DNA of 64,000 bases from Planctomycetota bacterium (GCA_020849795.1 JADZFR010000038.1:1-64000), one strand, 5' to 3'. Counted from the first letter of the stretch, positions 1-64,000 are shown. The notes: generated by a model from the letters alone, not told the origin. Numbers and translations are program-made.

Positions 1-242
1 CATCGATTATCGGACGTAGCAAACTGGGGTCGGTTATGGACCGGGCGATTTCAAGCGTGGTTGCTGCCATCATTGGCTGGTTTTGTTTCGCCGGGCTGGT
101 GCACATCGAAGGCGCGTCGCTGGCAGTGCTTCGAAAGCTATGAGAGGTCCATCCCGGGTCGCCCGAGCGATCCTGGGCCGATTCTGAGCGTTTCGCCCTG
201 GAACGCGCTTGATGTAGAGGGCTACTGCCCATCTACCCTGGG

Positions 243-701
243 TCAGCTCCGGATCAGCGGCAACTTGAACCGGACGGACCGCCTTGCCAGTGCCTCAACA
301 ACTTCCAGTGCGGCCCCGGCGCCTTCCGCGTTCATCGCCTGCAGCCCGCGCAGCAACTCAACGGCCGAACCGACCCAACGCAGCTCTTCTCTAAGGTCGC
401 GTGCCTGAAACAGAAAGTCATGGTCGCCGGGCAGCCACAGGGTTGGCTTGGTCAGTTGGTCGGGGTTGCCGGCGGCATGGCACAGTGCCTCCCACTCCGA
501 CTCCCCCACTGCAGAGGCGCTAAAGGGCGCCGTGGGGGACTCGTCCCAATCGAGAGCGTGGGGGAGTTCCTTGTTGAGCCAATGGCGCCACGCGCTGACG
601 GCACTGGCAATGACTTCAGGGTCCTCATCCCGGTGCAAGTCCCCCACTCCGCCGCTTTCGGCGTAGAAGCGGGTCAGATTTCCAAGCAAGAAGCGAGGCA
701 T
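243..701 (-). CDS. Hypothetical protein, 152 aa, coupled to the HNH nuclease gene
   Basis: I do not recognise this protein. It is soluble, acidic and Trp/Leu-rich, with no signal peptide or membrane segment. The start ATG follows directly on the TAA of the HNH gene, and a GGAG ribosome-binding site lies within the last codons of that gene, so the two are very likely co-translated. The middle contains the string LWLPGDHDFLFQARDL, and the C-terminal third looks helical (LREELRWVGSAVELLRG). Such a close partner of an HNH nuclease could be an immunity, specificity or regulatory protein, but nothing in the sequence proves that. The 242 bases between its stop and the left edge of the window hold no coding region that I can support. 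Confidence 0.6.
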   Translation of the reverse strand: MPRFLLGNLTRFYAESGGVGDLHRDEDPEVIASAVSAWRHWLNKELPHALDWDESPTAPFSASAVGESEWEALCHAAGNPDQLTKPTLWLPGDHDFLFQARDLREELRWVGSAVELLRGLQAMNAEGAGAALEVVEALARRSVRFKLPLIRS

Positions 702-1163
702 TTATCTCCAGAGTACCCGTTGGCCGCGCCGCAAATCCAACGTGATGTTGCCCGACCAGTTGCGCTGGTCAACGTCGTAGGCAGCGTGGCAGAACTGGCA
801 CAGCGCTGCCAGGTTTTCATCGGCGCAGTTTGTCGGGTCGTGATCAAGGTGTGCCGTGGCCAGGATCACGACCGCTTGCCGCAACTGCGGGATCTGGCCG
901 CCGTGGTGAATCACGTACTTCCACCAGAAGTCTTTGGGCCACGGCAGCGGGCCGGGAATGGTCTTCCCGAGAGCGTTGCGCCATTGGCCGTCGGCACCTG
1001 CCCAGCAGTTCTCGGCGCCCACCAGTACCTCGGCACCGTGCGGCTTGCCGCACCACTGGCAGTGTCCGTTGGCTCGCTCAAAACGGACGCGCCGACTGAT
1101 GTTTCTCCAGTTCTTCGGGTACTTCAGTTTCTGCGCTCGTCGCCGCCGTGCCACGATATCCAT
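702..1163 (-). CDS. HNH endonuclease-domain protein
   Basis: Small (153 aa) nuclease-like protein of the HNH (McrA-like) superfamily. The ATG at 1163 is chosen because a GGGGAG box lies about 5 nt upstream; the open frame continues to 1406 but has no such site. The N-terminus is very basic (MDIVARRRRAQKLKYPKNWR). Zinc-knuckle pairs are CQWC at residues 35-38 and CQFC at 122-125. Between them lies the core motif AHLDHDPTNCADENLAALC, with the expected His-Asp-His and a following Asn. This matches the HNH consensus in which metal-binding His and Asn residues sit in a beta-beta-alpha fold flanked by structural CxxC pairs. The target (DNA repair, restriction, homing or phage-derived) cannot be told. 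It forms a tight two-gene unit with the downstream 152-aa protein. Confidence 0.85.
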   Translation of the reverse strand: MDIVARRRRAQKLKYPKNWRNISRRVRFERANGHCQWCGKPHGAEVLVGAENCWAGADGQWRNALGKTIPGPLPWPKDFWWKYVIHHGGQIPQLRQAVVILATAHLDHDPTNCADENLAALCQFCHAAYDVDQRNWSGNITLDLRRGQRVLWR

Positions 1164-1320
1164 GCCGCTCCCCCACCGGAATTGTAGCGGCAGCCCCGAC
1201 ACGCCCGTGGTATGCCGCAGCCAGTGCGTGTGCTCTGCCTGATAACTGGCGCTTCGCCGGCGTATCCGCCAACTCTCTGGCGGCTGTGGCGCGGCACGCT
1301 CTTCAAGCTTGAACGCCAAA

Positions 1321-1338
1321 CCCGCGCCATGGCGCGGG
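1321..1338. repeat. Perfect 18-bp palindrome CCCGCGCCATGGCGCGGG
   Basis: The two 9-base arms abut without a loop. It lies in the gap between divergent transcripts, 158 bp from the HNH start and 130 bp from the lipoprotein start. There is no U-tract on either side, so a protein-binding site is as likely as a terminator. Confidence 0.6.
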
Positions 1339-1400
1339 AAGCCGCTGTTGGCAGGCTTCGGGGCAACACTTGGCACAGCGCTTGCAATTCTGGCTTGTTG

Positions 1401-1444
1401 CGTCACGCATTCGGTGGCGTGACGGGCAAAACCACAGGTATACT
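1401..1444 (+). promoter_or_regulatory. Inverted repeat and -10 box upstream of the DUF6600 lipoprotein
   Basis: CGTCACGC (1401-1408) and GCGTGACG (1417-1424) are perfect inverted arms with an 8-nt spacer. A TATACT hexamer follows at 1439-1444, 24 nt before the ATG. The right arm covers the expected -35 zone, which itself matches the consensus poorly. This arrangement would suit an activator or repressor site. The assignment rests on pattern only. Confidence 0.35.
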
Positions 1445-1467
1445 CGCGGCTTCACGGAGGACTGACA

Positions 1468-3000
1468 ATGAAGAGGCTATGGGCACTATCGCTGACGGCA
1501 CTCGCGATGTTCGCGCTTTCCGGCTGCTACACGCGCACGGTCATTGTCGAGTCCGACCGGGAGCGCGAGCCGCGGCGCGAGCCCGAACGGGAACCTGAGC
1601 GCGAGCCCGAAACGAACATCACGATCGAAATCGAGATCGTGCAGTTTCGCGAGCCCCTGGCCCCCCACGGCACGTGGGTCGAGATCGAGGGCTACGGTGA
1701 CTGCTGGTACCCACACGATGTAGATGACGACTGGCGCCCCTACAGCCACGGCCATTGGGTCTGGCTGGACGACTATGGCTGGTACTGGGTGTCGGATTAC
1801 GAGTGGGGTTGGGCCTGCGAGCACTACGGGCGCTGGGTTTACTACAAACACCGCTGGCACTGGGTGCCTGGCCATGAGTGGAGCGGCGGCTGGGTGGTTT
1901 GGCGCGAGGGCGGTGGATATGTGGGCTGGGCGGCTTTGTCGCCGTCGTGCGAGTGGTCGGACCGGGATGGTATCCGTCACGAAGGCCGGCACTGGGAATC
2001 GGAGATCGACAACGATTGCTGGGTGTTCGTGGAGCACAGGCACTTTGCGTCGACAAGGTTGCACCTGGTGATCGTGAGCCGGCGCGAAACGGTGGTGATC
2101 TTGCGCCGCTGCAGTGTGCGGGGCAGCCTGACAGTAGTGAATGGCCGCCCCATGAACCGGGCCATCCGGCAGGAGGAGTGCGAGAAGTTCACGGGCCAGA
2201 AGGCGCCACGCCGCAAGATCAGGGACGAGTCGGACCACAAAGCCGCCGACCGCAGGAAAGATGACGGCGACAACGTGTACGTGTATCGCCCGCGAGTGAA
2301 GAAACAGAAGCCCGATCCGGACAAGCGCGAGACTGACAAAGAAAAGAAAGAGCGCGAGGAACGCGAGAAGAAGGAAAAGGCCGACAAAGAGAAGGCAGAG
2401 AAGGAGAAGGCCGAGAAGGAAAAGAAAGAGCGCGAAGAGCGGGAGAAGAAAGAGAAGGAAGAGAAGGAGAAGAAGGATCGCGAAGAGCGCGCCAAGAAAG
2501 AGAAGGAAGAGCGCGCCAAGAAAGAGAAGGAAGAGCGCGAAAAGAAGGAGAAGGAAGAGAAAGAGAAGAAGGACCGCGAGGAACGCGAGAAGAAGGAAAA
2601 GGCCGACAAAGAGAAGGCAGAGAAGGAGAAGGCCGAGAAGGAAAAGAAAGAGCGCGAAGAGCGGGAGAAGAAAGAGAAAGCCGACAAGGAAAAGGCCGAC
2701 CGCGAGAAGGCAGAGAAAGAGAAGGCCGAGAAGGAAAAGAAAGAGCGCGAAGAGCGGGAAAAGAAAGAGAAGGAAGACAAGGAAAAGGCCGACCGCGAGA
2801 AGGCAGAGAAGGAGAAGGCCGAGAAGGAAAAGAAGGAGCTCGAAGAGCGCGAGAAGAAAGAGAAGGAAGACAAGGACAAGAAGGATCAGGAAGAGCGAGA
2901 GAAAAAAGAGCGCGAGGAACGCGAAAAGAAGGAAAAGGAAGAGAAGGAAAAGAAGGACAAAGAAGAGCGCGAGAAGAAGGACAAGGACAAGGACAAGTAG
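1468..3000 (+). CDS. DUF6600-type lipoprotein with long Lys/Glu helical C-terminus
   Basis: 510 aa. The start is fixed by GGAGG 8 nt upstream. Residues 1-20 are a lipoprotein signal ending in LSGC (Cys20). Residues 30-50 are an Arg/Glu/Pro linker. Residues 65-160 carry a dense array of Tyr/Trp/Gly motifs (GTWVEIEGYGDCWYP, WRPYSHGHWVW, GWYWVSDYEWGWACEHYGRW, GYVGWAALSP) typical of DUF6600 proteins, which are exported and functionally unassigned. From about residue 275 to the end the protein is almost only Lys, Glu, Arg, Asp and Ala in repeats such as EKKEREEREKKEKADKEK. These have i/i+4 opposite charges and lack the hydrophobic heptad of a coiled coil, so a single stable alpha helix of about 30 nm is likely. 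It may tether or space envelope layers; this is inference. Confidence 0.85.
   Translation: MKRLWALSLTALAMFALSGCYTRTVIVESDREREPRREPEREPEREPETNITIEIEIVQFREPLAPHGTWVEIEGYGDCWYPHDVDDDWRPYSHGHWVWLDDYGWYWVSDYEWGWACEHYGRWVYYKHRWHWVPGHEWSGGWVVWREGGGYVGWAALSPSCEWSDRDGIRHEGRHWESEIDNDCWVFVEHRHFASTRLHLVIVSRRETVVILRRCSVRGSLTVVNGRPMNRAIRQEECEKFTGQKAPRRKIRDESDHKAADRRKDDGDNVYVYRPRVKKQKPDPDKRETDKEKKEREEREKKEKADKEKAEKEKAEKEKKEREEREKKEKEEKEKKDREERAKKEKEERAKKEKEEREKKEKEEKEKKDREEREKKEKADKEKAEKEKAEKEKKEREEREKKEKADKEKADREKAEKEKAEKEKKEREEREKKEKEDKEKADREKAEKEKAEKEKKELEEREKKEKEDKDKKDQEEREKKEREEREKKEKEEKEKKDKEEREKKDKDKDK
2353..2678 (+). repeat. 104-bp exact direct repeat inside the Lys/Glu coding region
   Basis: Bases 2353-2456 and 2575-2678 are identical over 104 bp at an offset of 222 bp (74 codons, in frame). 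Further shorter copies follow to about 2840. This is coding repeat DNA and not CRISPR: no spacers of constant size and a continuous reading frame. It indicates recent in-frame duplication. Confidence 0.85.
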
Positions 3001-3019
3001 CCTTGCCAGCAAACCATAC

Positions 3020-3046
3020 AGGCGGCGGCCAACTCGGTCGCCGCCT
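3020..3046 (+). terminator. Rho-independent terminator candidate after the DUF6600 lipoprotein
   Basis: Arms AGGCGGCGGCC and GGTCGCCGCCT form an 11-bp stem (one G-U) with the 5-nt loop AACTC, 20 nt after the stop codon. GCCGTTTCTC follows, a weak U-tract. Confidence 0.6.
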
Positions 3047-3117
3047 GCCGTTTCTCACCCGTGCTGCCATGGATTGCCGGTGCGGGAGCAAGGCATGCAA
3101 ACGCACCAGCCCCCTGT

Positions 3118-3145
3118 TTGACTTCACCACGGTTGGTGGTACGGT
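3118..3145 (+). promoter_or_regulatory. Weak sigma70-like promoter upstream of dapA
   Basis: TTGACT at 3118-3123 matches the -35 consensus at five of six bases. TACGGT at 3140-3145 lies 16 nt downstream and matches the -10 box at only three of six. It lies 31 nt before the dapA start, after the preceding terminator. Confidence 0.3.
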
Positions 3146-3175
3146 CGAATGGTTGCCGTTGCGAGAGGTTGATCC

Positions 3176-4054
3176 ATGTTCCGTGGCGCGATTACAGCCC
3201 TGGTCACACCCTTCAAGCCGGACTACCGCATCGATTTCGAGGCGCTGGATCGCCTCGTCGAGTTCCAGGTTGAACAAGGTATCGAAGGAATCGTTGCCTG
3301 TGGTAGCACCGGCGAAGCCATCACACTGACGCTAAACGAGCGCTGCGACGTAATTGAACGTGTCATCAAGCGCGTCAAAGGACGTGTGCCGGTCCTGGCT
3401 GGCACCGGCGGCTCCGCCACAGCCGAAGTGGTCGAAGCCACCACGCGCGCACAAAAGCTGGGCGCCAACGGCGCGCTGATCAACACTCCTGCCTACAACA
3501 AGCCGCAACAGGAAGGCCTGTACTTGCACTATGCGGCGGTCGCCAAGGCGGCCCCCGCCTTTCCGGTCATGCTTTACAACATCCCTGGTCGCACGGCTGT
3601 GACCATGTCAACCGAAGTCATGCAGCGCCTGTGCGCGGACTTTCCGACCAGCTTCGTCGCGTACAAAGACGCAACCGCCAACCTGAAGCAGACCGAAGAG
3701 GTACTGCGCGTTACGCCGTTGACGCTGCTCTCGGGCGACGACGGATTGACGCTGCCCATGATCAGCCTGGGCGCGCAAGGCATCGTCAGCGTGATCAGCA
3801 ACGTCGTGCCCAAAGCTGTGCGCGAGCTGTCAGACTTGTCGCGCGCCGGCAAGTTCAAGGAGGCGCAGGCCCTGAACCACAGGTTGGCGCCGGTCATTGA
3901 CGCCTGCTTCATTGAAAGCAACCCGGTACCGGCCAAGGCTGCATTGCATCTGATGGGCAAGTGTGGACCCACCACACGCTTGCCGCTGGCCCCGATCAGT
4001 GAAAAGAGCCTCGCGATTGTCCGCAAGGCCCTTCACGATTTCGGAACGCTGTAG
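3176..4054 (+). CDS. dapA: 4-hydroxy-tetrahydrodipicolinate synthase
   Basis: Cytoplasmic TIM-barrel lyase (292 aa, normal family length). It condenses pyruvate with aspartate semialdehyde in the first committed step to lysine and meso-diaminopimelate. The family signature GITACGSTGEA appears here as GIVACGSTGEAITLT near residue 40. PVMLYNIPGRTAV (residues ~125-137) contains the active-site Tyr of the catalytic triad. VAYKDATANL near 160 holds the Schiff-base lysine, and LLSGDDGLTLPMISLGAQGIVSV is the usual C-terminal half. The start ATG is preceded by GAGAGG. It is monocistronic and ends 6 bp from the convergent S8 protease gene. Presence of a diaminopimelate enzyme suggests a peptidoglycan-type wall or at least lysine prototrophy. 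Confidence 0.95.
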   Translation: MFRGAITALVTPFKPDYRIDFEALDRLVEFQVEQGIEGIVACGSTGEAITLTLNERCDVIERVIKRVKGRVPVLAGTGGSATAEVVEATTRAQKLGANGALINTPAYNKPQQEGLYLHYAAVAKAAPAFPVMLYNIPGRTAVTMSTEVMQRLCADFPTSFVAYKDATANLKQTEEVLRVTPLTLLSGDDGLTLPMISLGAQGIVSVISNVVPKAVRELSDLSRAGKFKEAQALNHRLAPVIDACFIESNPVPAKAALHLMGKCGPTTRLPLAPISEKSLAIVRKALHDFGTL

Positions 4055-4060
4055 GCCGCG

Positions 4061-7000
4061 CTAACTGCGTTTGCGGCGCCGCCAGGCGAGCAACGCCAGC
4101 AGGCCTGTCCCCCACACGGCCCCCCCACCGGCGGCTGCGCAACCGCCGCCGCCACCGTCTTTGTTCTTGCTGCCGCCCGATGAACTCGGGAAAGCGCCGG
4201 TCTCATTGACGTACACGACCACATAGTCAATCGCGGTTAGGCCAAAGCGGTCCGTGACTGTGAGCGCGAACCTGAGCGTGTCGTCTGTGGCTGGTGCTGT
4301 GAACGTCGGTTGTGCTGTAGTGTCGCCCGTCAGCACCACGGTGTTCGTGCCGCCGATCTGGGTCCAGGCCCAGGTGATTGCGTCGCCGCTGTTGGGGTCG
4401 GTGCTGGCAGTGCCGTCCAACGTTACGGGCGCGTTCCAGATCAGTGCCTGGTCCGGGCCGGCATTGGCCACCGGGGCGACGTTCACTTCAATGGTTACCT
4501 GAACTGTGTCTGTCGAAAAGTCGCCGCGATCGTCTGTGACCGTCACCTCGAAAGTGGCCACTTCGTTCACCGTCACAGCTGGCGCAGTGAACGTCGGTGA
4601 CGCAGTGCTGGCGCCAGTCAGCACAATCGCAATGCCGCTGGTCTGCACCCACGCGTAGGTCATGGGGTCGGATTCCGGGTCTGTGCTGGCGGATGCGTCA
4701 AGCGCTCCGGGGTCAGTGCCAAGCACGCCAAAGTCGGCGCCTGCATCGGCGACCGGAGCCAGGTTGTTCTGAACCGTGACCTGCACGGTGTCGGTCGTGA
4801 ACGCGCCGCTGCAATCAGAGGTAGTGACTTCAAACGTAACGACCTCGTCCTGCGCGACGCCGGGTGCGGTGAACGTTGGATTGGCCACAGAAGCCGAGTT
4901 CAGGGTCAGGGTGATCGAGCCGCCGGTCTGCTGCCATGCGTAAAACACAGTGTCGCCGTCTGCGTCACTGCTGCCGGCGGCGTTCAACTGCCCCGGGTTG
5001 TTCTCACGCACCGTGATGTCGGTGCCCGCGTCGGCCGTCGGTGCGGAGTTGCTGCGCAGGTCAAACTCAAGGGCAAGGTAATGCAGCGCCCCGGTGTTCG
5101 TGGCGACCGTGTCCCGGATGCGCACCGTCCACGTGCCTTGCACCGGCAGGCAGGTCAGCGCCGACATGTCGTCGTCGTCCTGCTTGGTGTCCGGAAACAC
5201 TGCTATCACGTCGAATGCGCCGTTGAGCTGACCATTGTTCGTTGATTTCAACGTCACTGTCGTTCCGCCCGGGTGCTGCAACGTGACTGACACATCACCG
5301 CGCCGCTCGTGATGGATGCGGGTGTGAACGCGCACGCCGGTGATCACACGCGAGTCATTGACCACAAACGTGCGCGAAATGCCGGTGGCGTTGTTGTCAG
5401 GGATGTTCACAGCCGTCCCGCCGTTCACTGCGTCATTGAAAAACAGCTTCTGCTGAGCGACGTCGTGGCTGCTCGCGACCACCCAGCCGGTCTGGTCGTT
5501 CGGTATGCCCGTTTGCGGATTGGCCGGAATACTCGTGCCCCTGACGCGCAGTGTCCAGTTCCCCGACATCGGCGCATCGACATGCACCAGCTCAATGTTG
5601 TCGCGAATGTTCGCGCCGGTGTTGGTGAAGGCATACGTGTGGTCGCTGGTACTGGCAGAGTTGACGCCACGCCACGGGTAGTAGATGCCGCCCACGGGGT
5701 CTTCCAGTTCAATGTCGAGGTTGTTCACCAGGCTGACCGTTGCGCCAACGCTGGCCCAAACGTCAAGCCAGGTCAGCACCATGTGTATGGGGTCGCTGTT
5801 TGACACGGTGAAACTGTACTCTTGAACTTTCCCACTGCTTGTAGTGCCACGGAAGATGCGATTTCCGCCGCTGGCCTTGTCGGCCAGAATCAAGTCGGCA
5901 GCCGCCTGCACATCGACAAGACCAAATCCGTAATGGTAGTCAGGACCCGGGTGGTACTTGTCGCGGCAAGTCTGTGCCAGCACGGCTCGCGCAACGTCGG
6001 GCGTGAACACCTGGTCGTTGTGCTCGCGGCGCCACAACTGGCTCAGCAGCACGACCGATCCGCACACGCTCGGGCCGCTCATGCTCGTGCCCGAGTAGCT
6101 GTCGTATGCGTTGTTGGCGCTCGAGATCGAGCTGGTCAGGCTGACGCCGTTGGCACAGAACTGCGGCACCAGGCGGCCATCCAGCGCGGGACCGCAGCTG
6201 GAGAAGTTCGCAAGGTCTTCGGCGTCATCGGCCGCCGCAATGATGAAACCGTTGCGGTGTGAGTTCGTCGTCGGCACCGAACAGGTGGGGTTTGCGGCGC
6301 CGAAGGGTTTGGTGCCATACGGTGAGTATGTGGCGTAGTTCCCGGCCGACTGCACCATGCAGGTAAGGATGTCGCGGTTGGTGATGTCCGGTTGCTGCGT
6401 TGTGCTGTTGTAGTCGCCGTACTCGCCGCCACCGTTGCCGAAGTCAGCGTAGCTGTGATTGTCGGCCACATGATTGTAGTTGTGCTTGGCATCGCGCCGA
6501 CCGCCATCGATATTGTTCCACAGGTGCACCAGCGCAACCGCGCGCGGCGCATAGCCCTGCGCTGTCGCGTTGCCGGTACCGTTGCCGACAATGGTGCCGG
6601 TCACGTGGGCCGCGTGATTGTGCAGAGTGGTGTTCATGTTGAAGACGCGGCTGGTGCCGGGCCAGTTGCTGGGCGCCGAGACGCCCGCCAAGCCGCCGTA
6701 TTGCTCATGGGTCATGCGTGCGACGCCGGCATCCCAGACCGCTGCGACTTGCCCGTTGCCGTCCAGGTCATAGGGGCTGACGTCGATGGTGGCCGGGTCC
6801 GCATTGGCCATGGCTGCGCTGGTCTGGTTTGTGGACACCCGGGTTGCGCGCGGCGCGATCTGCTCAATGAGATGGCTGGCAAGCAGTTGCTGCACACCTG
6901 TATGCGGCAAGGCCAGCGTAAGGCGAGGGCTTGCACCATCGAAGCCGCCTTCGAGTACTTGTGCCTTCGTGAGCGCCAGCAGGGGCGCCGCTTGTTCGGG

Positions 7001-7537
7001 CGTCACGTCGCGCCAGAACAGTACTTCGTATTCGCCGCCCAGGTCGCCGCCCGTCGACAGGTCGTACATCGACCGGCTCATGCGGTCCTCGAGCATGACA
7101 GGCAGTGTTCCCACCACAAGCGGGTTCTCGGACAACACGCCGCTCAGTTCATGGCTGGAAGCGCGAAGCATGTGGGTGTGCGGATAAGCGTAACCGACAA
7201 ATGCCACGTCGCGAGCTGCAAGCCGGTTTGCCAGTGCGCGCGTCATGTCGCCACGCAGCTTCAGGTAGAACACTTCGCCGGCTGCTGGCACCGGACAGGT
7301 GGCGTCGGCCAGCGCATAGCGCGACTTAAGCTGAATCTGCCGAGCCAGCTCGGCGGGCGCCAATTGAGACTCAAAACGCGACTGCGCACCCAGGTCAAAT
7401 GGCCGGCCAAGCTCAAGGCTTGACTGCATGCGTGCCGGCGCGCGCTGCTGGCTTGCGGCAGGGGTCCCGCGCATCAGTCCGAGTACGGCGACACAACCAA
7501 GCAGCGCGGCAATCGCGCCGAACATTCGAATTCGCAT
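4061..7537 (-). CDS. Secreted S8 (subtilisin-like) protease with P domain, PKD-like repeats and C-terminal anchor tail
   Basis: 1158 aa; the start at 7537 is chosen for GGGGG upstream and a good signal peptide (MRIRMFGAIAALLGCVAVLG). Order: signal peptide; ~240-residue N-terminal region, probably a prodomain; S8 catalytic domain with Asp269 (VWDAGV), His308 (HAAHVTG), oxyanion Asn in QSAGN, and Ser485 (SGTSMSGP); a beta domain; a P/proprotein-convertase domain at ~711-826 (IPDNNATGISRTF, GTWTVRIRD); three PKD-like modules at ~831-1110 (each APTADAGTD / APVADAGAD type); and a tail GGGGGCAAAGGG, a hydrophobic helix and RRRKRS. The tail resembles the MYXO/GlyGly-CTERM class of sorting signals with an invariant Cys. 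It probably acts at or outside the outer membrane. The next gene upstream is a paralogue 69 bp away, so they are likely co-transcribed. The substrate is unknown. Confidence 0.9.
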   Translation of the reverse strand: MRIRMFGAIAALLGCVAVLGLMRGTPAASQQRAPARMQSSLELGRPFDLGAQSRFESQLAPAELARQIQLKSRYALADATCPVPAAGEVFYLKLRGDMTRALANRLAARDVAFVGYAYPHTHMLRASSHELSGVLSENPLVVGTLPVMLEDRMSRSMYDLSTGGDLGGEYEVLFWRDVTPEQAAPLLALTKAQVLEGGFDGASPRLTLALPHTGVQQLLASHLIEQIAPRATRVSTNQTSAAMANADPATIDVSPYDLDGNGQVAAVWDAGVARMTHEQYGGLAGVSAPSNWPGTSRVFNMNTTLHNHAAHVTGTIVGNGTGNATAQGYAPRAVALVHLWNNIDGGRRDAKHNYNHVADNHSYADFGNGGGEYGDYNSTTQQPDITNRDILTCMVQSAGNYATYSPYGTKPFGAANPTCSVPTTNSHRNGFIIAAADDAEDLANFSSCGPALDGRLVPQFCANGVSLTSSISSANNAYDSYSGTSMSGPSVCGSVVLLSQLWRREHNDQVFTPDVARAVLAQTCRDKYHPGPDYHYGFGLVDVQAAADLILADKASGGNRIFRGTTSSGKVQEYSFTVSNSDPIHMVLTWLDVWASVGATVSLVNNLDIELEDPVGGIYYPWRGVNSASTSDHTYAFTNTGANIRDNIELVHVDAPMSGNWTLRVRGTSIPANPQTGIPNDQTGWVVASSHDVAQQKLFFNDAVNGGTAVNIPDNNATGISRTFVVNDSRVITGVRVHTRIHHERRGDVSVTLQHPGGTTVTLKSTNNGQLNGAFDVIAVFPDTKQDDDDMSALTCLPVQGTWTVRIRDTVATNTGALHYLALEFDLRSNSAPTADAGTDITVRENNPGQLNAAGSSDADGDTVFYAWQQTGGSITLTLNSASVANPTFTAPGVAQDEVVTFEVTTSDCSGAFTTDTVQVTVQNNLAPVADAGADFGVLGTDPGALDASASTDPESDPMTYAWVQTSGIAIVLTGASTASPTFTAPAVTVNEVATFEVTVTDDRGDFSTDTVQVTIEVNVAPVANAGPDQALIWNAPVTLDGTASTDPNSGDAITWAWTQIGGTNTVVLTGDTTAQPTFTAPATDDTLRFALTVTDRFGLTAIDYVVVYVNETGAFPSSSGGSKNKDGGGGGCAAAGGGAVWGTGLLALLAWRRRKRS

Positions 7538-7606
7538 GTAAGCCCCCACATCCCCGGATGCTGCCTGACAGCGCGCGCGAGGCTGTCCTCGCACCCCGCC
7601 GTCGCT

Positions 7607-10600
7607 TCACTCACGATTCGGAATCGTTCGCAGGCCCAGCCACGCGCCTGCAACGACCATCAACACAAGCCACAACCAACCGCTGCTGCCATCAGTAGAG
7701 CAGCCACCGCCATCTTTCTTGCCACCGCCTCCGCCCCCACTGCTGCCGCCGCCTCCGCCGATTGTGATGGTCACCGTGTCGATGTCAATTTCGCCGTTGC
7801 CGTCGTTGACCAGCAACTGGAAGACCAGCACGTCGTTCGCTCCTGGCGCAACAAAGTCGGGCGTTGCCGTGGTCTCGTTGTTCAGTGTGACGGGGTTTAC
7901 GCCGCCGATCTGTGTCCATTGGTAGGTCAGCGGGTCAGAGTCCGGGTCACTGCTCGCCGATCCATCCAGCAGCACGCTTGCGTTCTGTGCCACGGATTGA
8001 TCGGGGCCCGCGTCTGCAATCGGTGGATTATTCGTCGGCAATGGCGTCAACGTGACGATCACGTCATCGGTATCCTGCGCCAGCCCGTCGTTCACCGTAA
8101 GCCGCATCGTTACGGGCGTGGAAGCAACAACCGTGGGCGCCGTAAACGTCGGCGTTGCGGTATTTGCGCCAGTTAGAATCAGCCATCCGGTACCGATCTC
8201 GGCCCACGAGTATGTGATTGGGTCGCCGTTAGGGTCGTTGCTGCCGGTGCCGTCCAGAGCGCCCGGCTGTCCGGACTGGATCGAGAAATCAGTGCCGGCG
8301 TCTGCATTCGGAGGCGTATTTGGCACCACTACGTTCTGAACGTTGATGTTCACTAGGTCCGTGTCCTGGCCGCCTTGCCCGTCGCTGACCGCAAGCTGGA
8401 ACGTGCACACCTGGTTGCTGCCCACCAGTGGCGCCGTAAAGCTGGGCGTTGCCGTGGTCACTCCGGCCAGTGTCACGGTGGGGCCGGCTGTCTGCGTCCA
8501 GATGTAGGTCAACGGGTCGGCGTCGGGGTCGTTGCTGGCGGTACCGTTGAGGTTGACCAACGTGCCTTCGTTGACGGTCTGGTCGATGCCGGCGTTGGCG
8601 TTGGGCGGGTTGTTGCCCGGCGTGCCGGAGGGGTCGACGTCAATCTCCAGGGTTATGTACTCAAGCGTGCCAACGGTCCCGCTGGTGAGGTCGGATACGA
8701 CCACCGTCCATGTGCCGTTGGCAGGGCGCGTCAGGAGCGTGGTCACGTCGTTGTCGAACTGACGCGTGTCAGGATAGACCGCAATCAGGTCGTCCTTGGT
8801 GTTGGTGTCATTCATTTCCAGCGTGACGGTCGTGGCGCTGGGGTGCGTCAGCGTGATGCGGATATTGCCGCGCGCCGTGTGGCGCACATCAACGTACAGG
8901 CGCACGCCCGTGATGCTGCGGGTGTCACCAACGTTGAAGGTCCGGCTCAGGCCCGCCGGATTATTGTCGGGGATGGTGACGGGGCCGGCGGCGTTGAGGG
9001 CGTCTTCCATGATGATCTTGGAAGTGGTGATCTGGCGCTCGCACGCCAGCACAAAACCCTGCACGTTGTTCGGGTAGGTACCCTGCGCGTTGGCAGGGAT
9101 CGAGAACCCGCGTACGCGGATCTTCCAGATGCCCGTGGCCGGGCTGGCAACGCTGGCCAGCTCAATGTTGTCGCGGCGGTTCGCGCCGGTTTGCGTCCAG
9201 ACGTGTGTCTGTGACCCCGCGGCGGTCAGGCCGCTGTATGGGAATCGAATCGTGCTGCCATTCGGTTCCACAAGTTCCAGGTCAAGGTCATTGACCAGCT
9301 TGGTCCCGGCGCCGGTGGTTCCGGGCAGGTCCAGCCACGAGCAAACAACCCGCAGTGGCGTGGCGCTGCTGGTGACAAGGCAGTTGTACTCAACCATGCC
9401 GCCCTGGCGCACCTGGCCGCGCACGATGTGGCGGCCGCCGTTGCTCTTGTCGGCAAGAATCAGGTCGCAGGCACGCTTGCAGTCCACAATGCCGAAGCCG
9501 TACTGGTAGTCGGGGCCGGCATTGCCCATGTCAATCGCGGTCAGGGCGACGATCGCCCGGCCAGCGTCTGGTGCCAGAAAGCGGTTGTTCATTTCGCGAT
9601 CGTATAGCTGGCTGATCAGTACAAGCGAGCCGCACACGCTGGGCCCGGACATGCTGGTGCCGTCCAGGCTGGCGTACATTGAGTTTGAGGACGATTGGGA
9701 CGACGAGTATGTGCTTGTCAGACCAACACCATTGGCGCAAAAGTGCGGGACCAGGCGGCCGTCGTCGGTCGGACCGCGCGAACTGAAGCTGGCAATCGTC
9801 CCGCCCGGCGGGTCGTTCGTGGCGCCGATGACGTAGGCATTCTTCATGCAGGTGTCGTCACCGCATGTGTTGTTCCCGCTGCCATCGTTGCCGGCCGACT
9901 TGCACATGTTTATGAACAGGTCGCGAATGTCCGAGTCGCTGGCCTGGGCCGAGCCGTCGTAACCGCCTGTTCCGCCGCCCGAATTGCCGTAGCTGTGGTT
10001 GTCTGCCACGTGGCGATACTGGTTGCGCGCGGTGCGTCGCTCAGAATCCATGCTGTTCCAGTCGTAGGACAGAACAAAGCCTTCCGTCGCATAGCCGCGG
10101 GCGCTGGCATTACCGGTGCCATCGCCAATGATCGTGCCTACGACGTGCGTGGCATGGTAATGCTCCGACGTGCCGTCCATCTTGCGCACGCGCTTGGTGC
10201 CGTTGTTGATCGGGTTTGGCGTGCCTGCACTCTGCAGGTCCTGGTGCGTATCGCGCGCGCGGCCGCCGTCCCACACGCCGGCCACGTAACCTTGGCCGTT
10301 CAAGTTGTACGGGCTGCCACCGATGTCCGAGGCTTGCGCGTTAGAGAGGTTCGTGCTGTCAACGTTGTGCGTGACCCATACCGGCCGCGTCTGCACCCAA
10401 GCCACCAGCGGACTGCGGGCAAACGCCTTCAGGGCCGTGGCTGTCAGGCGTGTGTCGATGAACGGCGTAGCAAGGTCAAGTTCGCCGTAATCGTCAACGC
10501 TTGCTTCCAGTACCGGGGCGTCATGCGCCGCAAGCAGCGCCTGGGCGTCGCGTGGGTCGGTCGTCATCCAGAAGGTGACGCGAAACTCACCGGACTCAAA

Positions 10601-11131
10601 CGACGGATCAGTGAGGCGCGCGTAGGCCTTTTCTTCGCATTGGTCCATTTCGCGCCGCAGCAGGGTGCCCGCGACATGCGGGGCGCCGCGCAGAAGCTGC
10701 CCGATTCGGGCCAGACTTTCGGCATCCCGGGCGTGAATGAAATGGCAGTGCAAGGCGGCATACCCGACGAAGGTGGCACCTGCGTCAGTCAATTGCTGCG
10801 CAAACTCCGCGCCCATCGGGCTGCGAAACTTGACGTAAAACACGGCGTCCGGTTCAGACGTCGGCAGTGGGCAAGCGGGTTCGGCCAACGCGAATCGAGA
10901 TTCCAGTTCAATCAGTGCCGCACGCTCGTCAAAGGTCAACTTTTGCGCAAAATTCTGCTGGGCGGTGCTGTCGTAGGGCTCGCCCAGTTCCAGGCTTGTG
11001 GCCGGTCGTGTCCCCACGACATCACCGGCCTCGGGGGTGTCCTGGCTCGCAATGGGGCCGACAACCGCCAGCGTGGCGGAAGTGCAGGCCATAACGAGAC
11101 CAAGGCACGCCCATGCGGATGGAAACCGCAT
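7607..11131 (-). CDS. Secreted S8 (subtilisin-like) protease with P domain and PKD-like repeats, paralogue of its neighbour
   Basis: 1174 aa from the ATG at 11131, which has a perfect AGGAGG 6 nt upstream; the frame is open to 11212 but that start has no such site. Signal peptide at residues 1-23. Catalytic residues: Asp288 (VWDGGRARDTH), His326 (HYHATHVVGT), Asn in KSAGND and Ser493 (DGTSMSGPSVCG). A P domain follows (IPDNNPAGLSRTFNVGDTR; NGTWTVVVSD), then three PKD-like modules (ANAGIDQTVNEGT, DAGTDFSIQSGQPG, DAGPDQSVAQNAS) and a tail of Gly/Ser, KKDGGGCSTDG, a hydrophobic helix and a charged end. The whole architecture, including the N-terminal region, is shared with the downstream gene, so this is a tandem duplication with strong divergence. 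Likely a surface or secreted endopeptidase for polymer degradation or self-processing; the target is not visible. Confidence 0.9.
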   Translation of the reverse strand: MRFPSAWACLGLVMACTSATLAVVGPIASQDTPEAGDVVGTRPATSLELGEPYDSTAQQNFAQKLTFDERAALIELESRFALAEPACPLPTSEPDAVFYVKFRSPMGAEFAQQLTDAGATFVGYAALHCHFIHARDAESLARIGQLLRGAPHVAGTLLRREMDQCEEKAYARLTDPSFESGEFRVTFWMTTDPRDAQALLAAHDAPVLEASVDDYGELDLATPFIDTRLTATALKAFARSPLVAWVQTRPVWVTHNVDSTNLSNAQASDIGGSPYNLNGQGYVAGVWDGGRARDTHQDLQSAGTPNPINNGTKRVRKMDGTSEHYHATHVVGTIIGDGTGNASARGYATEGFVLSYDWNSMDSERRTARNQYRHVADNHSYGNSGGGTGGYDGSAQASDSDIRDLFINMCKSAGNDGSGNNTCGDDTCMKNAYVIGATNDPPGGTIASFSSRGPTDDGRLVPHFCANGVGLTSTYSSSQSSSNSMYASLDGTSMSGPSVCGSLVLISQLYDREMNNRFLAPDAGRAIVALTAIDMGNAGPDYQYGFGIVDCKRACDLILADKSNGGRHIVRGQVRQGGMVEYNCLVTSSATPLRVVCSWLDLPGTTGAGTKLVNDLDLELVEPNGSTIRFPYSGLTAAGSQTHVWTQTGANRRDNIELASVASPATGIWKIRVRGFSIPANAQGTYPNNVQGFVLACERQITTSKIIMEDALNAAGPVTIPDNNPAGLSRTFNVGDTRSITGVRLYVDVRHTARGNIRITLTHPSATTVTLEMNDTNTKDDLIAVYPDTRQFDNDVTTLLTRPANGTWTVVVSDLTSGTVGTLEYITLEIDVDPSGTPGNNPPNANAGIDQTVNEGTLVNLNGTASNDPDADPLTYIWTQTAGPTVTLAGVTTATPSFTAPLVGSNQVCTFQLAVSDGQGGQDTDLVNINVQNVVVPNTPPNADAGTDFSIQSGQPGALDGTGSNDPNGDPITYSWAEIGTGWLILTGANTATPTFTAPTVVASTPVTMRLTVNDGLAQDTDDVIVTLTPLPTNNPPIADAGPDQSVAQNASVLLDGSASSDPDSDPLTYQWTQIGGVNPVTLNNETTATPDFVAPGANDVLVFQLLVNDGNGEIDIDTVTITIGGGGGSSGGGGGGKKDGGGCSTDGSSGWLWLVLMVVAGAWLGLRTIPNRE

Positions 11132-11355
11132 CGGTGCCTCCTCTTCGTACGAAATGGTCCGAAATGCCAAAGAACTCAGTTGTTCGTTAACAGGAGGTTG
11201 CCCAGACCCCACCTAACTTACGTCAACGGACTCACTATTAAAAAGTTCACTCTTCGGTCGATATTTCAGTCACATCCTAACCTCCATCGAGCAGCCACGT
11301 TATGTGGAAAAGTCCCGTACTCGACGCCCCCCCGTGACTGCGGTACCTTAAGCCT

Positions 11356-12837
11356 ATGCTGCTAACCACCGAGCTCTTCCAGACCCAGCAACAGATCCTT
11401 GAGCACGCCCGCAAGTTCGGCTTGGACTTCTTTGACGTCCACTTCGAGATGCTCGACTACGAAAGTCTGAACGAAGTGGCGGCCTATGGCGGGTTTCCTA
11501 CCCGCTATCCGCACTGGCGCTTCGGTATGCACTACGAGGAGTTGCTGAAGGGCTACACTTACGGCATCAGCAAGATCTACGAGCTGGTGATCAACAACGA
11601 CCCCGTCATTGCCTACCTGATGGACAGCAACGACTTCGTGTCCCAAAAGCTGGTGATGGCGCATGTGTACGGCCACGCCGACTTCTTCAAGAACAACCTG
11701 TGGTTCAGCAAGACCAACCGGCGCATGGTGGACCAGATGGCGAACCACGCCGCGCGCATCCGCCGCTACATGGACCACTACGGCCGCGACAAGGTCGAGC
11801 GCTTCATTGATGCCTGCCTGAGCCTCGAGAACCTGATTGACCCGCTGCAACCCTTCTCCAAGCCGCCGCAGCGCCAGCATACGGTGGACCTGGACGATGA
11901 GACGGTGCGGATCGAGGTGCAGAAGTTGCAGTCCAAAGACTACATGGACCGCTACATCAACCCGCCCGAAATCTTGGCCCGCAAACGTACCGAGCTTGAG
12001 CGCAAGGCTCAGGAAGCGCCCAAGTTTCCGGCTGAACCGATCAAGGACGTGCTGTGGTTCCTGATGACCTACGCGCCGCTGCGCAACTGGCAGCGTGACG
12101 TGGTCAACATCGTGCGGGAAGAGGCTTACTACTTCGCGCCGCAGCGCCAGACCAAAATCATGAATGAAGGCTGGGCCAGCTACTGGCACAGCACGATCAT
12201 GACCCAGAAGGCAGCGACGGCAGCCGAGATCGTCGACTTTGCGGACCACCACAGCATGACGATGGGCACCAACCCGGGCGTGATCAACCCGTACAAGCTG
12301 GGCATCGAACTGTTCCGCGACATCGAGTATCGCTGGGACCATGGCATGCACGGTCTGGAATGGGAGCAGTGCGACGACTTGAGCGCGAAAGAAAACTGGG
12401 ACAGGCCCAACCCCGGCGAGGGGCGCAGGAAGATCTTCGAGGTGCGCAAGATCTACAACGACTTGACGTTCATTGACGAGTTCCTGACCGAAGACTTCTG
12501 CGTTCGCGCCAAGCTGTTCACTTATGACTTCAACCCCACGACGGGCCGCTACGAGATCAGCAGCCGGGACTTTGACGGCATCAAGAATAAGCTGCGTACC
12601 CAGCTGACCAACATGGGCGAGCCGTACATTTACATCGAAGACGGCAACTACGAGAACCGCGGCGAACTGCTGCTGGTGCACCGCCACGAAGGCTTTGACC
12701 TTGATGAAGGTTACACGCGCGAGACGTTGCGCAACGTGCACCGCATCTGGAATCGGCCCGTTTTCCTGAGCACCAAGGAAGAGGGCAAGAAGGTCCTGCA
12801 CCGCTTTGACGGCAAGGACTACAAGCGCGAAGCCTGA
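11356..12837 (+). CDS. SpoVR family protein
   Basis: 493 aa, close to the usual length of SpoVR/YcgB proteins. Characteristic stretches are HFEMLDYESLNEVAAYGGFP, RFGMHYEELLKGYTYGISK, HVYGHADFFKNNLWFS, YFAPQRQTKIMNEGWASYWH and GINPYKLGIELFRDIEYRW-like NPYKLGIELFRDIEYRWDHG. SpoVR was named for a role in Bacillus spore cortex formation; in most bacteria it is encoded with a PrkA-type kinase and a YeaH/YhbH von Willebrand protein and its biochemistry is unsettled. Those two partners are absent here: the neighbours are a divergent protease gene and a secreted TPR-like protein. No clear Shine-Dalgarno is visible before the ATG. The 224-bp divergent region upstream contains an AT-rich stretch near 11235-11265 that may carry promoters. 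Confidence 0.9.
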   Translation: MLLTTELFQTQQQILEHARKFGLDFFDVHFEMLDYESLNEVAAYGGFPTRYPHWRFGMHYEELLKGYTYGISKIYELVINNDPVIAYLMDSNDFVSQKLVMAHVYGHADFFKNNLWFSKTNRRMVDQMANHAARIRRYMDHYGRDKVERFIDACLSLENLIDPLQPFSKPPQRQHTVDLDDETVRIEVQKLQSKDYMDRYINPPEILARKRTELERKAQEAPKFPAEPIKDVLWFLMTYAPLRNWQRDVVNIVREEAYYFAPQRQTKIMNEGWASYWHSTIMTQKAATAAEIVDFADHHSMTMGTNPGVINPYKLGIELFRDIEYRWDHGMHGLEWEQCDDLSAKENWDRPNPGEGRRKIFEVRKIYNDLTFIDEFLTEDFCVRAKLFTYDFNPTTGRYEISSRDFDGIKNKLRTQLTNMGEPYIYIEDGNYENRGELLLVHRHEGFDLDEGYTRETLRNVHRIWNRPVFLSTKEEGKKVLHRFDGKDYKREA

Positions 12838-12918
12838 GCACAATCGCGGAATCGTGCTTGTAAGCGACCCCGCGCTTTCGTCACATATCAGTGGTTGCAT
12901 ACGTTTGGAGAACCCGGC

Positions 12919-13812
12919 ATGGCCAGGATCTCGCGTTATCTCGTGCCGGCGCTGCTGCTGATATGTGGCGCTGCGCTGACAGCCCAGGACGAGTGGAAGT
13001 CCCTCGAAGATGCGAAGAAGGTCGCAGCCACGTCAGACAAGCCGGTGTTCCTGGTGTCTGTGCTGGACACGCCCGAACTTGCGGACCCGGTCTTCAAGAA
13101 GCTGCGCTCTCGCGCACGTGCCGACGAGGACTTCAAGGTTTTCGTAGGGGCCAGAGTCAACGTGTTCAAGCTGGACCCGAACGCGGCCCAGTATGGCGGC
13201 ACCTCCCACGGCACCGATCCCGTACTGGTCGAGAAGTACGGCGACATGAGCACGGTTTCGGTGTATGCACCCGGGGCGAACACGGCATTGTGGCGGCTCA
13301 AGGCCGGGGCCCACAAGGAAGACATCTTCAAGCAGGCGCGCGAAGCCTATGAAAAGTGGCGCAAGGAGATCGACGAGCTCGAGCAGCAGATGAAGGATGA
13401 CAAGGAACTCAAAAAGGACCCTGAAGCACTCTGGAAACTGGGTGAAGCATGGGCGCGGGGCGGGTCTGCCAAACGTGCGCTCGACAACCTGGATGACGCG
13501 CTCAAGATCGTGCGAAAAGCCGACAAGGCAGACCGGCGCATCGAAAAGTGGATGCTGCGTTGCGCCGAAGTAGCACTCAGCTGCGAAGAATACGCCGATG
13601 CCGCCAAGCGTTTTACGGCGTTTCTGAAAGAGTTCAGGGCCTCGGAACGCCGCAACGAAGCACTTCTGGGCAAGACAGAGGCCCAGATTGGTGCAAACGA
13701 CATGAAGGGGGCCCGTAAGACCCTCGAAGACATCAAACCCGATGCGCCGCCGGAGATACTGGACCGAGCCAAGAAACTGCACGAAAAGGCAACCAAGGCA
13801 GCGGCAGAATAG
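12919..13812 (+). CDS. Secreted thioredoxin-like/TPR-like protein
   Basis: 297 aa; the ATG at 12919 has GGAG about 8 nt upstream and gives a clean signal peptide ending near LTAQ. Residues 25-125 (EWKSLEDAKKVAATSDKPVF, then VFLVSVLDTPELADPVFKKL) resemble the start of a thioredoxin-like fold of the 'W..l..A...A....KP.l' type, but the expected CxxC is missing (a DTPE stretch stands there), so no redox activity is predicted. Residues 130-297 are charged helices in TPR-like pairs (ALWKLGEAWARGGSAKRALD, CEEYADAAKRFTAFLKEF). The role is unknown. It lies 81 bp after spoVR and 66 bp before a lipoprotein gene in the same orientation. A short imperfect hairpin after the spoVR stop may separate the transcripts. 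Confidence 0.65.
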   Translation: MARISRYLVPALLLICGAALTAQDEWKSLEDAKKVAATSDKPVFLVSVLDTPELADPVFKKLRSRARADEDFKVFVGARVNVFKLDPNAAQYGGTSHGTDPVLVEKYGDMSTVSVYAPGANTALWRLKAGAHKEDIFKQAREAYEKWRKEIDELEQQMKDDKELKKDPEALWKLGEAWARGGSAKRALDNLDDALKIVRKADKADRRIEKWMLRCAEVALSCEEYADAAKRFTAFLKEFRASERRNEALLGKTEAQIGANDMKGARKTLEDIKPDAPPEILDRAKKLHEKATKAAAE

Positions 13813-13878
13813 CCGTTGCGCCCCCCACCGCCGCCCGTATATTGTGAACTCCCCCCGCTAGACAGAACCCGGTTGATT

Positions 13879-14751
13879 ATGCGCAAAGCACTCTTGCTGT
13901 TGCTTGGCATTGCGGTCGTGGCGATCGGCGGCTGCGCGTCCAGCGAGGAATTTCCGGGCCGTGGGCCAGAGGCGCTGGGCGGGCCAGCCAGCGCTCCGAC
14001 ACGCTCGCCCTGGAGCCAGTACGTCACTGTGATGACCGACAAGGAACGCACTACGTTTCTTGATATCGAGGGCTCATTTGAGCGCGAGCAATGGATCCGC
14101 CGTCAGGGGATCGACGTCCGCGCCGACCTGGCACGCCGCCTTGCGCGCGGCATCAGCGTTGAAGCCGCCAAGCGTCGGATCATCGAAGTTCCTGACGAAA
14201 CCCGGCGCACAGGTCGCACGACCTATTTGTTTTACAGCCGTTACAACACCACCAGCCGCACGCACTTCTGGCTGCGATTTGAAGATGACCAGTTGCTGAG
14301 TTGGAACAGCTACACCCAGGAAGCGCAGGACCGTGAGCGCGAACTGCTGGAGTTTGAGCAGCGCCTGATGCGCAAGTTCGACACTGTGCTGCGCAAGGGC
14401 ATGGGCGTCAACGAGATCCGCCGCCAGGCTGACAGCGCGCGTCAGGACCTGAACAAGGTCGAAATGGCCTATCGCGAGCGCATCGCGGACCCGAACTACA
14501 AGGCCGGGCGCAACGTCGGTAACCGTGACTACATCATTGCCGAGCAGTTGCTGTATGCGAAGACCCGCAACGAGTTGTTTGAGTGGTTCCAGGGGCGCGA
14601 GCCGGACAAGATCATCATCCACCGCCCCTTTGAGACCCACCAGTACAATATGGTCCACACCGACATTCGCGGCGTTGAGCGCATTGTTACTGCCGAGTTC
14701 GTATTCGAGAACGGCGCCTTGGTTGACTGGTTCGTGTTTCACGAAAGTTAG
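13879..14751 (+). CDS. Hypothetical lipoprotein
   Basis: 290 aa from the ATG at 13879. The N-terminus MRKALLLLLGIAVVAIGGC is a typical type II signal with lipobox IGGC. The mature protein has no family I can name. It contains a helical, charged region (ARRLARGISVEAAKRRIIEV), a beta-rich part (GRTTYLFYSRYNTTSRTHFW, LRFEDDQLLSWN) and ends with a beta segment (IVTAEFVFENGALVDWFVFH). The middle part, TYLFYSRYNT followed by LRFEDDQL, loosely recalls SmpA/BamE-like small lipoproteins, where a Tyr-rich strand and a 'v.f..g.l' strand occur, but the protein is much longer and I do not claim the relation. A strong hairpin 36 nt downstream probably terminates the transcript. Confidence 0.65.
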   Translation: MRKALLLLLGIAVVAIGGCASSEEFPGRGPEALGGPASAPTRSPWSQYVTVMTDKERTTFLDIEGSFEREQWIRRQGIDVRADLARRLARGISVEAAKRRIIEVPDETRRTGRTTYLFYSRYNTTSRTHFWLRFEDDQLLSWNSYTQEAQDRERELLEFEQRLMRKFDTVLRKGMGVNEIRRQADSARQDLNKVEMAYRERIADPNYKAGRNVGNRDYIIAEQLLYAKTRNELFEWFQGREPDKIIIHRPFETHQYNMVHTDIRGVERIVTAEFVFENGALVDWFVFHES

Positions 14752-14787
14752 TCGGCGGGCAGTCACGCTGCTAGTTACGCTGCTGTA

Positions 14788-14828
14788 GAGGACGCAACAT
14801 GGCCCAGACTGGCCCAGTTTGCGTCCTC
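14788..14828 (+). terminator. Terminator hairpin after the lipoprotein gene
   Basis: GAGGACGCAA (14788-14797) pairs perfectly with TTGCGTCCTC (14819-14828); the 21-nt interior can form a further GGCC/GGCC stem. GTTGCATTTG follows, a modest U-tract. It lies before the ClC gene. Confidence 0.6.
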
Positions 14829-14845
14829 GTTGCATTTGATGCCGC

Positions 14846-16891
14846 ATGCCTGACGTTCACAGGCCGACGTCGTCTGCTATACACCTTTCCATGGTCAGCG
14901 AACGCACGCCCAAGGTGTTAACGGCTGAACGTGAGTTTGACGCGGGCGACTGGATTTCGGCCCGCTCGATCCCGGCGCAAGGAAAGATGCCGCTGCTTTC
15001 GGCCCTGCTCGGCGTGCTGGTCGGCGTCGTCGGCGTGTCGTTCTTTGCGTTCAGTGAGCTCCTGCGCAACTTCCTGTTCGGCAGCGTGGGCGGCTTGGTC
15101 AAAAGCACGGAGGAAGGCCTTGAGTCCCGAGGCTGGTTCGGGACGCTCAATGCCCTGCTGCCTGACCCTGACCCGGCCAACCCCCGTGTGTGGCTGCTTG
15201 CGCTGATCCCGGCGCTTGGAGGCTTGTTGGTCGGCCTGTGGTTCAAGGCCACTCGCGACACCACCCACAACGGCACTGAAGCTGCCATCGCAAGCTTTCA
15301 CAACGAGCGGGGGCGCTTTCAGCCGGGCAACGTCTGGAAGAAGTTTGTCGCCAGCTGCATCACGTTGGGCACCGGCGGCGCTGCGGGCCGCGAAGGCCCG
15401 ATTGCGCTGATGGGCGCAAGCATGGGCAGCGGGCTTGCGAATCGCTTCGGCCTTACACAACGCGAACGCCGCATTCTGTTGGTGGCCGGCCTCGCGGCCG
15501 GCATTGGCGGGATGTTCCGGGCGCCGCTGGCCGGCGGTTTGATGGCCGCAGAGATTCTGTACTCCGACGCCGAGTTTGAGCCTGACGTGCTGATTCCCAG
15601 CACCATCGCCAGCATCATGAGCTATTGCGTATTCTGCCTGAACTTCGGCTGGGGAAGCCTGTTCGGCAAGGTTGCGGCGGACTACCAGTTCAGTAACCCG
15701 CTGGAACTGATCCCCCTGACCGGCCTGGCTGTCGCGATCACCCTTGCGGGGTTTGTGTATGTGGGCACGAATCGACTCGTGGCGCGTCTGTTTGAGCGGG
15801 TTCCGCGCCTGATACGGCCGGCCATCGGCGCCGGTTGCGCCGGCGTCATCGCCATCCTGCTGTACTTGATCAGCGGACCACTCAGCGCCGATGGCGAGCC
15901 CCAGAAGATCCTGTTTGCAGTCATGGGGGATGGGTACTCAGCACTCGACGTTGCCTTCAGCGGACGCGGCCTGTGGTGGCTGTTTCTGTTGGTGGCCGGC
16001 GGCAAGATTCTCGCCAGTTCCTTGACCGTGGGCAGCGGAGGCGCTGGCGGCTATTTCGCCCCCAGCATGGTGATTGGCGGCTGTGTCGGGGCGGGAGTGG
16101 GCATCCTGTTTTTCCAGGCGCTGCCGGTAGACATTCTGCCGGGCGGATTGGTCCCGACCGAGGACAGCGCGCTGGCAGCCGTGATTGCTGTGTTTGCACT
16201 GGTGGGCATGGCCGGCTTCTGGACCGGCACCGCCAAAGTGCCTGTTGGCAGCGTGATCATCGTGAGCGAGTTGACTGGCAGCTACCATGTGCTGCTGCCC
16301 GCGCTGTGGACGTGCGCCATCGTGTTTGTGTTGTCGCGCGGCTTCAAGCTGTACAAGACACAAGTGGCCACGCGCCGCGACAGCCCTGCCCATGTTGGCG
16401 ACTTTGCGGCAAACGTGCTGAAGGAGATTCGCGTGTCTGAAGTGCTGGGTGACCTCACGGGCTACGACACGATTCAGGAAGGTACATCCCTGCAACAAAT
16501 TCTGTCGATGAAGAGTTCGCGCCAGGCATACTACCCCGTCGTGGACCGCGACGGGCGCTTCACGGGCATCTTCAGCCTGAACGACGTGCGCGCAGTGCTT
16601 GATTCAAGCGCGGTGTGGCAACTACTGGTGGCCGCTGACATCGCACGGCGCAACGTGATGACAGTGCATCCATCAGACACTCTGGCCGACGTCGCCAACA
16701 AGTTCGAAACCACGAACTATGATGAACTGCCGGTCGTGGGTGACAACGACGAAAGCCGCCTTCTGGGCATCATCAGCCGCAGGCAGTTGAATAACGCCTA
16801 CATCCGGCGCGTAATGCATTACGACCAGGCGGCCAAGGCCGAGCAGGCCGCTGGGCACCCCTCGGAAAGGCTGCCAAAGGTGCGAAAGTGA
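14846..16891 (+). CDS. ClC-family chloride channel/antiporter with CBS pair
   Basis: 681 aa; the start may instead be the ATG at 14891, as neither has a good ribosome-binding site. Inner-membrane protein with about ten hydrophobic helices followed by two CBS domains. The second anion motif is intact as GTGGAAGREGPIALMGA, with the gating Glu at residue 183. AAGIGGMFRAPLAGGLMAAE and the third motif GSGGAGGYFAPSMVIGG follow. The first motif, GSGIP in ClC-ec1, is replaced by a stretch TTHNGTEAAIASFH, so the central selectivity serine/proline is not recognisable. CBS repeats at about 530-660 (VSEVLGDLTGYDTI, NVMTVHPSDTLADVANKF, LPVVGDNDESRLLGIISRRQ) probably sense adenine nucleotides. The last codons overlap the GTG of the next gene, so the two are co-translated. 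Selectivity between channel and H+ antiporter cannot be decided. Confidence 0.92.
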   Translation: MPDVHRPTSSAIHLSMVSERTPKVLTAEREFDAGDWISARSIPAQGKMPLLSALLGVLVGVVGVSFFAFSELLRNFLFGSVGGLVKSTEEGLESRGWFGTLNALLPDPDPANPRVWLLALIPALGGLLVGLWFKATRDTTHNGTEAAIASFHNERGRFQPGNVWKKFVASCITLGTGGAAGREGPIALMGASMGSGLANRFGLTQRERRILLVAGLAAGIGGMFRAPLAGGLMAAEILYSDAEFEPDVLIPSTIASIMSYCVFCLNFGWGSLFGKVAADYQFSNPLELIPLTGLAVAITLAGFVYVGTNRLVARLFERVPRLIRPAIGAGCAGVIAILLYLISGPLSADGEPQKILFAVMGDGYSALDVAFSGRGLWWLFLLVAGGKILASSLTVGSGGAGGYFAPSMVIGGCVGAGVGILFFQALPVDILPGGLVPTEDSALAAVIAVFALVGMAGFWTGTAKVPVGSVIIVSELTGSYHVLLPALWTCAIVFVLSRGFKLYKTQVATRRDSPAHVGDFAANVLKEIRVSEVLGDLTGYDTIQEGTSLQQILSMKSSRQAYYPVVDRDGRFTGIFSLNDVRAVLDSSAVWQLLVAADIARRNVMTVHPSDTLADVANKFETTNYDELPVVGDNDESRLLGIISRRQLNNAYIRRVMHYDQAAKAEQAAGHPSERLPKVRK

Positions 16892-17754
16892 GCGCATACT
16901 ACACGGGAACACCCGAGACAAGGATCGGCGCAATTCGAGTGACCAGCCTGCTGGATGGGTGGCTGAGCCTGGATGGCGGGGCGATGTACGGCATTGTGCC
17001 CAAGACCCTGTGGGAAAAGGCGCTTCCCGCGGACCAGAACAATCGGGTGAAGATGGCCATGCGGCCGATGCTGGTGCGCACGCCGCAGCACGTGGTGGTC
17101 GTCGAAAGCGGTATCGGCCACGCTGTGCCGACTGACCTGCATGAGCGCTACGGCATCGAGCGCATAGGCCCCGCGCTTGACGAGCAGGTGCGCGCCCAGG
17201 GCGTAGACCCCGCCGACGTAGAATTTGTCGCGTGCACCCACTTGCATTGGGACCACAGCGGCGGCCTGTGCAAGCTCGTAGATGGCAAGTATCTGCCGAC
17301 CTTTCCGAACGCAACCTACGTGCTGCAACGCGGCGAGTGGGAGATTGCGATCAACCCCAGCAACCTGCACAAAGCCAGCTACACGCCCGAATCGCTGAAG
17401 CCGATCTCCGAACGCGGCCAATTGAAGTTGATTGAGGGCAACGCACAGGTGGTGCCAGGCATACGCTACGACTTCACAGCGGGTCACACCGAGAACCACG
17501 CGGTGATTTGGTTCGAAAGTAATGGTGAGAGCGGCGTGTTCTTCGGCGACCTGGTGCCGACCATCAGCCACGTGCCGATGGCCTGGATCAGCGCCTATGA
17601 CATCAATGCCGGCGCCAGTTACCACGCGCGGGAAGGGCTGTACCCGAACGTGATGGCTGCCAATGCCCGGTGCTTTTTCTACCACGAGCCCGGCTATCCC
17701 GTGGGTCGAATGCTTAGGGACAAAAGTAAGTACCGGGCCGAGGCCGTTGGTTAG
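16888..17754 (+). CDS. Metallo-beta-lactamase fold hydrolase
   Basis: 288 aa beginning at a GTG that overlaps the TGA of the ClC gene (GTGA). The zinc signature HxHxDH is seen as CTHLHWDHSGGL (~residues 112-123). Later ligands are likely the His of AGHTENHAVIWF and the Asp of FFGDLVPT. The N-terminus (IGAIRVTSLLDGWLSLDGGA) and MLVRTPQHVVVVESGIGH are typical of the lactonase-like branch that includes AHL lactonases and related hydrolases. Whether it opens a lactone, an ester or something else cannot be read from sequence. No signal peptide, so it is cytoplasmic. The convergent creatininase-family gene ends 5 bp away. Confidence 0.85.
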   Translation: MSAYYTGTPETRIGAIRVTSLLDGWLSLDGGAMYGIVPKTLWEKALPADQNNRVKMAMRPMLVRTPQHVVVVESGIGHAVPTDLHERYGIERIGPALDEQVRAQGVDPADVEFVACTHLHWDHSGGLCKLVDGKYLPTFPNATYVLQRGEWEIAINPSNLHKASYTPESLKPISERGQLKLIEGNAQVVPGIRYDFTAGHTENHAVIWFESNGESGVFFGDLVPTISHVPMAWISAYDINAGASYHAREGLYPNVMAANARCFFYHEPGYPVGRMLRDKSKYRAEAVG

Positions 17755-17759
17755 AGCGC

Positions 17760-18512
17760 TTAGCGAAGACTCTCTTCGATTGATTGCACCAGCGCAGCCG
17801 CCAGCTTCTCGTAGGTCTCGACACCCTCGTCGGGCGTGGCTTGGCGCGGATACCCGAAATACGCTTGCGGTCCACCTGCCTCTTCGAAGGTCTTTGCGCC
17901 AGCGGCAAATGCGTCGGTCAGACTAGCGGGGTTGTCTTCGGTGGCCTGGCGCTGCTGTTCGTCAATCAGCTCGGGCCGCGACGCCATCACCAGGCTGGTC
18001 TCAAACTGGCCGGCGTGACAGGCCCCGGACTTGAACTCGTCGGTCAGAGTTTGCGCCAGCTTTCGGCGCGTGAAGTCGGCGTAGGCAACCTTCAGGCCAA
18101 GCGCGCGCAACTCGTCGGCCGCTTCGCGCAACATCTTGACGTTGGCCGGGTCAAAATGGCTGTTAGCGATGGCCAGGCACTCAAAGCCTTGCGAATGCAG
18201 GCTGCGGCCGATGTCGAACAGCACAGCCTTGGCTGCAGCTTCGCTGATGCTGATCGTGCCTGCAAATCCGCCAGCGTACTCAGCCGGGGCATACGCCAGC
18301 GTGGGCAGAACCAGTGCGGTGATGCCGCGATCTTCGAGTGCAGGCAAAGCAAAGCTTGCCATGCCTTCGCTGATGATGTTGTCGGTGTTGAGGGGCAAAT
18401 GCTTGCCGTGGGCTTCAGTGGCGCCGCACGGCAGTATGGCGACGACGGGCTTGCCGCTGTCGAGCGCGGCCTTGATTTGTGGCCAGGTGTTGTGGGCGAA
18501 TTGCGGGTTCAT
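17760..18512 (-). CDS. Creatininase family amidohydrolase
   Basis: 250 aa, family length. Metal-binding motifs of the creatinine amidohydrolase fold: LPCGATEAHGKHLPLNTD near residues 27-44 (Glu, His and Asp ligands), the ANSHFDPANV stretch near 115, and GACHAGQFETSLVM near 160, which supplies His and Glu. The family includes creatininase, the formamide hydrolase ArfB and the mycofactocin peptidase MftE. None of the mycofactocin partners is nearby, so the substrate is open. The gene stands between an MBL-fold hydrolase (convergent) and an acyl-CoA synthetase (same strand, 44 bp upstream), with which it may be co-transcribed. Confidence 0.88.
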   Translation of the reverse strand: MNPQFAHNTWPQIKAALDSGKPVVAILPCGATEAHGKHLPLNTDNIISEGMASFALPALEDRGITALVLPTLAYAPAEYAGGFAGTISISEAAAKAVLFDIGRSLHSQGFECLAIANSHFDPANVKMLREAADELRALGLKVAYADFTRRKLAQTLTDEFKSGACHAGQFETSLVMASRPELIDEQQRQATEDNPASLTDAFAAGAKTFEEAGGPQAYFGYPRQATPDEGVETYEKLAAALVQSIEESLR

Positions 18513-18556
18513 GATGTGCCCCTGTACCCGTCGCTTGCGCGCTCTGGGCTCTATGT

Positions 18557-20242
18557 CTAGTTGCCGTACTGCTTACGCAGGAGTTTGCGGTCGATTTTGT
18601 CGCGGTCGTTTCTGGGCAACGGCTGATCGACAAACTTCACCCAGTGTGGAGCCTTGTAGCGCACCAGTTTGGCTTTGCAGTGGGCGATAAGTTCGGCGGC
18701 AAGCGAGTCGTATTCAACCGACCCAACGGCATGCTCGCTTGCGTTTCGCGCTCCCTGTGCTTGCCGAACGACTATGGCCAGGGGTTTGGTCAGGCCGGCT
18801 TCATCGTTCTTTCCGATTACGCAGCACTCCTTTACCGCAGGGTGCTGCATCAGGCAGTTTTCGACTTCCAGCGGGCTGACAAAGATGCCCCCCACCTTCA
18901 GCAGGTCGTCGCCGCGGCCTTCGTAGTACCAGTAACCCTCGGCGTCTTGGCGGAACTTGTCGCCACTGACAATCCATCCGCCGCGCAGGTGTTCGCGGCT
19001 TTTGTCGTAGGCTGCGTGGTAGTGCGTCGCCACGCTGTCGCCCCTGACCCATAGCGTGCCAACGTCGCCTCTCGCAACGGGTTGGTCGTTGTCGTCGAAC
19101 AGCCTCGCGGTGTAGCCGGGCACGAGGCGCCCAAGGCTGCCGGGCTTGATGTCGCCGGGCCGGTTGCTGATGTAGATGTGAAAGCTCTCGGCGCTGCCGA
19201 TGCCGTCGATGATCGGCACGCCATAGATTTCTTCCCAGTGCGCGTGCAGCTCGGCGGGCAGCGCCTCACCGGCGCTCCACATGAAGCGCAGGCTTGCAAG
19301 GATTTGCCGCGACAATGACGGCGACTGAATGAACTTGTTGATCAGCGTCGGCACGCTGGTAAGCACCGTGCACCTGTGCTGGTCAATCAGCCCGGCCAGC
19401 AGTTCGGGCGTTGGGTGTTCCTTGAACAGCACGGTGGTCGCGCCCACGGCAAACGGGAACATCAAGTTCGTGCCGGTCGCATAGCCGAAAAACAGCCGCG
19501 GGCCTGAAATGGTGATGTCGTCCTGCCCCATGCCGATGAAGGCTTTGGCGTACACTTCCGTGTTGAAGGCGAAGTGATGGTGCATGTGCACCGCGCCCTT
19601 GCTTTGGCCGGTACTGCCGCTGGTGAACAGCCAGACGGCGGGATCGTCTTTGCGCGTGGGCCACGGCTGGCTGGCTTTGTCGCAGGGCAAGCTCAGCCAG
19701 AAGTCGAAGCTCTGGTGGCTGTCAGGTTCGTAGCTGTCGGCGGGCGGGGCGTTGTCGTGCTCGAAGTAGACCTTGCGCGGCGATTCAAGGCGCGTGCGGC
19801 CGGCGACGATCACGTTGTCGCGGAAGTCGTTGATGTTGCAGTGGCGAGTCTTGCGCAATGCCGCGTCAAAGTTGGCGATGCTTGCTTCATCGACAAAGGC
19901 AAACTGCGGTTTTACGTAGTTAAGGTAGTACTCGTAGTCTTCGGCGGGCAGCAGCGGGTTGATCTGCGTGACGGTCGCGCCCGCCTTGATGGCGCCGAAC
20001 CACGCATAGACAAACTCGGGCCGGTCCTGCACGCACACCAGGACGCGCTGCTCGGGCAGCAGGCCTTCGTCCACCAGCCTGCGCGCGACCTTCATGACGT
20101 TGTCGGCGACTTGCCGATACGTGATGCGCTGGTCTTCAAAGATGATGGCAACTTTGTCGCCTCGCCCGGCTTCGATGTTCGAAAACACGAAGTAGTCCGC
20201 CATGTTGAAAGCGTCGGGAAAGGTTGGCGTGTCGCCGCTCAT
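18557..20242 (-). CDS. Benzoate-CoA ligase family acyl-CoA synthetase
   Basis: 561 aa adenylate-forming enzyme that activates a carboxylic acid to its CoA thioester through an acyl-AMP. I prefer the ATG at 20242: AAGG lies 6 nt upstream of it, whereas the ATG at 20248 is too close. Motifs: P-loop LFTSGSTGQSKGAVH (A3), MWSAGEALPAEL, DGIGSAESFHIYISNRPGD (A5; the stretch HIYISNRPGD is typical of benzoate-CoA ligases), GWIVSGDKFRQDAEGYWYYE (A7), GRGDDLLKVGGIFVSPLEVE (A8) and the C-terminal lysine region LPRNDRDKIDRKLL (A10). The ligand may be benzoate or another aromatic or short acid; no ring-reduction genes are in view. A hotdog thioesterase lies immediately upstream in the same operon. Confidence 0.88.
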   Translation of the reverse strand: MSGDTPTFPDAFNMADYFVFSNIEAGRGDKVAIIFEDQRITYRQVADNVMKVARRLVDEGLLPEQRVLVCVQDRPEFVYAWFGAIKAGATVTQINPLLPAEDYEYYLNYVKPQFAFVDEASIANFDAALRKTRHCNINDFRDNVIVAGRTRLESPRKVYFEHDNAPPADSYEPDSHQSFDFWLSLPCDKASQPWPTRKDDPAVWLFTSGSTGQSKGAVHMHHHFAFNTEVYAKAFIGMGQDDITISGPRLFFGYATGTNLMFPFAVGATTVLFKEHPTPELLAGLIDQHRCTVLTSVPTLINKFIQSPSLSRQILASLRFMWSAGEALPAELHAHWEEIYGVPIIDGIGSAESFHIYISNRPGDIKPGSLGRLVPGYTARLFDDNDQPVARGDVGTLWVRGDSVATHYHAAYDKSREHLRGGWIVSGDKFRQDAEGYWYYEGRGDDLLKVGGIFVSPLEVENCLMQHPAVKECCVIGKNDEAGLTKPLAIVVRQAQGARNASEHAVGSVEYDSLAAELIAHCKAKLVRYKAPHWVKFVDQPLPRNDRDKIDRKLLRKQYGN

Positions 20243-20261
20243 TCGCATGCCTTATCGACCA

Positions 20262-20288
20262 CAAGCCCCCGCTTACGCCGGGGGCTTG
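20262..20288 (-). terminator. GC-rich hairpin between thioesterase and acyl-CoA ligase genes
   Basis: CAAGCCCCCG (20262-20271) and CGGGGGCTTG (20279-20288) make a perfect 10-bp stem with a 7-nt loop that contains the stop codon of the thioesterase. No U-tract follows, so it may weaken, rather than end, transcription into the ligase gene, or protect the upstream mRNA. Confidence 0.5.
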
Positions 20289-20743
20289 ATTGCCTTGTAC
20301 AGACCGGTCCGGTGGCTGTCTGGGACAAGCCAGTGCTGGAACATCTCGTCGTACTTGTGCGGCAGGTCGATGCCCTTGAACGAATCCATATTCAGGCAGA
20401 CGGTGACGAGTTCTGCCTCGACGCATCGGACCTTCTTGTTTTCGCGACTTGTGTCGCCGGTGTAAAGCCAGGTGACGCTTTTGCGCCCAATCTTGTTGAT
20501 GCCAAGGCTGATTTCAACGTGGTCGCCGAACCGCAGGGGCTTAAGGTAGTCGACTTCCATATGCACGGTGGGAAAGCCGATGCGTTCCACATCCAGCAGG
20601 TGGTTGTAGGGCACGCCGAGGCCGCGTTCAAAAAAGTCCTCGAAGCAGCAATGGAAGTAGTGAAGGAAGCGCGGGTAGTAGAGGATCCCCGCGTGGTCCA
20701 CGTCGCTGAAACGGATTTTGTATGTTGCGCTGAACAGGGCCAT
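20273..20743 (-). CDS. Acyl-CoA thioesterase, 4HBT/YbgC hotdog family
   Basis: 156 aa hotdog-fold thioesterase. The catalytic region IRFSDVDHAGILYYPRFLHY (residues 10-29) matches the 4-hydroxybenzoyl-CoA thioesterase/YbgC signature in which the Asp before the His (Asp16 here) is catalytic. VHMEVDYLKPLRFGDHVEI is the usual second strand pair. It hydrolyses an acyl- or aroyl-CoA to the free acid. Its position directly upstream of a benzoate-CoA-ligase-type enzyme suggests that both act on the same acid, the thioesterase releasing CoA or clearing a dead-end thioester. Ribosome-binding site: AAAGGAATCGCG-like region before the ATG at 20743. Confidence 0.88.
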   Translation of the reverse strand: MALFSATYKIRFSDVDHAGILYYPRFLHYFHCCFEDFFERGLGVPYNHLLDVERIGFPTVHMEVDYLKPLRFGDHVEISLGINKIGRKSVTWLYTGDTSRENKKVRCVEAELVTVCLNMDSFKGIDLPHKYDEMFQHWLVPDSHRTGLYKAIKPPA

Positions 20744-20813
20744 CGCGATTCCTTTGTACTCAGGTTATGGCGTGAACTGCCATGTCTGCAAGGGTTGGCT
20801 ACCACGCTCTGCA

Positions 20814-21572
20814 CTACTTGCCCAGCAGCGTTGCTGTGTACTCGGTAAGGTCGGCGCGGTCCTGCACTGACAGCCGAAAGAAACTGGGCATGCCGGTACC
20901 GGGCAGACCATTGCTGAGCGTGCCAAAGACCGCATGCCGGGCATCGCCGCCGATGCGATAGGCTTCGCCCTGAGCCAACTTTGCCGGCGGCCGGGTAGTA
21001 ACAAACCAACGTGCTGCGGGGCCGTCGCCATTTCCGGCATCGCCGTGGCACCCGGCGCAATGCCGTCTGAAAAGGGTCTTGCCTTGCGTTGCGTCGCCCG
21101 GCGGCGCGGAGTATTCGCCGGTCGGCCACGGTGCGCGCAACGGCGAGGGTGCATCGAGCGTCATCAGGAACTCGATCACTTCCCGGCCGCGAGCGTTCAG
21201 TTGCTCGCCATCAAACAGTTGGCGTTGCGCGGGCATCTGGCTGCCGGCCACCACAGCCCCCGGGTCCCAGAAATGCGCAACGTGCCAGTCCGGGTGAAAC
21301 TGCAGCGCCATGCCTGACAAGTCCGGCCCCACAGGCTGATTGCCGCCGGCACCCGCACCGAACTCGGCATCAAGCTGGCCGCGCAGCGTTTCGACCGAAT
21401 GGCACTGCCAGCATCCGGCTTTAACGTAGGCTTCGGCCAGGTCGCGATCAAACGCCTGCTGGCTCGTGGCCGGTTCAACTTCGGCCGAATCGGCGGCAAA
21501 CCAGCCCACCAACAGCATGAGAGCCGCGAGGCACACTAGAACAACCGAGACAATCGCCTGCGGGTTTCGCAT
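20814..21572 (-). CDS. Membrane-anchored diheme cytochrome c
   Basis: 252 aa. Residues 8-28 form an uncleaved signal anchor, so the heme domains face the periplasm. Heme 1: GCWQCHSV (Cys54-His58), in a segment (AEAYVKAGCWQCHSVETLRG, VGPDLSGMALQFHPDW, SQMPA) that resembles the CcoO/FixO subunit of cbb3 oxidases. Heme 2: RHCAGCHGDAGNGDGPAA (Cys172-His176), of the common mono-heme cytochrome c class, with a likely axial Met in GTGMPSFF. Single proteins joining the two types are electron carriers or donors to an oxidase. No CcoN catalytic subunit is in the window. It lies 70 bp downstream of the thioesterase start, on the same strand. Confidence 0.88.
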   Translation of the reverse strand: MRNPQAIVSVVLVCLAALMLLVGWFAADSAEVEPATSQQAFDRDLAEAYVKAGCWQCHSVETLRGQLDAEFGAGAGGNQPVGPDLSGMALQFHPDWHVAHFWDPGAVVAGSQMPAQRQLFDGEQLNARGREVIEFLMTLDAPSPLRAPWPTGEYSAPPGDATQGKTLFRRHCAGCHGDAGNGDGPAARWFVTTRPPAKLAQGEAYRIGGDARHAVFGTLSNGLPGTGMPSFFRLSVQDRADLTEYTATLLGK

Positions 21573-21620
21573 ACCGCCTGTTTAACGGGCGCGCGCCGCC
21601 GTTTGAAGGGACTGTGCAGA

Positions 21621-22907
21621 TCACTTCTTCTTCATCTGCTGCATGCGACGCTTGGCTTCGGCCGCGTTGGTCCCGGTTGGCTCTAGCAAGACGATCCGGT
21701 TGTAGATCTCGTTGGCCCTGCCGACCTGTCCGGTCAACTGGTAGCAAAGACCCTGGTTCAAAAGGGTGGCGGTGTCATCCGGTTTCAAGGCCGCAAGCTT
21801 GTCCCACCAGCCGATGGCGTGTTTCTTGATGCGGTCCTCGTGGGTGCAGCCCCAGCGGTCCTCGGCCGGGAAATACTCGGGGTCGGCAGCTTTGAGCCAG
21901 GCGTTGGCTGTCTGGGTCAGCAGCAGCATGCTGGCGCTGTCAATTGCCAGAGCCTTCTCAAACAGCTCGGCCGCTTCCTTCCACTTGGGGCGGGATTGGT
22001 CTTTGCGGGCCTTGCCTTCGAACTCTTTGGCTTCGTCGCTGGCAGTCTTGGCGCTGGCCGCCAATTCGGTGGCGTCGGCGATCGCCGTTGCCAAAGCCGC
22101 TCTCAGCTTGCCCGCGTCGGTGCGGCGCTTGGTGAACTCTTCTGTGGCGGCAAAATCGCGTTCCCATGCGTCCAATGCACTCAGTAGTTGCTGAAGCGTA
22201 ACAGTGCGTGCACGTGAGAACTCATTATGGATGCGGGCGTACTCTGCTTGTGCGGCGGCGTTGCGGGCCTTGACCAGCTTTTCTTCCGCATCATCCGTGA
22301 GCAGAACCTTTCGCTCATTTCGAAACTCGTCATCCCAGATCTCGCCGACCTGGAGTGTGCCCTTGCCTTCGAAATCGTGTTGCAGCACCCACGCTTCGAT
22401 CAACGGGCGCAACTCGGTGTTGCGCTGGTGAAGTACCGTCAGCGCCCGGTTGCCGCAGAACTGGTCCTTCTTGTCCGGCGACTTGCGCTGGTAAAGCCAG
22501 ATTGCGAACGCCACAACCTGCTGGTCTGTGTGATTCTCGGGGGCAAACGTGATCAAGGCATACCGCGATGGCCACTGGCTTAGCGGCTTCGACAGATCGT
22601 CGCCGACTGCCGTGTAGCGGGTGTTGCCGGCGTCATCGACGTCGCGCTGCAGCCGGCGCAGCGTCAGCTCGGCTTTCTTGCGCTTGGGGCTGGCGTCGCG
22701 CACTTCGTAGGGCACGCCGTTTTCAAAGTGCGTGCGCGGAAACTGGTTTTTGTCCGCACAAGCCTTGAGCCATGCCAGCAGCTCTGTTTCGGCCTGGGTT
22801 GCGACGTCTTCAGCCTTCTCGGCGTCGGGCCAGAACTTCGCAATCAACGGGTCCAGGTCAGCAGCGCACAAAGACGTGCTTAGCAGCAGTGCAGCGAGAA
22901 AGCGCAT
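21621..22907 (-). CDS. Secreted protein of a local paralogous family (member 1), TPR-like C-terminus
   Basis: 428 aa with signal peptide (MRFLAALLLSTSLCAADLD). I cannot place it in a named family. It shares its layout with the next two genes upstream: an N-terminal helical part, a beta part (PYEVRDASPKRKKAELTLRR), an 'aiWLYq.K' helix (FAIWLYQRKSPDKKD), a short EIWDDEFRNERKVLLTDDAE segment and a long helical section, ending here in TPR-like pairs (KALAIDSASMLLLTQTANAW, LNQGLCYQLTGQVGRANEIY). Members 2 and 3 are closer to each other than to this one. Probably periplasmic or extracellular and a scaffold; no catalytic residues are apparent. Confidence 0.7.
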   Translation of the reverse strand: MRFLAALLLSTSLCAADLDPLIAKFWPDAEKAEDVATQAETELLAWLKACADKNQFPRTHFENGVPYEVRDASPKRKKAELTLRRLQRDVDDAGNTRYTAVGDDLSKPLSQWPSRYALITFAPENHTDQQVVAFAIWLYQRKSPDKKDQFCGNRALTVLHQRNTELRPLIEAWVLQHDFEGKGTLQVGEIWDDEFRNERKVLLTDDAEEKLVKARNAAAQAEYARIHNEFSRARTVTLQQLLSALDAWERDFAATEEFTKRRTDAGKLRAALATAIADATELAASAKTASDEAKEFEGKARKDQSRPKWKEAAELFEKALAIDSASMLLLTQTANAWLKAADPEYFPAEDRWGCTHEDRIKKHAIGWWDKLAALKPDDTATLLNQGLCYQLTGQVGRANEIYNRIVLLEPTGTNAAEAKRRMQQMKKK

Positions 22908-22948
22908 GATTGTATGTCCGGAAGGGGAGTCCCGGGGATGAGTGGCCC

Positions 22949-22970
22949 GGGGGCCCGATGGCGGGCCCCC
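22949..22970 (-). terminator. Hairpin between paralogous secreted-protein genes
   Basis: GGGGGCCCG (22949-22957) and CGGGCCCCC (22962-22970) form a perfect 9-bp stem with a 4-nt loop, 10 nt after the stop codon of the upstream gene. There is no U-tract, so it could be an attenuator or an mRNA-stabilising end. Confidence 0.5.
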
Positions 22971-22980
22971 GTCTGGTGCC

Positions 22981-24321
22981 TTACTTGCCCTTGGCGCGGT
23001 TCTGGTCCTTGATGTCCATGTTGCGAATCAGCGCTTTGGCTGTGACTGCGTTGCCCTTGGTGCCGTCGATCTCAATGACGCGGTCGTAGTACTTGCGGGC
23101 CTCTTTGCTGTTCTCCATGGCCTGGTAGCACTTGCCGAGCTGCAGCAGGAACGACGTGTTGGTCGGGTACACCGCCAGGATTGCCTGGTAGTGCGGAATG
23201 GCATTCTTGACACCATCCACGCGGTCGCACGAGTTGCCGTGCGTGGCGGGGTTGGCCCACGCAAACCAGGCTGCGGCCACGTCGGCGCGTAGAGCCAGGT
23301 CTTGCGGGTCAATCTGCAGCACGACTTCAAGGTGATCGGCCTTGGCCTTGAGGTCGTTGGGCTGTCCGGCCGCACCTTTGTCTTGCGCGACTTTCTTCTG
23401 GTCAGCAATGATCGACAGGTCGTCCTTGATGGAGTCCAGGATCACCTGGATTTCGTCGAGGCGCTTCTGGTCCTTCAGGTAGTCGGTGTTCTGGTACGCA
23501 ATCTTCAGCTGCTTGAAGTCCCACTCAAGGATCAGCAGCTGGCGGCCCGGTGACTTGCGACGAGGCGGCTTGCCCTTGAAATCGCCACGCAACGCCACCA
23601 GTTCTTTGTGCGCTTTCTCGGCTTCTTTTTCTCGATCGCCTTTGAGTTTGTCGCGCTGCTCAGGTGTCACCAGGATGAAGCGTTCCTTCTGGTACTCGAC
23701 ATCCCACTCGCCCCAATCGACCAGGCCCTCTTGCGGCAGGGTCCACTTTTCTTTCTCGCAGATGTACGCCTGGATCAATGGCGACAACTCGCTGCTCTTC
23801 TTGTGGGCCTCGTACAGTACGCGATTGGCCAGCTTGTTCTGCTTCTCGCTGTACAGCCACGCTCCCATCCCGACCAGGTCGTTGACGTCGGTGTTGCCTT
23901 CCACGGGATAGCTTTCAACGATGTATTGGCCTGGCCAACCGCTCCAGCCGACCCAGGCAAAGTCACCTGTGGCCTGATAAACGGCGCGACCGTTGCCATC
24001 GACTCCGCTGCGTACCATCAGGTAAGCGCTGAACTGCTTGTCGTTTGCGTCGCGGATCTCGAACTTGTTGACACCGGTGCGCATGGGCTTGGGTTTGCCG
24101 GCCACAAACTCAAGCGGCAGGTGTGTCTGGATAAACTGGTTCTTGCTGGTCAGCGAATGCACCCAGGTCGGCAGCTTGGCATACCAGTCGGTGGCGACCT
24201 TGGCTTCCTTGGCGCCGCGATGCGTCTTGACAAACAGCGCATCCGCAGCCGCCTGTGCCGAGGCGGATGCGGCGAATCCGGCCAGCAGTGCCGCCAAAAG
24301 CGATAGTCTCGTAAGTCTCAT
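22981..24321 (-). CDS. Secreted protein of a local paralogous family (member 2), TPR-like C-terminus
   Basis: 446 aa, signal peptide ending near ASAQA. The start ATG follows GGAGGACGC. Shared blocks with the upstream gene at 24394-25713 are plain: GAWLYSEKQNKLANRVL; IQAYICEKEKWTLPQEGLVD; LVTPEQRDKLK; ELVALRGDFKGKPPRRKS; and a helical block with DYLKDQKRLDEIQVILDSIK. The C-terminal 120 residues are TPR-like (IPHYQAILAVYPTNTSFLLQ, LGKCYQAMENSKEARKYYDR). An N-terminal beta section (NKFEIRDANDKQFSAYLMVR) may bind a ligand. No enzyme motif found. Function unknown; the gene order suggests expression with its two paralogues. Confidence 0.7.
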   Translation of the reverse strand: MRLTRLSLLAALLAGFAASASAQAAADALFVKTHRGAKEAKVATDWYAKLPTWVHSLTSKNQFIQTHLPLEFVAGKPKPMRTGVNKFEIRDANDKQFSAYLMVRSGVDGNGRAVYQATGDFAWVGWSGWPGQYIVESYPVEGNTDVNDLVGMGAWLYSEKQNKLANRVLYEAHKKSSELSPLIQAYICEKEKWTLPQEGLVDWGEWDVEYQKERFILVTPEQRDKLKGDREKEAEKAHKELVALRGDFKGKPPRRKSPGRQLLILEWDFKQLKIAYQNTDYLKDQKRLDEIQVILDSIKDDLSIIADQKKVAQDKGAAGQPNDLKAKADHLEVVLQIDPQDLALRADVAAAWFAWANPATHGNSCDRVDGVKNAIPHYQAILAVYPTNTSFLLQLGKCYQAMENSKEARKYYDRVIEIDGTKGNAVTAKALIRNMDIKDQNRAKGK

Positions 24322-24338
24322 TGCGTCCTCCTGGGCAG

Positions 24339-24371
24339 CCTCCGGGTCAAGCGTAACAACACAGCCGGAGG
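24339..24371 (-). terminator. Weak inverted repeat between paralogous genes
   Basis: CCTCCGG (24339-24345) and CCGGAGG (24365-24371) with a 19-nt loop, 22 nt past the stop of the upstream gene. No U-tract; one arm borders the next ribosome-binding site, so it might instead affect translation of member 2. Confidence 0.3.
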
Positions 24372-24393
24372 TGGCAAAACAATTGGGTGCCGG

Positions 24394-25713
24394 TTACTTG
24401 ATCAACTCGAGCTGTTTCTCAGCAAACTCCAGGTTCTTCAGGTCATTCTCGGTGCGTTGCTCTTTCGGCTTTGCCGCCACCAGGCGCTGCACTTCTTCGT
24501 GGCGCGCCTTGGCCTTCTTCTTGCCGTCGGCGTACTTGCTGCCGCTCGCCGCGGCCAGCCAGTTGACGCCGGCATAGTTGTAGTACGACAACGACGTTGG
24601 GAATATCTCGACGAGCCGGTCATAGAACCCCGCAGACAGCGCTGCGTAGTCGGGGTTCTCGGCCTTGCGCGCGCCGTCTGTGATCACGGCAACTTTGGAG
24701 CATGCTTCGGCAGCCGGGCGAATCACGTCAGGGTTGTGGGGGTCCACATCGCACAGGGCGCGCCAATGGTCGGCGCAGCCCTTCCAGTCGCCATCTATGC
24801 CTTTGCGTTCGGCCTTGAACTTTTCCGAGGCTACGTAATCAATGTCTTCTTTGATCGTTTCCAGCAGGCGCTCGTACTTCTCAACGGTCTTCTTCGAATC
24901 GATGAACTTGGTGCCTGCCCATGCCTTCTTGAAGCGTTCTGCGTACTTCTGAAGAATGTCCAGCCGCATCGTCGGGCGCCCTTTGCGCATGCCGGGTTTG
25001 CCCTTGGTATCGCCGCGCATCGTCTCAAGTTCTTTCAGGCTGTCGGCTGCGTCCTTTTCCATCACCTTGAGGCGCTCAAGATTCGCCTCCGGCGTCAGAA
25101 GCAGCGCGCTGTCGCGCTTCTCCGCCAGGTCGTGGGTTTCGACCAGCAGCAAGCCATCCTTGGGTCGCGTCCAGCCGTGCTTGCCGCACACGTATTCCTC
25201 GATGTCGGCGCGCTGCGCAGTTGCGGTCTGCGCGAGTTCGGCCAGCTTGGCATTGGCCACCCAGAGTTCCTGCTTGTTTGCGGCCCACACAGCCGCGGAG
25301 ATGATCTCGGGCGGCAGGCGAAAGCGCGGCACATACCAGTTGGCGACCTGCTGGGTGGGCAACTTGGCAATCTCATACTCGGTGATGTTGCCCTGTGGAG
25401 AGTAGGCGTATTCGACAGTGTCCGGAAACCAGCCGGTGACAACCAGTTCCTGCCAGCGGCTTTTCTCCCCGTCGACGCCGATCAGCTCTACGAAAAGGAA
25501 CTCGCCCTTGCGCTTGGGATCGGGCAGGTGCATGCGCGGCTTGACCTGTTCTTGCAGGCGCGCCTCCAGAAACTTGGGCAAACCTGCTTCGAAGTCTTTG
25601 GCGATATCTGCTTCTGACTTACCGGCGAACGTGTCCAGCAAGCCCGCATTCAGGGGCAGGGCCGACAGGGCAGCCACAAATAGGAACGCCGAGGCGTAGA
25701 TCCACGCGCGCAT
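24394..25713 (-). CDS. Secreted protein of a local paralogous family (member 3)
   Basis: 439 aa from the ATG at 25713, chosen because GGAGGAGGG lies 7 nt upstream and the protein then starts with a signal peptide (MRAWIYASAFLFVAALSALP). The frame extends to 25857 without such a site. It shares with member 2 an IEEYVCGKHGWTRPKDGLLL block, LLLTPEANLERLK, LKELETMRGDTKGKPGMRK, an LDILQKYAERFKKAW block and FIDSKKTVEKYERLLETIKE. The C-terminus is a shortened helical repeat region. The N-terminal part includes a beta-rich segment (ELVVTGWFPDTVEYAYS). First gene of the three-gene array, hence the array promoter should lie in 25714-25868, though I see no convincing box. Confidence 0.7.
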   Translation of the reverse strand: MRAWIYASAFLFVAALSALPLNAGLLDTFAGKSEADIAKDFEAGLPKFLEARLQEQVKPRMHLPDPKRKGEFLFVELIGVDGEKSRWQELVVTGWFPDTVEYAYSPQGNITEYEIAKLPTQQVANWYVPRFRLPPEIISAAVWAANKQELWVANAKLAELAQTATAQRADIEEYVCGKHGWTRPKDGLLLVETHDLAEKRDSALLLTPEANLERLKVMEKDAADSLKELETMRGDTKGKPGMRKGRPTMRLDILQKYAERFKKAWAGTKFIDSKKTVEKYERLLETIKEDIDYVASEKFKAERKGIDGDWKGCADHWRALCDVDPHNPDVIRPAAEACSKVAVITDGARKAENPDYAALSAGFYDRLVEIFPTSLSYYNYAGVNWLAAASGSKYADGKKKAKARHEEVQRLVAAKPKEQRTENDLKNLEFAEKQLELIK

Positions 25714-25868
25714 GTCGTCACCCTCCTCCAGGCTGACGGCCCCCCTGTTAAGTGGAGGGCATGGCCCATAGTTTACGGATTCAACCCCGCAAGACCACCG
25801 CCTGATTCCTGGCACAGGCATAAACTCGCCATGGGTCGATAGTTGCAGCTTCGCCAAAGAAATACAAC

Positions 25869-25890
25869 GGCGCCCGGATTACCGGGCGCC
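25869..25890 (-). terminator. Rho-independent terminator of rpsA
   Basis: GGCGCCCGG (25869-25877) and CCGGGCGCC (25882-25890) form a perfect 9-bp stem with a 4-nt loop, 21 nt after the rpsA stop. On the minus strand GTTGTATTTCTTT follows, a fair U-tract. Confidence 0.75.
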
Positions 25891-25911
25891 GTGCTTACTG
25901 CGCTCTTTCGC

Positions 25912-27573
25912 CTAGCTGGCTGCGGCTTCGTTGGGGTCGCCGAAGCTGATGGCGGTCAAGCCGATCTTGCGCTCTTTCGAGTCAAGCTTGATCACCTTGA
26001 CCTGGATTTTCTGGCCAACCTTTACGACGTCTTCTGGCTTGCCTTCGTTCTCGGCCAGTTCGCTGATGTGCAGCAGGCCCTCAAGATCCGGTTCAAGTTC
26101 TACGAACACTCCGAAGTTGGTGATCTTGGTGATGACGCCCTCGGTCTCAGTGTCCACGCCAAAGCGCTCAGGGATTTCGGCTTCCCAGGGGTCGGCCTTG
26201 AGTTGCTTCATGCCAAGCGCGATGCGGTGCTTGTCAGTGTCTACGGCGAGTACGACGCACTCGACTTCATCACCCTTCTTGACCATTTCGTTCGGGTGGC
26301 TGACCTTTCGGGTCCAGCTCATGTCGCTGACGTGCAGCAGGCCGTCGATGCCCGGCTCGATTTCAATGAACGCGCCGTAGGTAGTGAGGTTGCGGACGAC
26401 ACCCTTGACCTTGGCGCCCGGCTGGTAGCGCTCGCTGACTTTGTCCCACGGATTGTCTTCCAGCTGCTTCATACCCAAGCTGATTTCCTGCTTTTCCTCG
26501 TTGACGCCCAGGATGATGATTTCGGCGTCGTCGCCGAGTTGTACGACTTCGCGGGGGTCATTGACGCGCTTGGTCCAGCTCATTTCGCTGACGTGGACCA
26601 GGCCCTCGATGCCTTCTTCAAGGCGCACGAATGCGCCGTAGCTCATGATGTTGACGACCTTGCCCTTGTGGCGTGAGCTGACGGGGTAGCGGTCGGCAAT
26701 GCCCTTCCACGGGCTGTCGGCAAGCTGCTTCATGCCCAGTGCAATGCGTTCGCGCTCGCGGTCGACCTTGAGCACTTTGACCTTGACGGTCTCGTTGATC
26801 TTGACCACTTCGCTCGGATGCTGGATGCGCCCCCAAGTCATGTCGGTGATGTGCAGCAGGCCGTCGATGCCGCCCAGGTCAACGAACGCGCCGAAGTCGG
26901 CGATGTTCTTGACCACGCCTTCGCGGATCTGGCCTTCCTCGATCTCGCTGAGCAGCGCGTCCTTGAGGCGTTCACGAGTGCGCTCTTGCAGTTTGCGCGC
27001 ACTGACGACGATGTTCTCGCGGGCCTGGTCGATCTTGATGATCTCACATTCCATGTCGTCGCCGATGAACTCGTTGATGTCGCGAGTGCGGCGAATGCTG
27101 ACCTGGCTTGCGGGCAGGAACGCCGGCACGCCGATGTCGATGAGCAAGCCGCCCTTGATCTTCTTGGTAACCTTGCCGCGAACGGTGTCGCCTTCCTTGT
27201 GCTTCTCGACGACGCGTTCCCAGTTCATCTTGCGGTCGGCCTTGCGCTTGGAAAGGCCGATGATGCCGTCGTCGTTTTCCAGTTCTTCGATAAGAACGGT
27301 GACTTCGTCGCCCGCCTTGGGGCGATCAGCCTCGGACTCGAACTCGCGGCTGTTGATGACACCGACGGTCTTGGCGCCGATGTCGACAGTGATCTGGTCC
27401 TTGCTGACGTGAACTACGCGGCCTTTAACAAGGCTGTCTTCGCTGAAGTGCCGGGCGCTGGGCACCATCAGGTCTTCTGCGGGTTCTTTCCAGATCGACT
27501 CGAGTTCAGCCTCGACAACGTCGGACTTGGGCCCGTAGCGACGGACCAGCGGGTTGATAGCGCGAACAGTCAT
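25912..27573 (-). CDS. rpsA: 30S ribosomal protein S1
   Basis: 553 aa, start at 27573 with AGGAAA 7 nt upstream. It carries six S1 (OB-fold) repeats, the full set found in Gram-negative S1: 1 (SLVKGRVVHVSKDQITVDIG), 2 (VRGKVTKKIKGGLLIDIG), 3 (REGVVKNIADFGAFVDLG), 4 (HKGKVVNIMSYGAFVRLE), 5 (VKGVVRNLTTYGAFIEIE) and 6 (TEGVITKITNFGVFVELE). Repeats 3-6 show the RNA-binding F-G-F/H pattern (DGLLHITDM, EGLVHVSEM, DGLLHVSDM, EGLLHISEL); repeats 1-2 are the diverged ribosome-docking type. It binds mRNA leaders and delivers them to the 30S subunit. Monocistronic: own promoter candidate at 27700-27727 and terminator at 25869-25890. In E. coli S1 represses its own translation, and the leader here contains a large hairpin. 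Confidence 0.96.
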   Translation of the reverse strand: MTVRAINPLVRRYGPKSDVVEAELESIWKEPAEDLMVPSARHFSEDSLVKGRVVHVSKDQITVDIGAKTVGVINSREFESEADRPKAGDEVTVLIEELENDDGIIGLSKRKADRKMNWERVVEKHKEGDTVRGKVTKKIKGGLLIDIGVPAFLPASQVSIRRTRDINEFIGDDMECEIIKIDQARENIVVSARKLQERTRERLKDALLSEIEEGQIREGVVKNIADFGAFVDLGGIDGLLHITDMTWGRIQHPSEVVKINETVKVKVLKVDRERERIALGMKQLADSPWKGIADRYPVSSRHKGKVVNIMSYGAFVRLEEGIEGLVHVSEMSWTKRVNDPREVVQLGDDAEIIILGVNEEKQEISLGMKQLEDNPWDKVSERYQPGAKVKGVVRNLTTYGAFIEIEPGIDGLLHVSDMSWTRKVSHPNEMVKKGDEVECVVLAVDTDKHRIALGMKQLKADPWEAEIPERFGVDTETEGVITKITNFGVFVELEPDLEGLLHISELAENEGKPEDVVKVGQKIQVKVIKLDSKERKIGLTAISFGDPNEAAAS

Positions 27574-27601
27574 GGAATTTCCTGTCGGGAGCGGGAAAAC
27601 C

Positions 27602-27636
27602 CCCGGGCGCGCGTGCCACTCCCTCCACGCGCCGGG
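27602..27636 (-). promoter_or_regulatory. rpsA: Leader hairpin upstream of rpsA
   Basis: CCCGGGCGCG (27603-27612) pairs with CGCGCCGGG (27628-27636) with one bulged base. The structure begins about 30 nt before the start codon, in the expected 5' leader. It may be an autoregulatory element, by analogy with enterobacterial rpsA leaders; this is not shown by sequence similarity. Confidence 0.35.
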
Positions 27637-27699
27637 ACTGGAAAGCACAGGCATCGGCAAGCCGCATGGCCCGCAATTCGCTGCTGTGCGAGGGGTGGA

Positions 27700-27727
27700 A
27701 GGATAGGAAGGCGGGCCGGTGTTGCAA
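27700..27727 (-). promoter_or_regulatory. Candidate promoter of rpsA
   Basis: On the minus strand TTGCAA (27722-27727), a 16-nt spacer and TATCCT (27700-27705), each matching four of six consensus bases. Predicted leader of about 120 nt before the rpsA start. Confidence 0.45.
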
Positions 27728-27766
27728 GCGGGGGATGCGTCGTTTCGGGGGCTTGGAGGTGCTTCT

Positions 27767-28135
27767 TCACTTGACCAGCCAGGCGCCGAACCAGGCCAAA
27801 GCCAGTCCCCCACCGACCGAAGCTCCGATGTTCAGCAGCGCCTTGCCGCTGGTCAAGGCCAGGGTCTGGCCGGCAAACGCGCTGAACGTGGTAAGACCGC
27901 CGCACACCCCGACCAGCAGGAGCAGTTGAAGCTCCGGGCCATACTTCACCCCGTCGCGCCCCAATAGACCCGCGCCGACGCCGATCGCGAAACATCCGAC
28001 AAAGTTCACAAGCAGCGTGGCTAGCGGGAACGCGGCTGCCAGCTTGGGAGACAGTTTGTCCAACAGCAGCGTTGTTCCGTATCGCAGTCCCGACCCGAAT
28101 GCGCCGCCCAGACACACCAGCGCCAGCTGTTTCAT
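27767..28135 (-). CDS. crcB: Fluoride exporter CrcB/Fluc
   Basis: 122 aa small inner-membrane channel with four hydrophobic helices. Family motifs: GGAFGSGLRYG at the N-terminus, TLLVNFVGCFAIG in helix 2 (the Asn lines the fluoride path), and GVCGGLTTFSAFAGQTL in helix 3, which contains the Na+-coordinating break and polar track. Start at 28135 with AGAGG about 8 nt upstream; longer frames reach into the divergent PHP gene and are not used. A single copy suggests a dual-topology homodimer. I looked for a fluoride riboswitch in the 46-bp divergent gap and saw none. Confidence 0.94.
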   Translation of the reverse strand: MKQLALVCLGGAFGSGLRYGTTLLLDKLSPKLAAAFPLATLLVNFVGCFAIGVGAGLLGRDGVKYGPELQLLLLVGVCGGLTTFSAFAGQTLALTSGKALLNIGASVGGGLALAWFGAWLVK

Positions 28136-28181
28136 AAGAACCTCTTTCCTCTCGTTGGCGCGGACTCTACCTTGTGGAAGC

Positions 28182-29027
28182 ATGACAACCAGCGAACGAT
28201 CACCAGTCATAGACCTGCACAGCCACACCACTTGCTCCGACGGCTCGTTCTCGCCTGCCCGCCTGATCGAAGAAGCTCACTCGCGCGGCGTGACTACGCT
28301 GGCGCTGACCGACCATGACACGGTAGCAGGACTCGGCGAAGCGGAAGCAGCTGCCAGGCGTTTTGGAATTGAGTTCGTACCGGGAGTCGAGTTTACGGTC
28401 ACTTGCGCGGACAGCGAGGTGCACCTGCTTGGCTTGGGCGTTGATCGTAGGAACGCGGCTCTGGTTGCCCTGTGCGGTGAAATCCAGGTCAGGCGACGGC
28501 GGCGCTTCTTCGACATGGTCGACAAGCTGCGCGCAGCCGGCGTGCCGTTGAAGACCGAAGAAGTGCAGGACGGAGTCTCGCTTGCGCGGCCATATCTTGC
28601 GCGGATGCTGGTCGAGCAGGGGCATGCAGCGGGCCATCAGGACGCCTTCCAGAAGTACTTGCGCAAGGGCGGCGTGGCGTTTGTCGCGCACCGCGTTACG
28701 CCAATCAGTCGGGCGATTGAGGCAATCCATTCGGCCGGCGGTGCAGCAATCGTTGCGCACCCGGCGCTGTATCGCAACGGCGACGAGGTCGTCAACGAGG
28801 CCGTGGCGCTGGGTGCCGATGGCATCGAGTGCTACCACAGCGACCACAACCACGACGTGCAGAACCATTACCTGAGCCGCGCCCGCAAACAGAAGCTGCT
28901 GGTAAGCGGCGGCGCTGATTTTCACGGGCCGGACCACGCCCGAAGCCACATGTTCGGCAAACGCAGTTGTCCACTGGATGAGTTTGAGCGGCTGATGGAC
29001 GCGCTGGCCGCACGCGCGCAGAAGTAA
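28182..29027 (+). CDS. PHP domain phosphoesterase (RNase AM/TrpH-like)
   Basis: 281 aa from the ATG at 28182 (GGAAG just upstream). Polymerase-and-histidinol-phosphatase fold with metal ligands in DLHSHTTCSDGS (motif I), LTDHDTV (motif II), PGVEFT and VHLLGLGV, the mid-protein IVAHPALY, and the C-terminal GGADFHGPDH. This order is that of the TrpH/YciV group, whose E. coli member trims 5S/23S rRNA ends and degrades short RNA or 3',5'-bisphosphates. Histidinol-phosphatase of the HisK type has a different layout, but the his operon in this window lacks a phosphatase and I cannot exclude this enzyme as the missing activity. It is divergent from crcB. Confidence 0.87.
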   Translation: MTTSERSPVIDLHSHTTCSDGSFSPARLIEEAHSRGVTTLALTDHDTVAGLGEAEAAARRFGIEFVPGVEFTVTCADSEVHLLGLGVDRRNAALVALCGEIQVRRRRRFFDMVDKLRAAGVPLKTEEVQDGVSLARPYLARMLVEQGHAAGHQDAFQKYLRKGGVAFVAHRVTPISRAIEAIHSAGGAAIVAHPALYRNGDEVVNEAVALGADGIECYHSDHNHDVQNHYLSRARKQKLLVSGGADFHGPDHARSHMFGKRSCPLDEFERLMDALAARAQK

Positions 29028-29104
29028 TGCCCCGACCATAGCTACCGTTGAGTTTGCGATGCCCGCGGGCTAGTGTCCCCTCGTTCCGGTCTTGAGAGAG
29101 CGCC

Positions 29105-30262
29105 ATGCAGGACAGTGCAGACATCGTGATCGTTGGTGGCGGGTGTATCGGCGTGAGCGTGGCGTATCACCTGGCGAAACGGCAAGCCGGCTCAATCCTG
29201 CTGCTTGAGAAAGCAGATTTTCTTGGCGCCGAAAGCACGGGCAAGTGCGCCGGCGGCATTCGTGCCCAGTTCAGCACCGAGATTAACTGCCGACTTAGCA
29301 TGTATTCGATCGACTGCTTTGAAGGCTGGCAGGACGAAATCGGCACGCCATTTCAATATCGCCAGTGGGGCTACGCCTTCCTGCTGACCAACGACCAGCT
29401 CGTGAAGAACTTTCGCAAAAGCCACGCCATGTGGGCGCAGCTTGGCATGCAGGTGGAGTGGTGGCAGCCCGACGAAGTCGCGCGGCGCCTGCCTTACGTC
29501 AATATGGAAGGCGTGCAGGGCGCCACGTTTCACCAGCGCGACGGTTTTGGCGACCCGAATGACTTGACGCAGGGCTATGCCACTCGCGCCGGTGCATTGG
29601 GCGTGAAGATAGAAACCGGTGTTGAAGTCACGGGCATTGAGCTTGAGGGCGGCCGCCGCGTCACTGGCGTGCAGACGCGTCGAGGCAAAGTGAAGGCAGG
29701 CACTGTGATCCTGTGCACCGGCGCGTGGACTCGCAAGCTTGGCGCGATGTGCAGCGTGGATGTACCGATTGACCCGATCCGGCGGCAGATCATCGTGACG
29801 GACAAGTTTGACGACATCAAAGACCCGTTCCCGATGACGGTTGATCTCTCCACAACGTTGTACTTTCACCGCGAAAGCGGCGGCATTCTGATCGGCATGA
29901 GCGACCACACCGAGAGCGCGGGCTTTGACGACAGCTTCAACGAGGACTTCGGCGAGAAGATGCTGGTCACAGCGATGGAGCGCGCTCCGGTGCTCGAGAA
30001 CGCGGCTCCAAAACACAAGTGGGCCGGGCTCTACGAAGTCACGCCCGATCACCACCCGATCATCGACAAGCTGGGCCACGTGCAGGGAGCCTATGTCTGC
30101 GCGGGCTTTTCGGGTCATGGGCTGATGCACGCGCCGGCGGCGGGTGCGCTGACCAGCGAACTGGTGCTCGACGGCAAGGCAACCAGTATCGACATCTCCC
30201 AGCTGGAGCTCGGCCGCTTCAGCGACCCCACCCGCCTGCACGACGAAGCCAACGTGATCTGA
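29105..30262 (+). CDS. FAD-dependent oxidoreductase, DAO/sarcosine oxidase family
   Basis: 385 aa. N-terminal dinucleotide-binding motif IVIVGGGCIGVSVAYHLA (residues 7-24). The internal stretch TGKCAGGIRAQFSTEINCRL is typical of sarcosine/glycine oxidase-like subunits (the G-G-hR motif), and the C-terminal GLYEVTPDHHPIIDKLG, with GFSGHGLMHAPAAGAL, closes the FAD site. It oxidises a primary or secondary amine, typically to imine with release of H2O2 or electrons. No sarcosine oxidase alpha/gamma/delta partners are adjacent, so it is likely monomeric or self-sufficient. The ATG has GAGAG 6 nt upstream. Substrate not resolvable. Confidence 0.9.
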   Translation: MQDSADIVIVGGGCIGVSVAYHLAKRQAGSILLLEKADFLGAESTGKCAGGIRAQFSTEINCRLSMYSIDCFEGWQDEIGTPFQYRQWGYAFLLTNDQLVKNFRKSHAMWAQLGMQVEWWQPDEVARRLPYVNMEGVQGATFHQRDGFGDPNDLTQGYATRAGALGVKIETGVEVTGIELEGGRRVTGVQTRRGKVKAGTVILCTGAWTRKLGAMCSVDVPIDPIRRQIIVTDKFDDIKDPFPMTVDLSTTLYFHRESGGILIGMSDHTESAGFDDSFNEDFGEKMLVTAMERAPVLENAAPKHKWAGLYEVTPDHHPIIDKLGHVQGAYVCAGFSGHGLMHAPAAGALTSELVLDGKATSIDISQLELGRFSDPTRLHDEANVI

Positions 30263-30296
30263 AGATTGCTTCAGACTCTTTTCGCGAGCAACCGCT

Positions 30297-30653
30297 ATGG
30301 ACAAGCTCTACACGCCGCTGCTGCTGGTCGGCAGCAACATCTTCATGACTTATGCCTGGTACGGGCATCTCAAGGACCAGAAGTCGTCGATGCTCTGGAT
30401 CGCGATCCTTGTCAGTTGGGGTGTCGCGCTGTTCGAGTATTGCCTGATGGTGCCCGCCAACAGGCTCGGGATGAAGGCCGGTTACAACCTCGGTCAACTC
30501 AAAGTGATGCAGGAAGTCATCACGATGGTCGTGTTCGCGGCCTTCGCGCTGCTGTACATGAAGGTGCCGTTGAAACTGGATTTTCTGTGGGCGGGCCTAT
30601 GCCTGGTGGCTGCTGCGTTCTTCATGTTTCGAGGCGGAATGGGCAACGCCTGA
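30297..30653 (+). CDS. DUF486 family small membrane protein
   Basis: 118 aa, four predicted membrane helices: LYTPLLLVGSNIFMTYAWYG, SSMLWIAILVSWGVALFEYC, QEVITMVVFAAFALLYM and FLWAGLCLVAAAFFMF. The pattern with MVPANRLGM in the loop is that of DUF486, a DMT-type small multidrug-resistance-like fold. Members have no established substrate. It follows the FAD oxidoreductase by 34 bp and may be co-transcribed; there is no obvious functional link. Confidence 0.8.
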   Translation: MDKLYTPLLLVGSNIFMTYAWYGHLKDQKSSMLWIAILVSWGVALFEYCLMVPANRLGMKAGYNLGQLKVMQEVITMVVFAAFALLYMKVPLKLDFLWAGLCLVAAAFFMFRGGMGNA

Positions 30654-30675
30654 GGGCCAGCCGGGCACATCCAGC

Positions 30676-31860
30676 CTACTTCAACAGACCGTACTTTTTG
30701 CCCAGCGTCTCGAACGCCTCAATGATGCGGGCGAGATCGCTCTCGGTGTGAATCGCCATGAAGCTGGCACGCACGCCGCTCTGGCCTTGCGGCACGCCCG
30801 GGGTGATCACCGGGTTCGTGTACACGCCCAGCTCGAGCAGGTCTTTCCAGAACTGGAACGCCTCCAGGTCTTCCCCCACCTTCACGTACACGATCGGTGT
30901 CGGCTCATCGTCCACGGGGTAGCCGATGCGCTGGAACTCGCCGCGCACGCGTTTGATGACCTTGCGCAGGTTCGCGAGGTGCTCGGGCTCACTGCGCATC
31001 AGGTCAAGACTTGTCGTGACCGCCGCGACGCTGGCCGGGGTCATGCTGGCGGCAAAGATCAGCTGGCGGGCATGATGCTTCACATAGCTGATGACGCGCT
31101 CTTCGCCGGCGATGAAGCCGCCCAACCCTGCAAAACTCTTGCTGAACGTACCCATGACCACATCGACATGGTCTTCCAGCCCGTAGTGCTCGGCTGTGCC
31201 GCGGCCGCTCTTGCCGACAACACCGACTCCGTGGGCGTCATCGATGAAGATGCGCATGCCGTACTTCTTCTTGAGCTCGGCAATGCGGGGCAGCTTGCAC
31301 AACGTGCCCTTCATGCTGAAGACGCCATCCGTGACCAGCAGCTTACCGCTTTCCGGGCTTGAGCCTTCCAGGATGCGCTCCAGGTCATCAATGTCGTCGT
31401 GCTTGTACTTCTTGGTCTCGGCGAAACTCAGTTGCGTGGCATCCATGATGCACGAGTGGTTCTCGCGATCGCTCAGGATGATGTCGCGCCGGCCAGCGAG
31501 CACGCTGATCGTGCCCATGTTCGTCGTGTAGCCGGTGGTGAAGCAAAGCGCTTTTTCCTTGCCCATGAAGTCGGCAAGCTTTTCTTCGAGTTCTACGTGG
31601 ATGACATACGTGCCGTTGGCGTAGCGCGACCCTGAGCACGAGGTGCCGAACTGGCGAGTCGCCTCAATGGCAGCCTCAACAACTTTGGGGTGGCGTGTCA
31701 GGCCCAGGTAGTTGTTGCTGCCTGCCATCACGACTTCACGGCCGTCAATCACAACGCGTGAGCCGTGGTTTCCCTCGATCGTCTTGAAAAACGGGTAAAG
31801 CCCGGCGGCCTGAACTTCCAGGTCGCGCGTGAAGTCAAAGCACTTGGCGAAAACGTCCAC
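30676..31860 (-). CDS. Alpha-oxoamine synthase, serine palmitoyltransferase-like
   Basis: 394 aa fold-type I PLP enzyme that joins an amino acid with an acyl-CoA. GTG start with GAGGGG upstream. Features: AGLYPFFKTIEGNHGSRVV at the N-terminus and VMAGSNNYLGLTRHPKVVEA, then GTSCSGSRYANGTYVIHVEL, LSDRENHSCIMDATQLS, IFIDDAHGVGVVG and the Schiff-base Lys in MGTFSKSFAGLGGFIAG. The N-terminus 'a.glYPfF..ie' and 'M.GSNNYLGL...HP' fit bacterial serine palmitoyltransferase (sphingolipid base synthesis) better than KBL or BioF, which lack them. KBL or an acyl-CoA condensing enzyme for another lipid remains possible. No other sphingolipid gene is in the window. Confidence 0.85.
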   Translation of the reverse strand: MDVFAKCFDFTRDLEVQAAGLYPFFKTIEGNHGSRVVIDGREVVMAGSNNYLGLTRHPKVVEAAIEATRQFGTSCSGSRYANGTYVIHVELEEKLADFMGKEKALCFTTGYTTNMGTISVLAGRRDIILSDRENHSCIMDATQLSFAETKKYKHDDIDDLERILEGSSPESGKLLVTDGVFSMKGTLCKLPRIAELKKKYGMRIFIDDAHGVGVVGKSGRGTAEHYGLEDHVDVVMGTFSKSFAGLGGFIAGEERVISYVKHHARQLIFAASMTPASVAAVTTSLDLMRSEPEHLANLRKVIKRVRGEFQRIGYPVDDEPTPIVYVKVGEDLEAFQFWKDLLELGVYTNPVITPGVPQGQSGVRASFMAIHTESDLARIIEAFETLGKKYGLLK

Positions 31861-31966
31861 TGAGCCCCTCTAGCCTTGGTTCAAGGCTGGTAATAGCTGA
31901 TCACCCGCCATTGGCCACGGGCGGCCACAGACTAGCCCCCGCACTTCATTAGTCAAGAAACGCGGG

Positions 31967-33130
31967 TTAACCCCTGGCCGCGGCAACGACTTTCTTTGCG
32001 GCGTCGGTCAGGTCCGTGGCGGACTGGATCTTCAGCCCGCTCTTGTCCAGCAGCTCGCGGCCCTTTTCCACATTCGTGCCTTCCAGCCGCGCGACGACCG
32101 GGACCTTTAAGTTGACTTCCTTGGCAGCTGCGATCACACCCTGTGCAATCACGTCACACTTCATGATGCCGCCGAAGATGTTGATCAGCACGGCCCTGAC
32201 ATTGGGGTCGCTCAGGATCAGCTTGAACGCGGCGGTCACCCGCTCCGTGCTTGCGCCGCCGCCGACATCCAGAAAGTTTGCGGGCTCGCCGCCATGCAGT
32301 TTGATGATATCCATGGTCGACATCGCCAAGCCGGCACCATTGACCATGCACCCGATGCTGCCTTCGAGCTTGATGTAGCTGAGGTCATACTTCTTGGCCT
32401 CGGTTTCTTCAGGCACTTCCTCGCTGAAGTCGCGAAAGGCTTCGATATCGGCGTGGCGGTACATTGCGTTGTCGTCGAACGACATCTTGGCGTCCAGCGC
32501 GATCACGTTGCCGTCTTTCGTGGTCACCAGCGGGTTGATCTCAACCAGTGCGGCATCTTCATTCACAAAACAGCGCGCAACACCCAGAATCAGTCCCGCC
32601 GCCTTGTTCACCGATTTGGCCGGTATGCCCATCGCCAGCGCCAGCCTGCGCGCCTGAAATCCGTGCATGCCTTCGCCTGGGTCGAAAAACTCCTTCTTGA
32701 TAGCGCCGGGTCGCTTGGCCGCTACTTCTTCAATGTCCATTCCGCCTTCAAAACTGCCCATCAGACACACGCGAGCCGTTTCGCGGTCCAAGACCGCAGC
32801 GAGATAGTACTCGTGGTCGATCTGGCACCCGGCTTCAATCAGCAGTTGGTTGACCTTCTTGCCTTCCGGGCCGGTCTGGTGCGTAACAAGCTGCATGCCC
32901 AGAATCTTTTCTGCCGCGGCCCGCACCTCCTCGTGCGACTTTGCTAGTTTGACGCCGCCACCCTTGCCGCGCCCGCCGGCGTGAATCTGTGCCTTCACGA
33001 CCCAGACCTCGCCGCCGATGGTGCGAGCAGCTTCGACTGCTTCAGCTACCGAGTATGCGACGCGAGCCTGCAGCAGGGGAGTGCCGTAGCGTTTGAGCAC
33101 TTCTTTGGCTTGGTACTCGTGAATCTTCAT
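31967..33130 (-). CDS. sucC: Succinyl-CoA synthetase beta subunit
   Basis: 387 aa; start at 33130 with AGGA upstream gives the canonical [19 protein letters not shown]-grasp N-terminal domain with [19 protein letters not shown] (nucleotide contacts); DVEINPLV-type motif as [11 protein letters not shown] (Mg2+ site); C-terminal flavodoxin-like domain with [18 protein letters not shown] and [11 protein letters not shown]. With the alpha subunit it makes ATP (or GTP) from succinyl-CoA in the TCA cycle. Oddly, sucD is not adjacent; the neighbours are coaD and the serine palmitoyltransferase-like gene. The 106-bp gap downstream and 129-bp gap upstream show no clear regulatory signal. Confidence 0.96.
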
Positions 33131-33259
33131 GGATTCGTTCCTATCGTACTGGGGCGCAACGCCACGCTGTCGCGGCTCACTTTGGTGCGGCGGCATTGTG
33201 TGAATGGCCTCGCACAGGTGCAAGGTGTTATCGGGGCAATGCCCGCGCACCCTCTGCCG

Positions 33260-33781
33260 CTATTGGCCCTTGCCGTGGCGCTCAACTTGGCCCTTGAGCG
33301 CCCCTGTCTTGGCTTTCAGGCGCTCGGCGACCAATGCAGGAACGAAACTTGAGATGTCTCCGTCCAGTGCGGCGGCTTCGCGGATCAGGCGCGAAGAGAT
33401 GAAGCTTTCATCCAGGCTCGCGCAGACGAACACGGTTTCGATCTCGGGCGCGAAGGTGCGGTTGGCGTAGGCCATCTGCACTTCGTTTTCATAGTCGCTG
33501 AACGTGCGAAGGCCCCTGAGGATGACCTTGCCGTTGAGGCCGCGAACGTAGTCCACCACCATGCCGGTGAAACTCTCGACGCGAACATTGGGCAGATTGC
33601 CGGTCACACGCTTCAGCATGTCTACGCGTTCTTCAAGGCTGAACAGCGGCGACTTGGTGATGTTGACTGCACAAGCGACCACAAGTTGTTCAAACAAGGC
33701 GGCACCGCGACGGATCACGTCCACGTGCCCGTTCGTACAGGGGTCAAAAGTGCCGGGATAGACAGCCAGGCGATGCGGCAT
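33260..33781 (-). CDS. coaD: Phosphopantetheine adenylyltransferase
   Basis: 173 aa, family size. The nucleotidyltransferase signature YPGTFDPCTNGHVDVI (residues 8-23) contains the TxGH-type motif that binds ATP. VILRGLRTFSDYENEVQMA is the strand and helix contacting phosphopantetheine, and FISSRLIREAAALDGD is the conserved ISSxxxRE region. It transfers AMP to 4'-phosphopantetheine in coenzyme A synthesis. GAGG lies 6 nt before the ATG. It probably shares a transcript with sucC, coaD being first, with a 129-bp gap. Confidence 0.96.
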   Translation of the reverse strand: MPHRLAVYPGTFDPCTNGHVDVIRRGAALFEQLVVACAVNITKSPLFSLEERVDMLKRVTGNLPNVRVESFTGMVVDYVRGLNGKVILRGLRTFSDYENEVQMAYANRTFAPEIETVFVCASLDESFISSRLIREAAALDGDISSFVPALVAERLKAKTGALKGQVERHGKGQ

Positions 33782-33881
33782 GAGGTACCTCGATGGGTGG
33801 ACGCCAACGTATCATAGGTTTGCGTGTGAGGCCAATGAGCGGCCTGCTATCGTCAGGGCGTTGCGTAAACGGAGAAGCATC

Positions 33882-34358
33882 ATGTCCCTGTATGAACTCA
33901 AGACCAACACGCTCGAGGGCAAGCCGGCGGACCTTTCCATGTACAAGGGCAAAGTCGCGCTGGTGGTGAATGTTGCCAGCGCATGCGGGCTTACGCCGCA
34001 CTATGCGGGTTTGCAGAAGCTTTACGAAGATATGGCTGATCGCGGCTTTACGGTGTTGGGGTTTCCCAGCAACCAGTTCGGCGCACAGGAGCCCGGCACG
34101 CCCCAGCAGATTCGCGACTTTTGCACCACCAAGTTCGATGTTTCGTTCCCATTGTTTGAGAAGGTCGAGGTCAAGAAGGGCCCCGGCCAAAGCAGCGTCT
34201 GGAAGTTCCTGACGGCCAAGCATGCGGAACCCAACTGGAACTTCACCAAGTATCTCGTCGGCAAGGACGGCAACGTGCTGAAGCGTTTCGAGCCCACGAC
34301 CACGCCGGACGACGCTGAACTGCGCAAAGAAATTGATGCCGCCTTGGCCAAGAACTAG
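33882..34358 (+). CDS. Glutathione peroxidase family thiol peroxidase
   Basis: 158 aa from the ATG at 33882 (GGAG 8 nt upstream). Motifs: VALVVNVASACGLTPHYAGL with peroxidatic Cys (Cys instead of selenocysteine), VLGFPSNQFGAQEPGT with the resolving Gln, and NWNFTKYLVGKDGNVLKRF with the catalytic Trp/Asn. Bacterial enzymes of this type usually take electrons from thioredoxin. DFCTTKFDVSFPLF may carry the resolving Cys in helix 2. Cytoplasmic: no signal. It is divergent from coaD (100-bp gap) and convergent with the MPG glycosylase. Confidence 0.93.
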   Translation: MSLYELKTNTLEGKPADLSMYKGKVALVVNVASACGLTPHYAGLQKLYEDMADRGFTVLGFPSNQFGAQEPGTPQQIRDFCTTKFDVSFPLFEKVEVKKGPGQSSVWKFLTAKHAEPNWNFTKYLVGKDGNVLKRFEPTTTPDDAELRKEIDAALAKN

Positions 34359-34364
34359 CCCGAG

Positions 34365-34949
34365 TCAGGAAAGCGCCCTGCGGTAAGTGACGCAGGGCGA
34401 TTCGCCATCAGCGAACCGCAAGCGGGCGTGTACGTCCTTTCGGCTGGCGTACGCGATGCCGATGCGGGCGCCGCTTCGGATGCTCGCGACGGGCGTGCCT
34501 TCGCGCAACTCCAGTCCGCCGGGTGTGAACAGCGCCTGTCCGCTTAGCTGCGTCGACAAGACAAGCGCCTGGCCGACCTTGCCCGGGCCCGCCACCAGCA
34601 ATGGCCCCTCCGCCCCCTGCCTTCGACGTCTGACCACCGCCAATCCGCGCACTACTTCGCACGAGCGGATCAGCACAGCCGCGCCATCCCCGTCGCCGGT
34701 GACGACGTTCAACATGTTATGGATGCCATAGCACAGATAGATGTAGGCGTGCCCGCCGGGCCCCCACATCGGCGCGTTGCGCGGCGTGCGACCCATGCGT
34801 GTGTGGGCTGCACTGTCGCGGGGGCCCAGGTACGCTTCAACTTCGGTGATCCGCAGAACCACGTTGCCGCGTTTGAGGTGCCGCCCCAGCAGGTCCCGCG
34901 CAACCTCGGCCGCATTACGGGCGTACCACGACTGCGGCAGCAAGCTCAC
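34365..34949 (-). CDS. 3-methyladenine DNA glycosylase (AAG/MPG family)
   Basis: 194 aa. GTG start inside the stop of the upstream O-methyltransferase gene (GTGA overlap), indicating translational coupling. Family motifs: ARDLLGRHLKRGNVVLRITE, VEAYLGPRDSAAHTRMGRTP, MWGPGGHAYIYLCYGIHNML with the Tyr that flips the base, and NVVTGDGDGAAVLIRSCEVV. It excises alkylated purines such as 3-methyladenine and starts base excision repair. The human and Bacillus AAG fold matches; length is normal for bacteria. Confidence 0.94.
   Translation of the reverse strand: MSLLPQSWYARNAAEVARDLLGRHLKRGNVVLRITEVEAYLGPRDSAAHTRMGRTPRNAPMWGPGGHAYIYLCYGIHNMLNVVTGDGDGAAVLIRSCEVVRGLAVVRRRRQGAEGPLLVAGPGKVGQALVLSTQLSGQALFTPGGLELREGTPVASIRSGARIGIAYASRKDVHARLRFADGESPCVTYRRALS
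34374..34399 (+). terminator. Hairpin at the convergent gpx/MPG junction
   Basis: CGCCCTGCG (34374-34382) and CGCAGGGCG (34391-34399) make a perfect 9-bp stem with an 8-nt loop. It lies 16 nt after the peroxidase stop and inside the 3' end of the MPG gene. No long U-tract on the plus strand; CTTTCC follows on the minus strand. Confidence 0.45.
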
Positions 34950-35593
34950 TCTTTGACCGCGATCCAGCAGCCGTCACCGATCGGCGCGATCACGGCGTGC
35001 AACCCCGGCTTGGCAGCCATGTAGTCATTGAAGCGCCGCACCGCGTGCACGCCGCTTTCCTGTGGCACTTCGTCAAACAACTGCCCGAAGGCAAACGCGT
35101 TGTCTGCCATGATCAACCCGCCCGCGCGCACAATACGCATGCACTCGTCCAGATAGCGCGGGTAGTTTTCTTTGTCAGCATCCAGAAACGCGGCATCGGC
35201 GCTGTCGGAGGCCAGCGTCTTCAGCACGTCCACTCCGGCGCCCTCAAGCACATCGACTTTGCCGGCGACGTCCGAGCGGTTGATCCAGTCGCGGGCAAAT
35301 GCTGCGTGCTTGGGCAGTATCTCAATGGTGCGCACGCGTCCGCCCTCTGGCAGGGCGCGTGCCATCTGGATTGCGCTGTAGCCGGCCAGGCAACCAACCT
35401 CCACCACATCGCGTGCGCCCTTCAGCTTTAGCGCGATTTGCATCAGGCTGGCCTGCGCCGGGCTGATCCAGATTGCAGGGATGTCGTCGGCTCTTGCGGC
35501 CTCTTTCAGCGCGACGAGAAAGTCGTCGTCGCCGCGGGTGCGCTCGGCGACGTACAGCAGATGCTTGCGAGTCACGGGGCACGGTTCCTGCAT
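34946..35593 (-). CDS. Class I SAM-dependent O-methyltransferase (caffeoyl-CoA OMT-like)
   Basis: 215 aa. GAGGAAACC precedes the ATG. The SAM-binding core is DVVEVGCLAGYSAIQMARAL (motif I), RVRTIEILPKHAAFARDWI (the Glu of motif II), and DAAFLDADKENYPRYLDEC (motif III with metal-binding Asp). AGGLIMADNAFAFGQL corresponds to the metal and catechol site of the cation-dependent O-methyltransferase family, which methylates catechol-type hydroxyls. The actual substrate is unknown. It overlaps MPG by 4 bp and follows the LRR gene by 7 bp, so all three form one operon. Confidence 0.9.
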   Translation of the reverse strand: MQEPCPVTRKHLLYVAERTRGDDDFLVALKEAARADDIPAIWISPAQASLMQIALKLKGARDVVEVGCLAGYSAIQMARALPEGGRVRTIEILPKHAAFARDWINRSDVAGKVDVLEGAGVDVLKTLASDSADAAFLDADKENYPRYLDECMRIVRAGGLIMADNAFAFGQLFDEVPQESGVHAVRRFNDYMAAKPGLHAVIAPIGDGCWIAVKE

Positions 35594-35600
35594 GGTTTCC

Positions 35601-36446
35601 TCAGCGGTTGATTTCGCAGCCTGGAAGGGCCGCCTTCAGTTTCTCGATGGCGGCGGTCGTGATTGGCGCCGTGTGCAGTGGCAAGTGAAGCACTTTCAGA
35701 CCCTTTAATCGTGCGATAGATGCAAGCGCAACGTCCGACATGCGGCTTACGCCGTGCAGTGTGAGGACTTCCACTTTTGCCAGCGCAGCGATCTGGTCTA
35801 TGCCAGCATCCCCAAGTGCCTCACAGAAGTTCAGGTTCAGGTGCTTCAGGTCGCGCAGCTGGGCGATGCCCAACGCGGCTGCATCCCCCACCGATCGGCA
35901 TTGCTCAAGGTCGAGAAATTCGAGATGCAGCCCCTCAAGCCGCTTGCCGAGATGCGGCCCAATGCCGGGGCATCGGATGATGCTGAGGCGGCGCAATTCC
36001 GGCATCTCACGCAAACACGAAAGTCCGTCGTCTGTGATTGCAGGCATGCCCGCCAGAATCAGCTCTTGCAGTGACTTCAGGTTCGCCAGCTGGCCCAGTC
36101 CGCGGTCAGTCACGTGCTCGGCGGTCAGCACGAGCTTGTGCAGGGTCCTGCATGCTCCGACGCGCTCCATGCCTGCATCGGTGACGTCGGAGTAATGTAG
36201 TTGCAGTTCGCGCAGGTTCTTGAGTCGGCCCAGTTCCTCCAGCGCGTCGTCGTCGAGGTTGCGACTGACAACCAGCTCTTCATCGTCACGGACGTCTTCC
36301 AGTTCTGCGCGGGACGTGACCATGCCTTGGTGGCCGTCGCCCAGCAGCACAAACGCTGCCACAATTGGCGCCAGGATCACAATTGACAGGCCCAACAACA
36401 GGGCCTTGTCAACGATCACACGACCGATGGATTTGCGTTCAGCCAT
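35601..36446 (-). CDS. Membrane-anchored leucine-rich repeat protein
   Basis: 281 aa starting at the ATG at 36446. Residues 10-32 (VDKALLLGLSIVILAPIVAA) are one membrane helix, so the repeats face the periplasm or outside. From about residue 50 there are eight or nine LRR units of 24-26 residues of the cysteine-containing/internalin-like kind (LKNLRELQLHYSDVTDAGME, ACRTLHKLVLTAEHVTDRGL, LKSLQELILAGMPAITDDGL, LRDLKHLNLNFCEALGDAGI). Such proteins bind partner proteins; which one is unknown. It ends 7 bp before the O-methyltransferase start. No clear Shine-Dalgarno is visible. Confidence 0.85.
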   Translation of the reverse strand: MAERKSIGRVIVDKALLLGLSIVILAPIVAAFVLLGDGHQGMVTSRAELEDVRDDEELVVSRNLDDDALEELGRLKNLRELQLHYSDVTDAGMERVGACRTLHKLVLTAEHVTDRGLGQLANLKSLQELILAGMPAITDDGLSCLREMPELRRLSIIRCPGIGPHLGKRLEGLHLEFLDLEQCRSVGDAAALGIAQLRDLKHLNLNFCEALGDAGIDQIAALAKVEVLTLHGVSRMSDVALASIARLKGLKVLHLPLHTAPITTAAIEKLKAALPGCEINR

Positions 36447-36495
36447 GGAGCGAAGATAACGGCAGCGGCCAATCGCGGCTATACTTCGCGTCGCC

Positions 36496-38106
36496 ATGAA
36501 CCACTGCGCAGAGCAAGACTATTTGTTTCGACACGCGATCTTGCAGGAGGTCGCGTATAGCCTGCAGCCGCCCAGCGAGCGCTCAGAACTGCATGCAAAC
36601 GCCTTGGAGGTTCTTGAGCAGCTATTCGAAGGCGCACTGGAAGAGTGCGCCATTGAACTTGCCCAGCATGCCTTGCGGGCGCGCGCCGACCTAGCGATCG
36701 ATTCACGAACGCGGAGCTTTGGCCGCAAGGAAGTCAGGTACCTGAAACTGGCAGCCAGTGTTGCCCTTCGCCGATTTGACCTTGGGCGTGCCATGGAACT
36801 GTTGCAAACGCTGGCGGACTGTCCCTTTTCGGATCGCGCAACTCGAGTGCAGGCCCTGCGCGAGTGCGGAGAGGCCGCGCTGGACATTTCGCGCTATGCC
36901 CAGGCTGCCTTTGCGCTGCACAAGGGCCTGTCTGAAGCACGAAAACACGGCATGCGCGGCGAAGAGGCCCGGCTGCTGCTGCATCTGAGCCGCTTGGCCT
37001 ATCTGACGGGCAAGGTGCCCGAGGCGCTGACGTACAGCGACCAGGCCCGCGCAATCGCCGAGTCCCTTCGCGAGCCTGAACTCGAGTTCGCTGTCATGCA
37101 CGAACTGGGCGCTCTGCTGTTCCAGCGTGGGCAGGCCAGAGCCTCACAACTGTACTTCGACCGTGCCGTTGCGCTTGCGCGCGGGCTTGCATCGGACACA
37201 CTGCTGGCGTCTGCGCTCAATCGCGCTGGCGCCAGCCGCATCATGTCGGAGCAAACGCAGGAAGGCGACTCGATGCTGACTGAGGCGTACGAGATTGCCA
37301 CGCGCATCGGCGACCAGAAACTGCTGGGCGCAATTCTTGGCAATCGCGGGGTGGTGCTGCGACGCCAGAACCGGCTTGCAGAGGCGATTGACTCATATCG
37401 GCACGCCGAAAAGCACAACCGGCAACTCGGCATGATGCAGAACGTTGCCACGAACCTGGACAACATGGGCGTGGCCCTGGGATTGATGGAGCGATTTGAC
37501 GAAGCATCCGAATCGCATGAAATGGGCCTGCGCACCGCGCGCGAGCTCGGCCTGCCGGCGGCCGAGGGGTTTGGCCTTCTGAACCTGGCGTTGATACGCA
37601 AGCGGCAGGGCAGAATTGACGAAACGCTGTCACTGCTGACCCAATCAGAACGCTTGCTGCGCAAAAGCGGCGCCATGCGGGGCGTTGCCAACGCCCTGAT
37701 CAATCGAGCCGACGCAAACCACATGCTCAACCGCCCCTGGGCAATGCTCCGGGATCTCGTGGAAGCCGGCCGGGTCAACCAGGACATCGGTGACCCCGCC
37801 GGATACTGGGACGCTGAGGAGCGGACCTTCCGGCCGCTGATGCAACTGGGCGTTTATGCAGAAGTCTATGAACGTGCCAAACTGCTGCATCAGGCGAATG
37901 CAACAGAGGATCTGCCCGATCGGCTTGAGTTTGAAAGTCTCTACTGGATGGCTGTAACAGCCGACCGGCTTGGCAATCACGCAGACGCTCTGCGGCACGC
38001 CCTGGCAGCCCAGCAGTGCCAGCCGAAGCCCGGGGGATGGCCTGGCCCGAGCAAGGGAGATGCCGCTGACTTGGCAGAACTGGTGGCGCGGCTGCAAGGC
38101 AGTTGA
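36496..38106 (+). CDS. TPR protein resembling the C-terminal part of a STAND/AAA regulator
   Basis: 536 aa. The very N-terminus, QDYLFRHAILQEVAYSLQPP then SERSELHANALEVLEQLF, is not a normal protein start. It matches the 'y.FrHaLiqevaY..L....R..lH...a..le' segment that follows the ATPase domain in MalT-like or kinase/cyclase-AAA STAND proteins. After it come about nine TPR units (LLLHLSRLAYLTGKVPEALT, LGNRGVVLRRQNRLAEAIDS, NLDNMGVALGLMERFDEASE, LLNLALIRKRQGRIDETLSL). The ATPase and effector domains are absent and cannot lie upstream: the divergent LRR gene begins 49 bp away. It is either a severed fragment that has kept a start codon, or a stand-alone TPR adaptor. The frame is intact for 536 codons, which argues against rapid decay. 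Confidence 0.75.
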   Translation: MNHCAEQDYLFRHAILQEVAYSLQPPSERSELHANALEVLEQLFEGALEECAIELAQHALRARADLAIDSRTRSFGRKEVRYLKLAASVALRRFDLGRAMELLQTLADCPFSDRATRVQALRECGEAALDISRYAQAAFALHKGLSEARKHGMRGEEARLLLHLSRLAYLTGKVPEALTYSDQARAIAESLREPELEFAVMHELGALLFQRGQARASQLYFDRAVALARGLASDTLLASALNRAGASRIMSEQTQEGDSMLTEAYEIATRIGDQKLLGAILGNRGVVLRRQNRLAEAIDSYRHAEKHNRQLGMMQNVATNLDNMGVALGLMERFDEASESHEMGLRTARELGLPAAEGFGLLNLALIRKRQGRIDETLSLLTQSERLLRKSGAMRGVANALINRADANHMLNRPWAMLRDLVEAGRVNQDIGDPAGYWDAEERTFRPLMQLGVYAEVYERAKLLHQANATEDLPDRLEFESLYWMAVTADRLGNHADALRHALAAQQCQPKPGGWPGPSKGDAADLAELVARLQGS

Positions 38107-38143
38107 GCAGCACCCGACAGGACACTTGGGGCGCAAACGCAGC

Positions 38144-38173
38144 GGTCGCGCGATCAGTCTTGACCGCGCGACC
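38144..38173. terminator. Bidirectional terminator hairpin between TPR gene and tRNA-Val
   Basis: GGTCGCGCG (38144-38152) and CGCGCGACC (38165-38173) form a perfect 9-bp stem; the 12-nt loop can pair further (TCA/TGA). It lies 38 nt after the TPR stop and 13 nt past the tRNA 3' end on the other strand. Only short T runs flank it. Confidence 0.5.
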
Positions 38174-38185
38174 ACGACGTTTCGT

Positions 38186-38261
38186 TGGTGGACGTAGAGG
38201 GATTCGAACCCCCAACCCTCTGCGTGTAAAGCAGATGCTCTAACCGTTGAGCTATACGTCC
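38186..38261 (-). tRNA. tRNA-Val (anticodon UAC), CCA encoded
   Basis: On the minus strand the sequence starts GGACGTA and ends TACGTCC-A-CCA, giving a perfect 7-bp acceptor stem. D arm TAGCTCAACGGTTAGAGCA; anticodon stem TCTGC/GCAGA with loop TTTACAC, so the anticodon is TAC (Val, reading GUA and GUG). T arm GGGGGTTCGAATCCCTC has the invariant TTCGAAT loop. 76 nt including the genome-encoded CCA. Confidence 0.96.
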
Positions 38262-38270
38262 GTGCCGGTG

Positions 38271-38298
38271 AAGATAGCCGACTGCGTCGCCGGCACAA
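38271..38298 (-). promoter_or_regulatory. Candidate promoter of tRNA-Val
   Basis: On the minus strand TTGTGC (38293-38298), a 16-nt spacer and TATCTT (38271-38276), placing the start about 10 nt before the mature tRNA 5' end. Confidence 0.4.
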
Positions 38299-38378
38299 CG
38301 GCCGGGTTTCTCTGGAATCAAGGAAGGATTTGCGCCTTCATTATGTATTAAAGATTCGAACTAGAACCCGGAACGTCT

Positions 38379-39494
38379 ATGGCTCGCATCACCGCAGCTC
38401 TTGGCACACTTGCATTGCTTCTGGTCATCACCGGTTGCGGCGGCGGCGAACAGGGCAGCAGCAAGGCTGGCGCTCGGGCATTTCCTGTACAGGTCGAAGA
38501 AATCAAGGGCGAGCGCGTCGAGTACATCGTCAGCGCCGTCGGCTCAGTTGCGGCATTCGAAGAAGTGCTGGTCACGTCGCGTCTTTCGGGCGTGGTGGAA
38601 CGGGTGCTGTTCCGCGAGGGTATGCAGGTCACGCCCGAGACCATGCTCGTTGAGATTGAGCCAGCGCGCTTTCAATACCTGCATGACTCTGCCAAGGCGG
38701 CGCACGAACGCGCCCAAGCCGAGCTCAAAGACGCCCGCGACGGCCTGGAAAGGCGTGAAAAACCCGCGGGCGACAAACCGGGCATTTTCTCGAAGGAAGA
38801 GATTGAACTCTGGCGCACCAAGGTCGCCGTTGCGCAGGCAACTGAGCGCCAGCGCGCAGCGGAACTTGCCCAGGCCGAACTCGACCTTCAGCATTCCAAG
38901 CCCCGCCCCGCCATGGCCGGCACCATCCAGGCGCGGCTTGTCCAGACCGGACAGTGGGTACAACCGGGCACCGTGATTGCCCGCCTGCTGCGCATTGACC
39001 CGATGCTGCTGAAGTTTGCGGTGCCGGAAGATGAGGCGGGCTCGCTCAAGACCGGCATGTCGGCACGCTTTACGATTCGCGGGCAGGTGCAGGAGTACCG
39101 CGCGAGCCTGATTCACGTGGCTGCGTATGCCGACCAGACCACACGCATGGTGCCGGTCGTTGCCGAAGTGAACAAAGCGGACGTCCCCGGCTTGACACCC
39201 GGCGCATTCGCGCGGGTCACCGTGCCGGTCGGTTCGCGCGAGAGCGCGCCAACCGTGCCCGAGGCTGCGGTAAGGCCCAGCGAGCGTGGCTTTCTTGTGT
39301 ACGTGGTGGAAGAAGGCAAGGCGGTCGAGCGCGTGATCGAAGTCGGGCTGCGTACCGCCAGCGGGCGCATCGAGGTGCGCACGGGCCTTAAGCTGGGCGA
39401 GCAGGTGGTGGTACGCGGGGCCGAAGGACTGCGCAATGGCGCCGAAGTCGCGATCATCAGCGGCGTGCAGGGCACTCCGGAGGCCCAGCCATGA
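38379..39494 (+). CDS. RND efflux periplasmic adaptor (membrane fusion) lipoprotein
   Basis: 371 aa. Lipoprotein signal with lipobox ITGC (Cys20). Residues 40-80 and 165-200 form the split lipoyl domain (SRLSGVVERVLFREGMQVTP and AMAGTIQARLVQTGQWVQPG) around an alpha-helical hairpin (AHERAQAELKDARDGLERRE, WRTKVAVAQATERQRAAELA). A beta-barrel (PMLLKFAVPEDEAGSLKTGM) and a membrane-proximal domain (GRIEVRTGLKLGEQVVVRGA) follow. It couples the inner-membrane RND pump to an outer-membrane channel. Its stop overlaps the pump gene by 4 bp (ATGA). No TolC-type gene is in the window. Ribosome-binding site weak. Confidence 0.93.
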   Translation: MARITAALGTLALLLVITGCGGGEQGSSKAGARAFPVQVEEIKGERVEYIVSAVGSVAAFEEVLVTSRLSGVVERVLFREGMQVTPETMLVEIEPARFQYLHDSAKAAHERAQAELKDARDGLERREKPAGDKPGIFSKEEIELWRTKVAVAQATERQRAAELAQAELDLQHSKPRPAMAGTIQARLVQTGQWVQPGTVIARLLRIDPMLLKFAVPEDEAGSLKTGMSARFTIRGQVQEYRASLIHVAAYADQTTRMVPVVAEVNKADVPGLTPGAFARVTVPVGSRESAPTVPEAAVRPSERGFLVYVVEEGKAVERVIEVGLRTASGRIEVRTGLKLGEQVVVRGAEGLRNGAEVAIISGVQGTPEAQP

Positions 39495-42400
39495 AGTTGA
39501 CCGAACTTTGCGTCCAGAAGCCGGTGCTGGCCTGGATGCTGATGGGCGCGACGATTGTGTTCGGCCTGATCGCTTCGCAAAAGATTGGCATCAGCCAGTT
39601 CCCCGACGTGGACTACCCGACGGTCAGCGTAAGCGTGACGTGGGAGGGCGCATCGCCGGAGGCCGTAGAGCGCGACATTGTGGAAGTGCTTGAAGAGGCG
39701 CTGGTACAGGTCGAGGGCATCAAGTCCATCAGCAGCACATCGCGGCAGGGTCGTGGCCAGGTAACGGTTGAGTTCGACCTGTCCAAAGACATCGACGCAG
39801 CCGTGCAGGACGTGCAGAACATCGTTGGCGAGGCGCAACGCAACCTGCCGCGCGACGTGGAGGCACCCAGCGTTCGCAAAAGCAACCCCGAAGACCGGCC
39901 CATCATGTACGTGGCGCTGGCCGGGCCGTACTCGCGCCAGGAACTTGCCGACACGACTCGTTACCGCGTGAAAGAGAAGCTGCAGACCATCGAAGGCGTC
40001 GGCGAAGTCTCACTGGGCGGCTACCTTGAGCGCAATGTTCGCATCTGGGTAGACGCCGACAAGCTGGATGCAAAAGGCCTGACCGTTTCCGATTTGATGA
40101 CAGCGTTGCGCCGCGAGCACGTTGAGCTTCCGGCAGGCCGCATCGAAACCAGCGGGCGCGAGGTCAACGTGCGCGTGCTTGGCGAAGCGCTTCAGCTTGA
40201 CCAGTTGCGCGCGATTGTCGTGCGCGAGGTCGAGGGCCGCCCGACGTACTTGTCCGACGTTGCCATGGTGGAGGACGGTTTTGAAGACGAGCGCCGCATG
40301 TCGCGCTTCAATGGCCGCCCGGCGCAAGGGCTGGGCATACGCAAGCAGCGTGGCGCAAACGCCGTGCAGGTGGCCCAGGATGTTCGGGCAGCGATGGCCG
40401 AGATCCGGCCCACGCTCCCCGAGAACATGGAACTGGGCGTTAACTTTGACAGCACCGTCTACATCGAAGAGTCGGTTCACGAGATTGAGTTTGAGCTGAT
40501 TATCGCCGTGCTGCTCACCGCGTTCGTGTGCTGGATCTTTCTGGGCAGCATCAGCAGCACCCTGAACGTGATACTGGCCATTCCGATGTCGCTGCTGGGA
40601 ACGATTGCGATCATCTATTTCCTGGGCTTCACGCTGAATACCTTCACCCTTCTCGCGCTTGCGCTGGCGGTCGGCATCGTGGTCGATGACGCGATCATGA
40701 TCATGGAGAACATCTATCGGCACAGTGAAGAAGGTGCAGACCGCTTCAAAGCCGCCATCGGCGGCACGAAGGAAATCGCGGGCGCGGCGCTGGCCAGCAC
40801 CGTGGCCATCTGTGCGATCTTTATCCCCGTGGTGTTCATGGACGGCGTGGTCGGCAAGTTCTTCTTTCAGTTCGGGGTTACATTGTCGCTTGCGGTTCTG
40901 TTGAGCTATGTCGAGGCGATTACGCTGGCGCCTGCCAGGTGCGCGCAGTTGCTCAAACGCAGCGTAAAAGAAAACCGCGGCATGGTTGGCACTGCCGTGG
41001 ACAAGGGATTCACGAGCCTGAAGAACACATACGCCCGCGCCTTGCGCCCTGCACTTCGAATGCCATGGATCGCGCTAGTGCTGGCTGCCGCGGTATTCGC
41101 GGGCGCACTGTACCTCATGGCCTCGCTGCCGAGCGAGTTTGTGCCAAGCCAGGACCAGTCGCGCCTGATGGTGCGGCTGCAAACTGCCATCGGAAGCAGC
41201 CTTGAAGACAGCGACGACCTGTTCAAGAAGGCAGAGCAATATGCCCTAGAGCATGAAGATGTTGAGCGCGTGATGATGATCGTCGGCGGATTCGGGGGGG
41301 GTGATGTAAATACAGCGATCATGTTTGTGACGCTTGTTGGGCCCGGCGAACGCGAGAAGTCGCAGAACGAGATATCCGCTGACTTCCGTCGCGAGATGAA
41401 CAGGTACCCCGGCCTGAAGGCCAACGTGCAGGACCTCAGCCAGCAGGGCTTCTCGGCGCGCCGCGGCTACCCCGTTGAGTTCAGTGTGCGCGGCCCGGAC
41501 TTCGAGAAGCTGGGCGAACTCTCGCGGCAGTTGACCGAGGACCTTAAGGGCAGCGGAGTTGCAGTGGACGTCGACTCCGACTTCCAGGTCGGCATGCCGG
41601 AACTGCGCGTGGTGCCTGACCGCGCCCGTGCGGCTGACCTTGGCGTACCCATGGAGGACGTCGCGGTCACGCTGAATGCGCTGGTTGGGGGCGTCCGTGT
41701 TGGAAAGTTCAGCAGCGAAGGCCGCAGGCTGGATGTACGACTGAGGCTGCAAGCCGACCAGCGGCAGAGCCCGGCAGACATCAACCGCCTGAGAGTGCGC
41801 ACCAAGACAGGCGAGCGCATTCCGCTGAGCGCATTGGTGAAGCAGGAAGAAGTGCCTGTTCTGCAGAGCATCATTCGCCAGGACCGCGAACGCAGCATCA
41901 CCATATCGGCCAACGTGGCGGCTGGTCATACCCAGGACGAGGCGCTGAAGTACGCGCAGTCGTTGCAGGAAACGCTTCCCGAGGGCTATCGCATTGTCAT
42001 GAGCGGTAGCGGGGCCGAGTACGAACAGGCGTTCAGCAGTCTGATCTTTGCGTTGCTGATGGGTGTGCTGGTGGCGTACATGGTGCTGGCCGGCCAGTTC
42101 AACAGTTTCTTTCACCCGTTGACCATCCTGACCATCGTGCCACTGTCCATCGCGGGCGCGGCGCTGGCGCTTTTCGTCGGCGGCCAGACATTGAACATCT
42201 TCAGCATGATCGGCCTGCTGTTGCTGCTCGGTATCGCCAAAAAGAACTCGATCATTCTCGTCGACTACGCCAACCAACTGCGTCTGAAGGGACTAACGGC
42301 GCGAGAGGCCATGCAGCAGGCTGGGCCGGTTCGGCTGCGCCCGATTTTGATGACCAGCCTTGCGACCATGATGGCGGCGCTGCCGGCCGCACTGGCACTG

Positions 42401-42622
42401 GGCCCGGGCGGCGAAATCCGACGGCCTATGGCACTGGGCGTTATCGGCGGCATGTTCATTGCCACGTTGCTGAGCCTGTTGGTAGTGCCCAGCTTCTACG
42501 TGCTGATGGACGACTTCCTCGCGTTGTTCAAGGGCAGGGACCACAACGAGGGCGAGTTGCAGCCCATCGGCGAAGCCGACCTGCCCGAGCACGACAGCAA
42601 CCCGGATGATTCGAGGGCATAG
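39491..42622 (+). CDS. RND multidrug/solute efflux pump, HAE1 (AcrB-like) family
   Basis: 1043 aa, normal for AcrB relatives, with twelve membrane helices and two large periplasmic loops. N-terminal VLAWMLMGATIVFGLIASQK-type TM1 followed by the 'QFPDVDYPTVSVSVTWEGAS' region. Proton relay: ALAVGIVVDDAIMIMENIYR in TM4 (two adjacent Asp) and the Lys of LLGIAKKNSIILVDYANQLR in TM10. The docking/pore loops are present. It exports lipophilic compounds out of periplasm or inner leaflet, driven by protons, with the adaptor encoded just upstream. Which compounds cannot be predicted. It ends 10 bp from the convergent hisIE-HD gene. Confidence 0.95.
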   Translation: MKLTELCVQKPVLAWMLMGATIVFGLIASQKIGISQFPDVDYPTVSVSVTWEGASPEAVERDIVEVLEEALVQVEGIKSISSTSRQGRGQVTVEFDLSKDIDAAVQDVQNIVGEAQRNLPRDVEAPSVRKSNPEDRPIMYVALAGPYSRQELADTTRYRVKEKLQTIEGVGEVSLGGYLERNVRIWVDADKLDAKGLTVSDLMTALRREHVELPAGRIETSGREVNVRVLGEALQLDQLRAIVVREVEGRPTYLSDVAMVEDGFEDERRMSRFNGRPAQGLGIRKQRGANAVQVAQDVRAAMAEIRPTLPENMELGVNFDSTVYIEESVHEIEFELIIAVLLTAFVCWIFLGSISSTLNVILAIPMSLLGTIAIIYFLGFTLNTFTLLALALAVGIVVDDAIMIMENIYRHSEEGADRFKAAIGGTKEIAGAALASTVAICAIFIPVVFMDGVVGKFFFQFGVTLSLAVLLSYVEAITLAPARCAQLLKRSVKENRGMVGTAVDKGFTSLKNTYARALRPALRMPWIALVLAAAVFAGALYLMASLPSEFVPSQDQSRLMVRLQTAIGSSLEDSDDLFKKAEQYALEHEDVERVMMIVGGFGGGDVNTAIMFVTLVGPGEREKSQNEISADFRREMNRYPGLKANVQDLSQQGFSARRGYPVEFSVRGPDFEKLGELSRQLTEDLKGSGVAVDVDSDFQVGMPELRVVPDRARAADLGVPMEDVAVTLNALVGGVRVGKFSSEGRRLDVRLRLQADQRQSPADINRLRVRTKTGERIPLSALVKQEEVPVLQSIIRQDRERSITISANVAAGHTQDEALKYAQSLQETLPEGYRIVMSGSGAEYEQAFSSLIFALLMGVLVAYMVLAGQFNSFFHPLTILTIVPLSIAGAALALFVGGQTLNIFSMIGLLLLLGIAKKNSIILVDYANQLRLKGLTAREAMQQAGPVRLRPILMTSLATMMAALPAALALGPGGEIRRPMALGVIGGMFIATLLSLLVVPSFYVLMDDFLALFKGRDHNEGELQPIGEADLPEHDSNPDDSRA

Positions 42623-42632
42623 CCCGACTGCG

Positions 42633-43949
42633 CTACTTGTACAGCTCTTTGAGCAGCAGGTCGCCTGCGCGCAGCAGACCCTGGTCCATACTGCTGGCTG
42701 CCAGTGGCAGCAGGTTCGCGCGCGTTTCTTTCAGGTACTTCTGAATGTCGGCAGCGCTGCGGCCCGAACTCGGCAGTGAACGCAGATTATGGATGCGGTC
42801 GCACATCTTCAGCGCACGCACCCAGCCCGGTGCTGACCTAAGCCCTTGGTAATAGCGCTGAAGGCCCATGTCCTTGGGCGAGCCGTCGCGCTTGTACATT
42901 TTGGTCAGCAGGACCACCGCCCCGGAGACGCTCTCACCAAATTTCTCAGTCAATTCATTCGGCGTGGTTTTCATGTCGTCCTCAAGCACGTCGTGCAGCA
43001 GGGCGACAATGATCTCGTCACGGCTGCGCAGCTTGAGTTCTTCGGCAGCGATCAGGGCGACACCAAGCGGGTGTGTGGCGTAGGGCGTGCCTTCGTCGCG
43101 GTTCTGGCCCTTATGGGCGCGATACATCACTTCCAGTGCGCGCAGAATGTCGCGGTGCAGCACCGGGTCAAGCTGGCTCAGCAGCCGCGTCTCCAGCGGT
43201 TCGCACCCAGCCGGGCGGCTGACCTTGACCTCGCCGGCACTGATCTGCCCGGTGTTGCCCTTGTCGTCCTTGCGGTGGCGCGCCTCCATGACGCGGCGCA
43301 GATCCTCAAGGCTGATGGACTTCTCGACCATCAGCACCAGCAAGTGAAACAGCAGGTCACACATCTCGCCACTGAGTGCGGCTTTGTCGTCGCCTTTGGC
43401 GGCGATGATGGTTTCGGCGGTTTCTTCACCGAGCTTCTTGAGAATTTTGTCGATGCCCTTGTTGAACAGGTAGGTGCTGTAGCTGCCCTCGGGAAGGGTC
43501 GCCTTTCGCTCTTGAAGCAGCGTGCGCACCTCTTCGAGCAGGTTTCCCAGTGAAGCGCCCCAGCCCGCGGGCTGCTGCGCCTGTTCGATCTCGCCGATGA
43601 CCGCTTTGTTCTTGAACACGGTCTGGAAGAAGCAGTTTGGCTCGCCAGTATGGCAAGCCGGCCCCTCGGGCAGCACGCGAGCTACCAATGCGTCCCCATC
43701 GCAATCGAGCTTCAACTCTGCCACGCGCATGATGTTGCCGCTGGTTTCGCCCTTCACCCAAAGCTGCTTGCGCGACCTAGAGTAGAATGTGACCAGGCCG
43801 GTGTTCAGCGTGTACTTGAACGACTCGGCGTTCATGTATGCCAGCGTAAGCACCTCGCCCGTTCGGGCGTCCTGCAGCACGCATGGCAGCAAACCCGCGC
43901 TGTCAAAGCGCACGCCCGAGATCGGGGCCTGTTCGGTATAGTCGCTCAT
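42633..43949 (-). CDS. hisIE: HisI-HisE-HD trifunctional fusion: PR-AMP cyclohydrolase / PR-ATP pyrophosphatase / (p)ppGpp hydrolase-like domain
   Basis: 438 aa in three parts. Residues 10-115: HisI, PR-AMP cyclohydrolase, with [33 protein letters not shown], the metal motif DCDGDA (82-87) and [11 protein letters not shown] (Cys99, Cys106). Residues 135-225: HisE, PR-ATP pyrophosphatase ([46 protein letters not shown]). Residues 255-438: an HD domain closely similar to the hydrolase half of SpoT and to MESH1: [20 protein letters not shown] (His293), [12 protein letters not shown] (His319-Asp320, Glu323), [16 protein letters not shown] and [15 protein letters not shown] (Asp384). All HD metal ligands are kept. 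The linker 226-250 is polar. HisI and HisE act on steps 2 and 3 of histidine synthesis; the HD part should remove 3'-pyrophosphate from (p)ppGpp or a related nucleotide. Last gene of the his operon, overlapping hisF by 4 bp. Confidence 0.92.
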
Positions 43950-44710
43950 GCATCCACCGGCCTGACGTTGACACCGTGGTCTCGCAGGTACTCTTTCGCA
44001 TCCGCCACGGTATGCGTGCCGAAGTGAAAGATGCCAGCCGCCAGCACTGCTGATGCGCCGGCCTGTAACCCCTCGGCCAAGTGCTTCAGTGTACCAACGC
44101 CGCCGGACGCAATGACAGGTACATTCACTGCTGACGCTGCTTTCGCGGTGAGATCAAGGTCAAAGCCGGCACCTGTGCCGTCGCGATCCATGCTGGTCAG
44201 CAGGATCTCTCCCGCACCCAGCTCTACGCCCCGTTTGATCCAGTCGAAGGCATCAAGGCCAGTGTCTTGGCGCCCGCCCCTGACGTACACGTGATACGAC
44301 CCGTCGGGCTGGCGCCGCGCGTCAACGGCCAGCACCACGGCTTGGCGCCCAAAGCGTTGTGCACACTCGCGAATCAACTCTGGGTTGCTGACGGCTGCCG
44401 AATTGATGCTGACCTTGTCCGCTCCTGCGCGCAGCAGGCGCTCAAAGTCGGCGGCGGTACGCACCCCGCCGCCGATGGTGAAAGGAATCCTGATCTCGAG
44501 GGCAACCTTGCGTGCAAGCTCTGTGACCGTGTCGCGTTGCTCGTTGCTGGCCGTGATATCGAGAAACACCAGCTCGTCGGCTTGCTCGCGATCATAACGC
44601 ACGGCGCATTCCACGGGGTCGCCGGCGTCGCGCAGCCCCACGAAGTTCACGCCCTTCACCACCCGGCCGTTCTTGACGTCCAGGCACACAATCAAGCGCT
44701 TCGCGAGCAT
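43946..44710 (-). CDS. hisF: Imidazole glycerol phosphate synthase cyclase subunit HisF
   Basis: 254 aa TIM barrel. Catalytic Asp11 in [20 protein letters not shown] and Asp130 in [14 protein letters not shown]. Phosphate loops FTIGGGVRT and [13 protein letters not shown]. It closes the imidazole ring using ammonia delivered by HisH and releases IGP and AICAR, which links histidine to purine synthesis. It is followed by hisIE-HD with a 4-bp overlap and preceded by the second HisA-like gene with 2 bp between. The HisH partner is encoded three genes upstream. Confidence 0.96.
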
Positions 44711-44712
44711 GT

Positions 44713-45489
44713 TTACTTGCGCGCTGCCAAGCCGGCCTTTGCGGCTTCCAGCGCCTGCTGATACGTGAACGTCTTCATCGCCAGCGGCTTGCCAACAATG
44801 ACGCCGCTGAGACCGCTGGTGGCCGCGCAGGTCTTGATATGGTCGAGCGTGCTGACGCCGCCGCTCAAAATCACCTGCACGCCCTGTTTGCCCACGGCGC
44901 CGGCGTCAGCGGCGCGGGGGCCGGCCCCTGCAGCGTCTGCGTCCACATCCTGGTAGATGATGGACTTGATGCCGGCTTCACGCATGGCGGCCGCAAGCTG
45001 AGGCGCGGTGACCGTTGGGCTGTCAATCCATTCCTGGCTGGCCGGGCGGCCATCCTTCACGTCAAGGAACACCACCACGGCAGCGGCATCCAGCGCCAGC
45101 GCCTGTTTGCACATGGCGGGGTCGCGCATGGCCGCACTGCCGAAGGCAGCGCGTTTGACACCCATTTGGGTTACGACCTTGAAGCTGTCCAAGTCGCGTA
45201 CGCCACCTGAAAGCTGTAGCGGTACTTTGAACGTCTGGGCAAGCTCACCCACCACGGTCAGGTTACGCTCGGCGCCGGCAAGCACGCTGCCGGAGTGTTC
45301 AACGGCGCTGACAATGAACGGGCCGTCGAGGTTGTACAGGTGCAGCATCGGCGCGCCGGCCTCGACATACTCTTTCGCCAGGCTGATCGGGTCCACGCGG
45401 TTGGCGCGCGTGCCCATGCCGACCGATTCATAGCGCAGGGCCAAGCCGCCGCGCAGTTCAATCGCCGGGATTACCATGAAATCGCTCAT
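44713..45489 (-). CDS. Divergent HisA-like TIM-barrel protein
   Basis: 258 aa of the HisA/HisF family, encoded between canonical hisA (13 bp) and hisF (2 bp). Barrel landmarks remain: [16 protein letters not shown] (strand 1), [29 protein letters not shown] (phosphate loop), [18 protein letters not shown] and [14 protein letters not shown] (second phosphate loop). The catalytic set of HisA is altered: the strand-1 Asp is Glu11, and the Thr of the canonical YTDIARDG is Gln180, while Asp143 is retained. A HisA working on ProFAR normally needs the strand-1 Asp. It may therefore handle another phosphoribosyl compound, a modified ProFAR, or regulate the pathway. No signs of decay: it is full length, in frame and tightly packed into the operon. 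Confidence 0.85.
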
Positions 45490-45502
45490 GCTTGCTCCTC
45501 AA

Positions 45503-46216
45503 TCACGCCAACAGCGCATCTCTTAGCGTAAATCTGTGTTCATACAACGCCTTGCCGATGATCAGCCCGTCAATCTGCTCGCCGGCCTTCTTGGCTGCCG
45601 CGACATGTTCCAGCTTACCTACGCCGCCTGATGCAATCACCCAAGCGATGGCGGCCAGCGGCTTGGCGCCTTCAAGGTCCGGCCCGACTTCCATGCCGTC
45701 ACGAGCAATATCGGTGTAGATGAAGCGGCTTACGCCCGCGTCAAACATGCGGCGCGCAAGCTCGGGTGCTGCCATGTCGCTGGTTTCGGTCCAGCCCTCG
45801 ACGGCGACTTTGCCGTCACGAGCATCGATGCCCACCACAACGCTGCCGGCCAGCCGCGCAGCCGCATCACGCACCAGTTGCGGGTTGCGCACGGCGGCGG
45901 TACCGAGAATCACGCGGGATGCGCCCAGCGACAGTGCCTTGTCCACGTCGGCCATGCTGCGCAGGCCGCCGCCGAACTGGATCGGGATGCCCACATCATC
46001 GGCAATCGCCTTGAGTACGCTCAGGTTCTCGGTGGATTCGCCGAACGCGCCATCGAGGTTGACCACGTGCAGCCAGCGCGCACCTTGTGCCTGAAACGCC
46101 GCCGCTGTCTCCACGGGGTCGTCACCGTACACGGTCTCGGCGTCGGCTTTGCCCTGGACCAGGCGCACAACTTTGCCGTGTCGCAGGTCGATGGCTGGGT
46201 AGATGGTGAATGCCAT
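45503..46216 (-). CDS. hisA: ProFAR isomerase HisA
   Basis: 237 aa. Canonical HisA: IYPAIDLRHGKVVRLVQG with catalytic Asp10, WLHVVNLDGAF, IQFGGGLRSMADVDKAL (phosphate loop), VVGIDARDGKVAVEGWTE with Asp131, FIYTDIARDGMEVGPD with Thr168, and [16 protein letters not shown] (second loop). It carries out the Amadori rearrangement of ProFAR to PRFAR. In the operon it lies after hisH (57-bp gap, the widest in the his part) and before the HisA-like paralogue, so the pair looks like an old duplication. The W in EGWTE and the RDG loop suggest an ordinary HisA rather than PriA. Confidence 0.96.
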   Translation of the reverse strand: MAFTIYPAIDLRHGKVVRLVQGKADAETVYGDDPVETAAAFQAQGARWLHVVNLDGAFGESTENLSVLKAIADDVGIPIQFGGGLRSMADVDKALSLGASRVILGTAAVRNPQLVRDAAARLAGSVVVGIDARDGKVAVEGWTETSDMAAPELARRMFDAGVSRFIYTDIARDGMEVGPDLEGAKPLAAIAWVIASGGVGKLEHVAAAKKAGEQIDGLIIGKALYEHRFTLRDALLA

Positions 46217-46273
46217 GTTGGTTTCCAGAGTGCAGCGTATGCTCTTTTGAGTCCAGAGGCAGTGCCCGTGCCG

Positions 46274-46885
46274 TCATGCCGAAAGGCTCAGGAAATTGCG
46301 CAACAACAGCGCACCGCAGTTCTGACTTTTCTCTGGGTGAGCCTGAAGGCCCCACACGTTGCCCTGCCTGACTGCACTGCAGAAACGCTCGCCGTAGTCG
46401 GTCTGCGCGAGCACCGACGCGGCCTCCGACGGCACGCACACGAAGCTGTGGACGAAGTAGAAAAATGCTTCGTCGGGCAGGCCGCGCAACAAGGCGTCAT
46501 CGCGTGTGGGCTCAAGGCGGTTCCATCCCATGTGGGGCACGGCCAGCCCGTGCGCGTTGATTTCACGCACCTGCCCGGCAATCAACCCCAGCCCCGCAGT
46601 GTGCCCGAACTCTTCGCCGGTTTCGAACAGCAGCTGCATGCCAAGGCAGATGCCCAGCAGAGGCCTGCCCTTGCGCACATGCGTATGGATGCACTCGACG
46701 AGACCACGCTCGTGCAACGCTTTCATGCCGGCTGGAAAACTGCCGACACCCGGCAGGACAAGGCGGTCAGCCTTCGCGACCGCTGCGGCAGTGGTTGCGA
46801 TGGCTACTGCGCCGCCCTCGCGTTCGAGGGCGCGGGCGATGCTGGCCAGGTTGCAGATTCCTGAGTCAATGACGGCGACGGTCAC
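46274..46885 (-). CDS. hisH: Imidazole glycerol phosphate synthase glutaminase subunit HisH
   Basis: 203 aa class I glutamine amidotransferase. Nucleophile Cys in LLGICLGMQLLFETGEE, the His/Glu pair in GLQAHPEKSQNCG, and the oxyanion stretch LPGVGSFPAGMKAL. VPHMGWNRLEP is specific to HisH. It hydrolyses glutamine and channels ammonia to HisF. Encoded 2 bp after hisB; hisA and the HisA-like gene separate it from hisF. Confidence 0.96.
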   Translation of the reverse strand: MTVAVIDSGICNLASIARALEREGGAVAIATTAAAVAKADRLVLPGVGSFPAGMKALHERGLVECIHTHVRKGRPLLGICLGMQLLFETGEEFGHTAGLGLIAGQVREINAHGLAVPHMGWNRLEPTRDDALLRGLPDEAFFYFVHSFVCVPSEAASVLAQTDYGERFCSAVRQGNVWGLQAHPEKSQNCGALLLRNFLSLSA

Positions 46886-46887
46886 GG

Positions 46888-47481
46888 CTACAGCACTCCT
46901 TTGGTGCTGGGTACGCCTTTGCGGCGTGGGTCAATATCCAGCGCTATGCGAAGCGCCCGGGTGACGCCCTTGAAAACGCCTTCAATGATGTGGTGCGTGT
47001 CGTCGCCGCGCAACACGTCGATGTGCAGGTTCATGGGAAAGTGCGTGCTGAAGCTGCGCCAGAAGTGCTCAACCATTTCCGTTGGCAGTCCGCCGACGAC
47101 CTCGCGCCGCAACTCGCCAAGCTTCGCCACCAGAAACGGCCGACCGCTGAGGTCAAGCGCCACGCGCACCAGCGCCTCATCCATGGGGATGTGAACGTGG
47201 CCATAGCGGGTAATGCCGCTTTTGTCGCCCGCGGCTTGCTTGAACGCGTCTCCCAGCGCAATGGCTATGTCCTCGACGCTGTGGTGCGCGTCTACATGCA
47301 GATCGCCCTTGCAGTTCAGCGTGATGTCAAACAATCCGTGCTTGGCGAACAGTTCAAGCTGGTGATCCAGGAACCCGATGCCTGTATGGATTGCGTATTT
47401 GCCGTCCCCATCGAGGTTGACCTCGGCGGTGATCTCGGTTTCGCTGGTCTTGCGGCTGACGCTGCCTGTTCGCATGGTCAT
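46888..47481 (-). CDS. hisB: Imidazoleglycerol-phosphate dehydratase
   Basis: 197 aa, monofunctional HisB without the phosphatase domain found in enterobacteria. Mn-binding His motifs DHQLELFAKHGLFD, VDAHHSVEDIAIALGDAF, MDEALVRVALDLSGRPFL and DTHHIIEGVFKGVTRAL. The lack of an attached phosphatase, and of any hisN/hisK in the operon, means that histidinol-phosphate phosphatase must come from elsewhere. hisC ends 3 bp upstream. Confidence 0.96.
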   Translation of the reverse strand: MTMRTGSVSRKTSETEITAEVNLDGDGKYAIHTGIGFLDHQLELFAKHGLFDITLNCKGDLHVDAHHSVEDIAIALGDAFKQAAGDKSGITRYGHVHIPMDEALVRVALDLSGRPFLVAKLGELRREVVGGLPTEMVEHFWRSFSTHFPMNLHIDVLRGDDTHHIIEGVFKGVTRALRIALDIDPRRKGVPSTKGVL

Positions 47482-47484
47482 TCC

Positions 47485-48561
47485 CTACGGCACCACGGTC
47501 ATTGCATACTCAAGCGCCTTGAGGAAGGCGTCGTTTTCTTCGGGGCGACCGATGCTGACCCGAAGCGCCTTGCCAAGCCGCGGGTAGCCGCTTACATCGC
47601 GCACCAGCACACCGCGGCTGACCATTGCCTTCCATAGCTCGCGCGGGTCGCGGCCGGTCTCGAACAGCAGAAAATTGGCGCGGCTGGGAAACACCCTGAT
47701 GCCCTTGTAGTCGCGCAGGTGTCTGGCCACGCGTTCGCGTTCACGCTTGATTTCGTCCACTCGCGACTTCATGGAGGTGGCGTTTTCCATCGCCACCTCG
47801 ACTGCCGCCATCGTGAATACGTTCAGGTTGTATGGCAGTTTGGCTGCTGCGAAAACCGGCGCAGCCTCGGGGTGCGCGACCATGGCGCCGAAGCGCAGGC
47901 CCGCGGTCGCCAGCGCCTTGCTGAACGTGCGCAGAACTACGAGATTGCGGGCGGTCTGCGTCAGCTCAAGTGCGGTTTCGCCGTGAAACTCGAAGTAGGC
48001 CTCGTCGATTACCCATAGGGCCGGCGAGTTGAACACCAGGTGCTCAAGGTCGGTCGGGTCAATCACGCTGCCGGTCGGGTTGTTCGGCGTTGCCAGAACA
48101 ACCACTGATGCGTCCTGCGATGCCTTCTCCAGTGCGCCTGCATCGTACTGCAGGTTGTCATCCAGGCCGTCTATGACGACGTCTGCCCCGAGCAGGTCGG
48201 CAAGCAGCTTGTAAACGGTAAAGGTCGGTTGCGGGATGACGACCTTGCGGCCTCGCTCCAGCGTGCTGACGAAGATGGCGTAAAGCAATTCGTTCGAACC
48301 GTTGCCGACAAGCACCTGCTCAGGAGCGGCATTGAGGTGGCGTGCAACTTTGGCAACGAAGTCGTGCGGCACAAAGGGTGGGTAGCGGTTCCAGGGAATC
48401 TCGCGGACGCGCTCGAACACTTCTTGCTTCAGAGCCTGCGGCCAATCCCATGGGTTCTCGTTCTGGTTCAGTTTGACGGCACAATCAGGAACATCCAACT
48501 TGTACCCGCCGGCCAAGCCGGGAAGCTGTTGTTTAAAGTAGCGAAGGGTTGTGTCCGGCAT
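47485..48561 (-). CDS. hisC: Histidinol-phosphate aminotransferase
   Basis: 358 aa from the ATG at 48561 (AGGACG upstream); the frame extends 12 codons further. Fold-type I PLP enzyme: VKLNQNENPWDWP at the N-terminus, LVGNGSNELLYAIF, VVLATPNNPTGSVIDP, LWVIDEAYFEFHGE and the Schiff-base Lys in LRTFSKALATAGLRFG. The C-terminal FPSRANFLLFETG and RVSIGRPEEND close the active site. It transfers the amino group from glutamate to imidazole-acetol phosphate. Operon position between hisD and hisB. Confidence 0.95.
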   Translation of the reverse strand: MPDTTLRYFKQQLPGLAGGYKLDVPDCAVKLNQNENPWDWPQALKQEVFERVREIPWNRYPPFVPHDFVAKVARHLNAAPEQVLVGNGSNELLYAIFVSTLERGRKVVIPQPTFTVYKLLADLLGADVVIDGLDDNLQYDAGALEKASQDASVVVLATPNNPTGSVIDPTDLEHLVFNSPALWVIDEAYFEFHGETALELTQTARNLVVLRTFSKALATAGLRFGAMVAHPEAAPVFAAAKLPYNLNVFTMAAVEVAMENATSMKSRVDEIKRERERVARHLRDYKGIRVFPSRANFLLFETGRDPRELWKAMVSRGVLVRDVSGYPRLGKALRVSIGRPEENDAFLKALEYAMTVVP

Positions 48562-48599
48562 GAACGTCCTGTGATCTGCTGTCCAACTTGTCTTCAACT

Positions 48600-49991
48600 T
48601 CAGAATCGTCGCTCAATGCTGCGCGCATGTCCTTCAAGCCCTTCGGCACGCGCAAGTTTGATCGCGGCATCTTTGTTCGCTGCCAGCAGTTCTTTGCTGC
48701 CGCGAATCACGCTGACATGGCGCATGAAGTCATTCACGCCCAGCGCGCTGGCCCAGCGCGCGCTGCCGGCGGTTGGCAGCACATGATTGGGGCCGGCGTT
48801 GTAGTCGCCGAATGCCTCAGGCGCGTACGGGCCGATAAAGATTGCGCCCGCGTTTTTGAGCTGCGCAGCATCCTTGGCTGCGTCGGCGGTGATCACCTCG
48901 CAGTGCTCCGGCGCGATCGAATCGGCCAAGCGCAACGCAAACCCCTTGCTTGGCACGACCAGCAGACCGCCGTAGTGCTGGATGCTGGCCGCCGCGATGT
49001 CTTTGCGCGGCAGGTCGGCTAATTGCTTCTCGATCTCCGCCCTGACAGCCTCTGCCAAGTCGTTGTTGTCGGTGATGCCAATGGCAGCTGCGTGCACGTC
49101 GTGCTCGGCTTGCGCCAACAAGTCGGATGCAACGACGGCAGGGTCAGCGCTGTCGTCGAACACGACGACCACCTCGCTGGGGCCCGCAAAGCTGTCGATA
49201 CCCATGCGGTGTGCCAGCAACTGCTTGGCCAGCGCGACAAAGATGTTGCCGGGGCCCACGAACTTGTCGACCTTGGCAATCTTCTCGGTGCCGATCGCCG
49301 CCGCCGCCACGGCATGCGCGCCGCCGACCCGGTAGACTTCTTCAAGTTTCAGCTCAAGCAGAAGGGCCGCCAGCAGCGGCGAGCTTTCCAGCGCTCCGGG
49401 CGGCGTGAACACCGCAATCTCCGGCACACCCGCGGCCTGGGCCGGCACAGCCGTCATCATCAACGTGCTTGGATAGAACGCCGTACCGCCGGGCACATAC
49501 AGGCCTACGCGGCCAAGTGGCTGCACACGAATGCCGGCACCACCGCCGTGCTCATCCAGTTGGTAACCCGAGGGCTTCTGCTTCTCGTGAAACGCGCGCA
49601 GCCGCGGCAGTATGCTTTCGCGGCACAGGCTCAGCACGGCTTCGTCGGCGCCCTCGGCAGCCTGCATCAACTCCAGTTTGCTGACCCTGATCTTGGCGGT
49701 TGGCAGCTCTTTGCCGTCAAACAGTCGTGAAAGGTGGCGTACCGCTTCGTCACGCCCGGCAGCTATTGTGTCAATGACGCGTTCGACCGTTGCCAGCGCG
49801 GTCGGTGCCAAGCCCTCATAGAACTTCTCGGCAAAGTCGATGAACTCGCCGTCGCCAGTGGCGCGCGCCGCCTGCAGCAACTCGCCGGGTTTGCCGCCAA
49901 GGGGCACGTCGCGCTGTTCTGCGCGGGCCTTGAGACGTGCCTGCAAGGCGTTGAAGTCGTCGCTGCCGATTTCGAGGATTGCGATGCTCAT
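48600..49991 (-). CDS. hisD: Histidinol dehydrogenase
   Basis: 463 aa, slightly longer than the common 430. Motifs: GGGAGIRVQPLGRVGLYVPG, GGTAFYPSTLMMTAVPAQAA, VDKFVGPGNIFVALAKQLL, DSFAGPSEVVVVFDDSADP, SDLLAQAEHDVHAAAIGITD and PEHCEVITADAAKDAAQLK; the last includes a zinc ligand. It oxidises histidinol to histidine in two NAD+ steps. Its ATG is one base after the hisG stop region (hisG ends at 49993), so the genes are coupled. Confidence 0.96.
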   Translation of the reverse strand: MSIAILEIGSDDFNALQARLKARAEQRDVPLGGKPGELLQAARATGDGEFIDFAEKFYEGLAPTALATVERVIDTIAAGRDEAVRHLSRLFDGKELPTAKIRVSKLELMQAAEGADEAVLSLCRESILPRLRAFHEKQKPSGYQLDEHGGGAGIRVQPLGRVGLYVPGGTAFYPSTLMMTAVPAQAAGVPEIAVFTPPGALESSPLLAALLLELKLEEVYRVGGAHAVAAAAIGTEKIAKVDKFVGPGNIFVALAKQLLAHRMGIDSFAGPSEVVVVFDDSADPAVVASDLLAQAEHDVHAAAIGITDNNDLAEAVRAEIEKQLADLPRKDIAAASIQHYGGLLVVPSKGFALRLADSIAPEHCEVITADAAKDAAQLKNAGAIFIGPYAPEAFGDYNAGPNHVLPTAGSARWASALGVNDFMRHVSVIRGSKELLAANKDAAIKLARAEGLEGHARSIERRF

Positions 49992-49992
49992 G

Positions 49993-50625
49993 TCAGTCCC
50001 CCACTGCGGTGCTCAGTTGTTCAACCAATGCACGCACTTCCTCTAGGCGTGCGTACCAGGCTGCGCGGTTGACGGCCAGCCGCGCGCTGCAATCAGCGAT
50101 TTCCTCAAGCACGACCAAGCCGTTTTCACGCAGTGTCGTGCCAGTCTCCACGATGTCCACAATGTAATGCGAAAGGCCAAGTACCGCACCAATTTCCACA
50201 CTGCCCGATAGCTTGAACACCGTGCACGGCACGCCTTTCTTGGCAAAGTGGTGCTGCGCCACACGCGGGAACTTGCTGGCCACACGCACCGGCGACAACA
50301 GGTTGTCCATGCGGCGTTCCAGTTCAGGCCGGCCTGCCACAACCATGCGGCAACGCGAGAAGCCAAGATCCAGCGGCTCCAGCAAGTCTGCGCCGGCTTC
50401 CATGAGTACATCCTTGCCGACCACGCCGCAGTCAGCCACGCCTTGCTCAATGTACAGCGGAGCGTCTACCGGCTTGACCAGAAGATACTCGACACGGCCG
50501 CACTGGCTGCGCACGGTCAGCTTTCGGGTCTGGCTCAACGGTTCAGACGGAGCGTAGCCCGCCTTGGTAAGGAAGCCTTCGGCCTGCAAAGCCACCCGGC
50601 CTGTTGGAAGCGCTATGCGCAGCAT
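49993..50625 (-). CDS. hisG: ATP phosphoribosyltransferase catalytic subunit, short form
   Basis: 210 aa; short-form HisG without the C-terminal histidine-binding ACT-like domain, so it requires HisZ. Motifs: LRIALPTGRVALQAEGFLTK, EYLLVKPVDAPLYIEQGVAD, CGVVGKDVLMEAGADLLEP, KFPRVAQHHFAKKG and the PRPP loop SVEIGAVLGLSHYIVDIVET-GTTLR. The start codon overlaps the hisZ stop (TGATG). It catalyses the committed step, joining PRPP and ATP. Confidence 0.96.
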   Translation of the reverse strand: MLRIALPTGRVALQAEGFLTKAGYAPSEPLSQTRKLTVRSQCGRVEYLLVKPVDAPLYIEQGVADCGVVGKDVLMEAGADLLEPLDLGFSRCRMVVAGRPELERRMDNLLSPVRVASKFPRVAQHHFAKKGVPCTVFKLSGSVEIGAVLGLSHYIVDIVETGTTLRENGLVVLEEIADCSARLAVNRAAWYARLEEVRALVEQLSTAVGD

Positions 50626-51692
50626 CAGGCGTCTCCCAGCCGGATCTGCCTGCCCGCCGCGCGTGCCGCGACAGCGCGTTGCAGGGCGCCGGCGTCGGCG
50701 GCGGCAATGTGTTCGCCGTTGCCGGCATAGGGGTTGTGGTCAGTCGCCTCGGCCAGCCGTGCCAGGTTGAATCCAAAACCTACGGCAGGCACATCCATCC
50801 CGAACCGATCAAACAGCCGGTCATAGCGGCCCCCGCCGCCCAACGCCTCGCCGACCAGCGGGTGGTACACCTTGAACATGAAACCTGAGTAGTAGTCAAA
50901 GCGTCGTACTTCGCCCAGGTCGTACAGCGGCGCACCAGCGCCCGCTTGCGCAAGCAGGCCGTCGATCGACTCAAGCACGCCCAGCGCCGTTTCGGCTTCG
51001 GGCGGCAGTCCCAGTGCGCGGGCCCGGGCGAAGACATCGCGGCCGCCGGTCAGCAGTGGCAGTTCCGCCAGCAAGCGCGTGCGTGCGCTGTCGATGCCGA
51101 TGCGGCTGCACAACTCGGCAATGCGGGTGGGATTCTTGTGGTCAAGGGCCTCGTGTAGCCGTCGTTCCCCGGCACCCATAGGGCCGAGAGCGGCGTTCAC
51201 AAAACCGGCATGCCCCACGACGGTGACAGCGCCTTCAATACCAACGGACTGCATGCACTCGCGCGCCATCAACAGCGTTGCCGCGTCATAGGTGACGCCC
51301 TGCGCGTTCAACCACTCGAGGCCGCGCTGCGTGTGTTCCACGCGATTGCCGTGGCCCGACGGCGCGAACCGATACACGCGGCCCTCGTAAGAAGCGCGCA
51401 ACTGCTGGGGTTCGCGGCGCAGCTCAAGGGCCAGCGCTTTGGCCGCAATTCGCGTGAAGTCTGCCCGAAGCGTCAGGCGGTGGCCCTCGCGGTCGGTCAG
51501 GTGGTACAGCTCGGTTTCATCGGCATCGCCGAAGGTCTCGGCGGCGTCAAAGGCCGGCAAGATGATCTCGGAAAAGCCCCAGCCGCGCGTCACGTCGGAA
51601 AGTCGGTCGCTGATGTACTGGCGACGCGACGCCTGTGGGCCGAACACGAGTTCGGTCCCCGCAGGGAAAGAAAGGGAAGGGCGCGTGGGCAT
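50625..51692 (-). CDS. hisZ: ATP phosphoribosyltransferase regulatory subunit HisZ
   Basis: 355 aa HisRS-like catalytic-core homologue lacking an anticodon-binding domain. Motifs: PAGTELVFGPQASRRQYISD, RGWGFSEIILPAFDAAETFG, LTLRADFTRIAAKALALELR (motif 2 region of class II synthetases), YRFAPSGHGNRVEHTQRGLE, DYYSGFMFKVYHPLVGEALG and GGGRYDRLFDRFGMDVPAVG. It binds histidine and the short HisG, giving feedback control of a hetero-octamer. Full-length HisRS would be about 420 aa with the C-terminal domain, which is missing. First his gene of the operon. Confidence 0.94.
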   Translation of the reverse strand: MPTRPSLSFPAGTELVFGPQASRRQYISDRLSDVTRGWGFSEIILPAFDAAETFGDADETELYHLTDREGHRLTLRADFTRIAAKALALELRREPQQLRASYEGRVYRFAPSGHGNRVEHTQRGLEWLNAQGVTYDAATLLMARECMQSVGIEGAVTVVGHAGFVNAALGPMGAGERRLHEALDHKNPTRIAELCSRIGIDSARTRLLAELPLLTGGRDVFARARALGLPPEAETALGVLESIDGLLAQAGAGAPLYDLGEVRRFDYYSGFMFKVYHPLVGEALGGGGRYDRLFDRFGMDVPAVGFGFNLARLAEATDHNPYAGNGEHIAAADAGALQRAVAARAAGRQIRLGDA

Positions 51693-51701
51693 GTCAGTGC
51701 T

Positions 51702-52148
51702 TTACCGCAGCATCCACAGGTATTCAACCAGCGCACGCATATCCTCATCACTGATGCGCGGGTTCGGGGGCATGTGGGTGCGAGCGTATTCAGGCTCCTG
51801 CTTGTACGGGCTGGGAAACGTCTGGGGGTCGCGAATATGTTTCACCAACCAGCGTCTGGCCTGCAAATCATCGTACTCATGGCGCGACAGTACCCGGTCT
51901 GACAAGCCGCCAAGCGGCGGCCCCATCAACCCGGAACGCTCGGCCGTGATGCTGTGGCACGCCGCGCAACCGAAACGCTGGAACATCGGCTTGCCCTTGT
52001 CCGAAAGCGCAAGTGAGTCCTCGGCCGCCGGACCCGCGGGAAAGGCCGCTTCTGCTGCCATTTCTGTATTTGCAGTGACGCCGGGGATGTTGCCGGGCGG
52101 TCCGCAACCGGCCAGCAGCAGCAACAGGCTGATGCAGTACCTGATCAT
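51702..52148 (-). CDS. Lipoprotein cytochrome c, monoheme
   Basis: 148 aa. Lipobox LLAGC (Cys15) after a short signal, so membrane-tethered in the periplasm. A disordered linker rich in Ala/Glu follows, then the class I cytochrome c: FQRFGCAACHSITAERSGLM with heme-binding Cys61-xx-Cys-His65, GPPLGGLSDR and axial Met in ARTHMPPNPRISDEDM, ending LVEYLWMLR. It may pass electrons to an oxidase. Its placement at the head of the his operon, 2 bp after an ABC ATPase gene and 9 bp before hisZ, is unusual and suggests shared transcription, not a shared pathway. Confidence 0.9.
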   Translation of the reverse strand: MIRYCISLLLLLAGCGPPGNIPGVTANTEMAAEAAFPAGPAAEDSLALSDKGKPMFQRFGCAACHSITAERSGLMGPPLGGLSDRVLSRHEYDDLQARRWLVKHIRDPQTFPSPYKQEPEYARTHMPPNPRISDEDMRALVEYLWMLR

Positions 52149-52150
52149 GT

Positions 52151-52843
52151 TCAGGCCCTTCCCGGCACTTCGATGTGCTCAATCGCGCCGTCTTTGAAGT
52201 GCACGATGCGGTCTGCGCGCTCGGCTACGGAGCGCTCGTGGGTCACTACAATCAGTGTCATGCCAAGGCTTTGCCTCAGTTCGTCGAACAGGCGCAGGAT
52301 GATCGCCTCGTTTTCGCTGTCCACGTTGCCCGTGGGCTCGTCGGCCAGCAGCACATTCGGCTTGTTGACAATGGCACGGGCGATGGCGGCCCGCTGGCGC
52401 TCGCCGCCGGACACTGTAACCGGCGTGTGCCGGGCCCGGTCCGCCAGACCCACGCGTTTCAAAGCTTCGTGTGCCAGCGCATTGGCGCCCGCGACACCCT
52501 GGATGGGCAAGGCAACGTTGTCCAGCAATGTCAGGTGCGGTAGCAGGCAATGAAGCTGGAAAACAAACCCGATTTCTTCGCGCCGAAACCTTGCCAAGCC
52601 GCTGATCCCGCGAATGTTGCGGCCGTGAAACAGGATTGACCCCTGATCCGGCCGATCGAGCGTCCCGATCAGGTTCAGGAGCGTGCTCTTGCCGCTGCCG
52701 GACTTGCCCATGATGGCGACCATCTCGCCTTCAGCGACATCCAGGTTCACTCCCCGAACGGCCTGCACGCGGTCGGCACCGGGATAGGTCTTGTGGACGC
52801 CCTGCAAGCTCACGGCGAAAGGGCGAGTTGCGGGCTCGTTCAT
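52151..52843 (-). CDS. ABC transporter ATP-binding protein, LolD/MacB-like
   Basis: 230 aa from the ATG at 52843; the frame extends to 52888 and the true start is uncertain. Walker A IMGKSGSGKSTLLNLIGTLD, Q-loop GFVFQLHCLLPHLTLLDNV, signature VSGGERQRAAIARAIVNKPN, Walker B VLLADEPTGNVD and the H-loop VVTHERSVAERAD. The LLPHLTLLDNV and TLDRPDQG stretches are typical of the LolD/MacB/FtsE-like branch, which works with a permease of FtsX type. No such permease is in the window, so its partner is encoded elsewhere. First gene of the operon that continues into cytochrome c and his. Confidence 0.92.
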   Translation of the reverse strand: MNEPATRPFAVSLQGVHKTYPGADRVQAVRGVNLDVAEGEMVAIMGKSGSGKSTLLNLIGTLDRPDQGSILFHGRNIRGISGLARFRREEIGFVFQLHCLLPHLTLLDNVALPIQGVAGANALAHEALKRVGLADRARHTPVTVSGGERQRAAIARAIVNKPNVLLADEPTGNVDSENEAIILRLFDELRQSLGMTLIVVTHERSVAERADRIVHFKDGAIEHIEVPGRA

Positions 52844-52998
52844 GGCGGCATGGTTGCTTTCTGCGCCTGATTTGGCAACCGCACGCATCGGGACTGGACA
52901 CTTTGCGCGTTAGGTCGCTTTGCCGGAAACTCGACATTCCGTAATCACTTTTTGCGCCACCCTGTTTCACAGTTCTTCGGGCGGGCTATCCTTTGGGC

Positions 52999-53028
52999 TT
53001 GACAGCACTTGCCTTTCGCACTGACAAT
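52999..53028 (+). promoter_or_regulatory. Candidate sigma70-type promoter of the FHA cluster
   Basis: Perfect -35 hexamer TTGACA (52999-53004), an 18-nt spacer and GACAAT (53023-53028; four of six). It is 60 nt upstream of the ATG at 53089, in the 245-bp gap between divergent operons. I see no other strong element in this gap. Confidence 0.45.
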
Positions 53029-53088
53029 TCCGCCACCCCAATTGGCTGCAGCCGCTATTGGCAACGCCTGAACAGGTCAAGAGTCAGT

Positions 53089-54354
53089 ATGGCCACACAA
53101 GAAGTCATTCTTCGCCCCGGCGACTCCATATCCGTTCTGCTCGATGTGCCGGGTCAGCCGCTGCGGCTTGACCTGAGCCTGACACCCAATGGCGTTGCGG
53201 TTTCCGGCGCTCTGCCGCTGGGCGCCCCGACGCTGTATGGCGGGCCGTTGCCGCCTCGATCGGCGATGCGCCCCGACGACGAAGTGCCGGACGAGGCAAT
53301 CGAAGAGATCGACCTTACGGATGAATTCAGCGAGCAAGATGCGCAGCCCCAGCAGGCCCCGCAGTCGCTGGCTGCAGTGTCGCCGTTCAGCGAGCCGAAG
53401 ATGCAGGCTGTTGACGTGCCCTTCGACGACATGGAAGAGGTGCAAGACGAGCCCGCGGTTGTAGAGGAAAGCGCCAGCGCGGGCGACGACCTCGATCTTG
53501 ACCTGGGCGACTTTGAGGAAGAACAGGTAGAGGTTGGCGCAGTTGACATTCCCGACGATGATGGCGCCCTGATGGAAGTACCTGAGGACGATGGTGGTTT
53601 CGGTGGTCCCGTCGAGATACCGGAAGACGATGGCGGGCTGGCACTGGACATCCCGGAAGACGACGCGCCATCCGGCCTTGAGGAATCGGGTTTTTCTGCA
53701 GATGCCATGACCATGGTGCCCCCGACGCGCAAACATTCGGCGCCGGCTCTTTCCCTGTCCGAGAGCGACGGGAGCCTTTCATTCGATGGAGACATGGACG
53801 ACATGGAAATCGACGAACACGGCAACCCGAAAGCCAAATTCCGCCCCAACCCCGAAGACACCCTTCCGGTCTGGACCGGCAAAGCCCGTACTTACAAAGA
53901 CCCCGAAGTAGAGAAGAAGAAAGAGACTTCCAAGATCAACAAGTCGGCACCGGGAAAGCCCGGCGCGCAGCCAGCCAAGCCGGCTGCAAAGCCGATTACA
54001 GGCGCAGTCAAGCCTGCAGCGGCGGCCAAACCGGCGCCTGCGGCAGCCCCAGGGCCGGCCAAGCTGCCGCCCGGCAAGAAGCCGATCACAAAGCAGATCA
54101 AGAAGCCCGGCGCCGCAGAAGAAGGCGACGGAAACTTCACGGTCTTCTTGTCGCCTCCCAAGGGCGCTGACAAGAAGCAGGCCGCAGCCGAGATCATTGC
54201 CGATATCCAGGGCATTGACGTGAACGCGGCCCTGCAACTTGCGGGCAAGATGATTGTGCCTGTGGTCAAGGGTGTGAGCGAAGGAGAAGCCAACACGATC
54301 CGCGACCGGTTCAAGGATGCAGGCCTGAGCTGCCGCATTACCCAGAAGCGCTAA
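53089..54354 (+). CDS. Acidic low-complexity protein with ribosomal L7/L12-like C-terminal domain
   Basis: 421 aa from the ATG at 53089. N-terminal 35 residues (VILRPGDSISVLLDVPGQPL) look like a small beta domain. Residues 60-240 are strongly acidic and disordered, with four related units VDIPDDDG, EVPEDDGG, VEIPEDDGG, LDIPEDD. Residues 290-340 are a basic Pro/Ala/Lys linker. Residues about 345-421 (FTVFLSPPKGADKKQAAAEI, then IADIQGIDVNAALQLAGKMI, VKGVSEGEANTIRDRFKDAG) have the helix-loop-helix pattern of the L7/L12 C-terminal domain, with 'k..v..Gvs..eA..i...f..aG' preserved. In ribosomal L7/L12 this domain recruits translation GTPases. Here the rest of the protein is unrelated, so it is not bL12. 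It may be a docking module. First gene of the cluster. Confidence 0.65.
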   Translation: MATQEVILRPGDSISVLLDVPGQPLRLDLSLTPNGVAVSGALPLGAPTLYGGPLPPRSAMRPDDEVPDEAIEEIDLTDEFSEQDAQPQQAPQSLAAVSPFSEPKMQAVDVPFDDMEEVQDEPAVVEESASAGDDLDLDLGDFEEEQVEVGAVDIPDDDGALMEVPEDDGGFGGPVEIPEDDGGLALDIPEDDAPSGLEESGFSADAMTMVPPTRKHSAPALSLSESDGSLSFDGDMDDMEIDEHGNPKAKFRPNPEDTLPVWTGKARTYKDPEVEKKKETSKINKSAPGKPGAQPAKPAAKPITGAVKPAAAAKPAPAAAPGPAKLPPGKKPITKQIKKPGAAEEGDGNFTVFLSPPKGADKKQAAAEIIADIQGIDVNAALQLAGKMIVPVVKGVSEGEANTIRDRFKDAGLSCRITQKR

Positions 54355-54374
54355 GTCGACCGCAAGGAACAACG

Positions 54375-54644
54375 ATGAAGATCACCAAGAACGCCGACGG
54401 ATCAGCCCTTCTGGTTTGCCCGCAAGGCCAGTTCCTGTTCTCTGAACAGGAGTTTGACGACCTGGTGCACGCAATTCCGATCAGCACTACGCACCTGTAC
54501 CGCCTGCTGATTGACACGCTGATCGATGGCGACCAGCGCAAGCAGCAGTTGCGCGCACTGATTGAAGCCACCGGCAACTCGGACTCACAACTCACGCTGA
54601 TGCAGAACGAGGCGCTGAAACATCTGCCGGGGGAAGACGACTGA
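54375..54644 (+). CDS. Small hypothetical protein, 89 aa
   Basis: Start with AAGGAA about 6 nt upstream. Sequence: beta start (MKITKNADGSALLVCPQGQF), then helices (EQEFDDLVHAIPISTTHLYR, DGDQRKQQLRALIEATGNSD). No signal peptide, no membrane helix, no family I can name. It lies 20 bp after the acidic protein gene and 1 bp before the FHA gene, so it is a stable part of the cluster and probably a small partner of one of the two. Confidence 0.6.
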   Translation: MKITKNADGSALLVCPQGQFLFSEQEFDDLVHAIPISTTHLYRLLIDTLIDGDQRKQQLRALIEATGNSDSQLTLMQNEALKHLPGEDD

Positions 54645-54645
54645 C

Positions 54646-55458
54646 ATGCCTGCAGAGCTGCGCTGGAACCGGCTGATGATCGCGGCCGCCACGGAAGAAG
54701 AATTTCTTCAGGCGGTGTTCGATTACTTTCCACAGTTGCTGCAACTTCCGTACGAGCACGTTGAAGTCGACATCACCGGCACCGCCGAGATTTCGGAAGA
54801 CGCATTCCGCAGCATCGCCATCAAACTGATCGGCGGCGAAGCGGCTGAAAAGAAAATGCTGATCCGGATTCCGCCCAGCGTCGACCGCTACTTCCGCCAT
54901 GCCAACCTGTATCGCATGGTCGATATTGACGTCGTCACTCCGTTGGCCGCCAACGGGCAGGCAGACCCCGCCGCCATCAAGGCAAACATCAAGGCCGGCC
55001 GCTACGAAACCAAAGGCGGCACCAAGCTTCGTCCAGGCGTAGACCTGACCGAGAAGGCGCCGAACCTGGTGCCCGAACCCACAGAGCTGAAGCCGGACGC
55101 CGGCCAGCAGAAAGCGCAACGCCCGCCGGACAAAGCCACCAAGGCCGAGATCGCGTACTTGCTCGACGTAGAGAGCGGCTCGCGGCACGAAATCAAGGAG
55201 AAGATGGTCATCGGCCGCGAAGCGCCCAGCGATCTGGTGTACCAGATTCCGACGATCAGCAAGCGGCACTTCCACATCCGGCGGCAGGGCGGTGGCTTCG
55301 TGATCGAGGATCTTCGCAGCACAAATGGCACGTATCTCAATGGCCTGCCGGTGCACGAGCCCGTGCCGCTGCGCGACGGCGACGAGATCGTTGTTGCCAT
55401 TACGCTTAAGCATCCCAAGGGCGCCCGCATCTTCCAGTTCACAACCAAGGGCGAATAG
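54646..55458 (+). CDS. FHA domain protein with STAS-like N-terminal region
   Basis: 270 aa, cytoplasmic. Residues about 20-110 (FDYFPQLLQLPYEHVEVDIT, GTAEISEDAFRSIAIKLIGG, KKMLIRIPPSVDRYFRHANL, YRMVDIDVVTPL) show the alternation of strands and helices seen in STAS/anti-sigma-antagonist domains; I call this STAS-like with low confidence. A Lys/Pro linker follows. Residues 170-268 are a forkhead-associated domain: KMVIGREAPSDLVYQIPTIS (G-R pair), SKRHFHIRRQGGGFVIEDL and the RSTNGTYLNG loop, with pThr-binding Arg, Ser and Asn present. FHA domains bind phosphothreonine peptides, so a Ser/Thr kinase should act upstream; none is encoded in the window. Confidence 0.85.
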   Translation: MPAELRWNRLMIAAATEEEFLQAVFDYFPQLLQLPYEHVEVDITGTAEISEDAFRSIAIKLIGGEAAEKKMLIRIPPSVDRYFRHANLYRMVDIDVVTPLAANGQADPAAIKANIKAGRYETKGGTKLRPGVDLTEKAPNLVPEPTELKPDAGQQKAQRPPDKATKAEIAYLLDVESGSRHEIKEKMVIGREAPSDLVYQIPTISKRHFHIRRQGGGFVIEDLRSTNGTYLNGLPVHEPVPLRDGDEIVVAITLKHPKGARIFQFTTKGE

Positions 55459-55583
55459 CGGCATTCGCAAATCGCGCCGCCACAGGCGCAGTCAATGCCT
55501 ATCGGTGTTTCCTGACCCGCGCCATAATGACTACTGAACCGTAGGGCGCAGAACCGCGTTCCTATGACTAAGGAACTGGGCCG

Positions 55584-57440
55584 TTGCCGAAGATCTCATT
55601 CAAACCTGTAGACCGAAGCCCCGCGCCAAGCGGGCCCGCCATGTTTGTGAAAATGGGCGGCCTGCTGATGCTCGTAGTCTCCATGGTCGGCGTCATGGTC
55701 GTGCTGTTGCAATACTCGTACGCGGGCAAGGGGGACGAAACGTGGGCCGTTGACACGAACCGCATCAAGACCAATTTCGATCCGCTGCTCACCACCGAGG
55801 AAATCAAGCAGCGCTTTGACCAGAAGAAGCGCGAGTGGGAGCGTTCGCAGGGCATCACCAACGTGCCCGCCGGGACTCCCATCCAGCTGCCGAAAGCCAA
55901 CAAGTCGAACGAGCCCTCCCTGCCGTTCGGCAACCGCGAGAAGCCGGAACCAAGCTCTCCGAATGAGCCTGTCAGCGGCACGCGCCAGAGCATTGAGCAA
56001 GAGCGCGATGCCGAGCGCGAGTTGCAGATCGCTCGCGAGCAATTGAAGAAGGAACACGTCTTCAAGCTGGAAGACGAGTCACAGAATTTTCTCGATTGGG
56101 TGCCTTTTGAGGATGCCTCGCGAGAGAAGACTGCCAATGAGTTCGCAGCACGGCGCGGGCGGCAGGCGCCCGTGTATGAGCGCCTGTCCCTTCAGGTGCT
56201 GAAAAAACTTCCGGGCGCCGAGTATGCCGCGTGCATTCACTCCGGCGTGTACCTCTGGGGCGAGAGCCAGGCTGCCTCCGATGCATACCGCGGCTTGGGG
56301 TTCGCGCTGGAGGGTCGGCTGTTCGATCTGTACGAAGTCCGGCCCGAAGAGGCGATTGTGCTGCAGGATGGCACCAGGGTTGACGGCTGGTTTGAGGGCG
56401 CAGTGGCGCTTCTCGACAGGGGACTGGGCCGCAATGAACACCCGATTGAGCACCGAGTCGCCATCTTCATGGCGCTCTCGCTTCCGGATTCGCTGGCACC
56501 GTACGTCGGCGCAGCCGATGGTGTCAGCCACGAAGACAAACTGGTCAGCGAGGTTGTCACCGTCAAGCTGACCGGTGCGTACGCACGGCGCTGGGCGTAC
56601 AGCCGTGAAGTCAAACCCTACAGCACCAAGGCCAAGCGCGTACTGACCCAGGCGCACGCGCCGCTGTTGCTGACGCCGGACGTGGCAGTGGTCGAAAGCA
56701 AGCCTTACGAGGTATCGGACCCGCTGTTGCAGCAGGTGCGCGACTCCCTGCGCGAGGATCCGATGTTCCTTGAGACTGAGGGCGCCTACTACGCGATTCT
56801 GGCGGCTGCGAACCGCGGTGACGAACTGACCACCATCAACGAAATCGGCTACTTTGACCTCGCCGGCGCCGAGACCGGCCCGCGGTACCGAGGCCAGGGC
56901 GTGCATGTGGAAGGAATGATCGGGGATGAGTACCTGCCCGTGATTCTGCCCCCCAACATCAGCGGCCTGCGCCGTGTGTTTCGTGCGTACGTCGTGAACG
57001 ACATGGTCAACCTTGAGAGTGAGAAGCTGCTGCTCGTGGACATGATTGAGCCCCCCACCGGCCTTGAGCCGCGCGCGGCCGTGCGATTTGACGCGCGTTA
57101 CTACCGAAATGTGTTCGAAACCGACAACACATCCAGCCGCGTGCGGCCACTGCTGATCGTCAAGCGAGTCCTGCCATTCACGCGACAGGACACAGGCAGC
57201 GACTGGGTGTTCGTCGCCATCGGCATGGGCGCCGTGCTGCTTGTCAGCAGCGTATTGCTCTGGTTTGTGCTCGCGGACCGGCGCGAACGCAAGACCTTCG
57301 AACAGAGCCAGCTTGACCTCAGCCGCAAGCGCATGGAAAAAAGAGGCGGGTTGAAGTTGAAGCCGCTGCCCGGATCCAGGCCTGCGTCGCCCGATGACAA
57401 GGCTGACCCGCCCGCGCCGGATAACTCGCCGCCGGCGTGA
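55584..57440 (+). CDS. Two-TM envelope protein of unknown function in the FHA cluster
   Basis: 618 aa starting at a TTG (AAGGA 9 nt upstream; the next in-frame ATG is 55641). Helix 1 at residues ~24-46 (MGGLLMLVVSMVGVMVVLLQ) and helix 2 at about 532-554 (FVAIGMGAVLLVSSVLLWFV), with a 480-residue domain between that should be periplasmic. That domain contains a charged helical start (RFDQKKREWERSQG, QSIEQERDAERELQIAREQL) and then an alpha/beta part with no family I recognise. The cytoplasmic tail is basic and Pro-rich. It may bridge the envelope to the FHA protein. A CATAAT hexamer at 55523-55528 could be an internal -10 box, without a good -35. It ends just before aroB. Confidence 0.7.
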   Translation: MPKISFKPVDRSPAPSGPAMFVKMGGLLMLVVSMVGVMVVLLQYSYAGKGDETWAVDTNRIKTNFDPLLTTEEIKQRFDQKKREWERSQGITNVPAGTPIQLPKANKSNEPSLPFGNREKPEPSSPNEPVSGTRQSIEQERDAERELQIAREQLKKEHVFKLEDESQNFLDWVPFEDASREKTANEFAARRGRQAPVYERLSLQVLKKLPGAEYAACIHSGVYLWGESQAASDAYRGLGFALEGRLFDLYEVRPEEAIVLQDGTRVDGWFEGAVALLDRGLGRNEHPIEHRVAIFMALSLPDSLAPYVGAADGVSHEDKLVSEVVTVKLTGAYARRWAYSREVKPYSTKAKRVLTQAHAPLLLTPDVAVVESKPYEVSDPLLQQVRDSLREDPMFLETEGAYYAILAAANRGDELTTINEIGYFDLAGAETGPRYRGQGVHVEGMIGDEYLPVILPPNISGLRRVFRAYVVNDMVNLESEKLLLVDMIEPPTGLEPRAAVRFDARYYRNVFETDNTSSRVRPLLIVKRVLPFTRQDTGSDWVFVAIGMGAVLLVSSVLLWFVLADRRERKTFEQSQLDLSRKRMEKRGGLKLKPLPGSRPASPDDKADPPAPDNSPPA

Positions 57441-57490
57441 TCGCGGACATGCGCCGCGACAATTGGCCGAAGCGCACGTATAACCCCGCC

Positions 57491-58567
57491 ATGGCTGAGA
57501 GTATCCAAGTAAGCCTGGGCGACCGCGCCTACCGCATCCATGTAGGGCGCGGCCTGGATGGTCTTTCAGCCGCCGTCCCGGCCAGCGCATCAAAAGTGAT
57601 CGTCACAGACAAGAACGTGGGGCGGCTGTACGCGCAGAAGATCAGTCACATGCTGAACGCGCGCGTCCTCACCGTGCCCGCCGGTGAGGGCAGCAAGTCG
57701 CTGGGTCAACTCGAGTCCGTCTTTGCACAATTGCTGGCACCGCGCGACCTCGACCGGCAGTCTGTCATCGTTGCGTTGGGTGGCGGCGTGATCGGTGACC
57801 TTGCCGGTTTCGCAGCGGCCACGCTGTTTCGCGGCGTGCGATACATCCAGTTGCCGACGACTCTGTTGGCGATGGTGGACTCAAGCGTCGGCGGCAAGAC
57901 CGCGATCAACCATGAAACAGGCAAGAATCTGATTGGCGCGTTTCACCAGCCGCAGGCCGTTTGGTGCGACATTGCATTTCTCGAGACGTTGCCGACGCGC
58001 GAGTACGTAAGCGGGTTGGCCGAAGTCATCAAGACCGGAGTTCTCAGCGGCAGCGCGTTTCTTGCGAAGCTTGAACAAAGCGCTTCTGCGATAGTGGCAC
58101 GCAATGATGAAGTGGTCACGCGAATGATTGCTGACTGTGTTCGGTTCAAGGCGGCGGTGGTCGAGCAGGACGAAACCGAGGCCACAGGGCGGCGCGCGAT
58201 GCTCAACTTCGGCCATACGCTTGGCCACGCGCTCGAGAACCTTTACCCCGATCGCTGGCTGCATGGCGAAGCTGTTGCGATCGGCATGGTCGCCGCGCTG
58301 CGCTTGTCGGTCGCGCGTGTCGCGCTGGACGCGGCCGTGGCAGAGCGTGTAACGAGGCTGCTGCATGTATTGGGGTTGCCGACGGAGATACCGCCCGAAC
58401 TTGAAGCACAGGCTGCAACGGCGGTCATGCTCGGCGACAAGAAGCGCGACGGCGGCGCCGTTGGATTTGTTCTGCTCAAGGCGCTCGGCGAGCCGGTGAT
58501 CCAGTCGTGCACCATTGATTCGGCGCTGCTGCACACGTTGATGGGGCCGCGCGATGAACGAACTTGA
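57491..58567 (+). CDS. aroB: 3-dehydroquinate synthase
   Basis: 358 aa from the ATG at 57491, the position expected for the family, though no strong ribosome-binding site is visible; a GTG at 57437 overlapping the upstream stop is an alternative. Motifs: KVIVTDKNVGRLYA, VIVALGGGVIGDLAGFAAAT (NAD site), QLPTTLLAMVDSSVGGKTAI, GAFHQPQAVWCDIAFLETLP and the metal-ligand region LNFGHTLGHALENLYPDRWL followed by HGEAVAIGM. It converts DAHP to 3-dehydroquinate in the shikimate pathway. It overlaps dprA by 14 bp. Confidence 0.95.
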   Translation: MAESIQVSLGDRAYRIHVGRGLDGLSAAVPASASKVIVTDKNVGRLYAQKISHMLNARVLTVPAGEGSKSLGQLESVFAQLLAPRDLDRQSVIVALGGGVIGDLAGFAAATLFRGVRYIQLPTTLLAMVDSSVGGKTAINHETGKNLIGAFHQPQAVWCDIAFLETLPTREYVSGLAEVIKTGVLSGSAFLAKLEQSASAIVARNDEVVTRMIADCVRFKAAVVEQDETEATGRRAMLNFGHTLGHALENLYPDRWLHGEAVAIGMVAALRLSVARVALDAAVAERVTRLLHVLGLPTEIPPELEAQAATAVMLGDKKRDGGAVGFVLLKALGEPVIQSCTIDSALLHTLMGPRDERT

Positions 58568-59663
58568 TGCCCGCGTTGCGCTTACCGTCGCGCGCAAGTT
58601 CACGCCGCTCGCGCTCAGCAACCTGTTCAAGCGATTCGGCAGTGCCGCGGGCATTGTCGGCGCGCCCAAGGCGGAACTCTCAAGCGTACCCAAGGTGAAC
58701 CGTGAGGCACCAGGTGCACTTGTCGAGGTCATTCGCAAGGGCGATCACCTGCGCGAAATGGAAACGGCCGACAAGGCCGGCATCCGGCTGATCATGTTGG
58801 GCGAGCCCGAGTACCCCCAGTTGCTGGCGCGCATCGAAGACCCGCCGCCATTGCTGTACGCTCGCGGCACCCTGCACGCATACGACACGCTGGCCCTGGC
58901 AGTGGTCGGTGGGCGCAGCGCCAGCTACTACGGTACCGCGCAGGCTTCGCGCTTTGCCCGTGACTTTGCCACGCGCCGTGTGACCGTCATCAGCGGCCTT
59001 GCGCGCGGCATTGACACTGCCGCCCATCGTGCGGCGCTGGAAGCCGGTGGCCGCACCATCGCTGTGGTCGGCAGCGGCCTGCTGGACATTTATCCGCCTG
59101 AGAACGACAAGTTTGCGCTGCAGATTGCCGAGAGCGGCGCAGTGGTCAGCGAGTTTCCGCTCAACACCCCCGGCGTCGCGCGGAACTTTCCGCAGCGCAA
59201 CCGGCTGATCAGCGGCATGAGCCTGGGCGTGCTGGTGGTCGAGGCGACTCTGAAGTCGGGAAGTCTGATCACCGCGCGGCTGGCCGGCGAACAAGGCCGA
59301 GAGGTGTTTGCCCTGCCAGGCAAGGTAGACAGTGATCTCAGCGAAGGCCCGCACGCCCTGATTCGCGAGGGCGCGCACCTGGTCACAGAGCCCGCGCACG
59401 TCTACGACGAGCTTGAAATGCTGAAGACACTGCCACAGGAAGCCGCGCCGGCCAGCGCGTCGAAGAAGGGCCCACAGGGCCTCACGGGCACCGAAAGCGC
59501 CCTGTGGAACGTCCTGTTGCCAAGCGACGGCTTGACCCCGGACGAACTGGCGGGCAAGACAAACCTGCCCGTGGCGCAGGTCGCCGCAGGACTGCTAACG
59601 CTTGAAATGAAGCGCCTGGCGAAGCAGCTACCCGGTAAGCGCTTTGTGCGACTGGAACTCTGA
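58554..59663 (+). CDS. dprA: DNA-processing protein DprA
   Basis: 369 aa. N-terminal SAM-like helices (LARVALT-type region to residue 70), Rossmann core LAVVGGRSASYYGTAQASRF, VISGLARGIDTAAHRAALEA, IAVVGSGLLDIYPPENDKFA, NFPQRNRLISGMSLGVLVVE and GSLITARLAGEQGREVFALP, and a C-terminal winged-helix domain (ESALWNVLLPSDGLTPDELA). DprA binds incoming single-stranded DNA and loads RecA during natural transformation; the protein is also widespread in bacteria not known to be competent. Overlaps aroB and stands 45 bp before the methyltransferase gene. Confidence 0.94.
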   Translation: MNELDARVALTVARKFTPLALSNLFKRFGSAAGIVGAPKAELSSVPKVNREAPGALVEVIRKGDHLREMETADKAGIRLIMLGEPEYPQLLARIEDPPPLLYARGTLHAYDTLALAVVGGRSASYYGTAQASRFARDFATRRVTVISGLARGIDTAAHRAALEAGGRTIAVVGSGLLDIYPPENDKFALQIAESGAVVSEFPLNTPGVARNFPQRNRLISGMSLGVLVVEATLKSGSLITARLAGEQGREVFALPGKVDSDLSEGPHALIREGAHLVTEPAHVYDELEMLKTLPQEAAPASASKKGPQGLTGTESALWNVLLPSDGLTPDELAGKTNLPVAQVAAGLLTLEMKRLAKQLPGKRFVRLEL

Positions 59664-59708
59664 GTTGCCGGGCTACCGCGATTGAATTGACCTCATATAC
59701 TCCCGCCC

Positions 59709-61550
59709 ATGCAACCCTTGCTCGATGCCCTCAAGCAGCGCGTACTCGTCGGTGACGGTGCATATGGCACATTGTTGTCGGCACGGGGTTTATTGGCCGG
59801 CGGCGGCGTCGGGCCCGTCCTGAACCTCACCAAACCGGCCTTTGTGCAAGCCGCGCACCAGGAGTACCTGGACGCCGGTGCCGACGTCATTGAGACCAAC
59901 ACTTTTGCAGCTGACGCGCTGGCGCTGGCCGCTGCAGAAGTCACCGCCGGCAGCACGGATGTTTGCCGCGCTGGTGCAAGACTTGCGCGCGCCGCGGCCG
60001 GCAACAAGGCCTGGGTCCTGGGCTCGGTCGCGCCGCTGTTCCGCAGCAGCGTCAAGTTGAGCGAGGCCGACCGCACGCGGCTTTTTACAGAGCAGTTTGC
60101 AGGCCTCGTGGAAGGCGGCGTTGACGCAATCCTGTTAGAGACCTTCAGCGACCTCGACGAACTAGTGTTTGCCCTGCGCGCTGCCAAGCAAGCCGCGCCC
60201 GGCACGCCGGTGATCGCGCAGATGGCTTTCTCGCTGGCCGGGACAACCACCAGCGGTATTTCGCCCGAGCGCATGGTGAGAGACCTTACCGCACACGGGG
60301 CAGACGTGATCGGCGCCAACTGCGGTGGCGGCGAATCTGCCGCGCTGGAAGTTGCCAAACGTATCACTGAGAACACCGACCGGCCCGTCAGCATCTATCC
60401 TAACCGCGGGCTTGCCGACTTCGATGAACTCGGCCGCCCCGTATACATCGAAAGCCATGACTACTTTGCCCGCAGCGCGCGCCGCCTGGCCGACCTGGGT
60501 GTGAACCTGATCGGCGGTTGCTGCGGCACGACGCCCGACGACATTCGCAAACTCAAGGCGCTGCTGCAGGCGCGCAAGCCAAGCATCCGGCACGTGCGCG
60601 TGCCCGCCGAGCCCGTCAAGCGCGCGGCCACGGCGGCACCCGTGGCGATGCAGCCGACCCTCGAGCAGGACCTCAAAACCAGGCGCATCGTGATTGCAGA
60701 GGTCGACCCCCCGCGCGGCATAGACGCGTCCAAGGAAATCGAGGGTGCGCGGCAGATTGTGCAGGCGGGCGCCGACGGCATCACTATTGCCGACAACCCG
60801 CTGTCAATCATGCGCATGAGCAACCTCGCGTTTGCGACGCTGCTGATGCGCGAGATGACGTCGCGGATCGTGCTGCACATCGCATGCCGCGACCGCAGCC
60901 TGATCGGCACGCAAAGCCACATCCTCGGCGCCCATGCGCTGGGCGTGTCGAACATTCTGGCCGTCACCGGCGACCCCGTTGCGACGCAGGCATATCAAGG
61001 CTCCAGCGGCGTTTTTGACATGGCCAGCCACAAGCTGATTGAGCTGATCAGCCGCTTCAACCAAGGCGAGTTCGCCACCGGCGGACAGGAAGGCACGCGC
61101 ACGGGCTTCTTTGTTGGCGGCGCGTTCAATTGCGCCAGCCGCAAGCTCGAGAACGAGGTCAAACGTTTCCAGCGTAAGGTACAGGCGGGTGCGCGCTTTA
61201 TCATGACGCAGCCGGTGTTTGACCTGGGACGCGCGCGCGAGATCACGTCGGCCTGCCGCGAACTGAACGTGCCGCTGGTCCTGGGCGTGATGCCCCTCGT
61301 CAGTGAACGCAACGCCGAGTTTCTGCATCACGAAGTTCCTGGCATCGATGTGCCCGAGGCCGTGCGCAAACGCATGGCCGGCTTGAAGGGCGACAGGGGT
61401 CGCGCCGAAGGCATCGCGATCGCTAAAGAAATGATGCACGGCATCGCGCCTGACGTGCAGGGCTTCTACATGATTACGCCGATGAACCGGTTTGACATGA
61501 TCGCCGAGTTGACGAAGTACGCGCACTCGCTGTCCCCGGCAAACGCATGA
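59709..61550 (+). CDS. Bifunctional homocysteine S-methyltransferase / 5,10-methylenetetrahydrofolate reductase
   Basis: 613 aa of the YitJ type. Residues 1-285: homocysteine S-methyltransferase barrel with VLVGDGAYGTLLSARG at the start, IETNTFAADA, and zinc ligands Cys205 (GANCGGGE) and Cys271-Cys272 (GGCCGTTPDDIRKLK). Residues about 320-613: MTHFR with IVIAEVDPPRGIDASKEIEG, ITIADNPLSIMRMSNLAFA, HIACRDRSLIGTQSHILGAH and IMTQPVFDLGRAREI (FAD/folate site). The pair would make methyl-THF and use it, or another methyl donor, to methylate homocysteine to methionine. The linker (RVPAEPVKRAATAAPVAMQP) is Ala/Pro-rich. It overlaps plsY by 4 bp. Confidence 0.93.
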   Translation: MQPLLDALKQRVLVGDGAYGTLLSARGLLAGGGVGPVLNLTKPAFVQAAHQEYLDAGADVIETNTFAADALALAAAEVTAGSTDVCRAGARLARAAAGNKAWVLGSVAPLFRSSVKLSEADRTRLFTEQFAGLVEGGVDAILLETFSDLDELVFALRAAKQAAPGTPVIAQMAFSLAGTTTSGISPERMVRDLTAHGADVIGANCGGGESAALEVAKRITENTDRPVSIYPNRGLADFDELGRPVYIESHDYFARSARRLADLGVNLIGGCCGTTPDDIRKLKALLQARKPSIRHVRVPAEPVKRAATAAPVAMQPTLEQDLKTRRIVIAEVDPPRGIDASKEIEGARQIVQAGADGITIADNPLSIMRMSNLAFATLLMREMTSRIVLHIACRDRSLIGTQSHILGAHALGVSNILAVTGDPVATQAYQGSSGVFDMASHKLIELISRFNQGEFATGGQEGTRTGFFVGGAFNCASRKLENEVKRFQRKVQAGARFIMTQPVFDLGRAREITSACRELNVPLVLGVMPLVSERNAEFLHHEVPGIDVPEAVRKRMAGLKGDRGRAEGIAIAKEMMHGIAPDVQGFYMITPMNRFDMIAELTKYAHSLSPANA

Positions 61551-62203
61551 CGTGGGCTTGGATCATCGGGGCGCTCATCGTTGCCTACCTTGTGGGCAGC
61601 ATTCCCTTCGGCTTGATTTTCGGCTACCTGGTCAAGGGCGTCGACATCCGCCAGCACGGCAGTCGCAACATTGGCGCGACAAATGCCGCGCGCGTGATCG
61701 GATTCAAGTGGTTTCCACTGGTGCTGCTGCTTGATGCCCTCAAGGGCGCGGGGCCGTGCCTTGCGGGCCACTTCCTGGCTGCGACGGCCGGTGCCGACCT
61801 TGCACTGATCGCGGGCCTGGGTGCACTGCTCGGGCACTTCTACTCGTGCTACATCGGGTTCAAAGGCGGCAAGGGCGTGGCCACAGGCCTTGGCGTGGTG
61901 CTGGTGCTGACCATGATGCCGGACACCCACATCCCGCTTGCGGCGTTGTGTGCGCTGGGTGTGTTTGCGCTGGTTCTGGCCGTCACGCGGATAGTAAGTG
62001 CAGCCAGCATCGTCGCCGCGATCAGCATTCCTGCCTTCTACTTCGTGTGGCTGGGGCAGGCTGCATTGTCGGAGCCCTTGATGTGGCGTTTCCTGTTCCT
62101 GATCTTCGTCTGCCTGTTTGTCGTGGTAAAACATCGGGCGAACATGCGGCGCATGATGAGGGGCGAAGAGCCCCGCGTCGGGCGCAAACAGGAGACAGCG
62201 TGA
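61547..62203 (+). CDS. plsY: Acyl-phosphate:glycerol-3-phosphate acyltransferase
   Basis: 218 aa with five to six membrane helices. The three PlsY motifs are present: LVGSIPFGLIFGYLVKGVDI (motif 1), RQHGSRNIGATNAARVIGFK (motif 2, glycerol-3-phosphate site) and LLGHFYSCYIGFKGGKGVAT (motif 3). It acylates glycerol-3-phosphate with acyl-phosphate, the first step of phospholipid synthesis. plsY-gpsA in one operon is logical: GpsA makes the G3P that PlsY uses. The soluble PlsX partner is not in the window. Confidence 0.95.
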   Translation: MTWAWIIGALIVAYLVGSIPFGLIFGYLVKGVDIRQHGSRNIGATNAARVIGFKWFPLVLLLDALKGAGPCLAGHFLAATAGADLALIAGLGALLGHFYSCYIGFKGGKGVATGLGVVLVLTMMPDTHIPLAALCALGVFALVLAVTRIVSAASIVAAISIPAFYFVWLGQAALSEPLMWRFLFLIFVCLFVVVKHRANMRRMMRGEEPRVGRKQETA

Positions 62204-63186
62204 CCGCAAACGTCGCCATCATCGGGGCAGGAAGCTGGGGCACCGCGGTCGCCGTGCTGCTCGCGGGCGCCGGCAAGCGCGTGACGCTGTTCGCGCGACG
62301 GGCCGAACTGGCGGCCGAGCTTGCCCGTACCCGCGAGAACAAGTCGTTTCTACCGGGCGTGGCGTTGCCCCCGGGCGTTACGCCCACCGCCGACCTGCCC
62401 GCGTTTGCCGACTTTGACTGGTGTTTCTGCGCGGTGCCAACGCGCTATCTGCGCGAGCACGTTCGCGCGCTCGACGGCAAGTATCCCGTCGAGTTGCCGA
62501 TTGTCAGCCTGAGCAAGGGCATTGAGCAGGGCAGCTTGCAGTTCCCGACTGACATCTTGCGCGAGCTTACCCGCGCCGCGCATTGCCTGACGCTTTCCGG
62601 ACCCAGCCACGCCGAAGAAGTTGCGCGCGGGCTGCCCACTGTCGTCGTCAGCGCCGGCGATGAGACCCGCGCAGCAGCACTGGCCGAGTTGATGTCGACG
62701 CCCGCCTTTCGCGTCTATCACTCAAGGGACCTCAAGGGCGTCGAGCTGGCGGGCGCCGCCAAGAACGTCGTTGCCATAGCGGCCGGCATCATTGACGGCC
62801 TGGGCCTTGGCGACAATGCCAAAGCCGCCCTGCTCGCTCGCGGCCTGGCCGAGATCACTCGGCTGGGAATGTCGATCGGCGCCGAGGAACGCACGTTCAG
62901 CGGTTTGTCCGGCATTGGCGACTTATACGTGACGTGCGCATCGCGCCACGGCCGCAACCGCGCGTTTGGCGAACGCATCGGCAAAGGCGAGCAGCCGCAG
63001 GCAATTGTCGACAGCATGGAGATGGTCGTTGAGGGCTTTAACACGGCGGCTGCACTGCAAGCGCTGGCCCGGCGCCAGCGTGTGGAAATGCCGATCTGCG
63101 ACGAAGTCTGTAACGTGCTGTACGAAGGCGCGTCTCCCAAGGAAGCGGTAAAGCGCCTGATGACACGCACGCTGAAGGCCGAGTAG
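62200..63186 (+). CDS. gpsA: Glycerol-3-phosphate dehydrogenase [NAD(P)+]
   Basis: 328 aa from the GTG at 62200, which overlaps the plsY stop (GTGA) and has CAGGAGACAGC upstream. NAD(P) motif VAIIGAGSWGTAVAVLLAGA, then LSKGIEQGSLQFPTDILREL, the LTLSGPSHAEEVARGLPTVV motif, catalytic Lys in AGAAKNVVAIAAGIIDGLGL, and LSGIGDLYVTCASRHGRNR. It reduces DHAP to sn-glycerol-3-phosphate for phospholipids. The frame remains open upstream inside plsY, but homology begins at this GTG. It is the last gene of the plus-strand run; the transketolase gene is convergent. Confidence 0.95.
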   Translation: MTANVAIIGAGSWGTAVAVLLAGAGKRVTLFARRAELAAELARTRENKSFLPGVALPPGVTPTADLPAFADFDWCFCAVPTRYLREHVRALDGKYPVELPIVSLSKGIEQGSLQFPTDILRELTRAAHCLTLSGPSHAEEVARGLPTVVVSAGDETRAAALAELMSTPAFRVYHSRDLKGVELAGAAKNVVAIAAGIIDGLGLGDNAKAALLARGLAEITRLGMSIGAEERTFSGLSGIGDLYVTCASRHGRNRAFGERIGKGEQPQAIVDSMEMVVEGFNTAAALQALARRQRVEMPICDEVCNVLYEGASPKEAVKRLMTRTLKAE

Positions 63187-63197
63187 CCGTGGAGCTG

Positions 63198-64000
63198 CTA
63201 CCGCAGCGCCGACTTGGCCGCGCTGACGATACCGGCGGCGTCTACGCCGTACTTCTTCCATAGAAGTTCCGGGTCGCCACTTTCGCCGAATGTGTCCTGC
63301 GTGCCCACAAAGCGCATCGGCGTGGGCTTGATGCGCGCCAGCGCTTCTGCCACCGCGCCGCCCAAGCCGCCGATCACGTTGTGCTCTTCAGCTGTCACGA
63401 TCGCCCGGTGCGTTTCGGCCAATCGCTTGAGGGTGACTTCGTCCAGCGGCTTTACGGTAAAGTAATCGGCAACGGTTGCGCTGATGCCCTCTTTGGCAAG
63501 CAGCTCAACGGCTTCCATGGCGAATGCAACCTGCGGGCCGACGGCCAAAATTGCGACGTCTTTGCCCTCGCGCAGGATTTTGGCTTTGCCGATCTCGAAC
63601 TTCTCGCCGTCCTTGTAGGTGTCGCGAACCTTCGGCCGCCCCAGTCGCAGGTATACGGGGCCTTTGTGGGCGGCAACGCGCTTGGTCAGGTCGAATGCGG
63701 CGGCGTAGTCGGCGGGCACTACAACAGTCATGCCGGGGATCACGCGCATCAGGGCGATGTCTTCCAGCGACTGGTGCGACGCACCATCTTCGCCAACGCT
63801 CAAACCGCTGTGCGTGCAGGCGATCTTCACGTTCAAGCCGGAGTAGCCGATGGTGTTGCGCACGCTTTCCCAGGCGCGGCCCGTGCCGAACATGGCAAAG
63901 GTGGTGGCGAACGGAATCTTGCCCGCAGTGCTCATGCCGGCGGCGACGTCGACCATGTTGGCTTCAGCGATGCCCATCTGGAAAAAGCGCTTGGGGTACG
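63198..64000 (-). CDS. Transketolase C-terminal subunit (partial, 5' end beyond window)
   Basis: At least 267 aa. The coding frame runs through the right edge of the window: codons before the Met at 63977 read ...VPKRFFQ, the normal lead-in to MGIAEANMVDVAAGMSTAGK, so this Met is internal. Central (pyrimidine-binding) domain: FATTFAMFGTGRAWESVRNT, THSGLSVGEDGASHQSLEDI, MRVIPGMTVVVPADYAAAF. C-terminal transketolase domain: GKDVAILAVGPQVAFAMEAV, YFTVKPLDEVTLKRL and EEHNVIGGLGGAVAEAL. The size fits the split-type transketolase, whose N-terminal TPP-binding half would be the next gene off the window. A 1-deoxyxylulose-5-phosphate synthase fragment is less likely because motifs match transketolase. 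Confidence 0.9.
   Translation of the reverse strand, partial: YPKRFFQMGIAEANMVDVAAGMSTAGKIPFATTFAMFGTGRAWESVRNTIGYSGLNVKIACTHSGLSVGEDGASHQSLEDIALMRVIPGMTVVVPADYAAAFDLTKRVAAHKGPVYLRLGRPKVRDTYKDGEKFEIGKAKILREGKDVAILAVGPQVAFAMEAVELLAKEGISATVADYFTVKPLDEVTLKRLAETHRAIVTAEEHNVIGGLGGAVAEALARIKPTPMRFVGTQDTFGESGDPELLWKKYGVDAAGIVSAAKSALR

Follow-up and report, generated by a model that had tools for sequence, protein, structure and literature searches.

The four collinear genes at positions 53089 to 57440 of a Planctomycetota MAG are two units, the first comprising P1, P2 and P3, and the second P4, which belongs with the downstream gene aroB. The window (the whole 64,000-nt stretch of DNA that was analysed) carries all four open reading frames on the plus strand, as are all features given below, in a row and with small gaps, as an earlier note on this DNA had described, and their order is conserved across the family. 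The grouping of the four as a single cluster, made in the same note, fails, as the loci of two relatives and the P4 loci outside the family show. P1 (53089..54354) encodes a 421-residue acidic linker protein with a C-terminal domain resembling the C-terminal domain (CTD) of ribosomal protein bL12; P2 (54375..54644), an 89-residue orphan domain of bbb-aaaa order; P3 (54646..55458), a 270-residue protein with a STAS-like N-domain and an FHA domain; and P4 (55584..57440), a 618-residue protein with two transmembrane (TM) segments. The ATG starts of P1, P2 and P3 are backed by relatives, and the TTG start of P4 is common to most relatives. P4 is followed by aroB (57437..58567; GTG start, with an ATG at 57491 also possible), the ancestral partner gene of P4, and by dprA (58554..59663), which lies 3' of aroB in many P4 loci. 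The gaps are 20 bp between P1 and P2, 1 bp between P2 and P3, and 125 bp between P3 and P4 (55459..55583), where the boundary of the two units lies.

Judged from the available flanks (most of the genomes are fragmented MAGs) and from gene calls made in the relatives with a greedy ORF script, P1-P2-P3 are one unit and P4 goes with aroB because of a split locus, the aroB-linked P4 loci, a scattered set and the gap lengths. In G005, a member of another genus of the same family, contig C277 carries an intact P1-P2-P3 with an unrelated 705-aa gene behind it, and on contig C93 a 1046-aa gene precedes P4-aroB-dprA-metH. In G018, which belongs to the same class, homologs of the four genes lie on four contigs (C165, C38, C211 and C161). 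The neighbourhood survey proposed in the earlier note, with scattered genes as the outcome that would make the linkage accidental, thus found them scattered in both genomes. Among 246 genomes of the phylum, 150 have homologs that an extended P4 profile detects. Of 46 P4 loci outside the family, 22 have aroB immediately after P4 in the same orientation (gap -48 to 212 bp), 4 more have dprA closely 3' of P4, and none showed homologs of P1, P2 or P3 near P4. Within the family, gaps of approximately 20 bp (P1-P2) and 1-30 bp (P2-P3) compare with 63-157 bp between P3 and P4. The P3-P4 gap of one genus contains a GC-rich hairpin without a T-run (L037, L038, L039, L044 and L050). A search for a terminator between P3 and P4 revealed hairpins in several relatives and no T-run; the hairpin may serve as a terminator or attenuator. 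Frameshifts disrupt both P1 and P4 in the assembly of one of these loci (L044, from G014), possibly through sequencing error.

A σ70-type promoter, TTGACA-N18-GACAAT (52999..53028), is located ca. 60 bp before P1. Though unremarkable on a consensus scan, where one such site was found and 1.0 was expected by chance, the candidate promoter pointed out in the earlier note is real by its conservation. It is kept in 14 of 14 family members, with an N18 spacer in 13 and an N16 spacer in one, and with a -10 box that reads GAGAAT in one relative. Its distance from P1 is 53-65 bp (136 bp in one case), and the DNA around it is divergent. The N17-19 pattern was observed 13 times versus 0.0004 expected from shuffles. 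This conservation is the strongest confirmation of what the earlier note had observed.

The two TM helices of P4 were expected from the earlier note, and hydrophobic segments and AlphaFold place them at residues 17-46 (55632..55721) and 540-565 (57201..57278). In the AlphaFold model, an extracytoplasmic domain (residues 218-370; 56235..56693; pLDDT mostly 80-90) is followed by a second domain of low confidence and then by the second helix. Foldseek matches the extracytoplasmic domain to the OB folds of SSB and the MCM N-domain. P4 differs from these proteins in being anchored to the membrane by two TM segments, and a search of its sequence against the PDB found nothing. A cytoplasmic tail motif, GGLKLKPLP (57345..57371), is conserved in the family and lost in distant relatives. 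In a scan of named genomes, the sole match was the near-identical MAG JAMQHL010000016.1, with a P4 that is 90% identical. By its conserved C-terminal half and its position directly upstream of aroB, P4 fits a phylum-wide, unnamed family of aroB-linked membrane proteins. The view of P4 as the membrane arm of a P1-P3 assembly is not supported, since outside the family P4 goes with aroB.

P1 is, as noted earlier, an acidic L7/L12-like protein (pI 4.28). Its bL12-CTD-like domain occupies residues 348-421 (54130..54351), and this 74-residue stretch hardly varies within the family. In profile comparisons, the domain matched the genome's own bL12 with an hhalign probability of 92 (E 5e-7) and bL12 chains of the PDB with an E-value of about 0.002, and a distant member of the P1 family (L144) exceeds the PF00542 cut-off. 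Against the NCBIfam L12 equivalog TIGR00855, P1 scored 18 bits, below the cut-off of 84.4, with a match restricted to the CTD. Since a separate bL12 gene is present in the genome, P1 is not the ribosomal protein bL12 itself.

The linker of P1 is probably disordered and diverges among homologs except for short conserved motifs. One of them, F-S-A-D-A-M-T-M-V-P-P-T-R (FSADAMTMVPPTR; 53692..53730), contains Thr208, a candidate phosphothreonine site. F202, T208, M209 and P211 are invariant among 12 P1 sequences; the TMVPPT core is inexact in some homologs (TMPPAP in L045, and SR for TR in L046 and L048). The other motif, LPVWTGKARTYKDP (53863..53904), recurs in P1 homologs of other families, where LPVWTGKARxYKDP is seen once to three times (L138, L140, L142 and L170, with variants in L328). 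Across the phylum, proteins ending in the P1 C-domain are about 220-1300 aa long and have acidic or Pro/Ala-rich linkers. Many of them carry a second, N-terminal L12-like domain (hhalign probability 93) and CPxC pairs; a zinc ribbon is often present, and some families have the WTGKAR motif. The P1 of the window starts with a conserved 40-residue segment and is without the N-terminal L12-like domain; a profile of that domain (A12) matched none of 12 P1 proteins of the family. The family P1 thus has the C-terminal L12-like domain on a linker that is typical of these tandem-L12 proteins and does not have their second domain. Genes for ABC1/UbiB-type atypical kinases adjoin or lie near P1 homologs at L140, L142, L206 and L210.

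P2 was modelled with confidence from a 24-sequence alignment (pLDDT 89, bbb-aaaa), and the model had no significant match among PDB folds. A weak lead is the PqqD-like RiPP recognition element (RRE), which has a bbb-aaa order like that of P2, and RRE enzymes recur among the non-significant Foldseek matches; E-values were 1.5-3.3 with TM scores of 0.29-0.38, and no RiPP genes were seen nearby. P2 was found in 28 of 246 genomes. Outside the family, P1-like genes occur in 11 of 14 P2-bearing genomes versus 72 of 232 in the background (P 2e-4, with kinship ignored), and in G020 the P2 and P1 homologs stand head-to-head, about 80 bp apart. P1 and P2 therefore co-occur, as the 11 of 14 count indicates. 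The docking-type domain in P1 and the small partner P2, both proposed in the earlier note, are supported.

The FHA domain of P3 (residues 188-249; 55207..55392), also recognised in the earlier note, matches PF00498 at 69.9 bits against a gathering threshold of 20.7 (E 2.6e-19). The residues that contact phosphothreonine (G190, R191, S205, H208, N227 and T229) are all invariant in 13 P3 sequences, which supports the phosphothreonine recognition postulated for this protein. P3 stays below the cut-offs of the equivalogs OdhI (40.9 versus 200 bits) and FhaB (54.5 versus 125). It also scored 40.6 versus 120.25 with TagH and 34.5 versus 33.2 with YscD_cpl, the latter over the FHA domain only, and a secretion-system FHA protein (TagH, YscD, GltG) was rejected on account of sub-cut-off scores or matches limited to the FHA domain. 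The N-domain (residues 1-97; 54646..54936) aligns weakly with the core of STAS domains of the same genome (hhalign probability 67, E 5e-5); PF01740 gave no Pfam match, and a profile of the N-domain found nothing significant in the PDB. The comparison is no more than suggestive of a STAS-like fold. P3 is nearly confined to the family, and P1-like and P2 genes occur without it. A P3 paralog with the same N-domain and FHA domain (G000:C6:7523-8200; L134:6524-7258) has a conserved neighbourhood of its own; P3 is not necessarily tied to the P1-P2 locus, because this paralog occurs without P1, P2 and P4. A linkage of FHA genes to P1 homologs elsewhere was rejected, as FHA genes were near 5 of about 62 such loci, close to the expectation from FHA density alone.

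The best model, to which we give about an even chance as a whole, is that P1-P2-P3 are a cytoplasmic, phosphorylation-responsive scaffold, and that P4 is separate, a gene passed down with aroB-dprA throughout the phylum that stands only incidentally beside the other three. P1 would be a long acidic string bearing short docking motifs and a terminal bL12-CTD-like interaction domain. A Hanks-type kinase encoded elsewhere would phosphorylate a threonine of its linker, for which TMVPPT is the candidate site, and the FHA domain of P3 would read the phosphorylated linker. The STAS-like domain may contact a further partner, and P2 is predicted to bind P1, for which the WTGKAR repeats are a possible site. 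Together, the three proteins could form a multivalent scaffold. A linked Ser/Thr kinase outside the window, which the earlier note had suggested looking for, was not found: of 38 kinase-domain matches counted in the genome, which also has 19 FHA matches, none lies on the 114-kb contig. The link of a kinase to P1-P3 is putative for this reason.

The model competes with several other readings. That all four proteins form a single phospho-signalling assembly, in which P4 bridges a complex in the cytoplasm and a domain in the periplasm, would agree with the one conserved promoter upstream, with possible read-through into P4 (P1-P4 are all on the same strand), with the conserved P4 tail, and with the order P1-P2-P3-P4-aroB, from which none of the 13 family contigs spanning the region (window included) departs. 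The same contigs mostly keep hisZ-cytochrome-lolD before these genes and dprA-metH-plsY after them, however, and the synteny of P1-P4 within the family is weak evidence because the flanking gene order is also kept. Given in addition the separate units of G005 and the company of aroB that P4 keeps elsewhere, we consider such an assembly unlikely. It is also quite improbable that P1, with P2 or P3, serves type IV pili or the ATPases of type II secretion as an accessory, with the scaffold tuning PilB/PilT motors. PilB/PilT-type ATPases are encoded within a few genes of P1 homologs in four families (L161 and L201, L163, L180, L329), a raw count with no chance expectation, but most of about 60 P1-like loci are without such a neighbour, and thiolases, ABC1/UbiB kinases and sugar epimerases recur there as well. 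We therefore treat this proximity as a lead, not a result.

The STAS-like domain raises a further alternative, namely a partner-switching pathway (of sigma-factor or stressosome-like type) in which P3 is the STAS-FHA regulator and P1 and P2 are the scaffold. The alignment of its N-domain over the STAS core, and conserved E51/D52 in the region of the phosphorylatable Ser in family P3 proteins, are consistent with this; the hhalign probability is only 67, however, and the neighbouring genes showed neither an anti-sigma kinase nor a sigma factor, which leaves the pathway a distinctly poor prospect. Least probable of all is an action of P1 on the ribosome or on translation factors, to which the homology of its domain to the bL12 CTD might point. 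Lys and Arg residues of a helix of the bL12 CTD contact translation factors. The corresponding positions are Glu and Ala in P1 when it is aligned with bL12, P1 has no stalk-binding N-terminal domain, its relatives carry two L12-like domains, and bL12 is separately encoded. An anti-phage defence function of the four genes was dropped, PADLOC profiles having given 0 matches to the four proteins.

We found no account of the P1-P4 set in the literature on planctomycete FHA proteins with L7 or STAS domains. Like GarA/OdhI and FhaB/FipA, P3 has an FHA domain whose phosphothreonine pocket is intact (FhaB is its best NCBIfam match, and its PDB matches are GarA/OdhI), but differs from them in falling under every equivalog cut-off, in its STAS-like N-domain and in the company of P1 and P2. 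P1 shares its C-terminal domain with the bL12 CTD (PF00542, a ClpS-like fold) and differs from bL12 in its long acidic linker as well as in the missing stalk domain and the lost factor-binding charges, and its phylum relatives differ from bL12 by having two L12-like domains. L12/ClpS domains also occur as insertions in the vWA-MoxR beta-propeller conflict systems described by Kaur et al. (2020; PMC7159879), where a bL12/ClpS-like domain likewise is an interaction module in large multidomain proteins; P1 differs in being a standalone linker protein with no adjoining vWA-MoxR genes.

The cells of Planctomycetota are organised in an unusual way, and few targets are known for their many Ser/Thr kinases. 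The cluster is now split into two testable units, and two phylum-wide families have been identified, the aroB-linked P4 proteins and the P1 string proteins, which have a bL12-like domain, a docking motif in repeats and a small partner that is conserved. The phospho-site, its reader and the scaffold, all predicted from a single operon, lend themselves to tests with purified proteins. More tentatively, and with somewhat less than even confidence, we suggest that the phylum has an undescribed class of scaffolds made of tandem bL12/ClpS-like domains, acidic strings, WTGKAR repeats and a paired P2 domain (also present in two or three copies on linkers), and that in this family a STAS-FHA adaptor brings it under the control of phosphothreonine. 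If so, multivalent strings of this kind could give order to assemblies or condensates inside the cell. Thiolase genes stand next to P1 homologs at L139, L144, L161, L183 and L201, together with a 3-hydroxyacyl-CoA dehydrogenase gene at L144. At L147:5875-7632, L149:3671-4702 and L151:4792-7329, the encoded proteins each bear two or three P2 domains, carried on long linkers rich in Pro and Ala.
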